Shown here in pieces: positions 1-15,503 of a stretch of 15,503 bases of DNA (position 1 is its first letter; every line of letters begins with the position of its first letter). The notes beneath the pieces are model-generated. The model saw only the letters and a list, made by a program, of their open reading frames with translations, had not been told where the DNA came from and did not search any database. The translations under genes were made by a program, and so were the position numbers. Source of the stretch: [Haemophilus] felis (lineage in GTDB: Bacteria > Pseudomonadota > Gammaproteobacteria > Enterobacterales > Pasteurellaceae); NCBI GenBank assembly GCA_002015125.1, contig MUYB01000037.1, forward strand, positions 1 to 15,503, written 5' to 3'.

Positions 1-21
1 TCGAAAGATGCGCCTTTTTTT
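1..21 (+). terminator. 3' half of a terminator from the upstream gene, cut by the window edge
   Basis: The window opens with GATGCGCC followed by a run of seven T. This is the shape of the descending arm and T tract of an intrinsic terminator. The ascending arm would lie before base 1, so pairing cannot be confirmed. In gammaproteobacteria tufB and/or tRNA genes usually precede secE, so this would end that unit. Confidence 0.35.
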
Positions 22-89
22 ATATATTTTGAAGTATTACAGAATACATAAGTAAAATCTGATTGAGATCTAAAAAAATGATCTATTTT

Positions 90-122
90 TTGATATGCAA
101 TAAAACGAGAAAATGTTAGAAT
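90..122 (+). promoter_or_regulatory. Possible secE-nusG promoter
   Basis: TAGAAT at 117-122 matches the sigma-70 -10 consensus at five of six positions. TTGATA at 90-95 resembles a -35 box, but the gap of 21 bases is too long for a standard promoter. The start probably depends on a weaker -35 and on the A/T-rich stretch at 71-90, which itself forms a short A7/T7 inverted repeat. secE-nusG needs its own promoter if the element at 1-21 is a terminator. The exact boxes are uncertain. Confidence 0.35.
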
Positions 123-172
123 TCGCTGTTCGTAAACAAGATTATATTTTTACTTTAAGAGATGGATAAATT

Positions 173-583
173 ATGGCGTTAGAAATAGAGAAAAAGAAAA
201 ATGCACAAGAAGCTGACATACAAAAATCTAAAGGGGTTAATGCTATTTTGTGGTTGGTAGTTGCCGTAGTAATTGCAGCTGCAGCGGTTGGTAATATTTA
301 TTTTGTTGAGAAATTCTCTACCGCAATTCGAGTTGTGGCAGTTATTGTATTACTTTTAGTTGGTTTAGGAATTGCCGCATTTACTAATCAAGGCGTAAAA
401 GCTCGTCGTTTTTTCAGTGAATCGCGAATTGAACTTAGAAAAATTGTGTGGCCAACTCGTTCGGAAGCAACCCAAACAACTTTAATTGTGGCAGGTGTAA
501 CTATTGTTGTTTCTCTAATTCTTTGGGGATTCGATTCTATAATTGTTACGCTAATTACTTTTTTAACGGATTTGAGATTCTAA
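173..583 (+). CDS. secE: Preprotein translocase subunit SecE
   Basis: SecE is the small essential subunit of the SecYEG channel that moves unfolded proteins across, or into, the inner membrane. The 136 residues fit the three-span enterobacterial form (E. coli SecE is about 127 aa). Hydrophobic segments lie at about 23-43, 50-70 and 103-130. The conserved cytoplasmic amphipathic stretch, with [19 protein letters not shown] at 81-99, precedes the last span, the region that clamps SecY. The ATG at 173 is preceded by AGAGATGG, a moderate ribosome binding site. nusG begins one base after the stop codon, the classic secE-nusG pair, so the two are co-transcribed. Identification is secure from sequence pattern and neighbour. 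Confidence 0.97.
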
Positions 584-584
584 T

Positions 585-1139
585 ATGACAGAGCAAATGA
601 CAAAAAAACGTTGGTATGTATTACAAGCTTTTTCTGGGTTCGAAGCTCGAGTAGCAACTACTTTGCGTGAATATATTAAGCTACATCAAATGGAAGAGCA
701 GTTTGGTGAAGTGTTGGTACCAACGGAAGAAGTTGTAGAAAATGTTGCAGGTAAAAGACGTAAAAGTGAGCGTAAGTTTTTCCCTGGTTATGTCTTAGTT
801 CAAATGGAAATGAATGATGATACTTGGCATCTTGTGCGTAGCGTCCCTCGTGTTATGGGATTTATTGGTGGAACTGCGGATAAGCCAGCACCAATTTCGC
901 AACGCGAAGCTGATCGTATTCTTAATCGTTTACAAGAAACTGCAGATAAACCTCGTCATAGAAAAGAATTCCAACCAGGTGAGGAAATTCGAGTTACTGA
1001 AGGACCATTTGCAGACTTTAATGGTACGGTGGAAGAAGTGGATTATGATAAGAGCCGCTTGAAAGTATCCGTTTCTATTTTTGGTCGAGCAACGCCAGTT
1101 GAACTTGAGTTTAGTCAAGTTGAGAAGATCAACATCTAA
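585..1139 (+). CDS. nusG: Transcription termination/antitermination factor NusG
   Basis: NusG binds the clamp of RNA polymerase, suppresses pausing, and links polymerase to Rho or to the ribosome through NusE (S10). The 184 residues show the N-terminal NGN domain (about 7-120) with [14 protein letters not shown] near the start, [10 protein letters not shown] at 65-74 and VMGFIGG at 90-96. A short linker follows, then the C-terminal KOW domain (about 130-184) with [19 protein letters not shown]. Length and both domains are normal for the family. The ATG at 585 directly follows the secE stop. A second in-frame ATG at 597 would shorten it by four residues. The first start resembles the E. coli N-terminus and was preferred. 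It probably depends on translational coupling to secE because no strong ribosome binding site is visible. Confidence 0.97.
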
Positions 1140-1154
1140 TTTTATATCTCATTA

Positions 1155-1178
1155 AAAAGCCTGCTTATGCAGGCTTTT
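1155..1178. terminator. Bidirectional intrinsic terminator between nusG and the MFS gene
   Basis: AAAAGCCTGC (1155-1164), loop TTAT, GCAGGCTTTT (1169-1178) is a perfect 10-bp stem. It has T-rich sequence on both strands: T4 at the plus-strand 3' side and T5 at the minus-strand side. It lies between the convergent ends of nusG (stop at 1139) and the thiamin operon (stop at 1193), so it can end both transcripts. Confidence 0.93.
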
Positions 1179-1192
1179 ATCTATCTGACATT

Positions 1193-2506
1193 TTACACTT
1201 TACGCAAATCCACGGATTTAGTTTCTTTCACCAACAACAAGGCAAGGCAAGTAATCAAGCAAAATGCGGCTAAATAGGCGCCAACGCTGATTAAACCATA
1301 GCTCGCGTTGAGTTTTACCGAAAAAATGGTGAATACGCTGCCGCCAACAATGCCTGCAATGGTGTAGGACAAGGCGGCGCCAGAATAGCGCACTTCTGTT
1401 GGGAATAATTCGGGTAAAAACACTGCCATAGGTCCAAAGGTTAAGCCTTGTAAAATAAAACCAATGGCTAAGAACCAAAAGAGGCTAGTTGGAGTGCCGT
1501 TTTCTAAAAAGAGCGGTAGCATCAAACCAAAAATTGCCATAGCTAAGGTGGAATAAATCAGCAAGTTGCGGCGTCCAAATTTTTCCGCATATACACCTGA
1601 TAAAGCAATAGAAATGGCGAAAATAACGGACGTAATCAGCAACAGCGTGGTGAAAATATTGGCTGGCAAACCTAAGCCCAGTGCGTGTCCTGCTTCTGAT
1701 AGTGTCGGCGTATTTTTGGCGTAAAGCTGAGCGAATGCCACCAAAATATAAAACAGCACATAGCCTGAACTTGCAATTAACATTCCCAAAGTGAAAGGGC
1801 GGATATGGGTGGTGAAAATGGCTTTGAGCGGTATCGCCTGTTTTTTACCCTGTTTTTGTGCATCAAGGAACACTTGGCTTTCTTCAAGCTTAGCACGCAT
1901 ATACAAACCGATAACCACTAGCGCCACCGAGGATAAAAACGGAATACGCCACGCCCATTCCATAAGCGCTTGCTGTCCCCAAATGGCACCCACGAGAAAA
2001 AATGCGCCATTGGCTAATAATAAACCGATCGGTGCGCCGAGCTGAGGGAAAATGCCAAACCAAGAACGCTTTTCAATAGGGGCATTTTCTACCGCCACTA
2101 GCGCCGCACCAGCCCATTCGCCCCCTAGCCCCACGCCTTGCCCCACACGGCATAAACATAATAATAAGGTTGCCCAAATGCCGATGTCTGCATAGGTTGG
2201 CAATAAACCGATAAAAATGGTGGAAAATCCCATTAATAATAATGACGCCACCAACATTTTTTTACGCCCCACTTTATCGCCGAAATGCCCGAATAGTACC
2301 GCACCTACGGGACGAGCAAAGAAGGTTAGCGCTAGCGTGGAAAGCGCCGCGAGGTCGTTCGACATGGCATCTTCGCTGTTGAAAAATTGGTGGTTAAAAA
2401 TTAACACCGCCGCCATGGCGTAAATGTAGTTGTCGAAATATTCGATCGCTGTGCCGACCATGGTTGCCACTGCTACCTTGCGTGGATTGTTGCGAAAGTC
2501 TGTCAT
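1193..2506 (-). CDS. MFS permease (metabolite:H+ symporter type), probable thiamin-precursor importer (ThiU-like)
   Basis: This is a 437-residue major facilitator of the metabolite:H+ symporter subfamily (relatives of ProP, KgtP and ShiA). It shows about twelve hydrophobic spans, an N-terminal EYFDNYIYA motif, the loop 2-3 signature GHFGDKVGRKK at 73-83, a related GVYAEKFGRR at 304-313, and GLGGEWAGA at 127-135. It is the last gene of the thiamin operon. Its ATG overlaps the thiE stop (ATGA at 2503-2506), with a strong AAGGAGC ribosome binding site at 2514-2520 inside thiE. Comparative-genomic work on thiamin regulons, as I recall it, named a Pasteurellaceae permease in this context ThiU and proposed thiamin-precursor (thiazole) uptake. 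The substrate is inferred from context only. A general organic-acid or osmolyte symporter is the alternative. Confidence 0.85.
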   Translation of the reverse strand: MTDFRNNPRKVAVATMVGTAIEYFDNYIYAMAAVLIFNHQFFNSEDAMSNDLAALSTLALTFFARPVGAVLFGHFGDKVGRKKMLVASLLLMGFSTIFIGLLPTYADIGIWATLLLCLCRVGQGVGLGGEWAGAALVAVENAPIEKRSWFGIFPQLGAPIGLLLANGAFFLVGAIWGQQALMEWAWRIPFLSSVALVVIGLYMRAKLEESQVFLDAQKQGKKQAIPLKAIFTTHIRPFTLGMLIASSGYVLFYILVAFAQLYAKNTPTLSEAGHALGLGLPANIFTTLLLITSVIFAISIALSGVYAEKFGRRNLLIYSTLAMAIFGLMLPLFLENGTPTSLFWFLAIGFILQGLTFGPMAVFLPELFPTEVRYSGAALSYTIAGIVGGSVFTIFSVKLNASYGLISVGAYLAAFCLITCLALLLVKETKSVDLRKV

Positions 2507-3165
2507 TGTAAAAGCTCCTTGACTGTCTGTGGAATGTTGTGGGAACGGGTAATGGCGGAAATAATCGCCACGCCGTCCGCCCCTTTGATGCGTAAGAATG
2601 CAGCGGTTTCTGCGGTAACGCCACCGATTGCGACGATGGGTTTATCAATGCCGTGGGATCGAATGGTGGAAATAAACTCCACGCCCACCACGGGTTTGGG
2701 ATCTTCTTTGGATTGGGTTGGGAAAATCGGTCCTGTACCGAAATAATCCACAAAAGGGTTGGCTTGGGCGCTCAAGCCTTGTTCTAGCGTATTGACGGAG
2801 GTGCCCACAAAGCAATTTCCGCCAACGCGTTGTTTCACCTGTTCAGGTGGCATATCTGTTTGCCCAACGTGTACACCATCCGCCCCGATGTCCACCGCCA
2901 GTTCCACATTGTCATCGATCACAAATGGCACCTTGTATTGACGGCACAGATCCCGACAGCGAATCGCCAAGGCTTTGCAAGCGGCAGGATCCTTTAAGGA
3001 TTTTGCCCCTTTTTCACGAAACTGGTAGCAGGTGATCCCACTTTGTAATGCCTGCTCCAAGACGTTCAATAAATTATCCGCAGGATCCCCTGCCAAATGC
3101 GACACGTCCTGCGTGCCTGCAATAAAATAGAGCTGCATTGCGGCTCGGACGTTGTATTGTGTCAT
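2503..3165 (-). CDS. thiE: Thiamin-phosphate synthase ThiE
   Basis: ThiE joins HMP pyrophosphate and thiazole phosphate to form thiamin phosphate, releasing pyrophosphate. It is a cytoplasmic TIM-barrel enzyme. The 220 residues carry the expected landmarks: QFREKG at 48-53 (phosphate and pyrimidine contacts), VIDDN at 82-86, GADGVHVGQTD at 94-104 (Mg-binding aspartates), GPIFPTQSKED at 145-155, AIGGVT at 179-184 and the closing GADGVAIISAI. The ATG at 3165 was chosen because AGGAG (3171-3175) lies five bases upstream. An in-frame GTG at 3171 overlaps that site and is unlikely to be used. It is followed by the MFS gene with a 4-base overlap. Upstream, 139 bases separate it from thiD, holding a REP-like hairpin. 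Confidence 0.96.
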   Translation of the reverse strand: MTQYNVRAAMQLYFIAGTQDVSHLAGDPADNLLNVLEQALQSGITCYQFREKGAKSLKDPAACKALAIRCRDLCRQYKVPFVIDDNVELAVDIGADGVHVGQTDMPPEQVKQRVGGNCFVGTSVNTLEQGLSAQANPFVDYFGTGPIFPTQSKEDPKPVVGVEFISTIRSHGIDKPIVAIGGVTAETAAFLRIKGADGVAIISAITRSHNIPQTVKELLQ

Positions 3166-3216
3166 AGTCACTCCTGTTGTTTGATTTTGCTAACGTCAAT
3201 AAATGTTGGATATTTG

Positions 3217-3300
3217 TTTGGGGACGTATGTTTTGGGACGTATGCAATACGTCCCTACATTCAATGTCTGACGAAAATCATTGAAAAACCAACGTCTCTA
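3217..3300 (-). repeat. REP-like hairpin in the thiD-thiE gap, with a decayed second copy
   Basis: A stem of nine pairs (GGGACGTAT at 3235-3243, ATACGTCCC at 3247-3255) with loop GCA is followed by CTAC to 3258. On the minus strand it therefore reads GTAG plus hairpin, the layout of REP elements recognised by RAYT transposase-like proteins. A half-copy GGGACGTATG (3221-3230) sits 14 bases before the intact one. ACGTCTCTAC at 3291-3300 looks like a mutated foot of another. No U run follows the hairpin on the transcribed strand, so it is not a standard terminator. A separate inverted repeat TTCAATG/CATTGAA spans 3260-3285. Confidence 0.7.
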
Positions 3301-3304
3301 CAAT

Positions 3305-4117
3305 CTATTTCCCCAACTCCGAATACGCCCAGTGGTTCGTTGGGCCGTGTCCGTGTCCGATGTTTAACGAATGGCTGATTGCCGCAGTAATAAAGGCTTT
3401 TGCCGTTTTCACCGCATCCACTACTTCCGCCCCTTTTGCCAGTTCCGCCGCGATACAGGCAGAGAAGGTACAGCCTGTGCCGTGGGTGTGGCGGGTGTTG
3501 AAACGTGGGCTGTCGAAATGCAGGATTTCCGTTTGGGTGAACAGCCAGTCACGGCAGATGTCGCTTTGGGAATTGCCGCTGTGTCCACCTTTGATCACCG
3601 CATTGCGAACGCCCATTGAACGCAATTTTTCCGCCGCTTCGCACGCTGTTTTATCGTCCACAATGTTGATGCCCGTTAAGGCTTCCGCTTCAGGTAAATT
3701 TGGTGTGATCACTTCGGCTTTCGGCACAAGCAAGGTGCGTAAGGCATCCACTGCATCAGGTTCCAACAACGCCGCACCACCTTTGGCGTACATCACAGGG
3801 TCAAGCACCATTCGCCCGAAATCGTATTTTTTCAAGGCGTTGGCGATACATTCGATAATTTCCGCATTGCCAAGCATTCCGATTTTGAAGGCGTTGACTT
3901 GGTAGTCGTCGGCGATGGCTTTAAGTTGCCCTTCGATGATGTTGAGCGGCACAGGGTGAATGTCGTACACGCCAAGACTATTTTGCACAGGAATGGCGGT
4001 GATCGTCGTCATTCCAAATACGTGTTGCATTTGGAAGGTTTTTAAATCCGCTTGAAAGCCAGCACCGCCGCAGTTGTCGGAACCAGCGATGGTCAGGGCG
4101 ATAGGAATGTTACTCAT
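3305..4117 (-). CDS. thiD: Hydroxymethylpyrimidine / phosphomethylpyrimidine kinase ThiD
   Basis: ThiD phosphorylates 4-amino-5-hydroxymethyl-2-methylpyrimidine twice, giving the pyrophosphate that ThiE uses. It is a ribokinase-fold enzyme of the cytoplasm. The 270 residues show [19 protein letters not shown] at 10-28, FKIGML at 77-82, [11 protein letters not shown] at 104-114, [14 protein letters not shown] at 136-149, IKGGHSG at 175-181 and the anion-hole motif HGTGCTFSA at 212-220. In many family members the first motif reads S-D-S-S-G-G-A-G and the third V-A-K-S-G. Here they read S-D-N-C and Y-A-K-G-G, which seems tolerable variation. The ATG at 4117 was chosen because AAGGA lies six bases before it; a longer form from 4132 would include that site. 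It overlaps the end of thiM by 8 bases, implying coupled translation. Confidence 0.96.
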
Positions 4118-4910
4118 AAGAAATCCTTGCATATTTGTTGATTTGTTCTGGGGTGAGTGCGGCTAATTCATCGAGTAAGCGCACATAAAATTGTCCGTGT
4201 TGGGCGGCTGTTAAGGATTGCGCAGCCAGTTCACCTGCAAGGGCATAAGCGGCACAGCCCTCCACCATTGCTTCAAAATATTCCTCAGGTTTTGCCATCG
4301 CTAAAAAGGCACCGCAAATGGCACTTAATAAGCAGCCTGATGCGGTAATTTTCGGGAAGAGTGGCGTGCCGTTGTGAATTTGGGCGTGGCGTTTGCCGTC
4401 GCTCAGGTAGTCCGTTTCGCCGCTGATCATCACTACGCAGCCATATTGCTGTGCCACGGTGCGTGCGATTTCCGCTAAGTTGCCTGTGCCAGCCCCAGCA
4501 TCCACGCCTTTGGCTTGCCAAGCGACGTTAGCAATGGTAGCTAATTCCCCTGCGTTGCCACGAATGGCGGCGAATTTCACTTCTTTGAGTAAGGTGGCGA
4601 CAGTTTGTTTGCGAAAGCTGGTAGCACCGACGCCCACAGGATCTAGCACTACAGGAATCCCCACTTCATTGGCGGTTTTGCCAGCAAGTACCATTGCTTC
4701 CACTTCTTTGTCCATTAGCGTGCCGATGTTGATCACAAGGGCGTTGCTGATGCGAGGCACTTCGTGCATTTCTTCAATGGCATCGGACATCAAAGGCGAC
4801 GCCCCAATTGCCAATAAGCCGTTGGCGGAAAAGTTGGCAGCGACGATGTTGGTGATGTTATGCACCAACGGGTTTTGTTGACGGAGTTTGGTTAAAAATG
4901 TTGAGTTCAT
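4110..4910 (-). CDS. thiM: Hydroxyethylthiazole kinase ThiM
   Basis: ThiM phosphorylates the salvaged thiazole alcohol (4-methyl-5-hydroxyethylthiazole), supplying the second substrate of ThiE. It acts as a trimer in the cytoplasm and has a ribokinase-like fold. The 266 residues (E. coli ThiM about 262) include [19 protein letters not shown] at 13-31, [12 protein letters not shown] at 37-48, [11 protein letters not shown] at 87-97, IRGNAGEL at 116-123, [11 protein letters not shown] at 162-172 and the catalytic-loop segment [12 protein letters not shown] at 191-202 with C193. The family motif is usually T-G-T-G-C or close to it; here it reads T-A-S-G-C. The ATG at 4910 has AAGG eight bases upstream and matches the family N-terminus. 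The reading frame stays open further upstream, but that part crosses the REP-like hairpins and is not expected to be translated. Confidence 0.95.
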
Positions 4911-4943
4911 ATTGGGTACCTTGTTGAATTTTATGGTTCGTGA

Positions 4944-5030
4944 GTGGGACGCCACGCTGGCGTCCGTTTTTAATTTGCAAAAAAGGGTGAAAATTATCCT
5001 TTGTTTTGGACACGAGCGTCGTACCCCTAC
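4944..5030. repeat. Pair of REP-like hairpins in the thiY-thiM gap (BIME-like)
   Basis: There are two hairpins in opposite orientation. The first is GGACGCCA (4947-4954), loop CGC, TGGCGTCC (4958-4965), preceded by GTG and followed on the plus strand by GTTTTT. The second is GGACACGA (5008-5015), loop GCG, TCGTACCC (5019-5026), then CTAC to 5030; two of its pairs are G-U. Read on the minus strand, the second begins GTAG, as REP elements do. The stem length of eight and loop of three match the hairpins at 3235-3255 and 6699-6738, while the stem sequences differ. Confidence 0.68.
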
Positions 5031-5050
5031 AAAGGCGATCAACTTTCTTG

Positions 5051-5998
5051 TTATTTCACTTCCACCGCATAATCAGACAATGGTTTCACGGCTTTGGTTA
5101 AACCATTGGCTTTCAAAAATTCTGCCATACGCTCATAACGATGATCATCTAAGGCTCTTGGGCGTAGGGCGAGGCGCGGTAAGGTGTCTTTCCAAGCTAG
5201 GCGGTTGAGTTCATCGCTTAACTCTTTTGGTTTGTACGCCACATAGGTTTTAAAGGCTTCCTCTGGGTGGTTTAATATGTAAATGGTGGCTTGTTCAAGT
5301 GCGGTTAAGAATTTGCTAATTTTTTCTTTCGACATGTTGTTTTTGTTTGCCACAAGAATCAGTTCATCGTAGGCTGGTACGCCGTGTTCCTCAGGGTAGA
5401 ACGCACGACCTGGATGTTTTTCCAACAACATTTGGTTTAATTCGACGTTACGGAAACCACCGATTACCGCATCCACTTGACCGCTAATTACCGACGGCGA
5501 AAGCGACCAGTTGACGTTCACCATTTCCACATCTTTGCTGCTTAAATTTACGGAATTTAACATTGCTTTGAGTAAAGAATCTTCAAAACCGTTCACAGAA
5601 TAACCGATTTTTTTCCCTTTTAAATCTGCCAAACTTTTAATATTGCTTTTTTCTAGCACGATTAAGGTATTCAGTGGAGTGCCGACTAAGGTGCCCACAC
5701 GCACTAATGGCAAGCCTTCCGCCACTTGAATTTGCAATTGTGGTTGGTAATCCACCGCTAAATCTGCTTTACCTGCCGCTACTAATTTCGGTGGTAAGGA
5801 CGGATCCGCTGGTTCAACAATGTCCACTTCTAAACCATTTTGGGCGAAATAGCCTTTTTGCTGTGCCACGATAATGGCGGCGTGGTCAGGGTTCACGAAC
5901 CAATCCAACAATAGGGTTAATTTTTCTTTTGCTGCAACGGAAAGGCTGATGCCCATTGCGACCGCAAAGGTTAAGGTGTTTTTGAGTAATTTTTTCAT
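5051..5998 (-). CDS. thiY: ThiY-type substrate-binding protein (NMT1/THI5-like) of the ThiXYZ transporter
   Basis: This is the periplasmic binding protein that delivers a thiamin pyrimidine precursor to the ThiXZ permease. The 315 residues start with a Sec signal peptide (MKKLLKN, hydrophobic core at about 8-20, likely cleavage after VAA at 21-23). No lipobox cysteine is seen, so it should be soluble in the periplasm. The mature part has the NMT1/THI5-like pattern: [63 protein letters not shown] and later [10 protein letters not shown]. In Bacillus, ThiY binds formylaminopyrimidine; here the ligand is inferred. The adjoining tenA supports salvage of degraded thiamin pyrimidines. An AAGGAAAA ribosome binding site precedes the ATG. 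It sits 21 bases after tenA. A gap with two REP-like hairpins separates it from thiM. Confidence 0.92.
5297..5305 (+). repeat. Hin-type DNA uptake signal core
   Basis: Exact AAGTGCGGT on the plus strand, inside thiY. It is followed by TAAGAATTTG, an A/T-rich flank as in the extended motif. Confidence 0.85.
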
Positions 5999-6019
5999 CG
6001 GATTTTCCTTCTGTGTTGA

Positions 6020-6673
6020 TTAACTTAAATCTAAGCCCATTTGCCAAAAAGCAGATTCCATGCGTGTTGCGGTATTGAATATGCTTTGTAACTTTTCTTG
6101 TTGTGCCGTTGGCAAGGTAGCACAAAGTTGATCTAAGGTTTGCATTGCTTGTTGTGCAGCAGCTTGAAATTCATCGCCAGCGTAAGTATCAATCCAGTCT
6201 TGGTAGGGGTTGTTCGCTGGGCTTAAACCACGCTCTACAATATTTTTCGCAATCACCGCATAACCAATGGCACAAGGCGCCAGCGCTGTATAAAGTTCAG
6301 GCAAACCGCCCGTCATTCCACAGTCCAACACATAGCGAGTGTAGGCAACGCAGGCAGTGGATTCTTCCGTGCTGAACAAGGTTTTTTCATCAATACCCCA
6401 GCGTTCGCAAAATTGAATATGCAGTTTGATTTCGTTCAATAATGCACCAATCGCCTCATTCGCTTCACGCATTTGGGCGAAGTTTTCCGCTTTATAAATA
6501 CCGAGAGACAGCGCACGGTTATATTGAAATAAAAATAAATAATCTTGTTTGAGGTAATGTTGAAAACATTCTTTCGGCAAAGTGCCTGTTGCCAGTTGTT
6601 GCACAAAGGCATGTTCAACATAATCCAGCCAGTGTTGACCCGCGTTTTTAATCAAGGTTTGTGTGATTGACAT
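6020..6673 (-). CDS. tenA: Aminopyrimidine aminohydrolase / thiaminase II TenA
   Basis: TenA hydrolyses aminomethyl-pyrimidine, a thiamin breakdown product, to hydroxymethylpyrimidine, which ThiD then phosphorylates. The same active site can also cleave thiamin. It is a cytoplasmic all-helical protein. The 217 residues have the family's catalytic set: D44 (QDYLF), the Y111/Y114 region (YTRYVLDCGM), C134 in ALAPCAIGY, Y164 in TYAGDEF and E206 in ATRMESAFW. The catalytic cysteine places it in the classical TenA group rather than the cysteine-less form. The ATG at 6671-6673 is preceded by AAGGA. It lies between the transporter genes, so import and base salvage are co-expressed. Upstream, a gap with two REP-like hairpins separates it from thiX. 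Confidence 0.95.
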   Translation of the reverse strand: MSITQTLIKNAGQHWLDYVEHAFVQQLATGTLPKECFQHYLKQDYLFLFQYNRALSLGIYKAENFAQMREANEAIGALLNEIKLHIQFCERWGIDEKTLFSTEESTACVAYTRYVLDCGMTGGLPELYTALAPCAIGYAVIAKNIVERGLSPANNPYQDWIDTYAGDEFQAAAQQAMQTLDQLCATLPTAQQEKLQSIFNTATRMESAFWQMGLDLS

Positions 6674-6694
6674 AGTTTTTCCTTATTTTCGTTT

Positions 6695-6742
6695 GTGGGG
6701 GCATATTGCATACGCCCACGGACGTGTGCAACACGTCCCTAC
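6695..6742. repeat. Two adjacent REP-like hairpins in the thiX-tenA gap
   Basis: Hairpin one: GGGCATAT (6699-6706), loop TGC, ATACGCCC (6710-6717), with one A-C mismatch. Hairpin two: GGACGTGT (6720-6727), loop GCA, ACACGTCC (6731-6738), followed by CTAC to 6742. Hairpin two shares GGACGT, the GCA loop and the CTAC foot with the copy at 3235-3258. The paired arrangement resembles a BIME unit. No U tract follows on the transcribed strand. Confidence 0.68.
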
Positions 6743-6754
6743 ATAATTTCGTGG

Positions 6755-7501
6755 TTATTTCCCCACCCACGGCAACATTTTCCGCAATAGATAATCCGTG
6801 CTTAAATAAAGCAATAACGCCATGACCATTAATAAAAATAACGCCGAAAACATTAAATCCACCTGCATTCTAGCGTTGGCGTGCAGCATTAAATAACCCA
6901 ATCCTTGCGATGACCCCACCCATTCGCCCACGATGGCGCCAATGGGGGCGACGGAAACTGCAATGCGTAATCCCGAGGCAAGGGAGGGTAGCGCCGCAGG
7001 TAGGCGCACTTTAAACAGCATGGCAATAGGGGAAATTTTCATGGTTTTCGCCAGTTCTAACCATTGCACTGGCGTGTTGCGCAAACCGTCATAGCAGGTG
7101 GCGGTAACAGGGAAATAAATAATCAGCACGGTCATGACAATTTTTGAGGCTAGCCCATAACCGAACCACAACACCAATAGCGGTGCAATGGCGAACACGG
7201 GAATCGCTTGCGAAATCACCAACAGCGGAAGCAATAATTTGGACAGGGAGCGAGATAAACTGAGCAGTAGCGCCGACGTTAACCCTAACAGCACGCCTAA
7301 AAATAACCCTAAGGCAATTTCAAGCAAGGTGATTTGGCTATGCTGCCACAGCAAATCGTAGCGATCTGTTAATTGCTCAAACACTTGCGTCGGTGGCGGT
7401 AGCATATAGCGAGGAACATCAAAAAAACTCACCGCACTTTGCCACAACAGCAATAAAACCATGCTTAATAAAAGGGTGTGTACAAGGGATTTGATTTTCA
7501 T
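6755..7501 (-). CDS. thiX: ABC transporter permease ThiX (thiamin precursor uptake)
   Basis: This is the inner-membrane channel subunit of the ThiXYZ importer, expected to act as a dimer with two ThiZ ATPases. The 248 residues have about six hydrophobic spans (roughly 8-28, 58-82, 88-113, 119-136, 180-197, 215-235) and the BPD_transp_1 coupling loop at about 150-181 (LAKTMKISPIAMLFKVRLP, then ALPSLASGLRI). The loop's usual E-A-A---G reads L-A-K-T-M-K here, so the conserved glycine is absent. The FKVRLPAALP half is standard. The ATG at 7501 overlaps the thiZ stop (ATGA) and has an excellent GGAGG four bases upstream. A longer frame upstream would overlap thiZ deeply and was rejected. Substrate assignment rests on the operon. 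Confidence 0.93.
   Translation of the reverse strand: MKIKSLVHTLLLSMVLLLLWQSAVSFFDVPRYMLPPPTQVFEQLTDRYDLLWQHSQITLLEIALGLFLGVLLGLTSALLLSLSRSLSKLLLPLLVISQAIPVFAIAPLLVLWFGYGLASKIVMTVLIIYFPVTATCYDGLRNTPVQWLELAKTMKISPIAMLFKVRLPAALPSLASGLRIAVSVAPIGAIVGEWVGSSQGLGYLMLHANARMQVDLMFSALFLLMVMALLLYLSTDYLLRKMLPWVGK
7431..7439 (-). repeat. Hin-type DNA uptake signal core
   Basis: Exact ACCGCACTT on the plus strand (AAGTGCGGT on the minus), inside thiX. Confidence 0.85.
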
Positions 7502-8214
7502 ACGCCCTCCGTCAGTTCGGCGAGCAATTGCTCTTGTAATTGCCACAAGGCTTGTTGCCCCAGCTGGCGAGGTGGTAACCCCACAGGTTTAATTTCTTGA
7601 GAAAGGCGAGCTGGCTGATTTTTCAGCACATAAATAGCATCGCTTAATCGAATGGCTTCTTGCGGATCATGAGTAATCAACAACACGGTTTTATTTTGCA
7701 ACAATTCACAGGCCAATGCTTGCAACTGAATGCGCGTGATGGCATCCAACGCAGAAAACGGTTCGTCCATGAGCACTAAATTTGCCTCTTGCATGAGGGT
7801 GCGTGCTAGCGCCACCCGTTGCCGCTGTCCGCCTGAAAGCTGATAGCAAGGCTTATGCCAATGATCCGCCATATTCACCGCACTTAATAACTGCTTGGCT
7901 TTTTGCGCAGTGGCGGCGCTTTTTTTGCCTTGTAAGTGCTGGCTAAGTTGCACGTTATCCAACACCGACAACCAAGGATACAGCGCATCTTGCTGCGCCA
8001 TATAACTGAGCTGGGTGTTTGGCGCAAATTGAATATCGCCACTAACACCACGGGTTTCTAACCCAGCAATAACACGTAACAACGTAGATTTTCCCACCCC
8101 AGAACTCCCCAAAATGCTGGTCCATTTGCCTTGCGGTAAAGCAAAGTTGAGATGTTCGAACAGCAATTTCTGATCGAATTGTACACTTAGCTGACGTAGC
8201 TCAACGGCATTCAT
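7498..8214 (-). CDS. thiZ: ABC transporter ATP-binding protein ThiZ
   Basis: This is the cytoplasmic ATPase that powers ThiXYZ uptake. The 238 residues contain Walker A GSSGVGKST at 36-44, Q-loop MAQQDALYPWLS at 72-83, signature LSGGQRQRVALARTL at 126-140, Walker B LVLMDEPFSALD at 146-157 and the switch histidine in LLITHDP at 178-184. All nucleotide-binding motifs are intact. The layout is that of the nitrate/sulfonate/taurine-type importer ATPases. It is the first structural gene after the TPP riboswitch. The start was taken as ATG at 8214. No good ribosome binding site precedes it; an in-frame TTG at 8229 is possible. A 23-codon leader ORF ends eight bases before the ATG, which suggests coupled initiation. 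Confidence 0.93.
   Translation of the reverse strand: MNAVELRQLSVQFDQKLLFEHLNFALPQGKWTSILGSSGVGKSTLLRVIAGLETRGVSGDIQFAPNTQLSYMAQQDALYPWLSVLDNVQLSQHLQGKKSAATAQKAKQLLSAVNMADHWHKPCYQLSGGQRQRVALARTLMQEANLVLMDEPFSALDAITRIQLQALACELLQNKTVLLITHDPQEAIRLSDAIYVLKNQPARLSQEIKPVGLPPRQLGQQALWQLQEQLLAELTEGV
7877..7885 (-). repeat. Hin-type DNA uptake signal core
   Basis: Exact ACCGCACTT on the plus strand, inside thiZ. It is the second copy within 450 bases. Confidence 0.85.
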
Positions 8215-8222
8215 CGGCAAGG

Positions 8223-8294
8223 TTACCAACTCAAGGAATAAAAAGTAGAGGCGGTGGAAAAAGAAAAGATAGGTAATGGATAAGGTTTGTGCAT
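8223..8294 (-). CDS. Putative 23-residue leader peptide between riboswitch and thiZ
   Basis: An ATG (8292-8294) opens 23 codons ending in TAA (8223-8225). The peptide begins MHKPYPLPIF and ends FYSLSW. Its ribosome binding site AGGA (8303-8306) lies eight bases before the ATG and is part of the conserved 3' end of the TPP aptamer. The stop falls eight bases before the thiZ ATG. The peptide has no recognisable domain. It is rich in Ser, Pro and aromatic residues and shows no run of one amino acid typical of attenuator peptides. Its likely role is as a translated spacer passing ribosomes to thiZ, not as a functional protein. Translation is inferred, and the ORF could be chance. Confidence 0.45.
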   Translation of the reverse strand: MHKPYPLPIFSFSTASTFYSLSW

Positions 8295-8296
8295 AA

Positions 8297-8397
8297 TTAG
8301 TTTCCTACGTCAGTATTAACTGTATCAGGTTCACGGGTATCATCTCAGCCTTATTTCAGCGCGACATATTCACACCGCCACAAGGCACCCCGACTAA
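8297..8397 (-). promoter_or_regulatory. TPP (thiamin pyrophosphate) riboswitch, THI element
   Basis: Read on the minus strand, the conserved aptamer blocks are all present: GTCGGGGTGCC, then GGCTGAGA (8343-8350), ATACCCGTGAACCTGAT (about 8324-8340) and CGTAGGAAA (8301-8309). The closing stem P1 is TTAGT (8393-8397) with ACTAA (8297-8301). The arm between the first and second blocks is the usual variable P3. It stands 5' of the thiamin operon, so bound TPP should lower expression. No terminator hairpin with a U run follows it before thiZ, which points to control of translation initiation. AGGA inside the 3' conserved block would be masked in the bound state. Confidence 0.97.
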
Positions 8398-8407
8398 AAT
8401 TGAGCAT

Positions 8408-8446
8408 GAGCATAACTGATTTTTTTATAAAAAGAAAGGCACCACC
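8408..8446 (-). promoter_or_regulatory. Weak candidate promoter for the thiamin operon
   Basis: On the minus strand, upstream of the aptamer, TATAAA lies 17 bases after TTTATG, and TATGCT (nearer the aptamer) is a second possible -10. Neither has a good -35 box. The stretch between the glycosyltransferase stop (8460) and the aptamer (8397) is only about 60 A/T-rich bases, so a promoter must lie here unless transcription reads in from rmuC and the glycosyltransferase gene. Confidence 0.3.
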
Positions 8447-8459
8447 CATAAAAAATTAT

Positions 8460-9182
8460 CTATAAAAATGCTCGTTTCAAATGGGCAAAATAGGAATTGG
8501 GGTTGTGTTTTTTTGTGTAGGTTAATTTGTGGATACTGGTTTGATTTAGAATATGTTGATAATCTTGCAGATTAAATTTCCGCTTAATTACCTTGTGCAA
8601 CAAATGTGGCAGGGTATCATCTAATAATAGATCTATTTTATAGTCATATTCCTTACATAATACGTCAAACATAATTTGGAAAAAGAAATAGTGCGGTATG
8701 TGATTTTGTGTTTTCCAAAAATGTAACAGCATATTTAAACAAATATGAATAATGGGATTATTTTTCTTGCCCACAATAAAACTATTTAAACAGTTAATGC
8801 GGTGTTTCTTATTCCAATTAAAATAACCATCAAAATTTCCCCATAAATGTTTATTTGGAGAATGTTGATCTCGTTGAAACATAAAAAAATCTAATTCTGT
8901 GATTTTTTCAGGAAGTGGTGCAGTTAGTAAAATGGTTGCATCCATCCAGATTCCACCATACACATCAAGTAGAGCAAGTCTTAATAAATCTGTAAAAAAC
9001 GCATATTTAAATTCTGGATTTTTGCGTTTTTCAAACACAAATTCAGGTAGGTCAATATAATCACGGACGTTTTCATCATTTAAGCGAATAATTTGATAAT
9101 CTTGCGCATATTTATCCACAGAATTAAAACAAATTTGAACAACTTCAGGTGGTTCTACCTCCCCCCCCCCCAGAACTGCCAT
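8460..9182 (-). CDS. C-terminal part of a capsular-polysaccharide-type glycosyltransferase, out of frame
   Basis: This holds the catalytic part of a glycosyltransferase of the Caps_synth type (GT32-like, DXD-dependent), expected to transfer a sugar from a nucleotide donor in the cytoplasm during surface-glycan assembly. It shows PPEVVQICFNSVDKYAQDY, YQIIRL, the hallmark YGGIWMDAT with the metal-binding aspartate, and LTAPLPEKITELDFFMF. The frame extends through the G11 run to an ATG at 9182, but that is unlikely to be its own start because no ribosome binding site precedes it. The true start is 9436, in another frame across the tract. Adding one G (12) or removing two (9) would join the halves into about 325 or 324 residues. 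Base composition is markedly AT-rich compared with the thiamin genes, suggesting acquisition. Acceptor and donor sugars cannot be told. Confidence 0.85.
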   Translation of the reverse strand: MAVLGGGEVEPPEVVQICFNSVDKYAQDYQIIRLNDENVRDYIDLPEFVFEKRKNPEFKYAFFTDLLRLALLDVYGGIWMDATILLTAPLPEKITELDFFMFQRDQHSPNKHLWGNFDGYFNWNKKHRINCLNSFIVGKKNNPIIHICLNMLLHFWKTQNHIPHYFFFQIMFDVLCKEYDYKIDLLLDDTLPHLLHKVIKRKFNLQDYQHILNQTSIHKLTYTKKHNPNSYFAHLKRAFL

Positions 9183-9436
9183 ATAACCCTTTGATTTTCA
9201 AGTTGTTTTTTAGGCCTTAAAATAAAATCATCTAATTCCTTAGCAAAATAACTTTCTAACATTGTGCGCCAAGCCTGAGCAATATTTTGTTGTTTTCTCA
9301 AATTAAATTTTTGCTCAACAGGAGAGCGAATGAATTTTGGTAATAAACCACGATAGAAAAAACGATATGGTTTTTGAAAATTTAATTTCTTGAGAAATTT
9401 ATCTGCGGGGGTGTCAATATCAAATAATTGCTTCAT
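9155..9436 (-). CDS. N-terminal part of the same glycosyltransferase, truncated at the G tract (phase OFF)
   Basis: This is the expressed 5' part of the gene. An ATG at 9436 with AGGA nine bases upstream opens a basic N-terminal region (MKQLFDIDTPADKFLKKLNF, then FRFFYRGLLPKFIRSPVEQ-like sequence) and runs to VIWQFWGGGR before a TAG at 9155. IWQFWG is the usual entry motif of this glycosyltransferase family, where the sugar-nucleotide-binding fold begins. The 93-residue product therefore lacks the whole catalytic core and should be inactive. The gene starts 32 bases after the rmuC stop on the same strand and is probably co-transcribed with it. Confidence 0.8.
   Translation of the reverse strand: MKQLFDIDTPADKFLKKLNFQKPYRFFYRGLLPKFIRSPVEQKFNLRKQQNIAQAWRTMLESYFAKELDDFILRPKKQLENQRVIWQFWGGGR
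9161..9171. repeat. Homopolymer of 11 C (G11 on the coding strand), phase-variation tract
   Basis: Eleven consecutive C lie exactly where the glycosyltransferase frame breaks. On the coding strand the tract follows TTCT and precedes AGGTAG. Runs of this length slip during replication and act as ON/OFF switches of surface-glycan genes in Pasteurellaceae. Counts of 9 or 12 restore the frame; 10 and 11 do not. The tract length in the consensus may also be affected by sequencing error. Confidence 0.9.
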
Positions 9437-9468
9437 TGTTGTTTTCCTGTGATATTTAAATTAAAAAG

Positions 9469-11073
9469 TTATTCTGTGATTCTCACCACTTCCAACCGTT
9501 CTACTTCCACATCATTATGCAACGGTTCTAGTTGCGGTAAATTTTTATTGGCTTTGGCGGAGAGGTCTTTGAAGCGTTCTACTTTGCCCACTAAACCTTG
9601 TTGTCCTACGAGGGCGGTGACGGCGTTGTTGTAATGTGTGGTGGCGCTAGCGAGGGTGTTTCCCACCTTGCCTAAGCGTTCCGCAAGGACGCAGACTTGG
9701 TTGTAAATTTCCCCTGCTCGTGCGCTGATTTCTCTGGCTTCCACGTTGCCTCGTTCAATTCGCCACAGGTTTGCCACAGTGCGTAAAATAGGCATTAAGG
9801 TGGTGTGAGAGACTAAAATTACATTTTTCTCATAACCATAATTAAACAGGCTCGGATCGGTTTTTAATGCTTCGATATAGGCAGGTTCTACGGCAATGAA
9901 CATCAACACGAAATTAGGGCTACGCATGCCAATGAGATTGCTGTAATCCTTGCGAGAGAGATCGTCAATGTGGTGTTTTAAGGCTTTTATGTGTTCCGCA
10001 AGTTTGCTTTGCACCATTAAATCATCCTCAGCATTGACCGCACTTTCATAGGCAACTAGCGACATTTTGCTGTCGATAATAAGGTGTTTGTTATCGGGCA
10101 AGTTCAGCACAAAATCGGGGTAGTTATGTTTGCCGTCGCTGTCTTTAAAATGGGCTTGTGCCTCATAATGTTCGCCTTTTATCAAGCCCGCCAATTGCAA
10201 CGCACGCTCCAATTGCATTTCGCCCCAATTGCCTAAGATTTTCTTTTCCCCTTTTAAAGCGGAAGTCAGGTTGTCTGCTTGTTGCGACATATTTAAACCG
10301 ATTTCCAGCACTTTTTTAATCTCCGCTTCTAATCCAGCGTTACCTTTAAGGGATTCAGAATGAATTTCATTCACTCGTTTTTGAAAACCTTCAATTTGCT
10401 CGCGAAATGGTTTGAGCAGGCTATCCAGTGCGGTTTGATTACTTTGACTAAAGCTACGGCTTTTTTCTTCTAAAATACGGTTCGCCAGATTTTGAAATTC
10501 CGTGCTGAGTTGTTGCTTACTTTGTTCGATATGTTGCTGTTGTTCGGCAAAGTGTTTTTCTTTCTCTGTTAAAGTGGTTTGTAGTTCTGTTAATTCTTGG
10601 GAGAGGCAAGTTAATCTTTCTTGTAATTGATGGTTTTCTTGTTCTTTGCGTGTAACATTGGCTTGGCTATGCACCAGTTGTTTTTCTAAGCTTTCTGCTT
10701 GTGCAGAGGCGATACCAAAGCGTTCTTTTAGCGCCGTTATGTTATCTGTAATATTTTTGTGGCGTTCTTGCTCTTCATCTAATTCTTTTTGCAAATAATT
10801 TAATTTTTCATCACGTTCTAACAAGCGTAGCTGTAAATTTTCCGCAGTGGTTTGATATTTCACAACACTTTGTTCCAATTGATTTTTTGCTTGTTGAACA
10901 GCTTCAAATTTATTGACTAGTTGATTGAAATCATCAATGGTTTTATTCAAATCTTGTTGTAATTCTTGGCTATCTCGCTTGTAACGAGCATTAAGAAAAA
11001 TAAAAATAATTAACACCATTGCTAATGAAGCAAGGGCGATCCAATAAGTGGTGGAAATGAATTCAAGCTGCAT
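9469..11073 (-). CDS. rmuC: DNA recombination protein RmuC
   Basis: RmuC is a membrane-anchored protein that limits inversions and recombination at short inverted repeats in E. coli; its C-terminal region is related to restriction-like nucleases. The 534 residues have one N-terminal membrane span (about 10-28) and a long coiled coil rich in Gln, Glu and Lys (about 32-205). The RmuC domain follows (about 215-510), with ILGNWGEMQLERAL at 279-292 and a PD-(D/E)xK-like pair, YPDFVL (D320) and IIDSK (D334, K336). Further on are KDYSNLIGMRSPNFVLMFIAVEPAY and RGNVEAREISARAGEIY. E. coli RmuC is about 475 aa; the excess lies mainly in the coiled coil. GGAG precedes the ATG. It diverges from maf across a 93-base promoter region. 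Confidence 0.95.
   Translation of the reverse strand: MQLEFISTTYWIALASLAMVLIIFIFLNARYKRDSQELQQDLNKTIDDFNQLVNKFEAVQQAKNQLEQSVVKYQTTAENLQLRLLERDEKLNYLQKELDEEQERHKNITDNITALKERFGIASAQAESLEKQLVHSQANVTRKEQENHQLQERLTCLSQELTELQTTLTEKEKHFAEQQQHIEQSKQQLSTEFQNLANRILEEKSRSFSQSNQTALDSLLKPFREQIEGFQKRVNEIHSESLKGNAGLEAEIKKVLEIGLNMSQQADNLTSALKGEKKILGNWGEMQLERALQLAGLIKGEHYEAQAHFKDSDGKHNYPDFVLNLPDNKHLIIDSKMSLVAYESAVNAEDDLMVQSKLAEHIKALKHHIDDLSRKDYSNLIGMRSPNFVLMFIAVEPAYIEALKTDPSLFNYGYEKNVILVSHTTLMPILRTVANLWRIERGNVEAREISARAGEIYNQVCVLAERLGKVGNTLASATTHYNNAVTALVGQQGLVGKVERFKDLSAKANKNLPQLEPLHNDVEVERLEVVRITE
10037..10045 (-). repeat. Hin-type DNA uptake signal core
   Basis: Exact ACCGCACTT on the plus strand, inside rmuC. 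A one-mismatch copy, CAGTGCGGT, lies at 10426-10434 in the opposite orientation. Confidence 0.85.
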
Positions 11074-11101
11074 ACTGATGCTCCAAAGAAATTAGAATTA
11101 A

Positions 11102-11143
11102 AGTATAAAGGAATCTAGCAGATTTATGCTAACAGGTTATAAT
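11102..11143. promoter_or_regulatory. Divergent promoter region between rmuC and maf
   Basis: Plus strand (maf operon): a perfect TATAAT at 11138-11143, with CTAGCA (11115-11120) at 17-base spacing as a weak -35. Minus strand (rmuC): TATACT (plus-strand AGTATA at 11102-11107), with TTAGCA about 19 bases upstream as a possible -35. The two promoters overlap back to back, so polymerase binding at one could affect the other. The maf -10 box is convincing; the rest is moderate. Confidence 0.6.
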
Positions 11144-11166
11144 CTTTTTTATTTTTAGGCGGTGCG

Positions 11167-11769
11167 ATGAATAATATCCAGTTTTATCTTGCTTCAAGTA
11201 GCCCGAGACGTGCGCAGATTTTGCAAAATTTAGGTTTCCGTTTTGACGTTTTTTGTTGTGATATTGATGAAAGCCCACACCCTAAAGAAAAAAGTTGTGA
11301 TTATGTATTGCGTATGGCGCTAGAAAAGAGTAACGCTGCTCGCCAACGTTGGTACAATATGCAATCTTCACAAAAAGCAGAAAATTTACCTTTTCTTTCA
11401 GCAGATACCTCAGTGATTTTGTCTGATGAAATTTTGGGTAAACCACAAAATCAAGCTCATGCAAGAGAGATGTTGCAAGCTTTATCTGGTCGAGAGCATC
11501 AGGTGGTTACTGCAGTTTGTGTTGCGGATGAACAGAAGGTGAAAACGGCACTTCAAATCAGTCAAGTTCGTTTTAAATCTTTAACTGAAAAGGAAATTGA
11601 CGATTATATTGCCACAGGCGAACCTATGGATAAAGCAGGTGCTTATGGTATTCAACAACTTGGTGGTGCATTTATTGAAAATATAACAGGCAGTTTTACT
11701 GGCGTAATGGGACTTCCTGTATTTGAAAGCGTGGCATTATTAAAAGAATTTGGGATAGAATTGTTTTAG
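11167..11769 (+). CDS. yhdE: Maf-type nucleotide pyrophosphatase (dTTP/UTP, YhdE group)
   Basis: Maf proteins hydrolyse (d)NTPs to monophosphates and pyrophosphate; the YhdE branch prefers dTTP and UTP and has been linked to cell-division arrest and removal of modified nucleotides. It is cytoplasmic. The 200 residues show the entry motif YLASSSPRRAQIL at 7-19, catalytic ADTSVIL at 79-85 (D80), LSGREHQVVTAVCV at 106-119, MDKAGAYGIQ at 154-163 and ITGSFTGVMGLPVFE at 173-187. Lengths in the family are about 190-200. It is the first gene of the plus-strand operon, with AGGCGG shortly before the ATG and a TATAAT box 23 bases upstream of the start codon. The placement in the YhdE rather than the YceF branch rests on overall pattern. 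Confidence 0.92.
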   Translation: MNNIQFYLASSSPRRAQILQNLGFRFDVFCCDIDESPHPKEKSCDYVLRMALEKSNAARQRWYNMQSSQKAENLPFLSADTSVILSDEILGKPQNQAHAREMLQALSGREHQVVTAVCVADEQKVKTALQISQVRFKSLTEKEIDDYIATGEPMDKAGAYGIQQLGGAFIENITGSFTGVMGLPVFESVALLKEFGIELF

Positions 11770-11788
11770 TATTATTTAAGGAACCCTC

Positions 11789-12342
11789 ATGAACACTCCC
11801 TTATTCCAACATACCAAACAACAAGAATATTGCCCTGTTTGTGATTCTCCCTTACAAATCAAACAGGGTAAAAAAGGGTTATTTTTAGGTTGTTCCGCTT
11901 ATCCTGCTTGTGATTATTTAAAGCCTTTATCAAGCCAACCTGAAACTAAAGTGATCAAAGTATTGGATCAATCTTGTTCCGAATGTGGTCAATCTTTAGT
12001 GTTGAAACAAGGGCATTTCGGTATGTTTATCGCCTGTGGTGATTATCCCAACTGCCATTTTATCGTACATAATGAGCCAGAAACGCAGGCGCAAGAAAGC
12101 TTACCTTGCCCTGAATGTCATCAAGGTAAATTGGTGGCAAGGCGTGGACGACAAGGTAAAATATTTTATGGTTGTGATTGCTATCCTCAATGTAAATTTA
12201 CCCTTGCAAGCCAACCCCATCAGGTGAGTTGTCCAGAATGTAATTATTCCCTGAGTACTTTGAAGAAAACCACGGAAACGCACCGCACTTATCAATGTGC
12301 CAATAAAAGCTGTAAGCACATTTTTAACTTGGAAATTGAAGC

Positions 12343-12346
<4 letters not shown>
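11789..12346 (+). CDS. yrdD: YrdD-like protein with four topoisomerase-type C4 zinc fingers
   Basis: This is a small DNA-binding protein made almost entirely of zinc fingers like those at the C-terminus of topoisomerase I. Its cellular role is not established. The 185 residues contain four C4 units: C15/C18/C35/C41, C63/C66/C83/C89, C107/C110/C129/C135 and C148/C151/C170/C175. The first three have the G-x-F/Y-x-x-C...Y-P-x-C pattern of the topoisomerase family; the fourth is divergent, with an ANKSCKHIF ending. E. coli YrdD is of similar length and lies in the same order before tsaC and aroE. AAGGA precedes the ATG. The stop overlaps the tsaC start (ATGA), implying coupled translation. Confidence 0.93.
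12282..12290 (-). repeat. Hin-type DNA uptake signal core
   Basis: Exact ACCGCACTT on the plus strand, inside the fourth zinc-finger region of yrdD. Confidence 0.85.
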
Positions 12347-13700
<1,354 letters not shown>

Positions 13701-13703
13701 TCA

Positions 13704-14438
13704 ATGAGAATACCAAGAATTTATCACCCAACGGCGCTAGCAGGGTTAAAACAATGTGAACTGAGCGATGATGCCACTAATCATGTTGCGCGAGTTTTGC
13801 GTATGACTGAGGGACAGGCGTTGGAATTGTTTGACGGCAGTAATCATATTTTCCCTGCAATAATCACGCAAATTAGCAAAAAATCAGTGGCAGTGAATAT
13901 CGAACAAGGGCAATTGGCGGATCGAGAAAGTACGCTACATATTCATTTAGGACAGGTGATTTCTCGTGGTGAGCGAATGGAGTTTACCATTCAGAAATCC
14001 GTGGAGCTAGGGGTGAATGTGATTACGCCGCTTTGGTCGGAACGCTGTGGCGTGAAATTAGAGGGCGAGCGTTTGGATAAAAAAATTCAGCAATGGCAGA
14101 AAATTGCTATCGCCGCTTGCGAACAATGTGGTCGTAATCGTATTCCTGAGGTTCGCCCGATGATGAAACTGCAGGATTGGTGCGCAGAAAATGACGGTGC
14201 GTTAAAATTGAATTTGCACCCAAGAGCCCAATATTCCATTTGCACTTTGCCAAAAATGCCCGCGCAAGGTGTTCGTTTATTAATAGGTTCTGAAGGCGGA
14301 TTATCGCCACAGGAAATTGCACAGACGGAACAACAAGGGTTTACAGAAATATTATTAGGTCCAAGAGTGTTGCGCACGGAGACCGCTGCTTTAGCGGCGA
14401 TAACGGCATTACAGCTGACCTTCGGAGATTTAGGATAA
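13704..14438 (+). CDS. rsmE: 16S rRNA (uracil-1498-N3)-methyltransferase RsmE
   Basis: RsmE methylates N3 of U1498 in 16S rRNA within the decoding region of the 30S subunit, using S-adenosylmethionine. The 244 residues show the PUA-like N-terminal domain ([20 protein letters not shown] at 27-37). The SPOUT trefoil-knot domain follows, with [19 protein letters not shown] at 97-115, [15 protein letters not shown] at 136-150, [10 protein letters not shown] at 192-201 and [15 protein letters not shown] at 218-232. Length is standard. It begins three bases after the aroE stop with only GGAT as a weak ribosome binding site, so coupling to aroE is likely. Confidence 0.96.
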
Positions 14439-14996
14439 ATGCAATTACAAGATCATTTTTTAATCGCTATGCCGCATATGGAAGATGAAACCTTTGCTCA
14501 AACGGTTATTTATCTATGTGAGCATAATGAATCTGGCTCAATGGGCTTGGTTTTGAATCAGCCTACAGATTTAAGCATCGCGGAACTTTGTAGCAAAATG
14601 AATTTTATGATGAAATCCAACCGTTCTTTTGGTAATGATTTAGTGCTTGCGGGTGGGCCAGTACATACAGATCGTGGTTTTATTTTACATACTAGTACGG
14701 ATCAGGTTTTTAAACACAGCTACAAAATTACAGACAACATCACCCTAACTACATCAGCAGATATTATTGATACGCTAGGCTCTTGTGATGCGCCTGAAAA
14801 ATATTTAGTTGCCCTTGGTTGTGCAAGTTGGGCGCCAACTCAACTTGAGCAAGAAATTTTAAATAATGATTGGCTAGTTGTGCCCTCCAACAATCACATC
14901 TTATTTGACGTGCCTTATGCAGAGCGTTGGCTTGAAGCAAATTTATTGCTGGGTATTCAACATCATAATTTTTCTGGTTACGCAGGTCATTGCTAA
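14439..14996 (+). CDS. yqgE: YqgE/AlgH family protein (DUF179)
   Basis: This is a conserved protein of unknown biochemical function; AlgH in Pseudomonas was linked to alginate regulation. The 185 residues show the family pattern [19 protein letters not shown] at 5-23, [19 protein letters not shown] at 25-43, [15 protein letters not shown] and the ending [15 protein letters not shown]. Length is the family's usual one. The start codon directly follows the rsmE stop, with AGGA a few bases upstream. Its stop overlaps the ruvX start by one base (TAATG). The rsmE-yqgE-ruvX order is widespread in gammaproteobacteria and supports the call. Confidence 0.95.
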
Positions 14997-15427
14997 TGAA
15001 TATCACCGCCCTCGCTTTTGATTTTGGCACTAAAAGTATCGGCTGCGCTGTGGGGCAAAGTATTACTGGTACGGCACAAGCATTACCGGCCTTTAAGGCG
15101 CAAGAAGGTATCCCGAATTGGGAGGCTGTTGCGCGTTGTATCGCCGAATGGCAACCGAATGTTATTATTGTCGGTTTGCCATTAAATATGGATGGAACGG
15201 AACAACCGCTGACACAGCGAGCGAGAAAATTTGCTAATCGTTTACATGGTCGTTTTGGTATTAAAGTGGAATTGCAAGACGAGCGTTTAACCACAACGGA
15301 AGCGCGTAGTGAAATTTTTCAACGGGGTGGCTATCGTGCCTTAAATAAAGGTAAAGTAGATGGTATTTCAGCCTGTTTGATTTTAGAAAGCTGGTTTGAG
15401 AAACAGCCAGCAGAATCGTCCTTATAA
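14996..15427 (+). CDS. ruvX: RuvX/YqgF Holliday-junction-resolvase-like nuclease, putative pre-16S rRNA nuclease
   Basis: YqgF-family proteins have an RNase H-like fold and are reported to trim the 5' end of 16S rRNA; an older view is Holliday-junction resolution. The 143 residues closely follow E. coli Yqg[22 protein letters not shown] at 6-26 with D9, [15 protein letters not shown] at 57-71, [10 protein letters not shown] at 95-104 with E96, and [16 protein letters not shown] at 111-126 with D122. The acidic residues expected for metal binding are present. The ATG at 14996 overlaps the yqgE stop and matches the family N-terminus; a TTG two codons upstream is less likely. It is the last gene of the operon, followed by a terminator. 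Confidence 0.96.
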
Positions 15428-15448
15428 GGGATCTTGGATCCCTTTTTT
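15426..15448 (+). terminator. Intrinsic terminator after ruvX
   Basis: AAGGGATC (15426-15433), loop TTG, GATCCCTT (15437-15444), then T to 15448. The stem begins within the ruvX stop codon, so it closes the maf-ruvX operon with almost no trailer. Confidence 0.9.
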
Positions 15449-15503
15449 ATTTTCTATTTCTCATATAAATCTTTAATAAAATTCGGTGTAATGGACAAAA
15501 ATG
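15449..15503. other. Trailing intergenic stretch with no supported feature
   Basis: This is A/T-rich sequence to the window end. An ATG at 15491 (codons M-D-K-N) could open a following gene, but there is only GGTG nearby as a ribosome binding site and four codons remain, so it cannot be judged. Confidence 0.3.

What the first reader, a model, noticed from the sequence alone, without database searches (positions are those of the whole stretch)
8460..9436. Phase-variable glycosyltransferase in the OFF register
A run of 11 G on the coding strand sits exactly at the IWQFWG entry motif of a Caps_synth-type glycosyltransferase. The upstream frame stops at TAG two codons after the tract. The downstream frame resumes a perfect family match (PPEVVQICFNSVDKY, YGGIWMDAT). 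With 12 G the protein is continuous at about 325 residues, with 9 G about 324. The break falls only at the homopolymer and the rest of the gene is intact, which argues for a slippage switch of a surface glycan rather than gene decay.
Basis: partly seen in the sequence, partly recalled or inferred. Interest (0 to 1): 0.78.

Follow-up and report, generated by a model that had tools for sequence, protein, structure and literature searches.

The report
Glycosyltransferase gene with slippery G run
In a bacterium closely related to one found in cats, a sugar-transfer gene is split by a run of eleven Gs that probably lengthens and shortens to switch the gene on and off; this is a familiar kind of switch, seen here in a new gene.

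Summary
Window 9161-9171 is 11 G on the coding (minus) strand, the only G or C run of 6 or more in the window. It splits one PF05704 (Caps_synth) glycosyltransferase into a 93-codon and a 240-codon frame. The organism is [Haemophilus] felis or a sister species (76 of 77 residues to an [H.] felis record).

Best reading: a homopolymer contingency locus caught out of frame. A near-identical protein (229 of 230 residues after the tract) stands in the other shifted register. A 76%-identical one also reads in a shifted register there, yet keeps 54 of 55 family-invariant residues. The tract falls in a length-variable loop just after the first core strand. G runs of 11 or more occur in 55 of 140 Pasteurellaceae genomes, some in typical switch genes.

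The nearest six genomes lack the gene. Slippage itself was not observed. New member of a known kind.

The parts
9155..9436 (-). 5' part of the glycosyltransferase frame, 93 codons, stops at TAG just after the tract
9161..9171 (-). 11-G homopolymer at the IWQFWG motif; by alignment to the modelled relative P0003, in the loop after the first core strand
8460..9182 (-). 3' part of the glycosyltransferase frame, 240 codons from an internal ATG in the shifted register; carries YGGIWMDA
9469..11073 (-). rmuC, same strand, 32 bp upstream of the glycosyltransferase
8285..8402 (-). TPP riboswitch (RF00059), downstream of the glycosyltransferase and ahead of the thiamine genes
   Evidence: 68 bits against gathering score 54.3

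Best explanation
A laterally acquired, stand-alone GT-A-type glycosyltransferase gene (PF05704), probably acting on a surface glycan such as lipooligosaccharide, sits between rmuC and the thiamine operon. A run of G in the codons of its WG loop is prone to slipped-strand mispairing. One of three registers reads through; the other two stop just after the first core strand and give an inactive stub. The window shows one of the two shut registers. Shown: the tract, the break, conserved residues after the tract, and protein records that read in both shifted registers. Inferred: reversible slippage, surface-glycan role, horizontal arrival, tract lengths in the other records.
For: Tract and frames. 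P0001 is 229 of 230 residues identical after the tract but reads in the third register; P0002 (76%) starts in the same shifted register as the window. After the tract the window keeps 55 of 55 and P0002 54 of 55 residues invariant among the 13 tract-free relatives in alignment A1. The glycosyltransferase pieces differ from near-identical records at 2 of 307 residues, RmuC from its nearest record at 15 of 534 (Fisher p 0.04; not known to be the same strains, so weak). In the model of the intact relative P0003 (pLDDT 92.9) strand 85-89 is IIWQF and residues 90-96 are loop. G runs of 11 or more in 55 of 140 Pasteurellaceae genomes; 5 of 10 tract-touching frames scanned are GT4, YadA, ESPR or HsdS. 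Of 10 neighbours of relatives scanned, 4 are GT25, 3 GT4/group-1 glycosyltransferases, 2 HtrL_YibB, 1 without a family. Mononucleotide tracts as likely switches of H. influenzae glycosyltransferases: PMC2651432 section 3.18 (passages).
Against: No in-frame copy with a G tract was found. P0121 ([H.] felis) breaks before the tract, apparently by one more A in a run of six. No G tract at this motif in 140 Pasteurellaceae and 348 Moraxellaceae genomes; the one hit in 83 Neisseriaceae genomes, L108, is a G8 run not in this gene. In 59 matched stretches of relatives (48 loci, some being the same place twice) the longest G run is 5. The six nearest genomes lack the gene and have no G run of 11. The tract lengths of P0001 and P0002 are inferred from residues, not read from DNA, and the DNA upstream of them was not seen.
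Confidence: 0.68

Rival explanations
1. Pseudogene in decay: an acquired glycosyltransferase that lost its use; the G run is just the first hypermutable place to break.
For: All three close records are broken: window and P0001 at the tract, P0121 upstream of it. A relative in G014 is frameshifted inside the gene with no G tract at the motif. The gene is low in G+C (0.31 against 0.43 for the window) and absent from the six nearest genomes, as for a dispensable import.
Against: Residues after the tract are as conserved as in tract-free relatives, 55 of 55 in the window and 54 of 55 in P0002 at 76% identity; no other stop or shift in either half of the window's copy.
Confidence: 0.25
2. Sequencing or assembly error in a long homopolymer; the gene is really in frame.
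For: Runs of 11 are error-prone on some platforms (general knowledge); the platform of this window is unknown.
Against: P0001 and P0002 also read out of frame at the same place. An error of a base or so would still leave a long tract.
Confidence: 0.04
3. The shut register is not silent: RNA polymerase slippage on the G run, or starting again at the internal ATG (9182), gives some full-length or C-terminal protein.
For: The internal ATG lies upstream of the stop (frames overlap by 28 bases) and has AAAGGG four bases before it; P0002 shows the same start.
Against: The ATG is a by-product of the ATATGG that encodes the conserved IW; a product from it lacks the first core strand. No expression data.
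Confidence: 0.03

Closest known systems
Mononucleotide-tract candidate phase-variable genes of Haemophilus influenzae (PMC2651432, section 3.18, passages read)
   Same: Homopolymers in 5' coding regions or linked to frameshifts in glycosyltransferases, type I RM and YadA-domain genes
   Different: Different species and site, and the gene family there was not compared; here the tract lies about 88 codons in
G11-split GT4 gene in the Pasteurellaceae genome G041 (L093)
   Same: Glycosyltransferase beside a gene that looks like a ribosomal protein gene (rpmE, recalled), G11 exactly on the glycine codons of its GGGMERY motif, out of frame
   Different: GT4 family, tract after 12 codons; switching not shown there either
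lgt-type poly-G glycosyltransferases of Neisseria (recalled, no call)
   Same: Poly-G slippage in lipooligosaccharide glycosyltransferases
   Different: Other families (recalled); switching shown experimentally there (recalled)

Membership tests
PF05704 Caps_synth glycosyltransferase | profile match over the domain | tested here: met
   Downstream piece 58-278 of 278, E 7e-64; upstream piece 7-57, E 2.8e-4 but below the curated cut-off on its own
PF05704 Caps_synth glycosyltransferase | YGGIW-D (DXD-like) motif and other residues invariant in relatives | tested here: met
   55 of 55 columns after the tract that are invariant in 13 tract-free relatives are kept
PF05704 Caps_synth glycosyltransferase | one continuous reading frame | tested here: not met
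   Two overlapping frames in this copy; so it is a split copy of the family here
Simple-sequence contingency (phase-variable) locus | long tract far above chance inside the coding region, break exactly there | tested here: met
Simple-sequence contingency (phase-variable) locus | tract region differs in length among relatives with different registers | tested here: inconclusive
   Window and P0001 differ by four bases by inference from residues; no in-frame copy seen
Simple-sequence contingency (phase-variable) locus | reversible high-rate switching in culture | not testable with these tools
   No reads or isolates
Simple-sequence contingency (phase-variable) locus | rest of gene free of lesions in related strains | tested here: not met
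   P0121 stops before the tract; one cluster of 3 member sequences, may be error or local decay

The most novel reading that the evidence does not exclude
A switch in a species that groups with Pasteurella, where a 2017 review states no evidence of phase-variable expression (of P. multocida), made by turning the glycine codons of a core GT-A loop into a slippery tract. The same layout in an unrelated GT4 motif (GGGMERY, L093) suggests that acquired stand-alone glycosyltransferases are repeatedly made switchable by expanding their own glycine motifs. The shut register might also lower read-through into the thiamine operon by polarity.
Probability: 0.2. Interest if true: 0.5.

Novelty: new member of a known kind. 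Interest (0 to 1): 0.32.

Why it matters
It would add a switchable surface-glycan gene to a lineage placed with Pasteurella, where lipopolysaccharide change in P. multocida is described as non-phase-variable (PMC5577588, passages), and it shows how a loop that tolerates extra glycines could carry a switch deep inside an enzyme.

Tried and rejected
Plasmid collection: one 55-base match to a Glaesserella parasuis plasmid, in the riboswitch region, nothing useful. Viral contigs: no match to the tract pattern, no relative of the gene. NCBIfam: no family for either half. Motif-plus-G8 pattern in three families: only a chance G8 outside the gene; three relatives' own genomes: none. G9 runs in the six nearest genomes: 15 distinct tracts in 4 of 6, none longer than G10, several inside frames open on both sides, so G9 alone is no mark of a switch. 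The own genome is not held. PDB by sequence: three weak matches, best a fungal alpha-1,6-mannosyltransferase at E 0.0068, the other two a Legionella protein. PDB by fold: 24 matches at E 0.001 or better, YeGT, glycogenin, Och1 and two toxin or effector glycosyltransferases of the same fold class; query TM 0.32-0.44 in the 50 rows shown, so only the fold class is taken from it. PMC6211672 (passages): homopolymers of five or more bases in H. parasuis RM genes; no mention of glycosyltransferases.

Rows dropped: of 55 genomes with G runs of 11 or more, 30 loci were fetched, one per genome. All 30 were tabulated by frame; 12 were taken further, 11 of them gave an open frame of 120 codons or more, and 10 of these went to Pfam (L102 left out). 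Some tracts lie at contig ends (e.g. L079, L083, L104) and may be assembly artefacts. Of 536 homologous proteins (120 listed), 15 went with the window into A1 and 30 into A3, chosen by me.

Full report
Observation. The 11-G run is at 9161-9171 on the coding strand. It is the only G or C run of six or more in the window, and a Markov-1 model of the window without it expects 0.0016 runs of that length. The upstream frame (93 codons, 9436-9155) ends in IWQFWGGGR and TAG; the downstream frame (240 codons, 9182-8460) overlaps it by 28 bases. Pfam places them side by side in PF05704: positions 7-57 and 58-278 of 278, E 2.8e-4 (below cut-off alone) and 7e-64.

Organism. No whole genome is held. The upstream piece has a single hit, P0121 of [Haemophilus] felis, 79 aa, whose first 77 residues agree at 76 (candidates there are limited to 51-163 aa by the tool's length rule). 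RmuC is 97% identical to an unnamed record and 79-84% to records named Pasteurella or Bisgaard taxon 45/46. PMC13076348 (passages and section 39) clusters H. [quoted passage not shown] it was isolated from a cat with lung disease and from healthy cats. So the window is [H.] felis or a sister species.

Place. The gene lies 32 bp after rmuC on the same strand and before a TPP riboswitch at 8285-8402. No terminator-like site was found on the coding strand in 8200-9700 and the promoter scan was at chance level, 5 against 5.7 expected. In the six nearest genomes (G107-G112, rmuC 77-81% identical), rmuC and the riboswitch region are neighbours: about 145-180 bp apart in five, about 750 bp of other sequence in the sixth. 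Three of them have contigs of the same length as records named P. dagmatis (cluster), P. multocida OH4807 and P. oralis (inference). Neither half of the gene matches at that site, and none of these six is among the 20 of 140 Pasteurellaceae genomes with a match. With 31% G+C against 43% for the window, arrival by lateral transfer is likely.

Relatives. P0001 (245 aa, no name) is 229 of 230 residues identical after the tract but reads LYGSSGGGVEPP, the third register. P0002 (76%) reads MAVLGGVTPP, the window's shifted register. P0003 (72%) is intact with no G tract, IWQFWDGKAAPEVV. Of columns invariant in the 13 tract-free relatives of A1, the window keeps 55 of 55 after the tract and P0002 54 of 55, the exception being I to V; mismatches before the tract are the wrong frame. 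In 59 matched stretches of relatives read at this motif (48 loci, some the same place twice) the longest G run is 5. The pattern TGGCARTWYTG8 is absent from 140 Pasteurellaceae and 348 Moraxellaceae genomes; the one hit in 83 Neisseriaceae genomes is not in this gene.

Against a pure switch. P0121 ends LRPKKTT where the window has LRPKKQLEN. This is what one more A in the A6 run would give, and it stops the protein before the G tract. Either that strain carries a lesion outside the tract, or the record has an error. In genome G014 the relative is broken into two frames inside the gene, with no G tract at the motif. No in-frame, tract-bearing copy was seen. If registers were random, three shut copies of three would occur about 30% of the time, so this alone decides nothing.

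Mechanism. In the AlphaFold model of P0003 (30 sequences, pLDDT 92.9, pTM 0.90) the motif is strand 85-89, followed by a loop 90-96 and helix 97-109. The alignments show loops of different lengths here, so extra glycines should be tolerated while shifted registers cut the protein after the first core strand. The fold class is GT-A (glycogenin, YeGT, Och1 among the hits; GT-A label recalled). Of ten neighbours of relatives scanned, four are GT25 (LPS biosynthesis in Pfam's words), three GT4/group-1 glycosyltransferases, two HtrL_YibB and one without a family. This suggests a role on lipooligosaccharide or another surface glycan; donor and acceptor are unknown.

Known kind. G runs of 11 or more occur in 55 of 140 Pasteurellaceae genomes but in none of the six nearest. 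Thirty loci, one per genome, were fetched; many tracts lie outside long frames and some at contig ends. Of ten frames scanned, one is GT4, one YadA, one ESPR, two HsdS, one GH43/aldo-keto reductase, one MFS, one BRO/P22AR, two without a family. The GT4 case, L093, has G11 on its GGGMERY motif, out of frame, 55% identical to the GT4 next to the PF05704 gene of Rodentibacter heidelbergensis. PMC2651432 (passages) proposes mononucleotide-tract switching for glycosyltransferases, type I RM and YadA genes of H. influenzae. [quoted passage not shown] multocida. In my paper searches no listed title or abstract start names this gene; four papers were opened, for passages and one section only, so absence from print is not claimed.

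Verdict. A real, tract-centred break in a conserved gene, most likely a contingency switch seen in a shut register (0.68), with decay the main rival (0.25). New member of a known kind.

Noticed in passing
L093:1465-2513: GT4 gene in an unnamed Pasteurellaceae genome (G041), next to a gene that looks like rpmE (recalled), split by G11 exactly at GGGMERY; a likely switch gene.
   Followed up: partly
L101:908-2233 and L103:902-2020: Type I specificity (Methylase_S) genes with G20 and G13 tracts in frame in the middle of the gene, in two unnamed Pasteurellaceae genomes.
   Followed up: partly
L097:1474-3009 and L099:3-1598: YadA-type and ESPR genes with G12 and G11 tracts near the start.
   Followed up: partly
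L045/L053 (G014): Relative of this glycosyltransferase broken into two frames around residue 90 of the query with no G tract at the motif.
   Followed up: partly
window 8403-8459: No terminator-like site on the coding strand between the glycosyltransferase and the TPP riboswitch; possible read-through from rmuC into the thiamine operon.
   Followed up: no
L028:3022-3772: The same rmuC-thiamine gap holds about 750 bp of other sequence in genome G111, so the gap may be a variable insertion spot.
   Followed up: no
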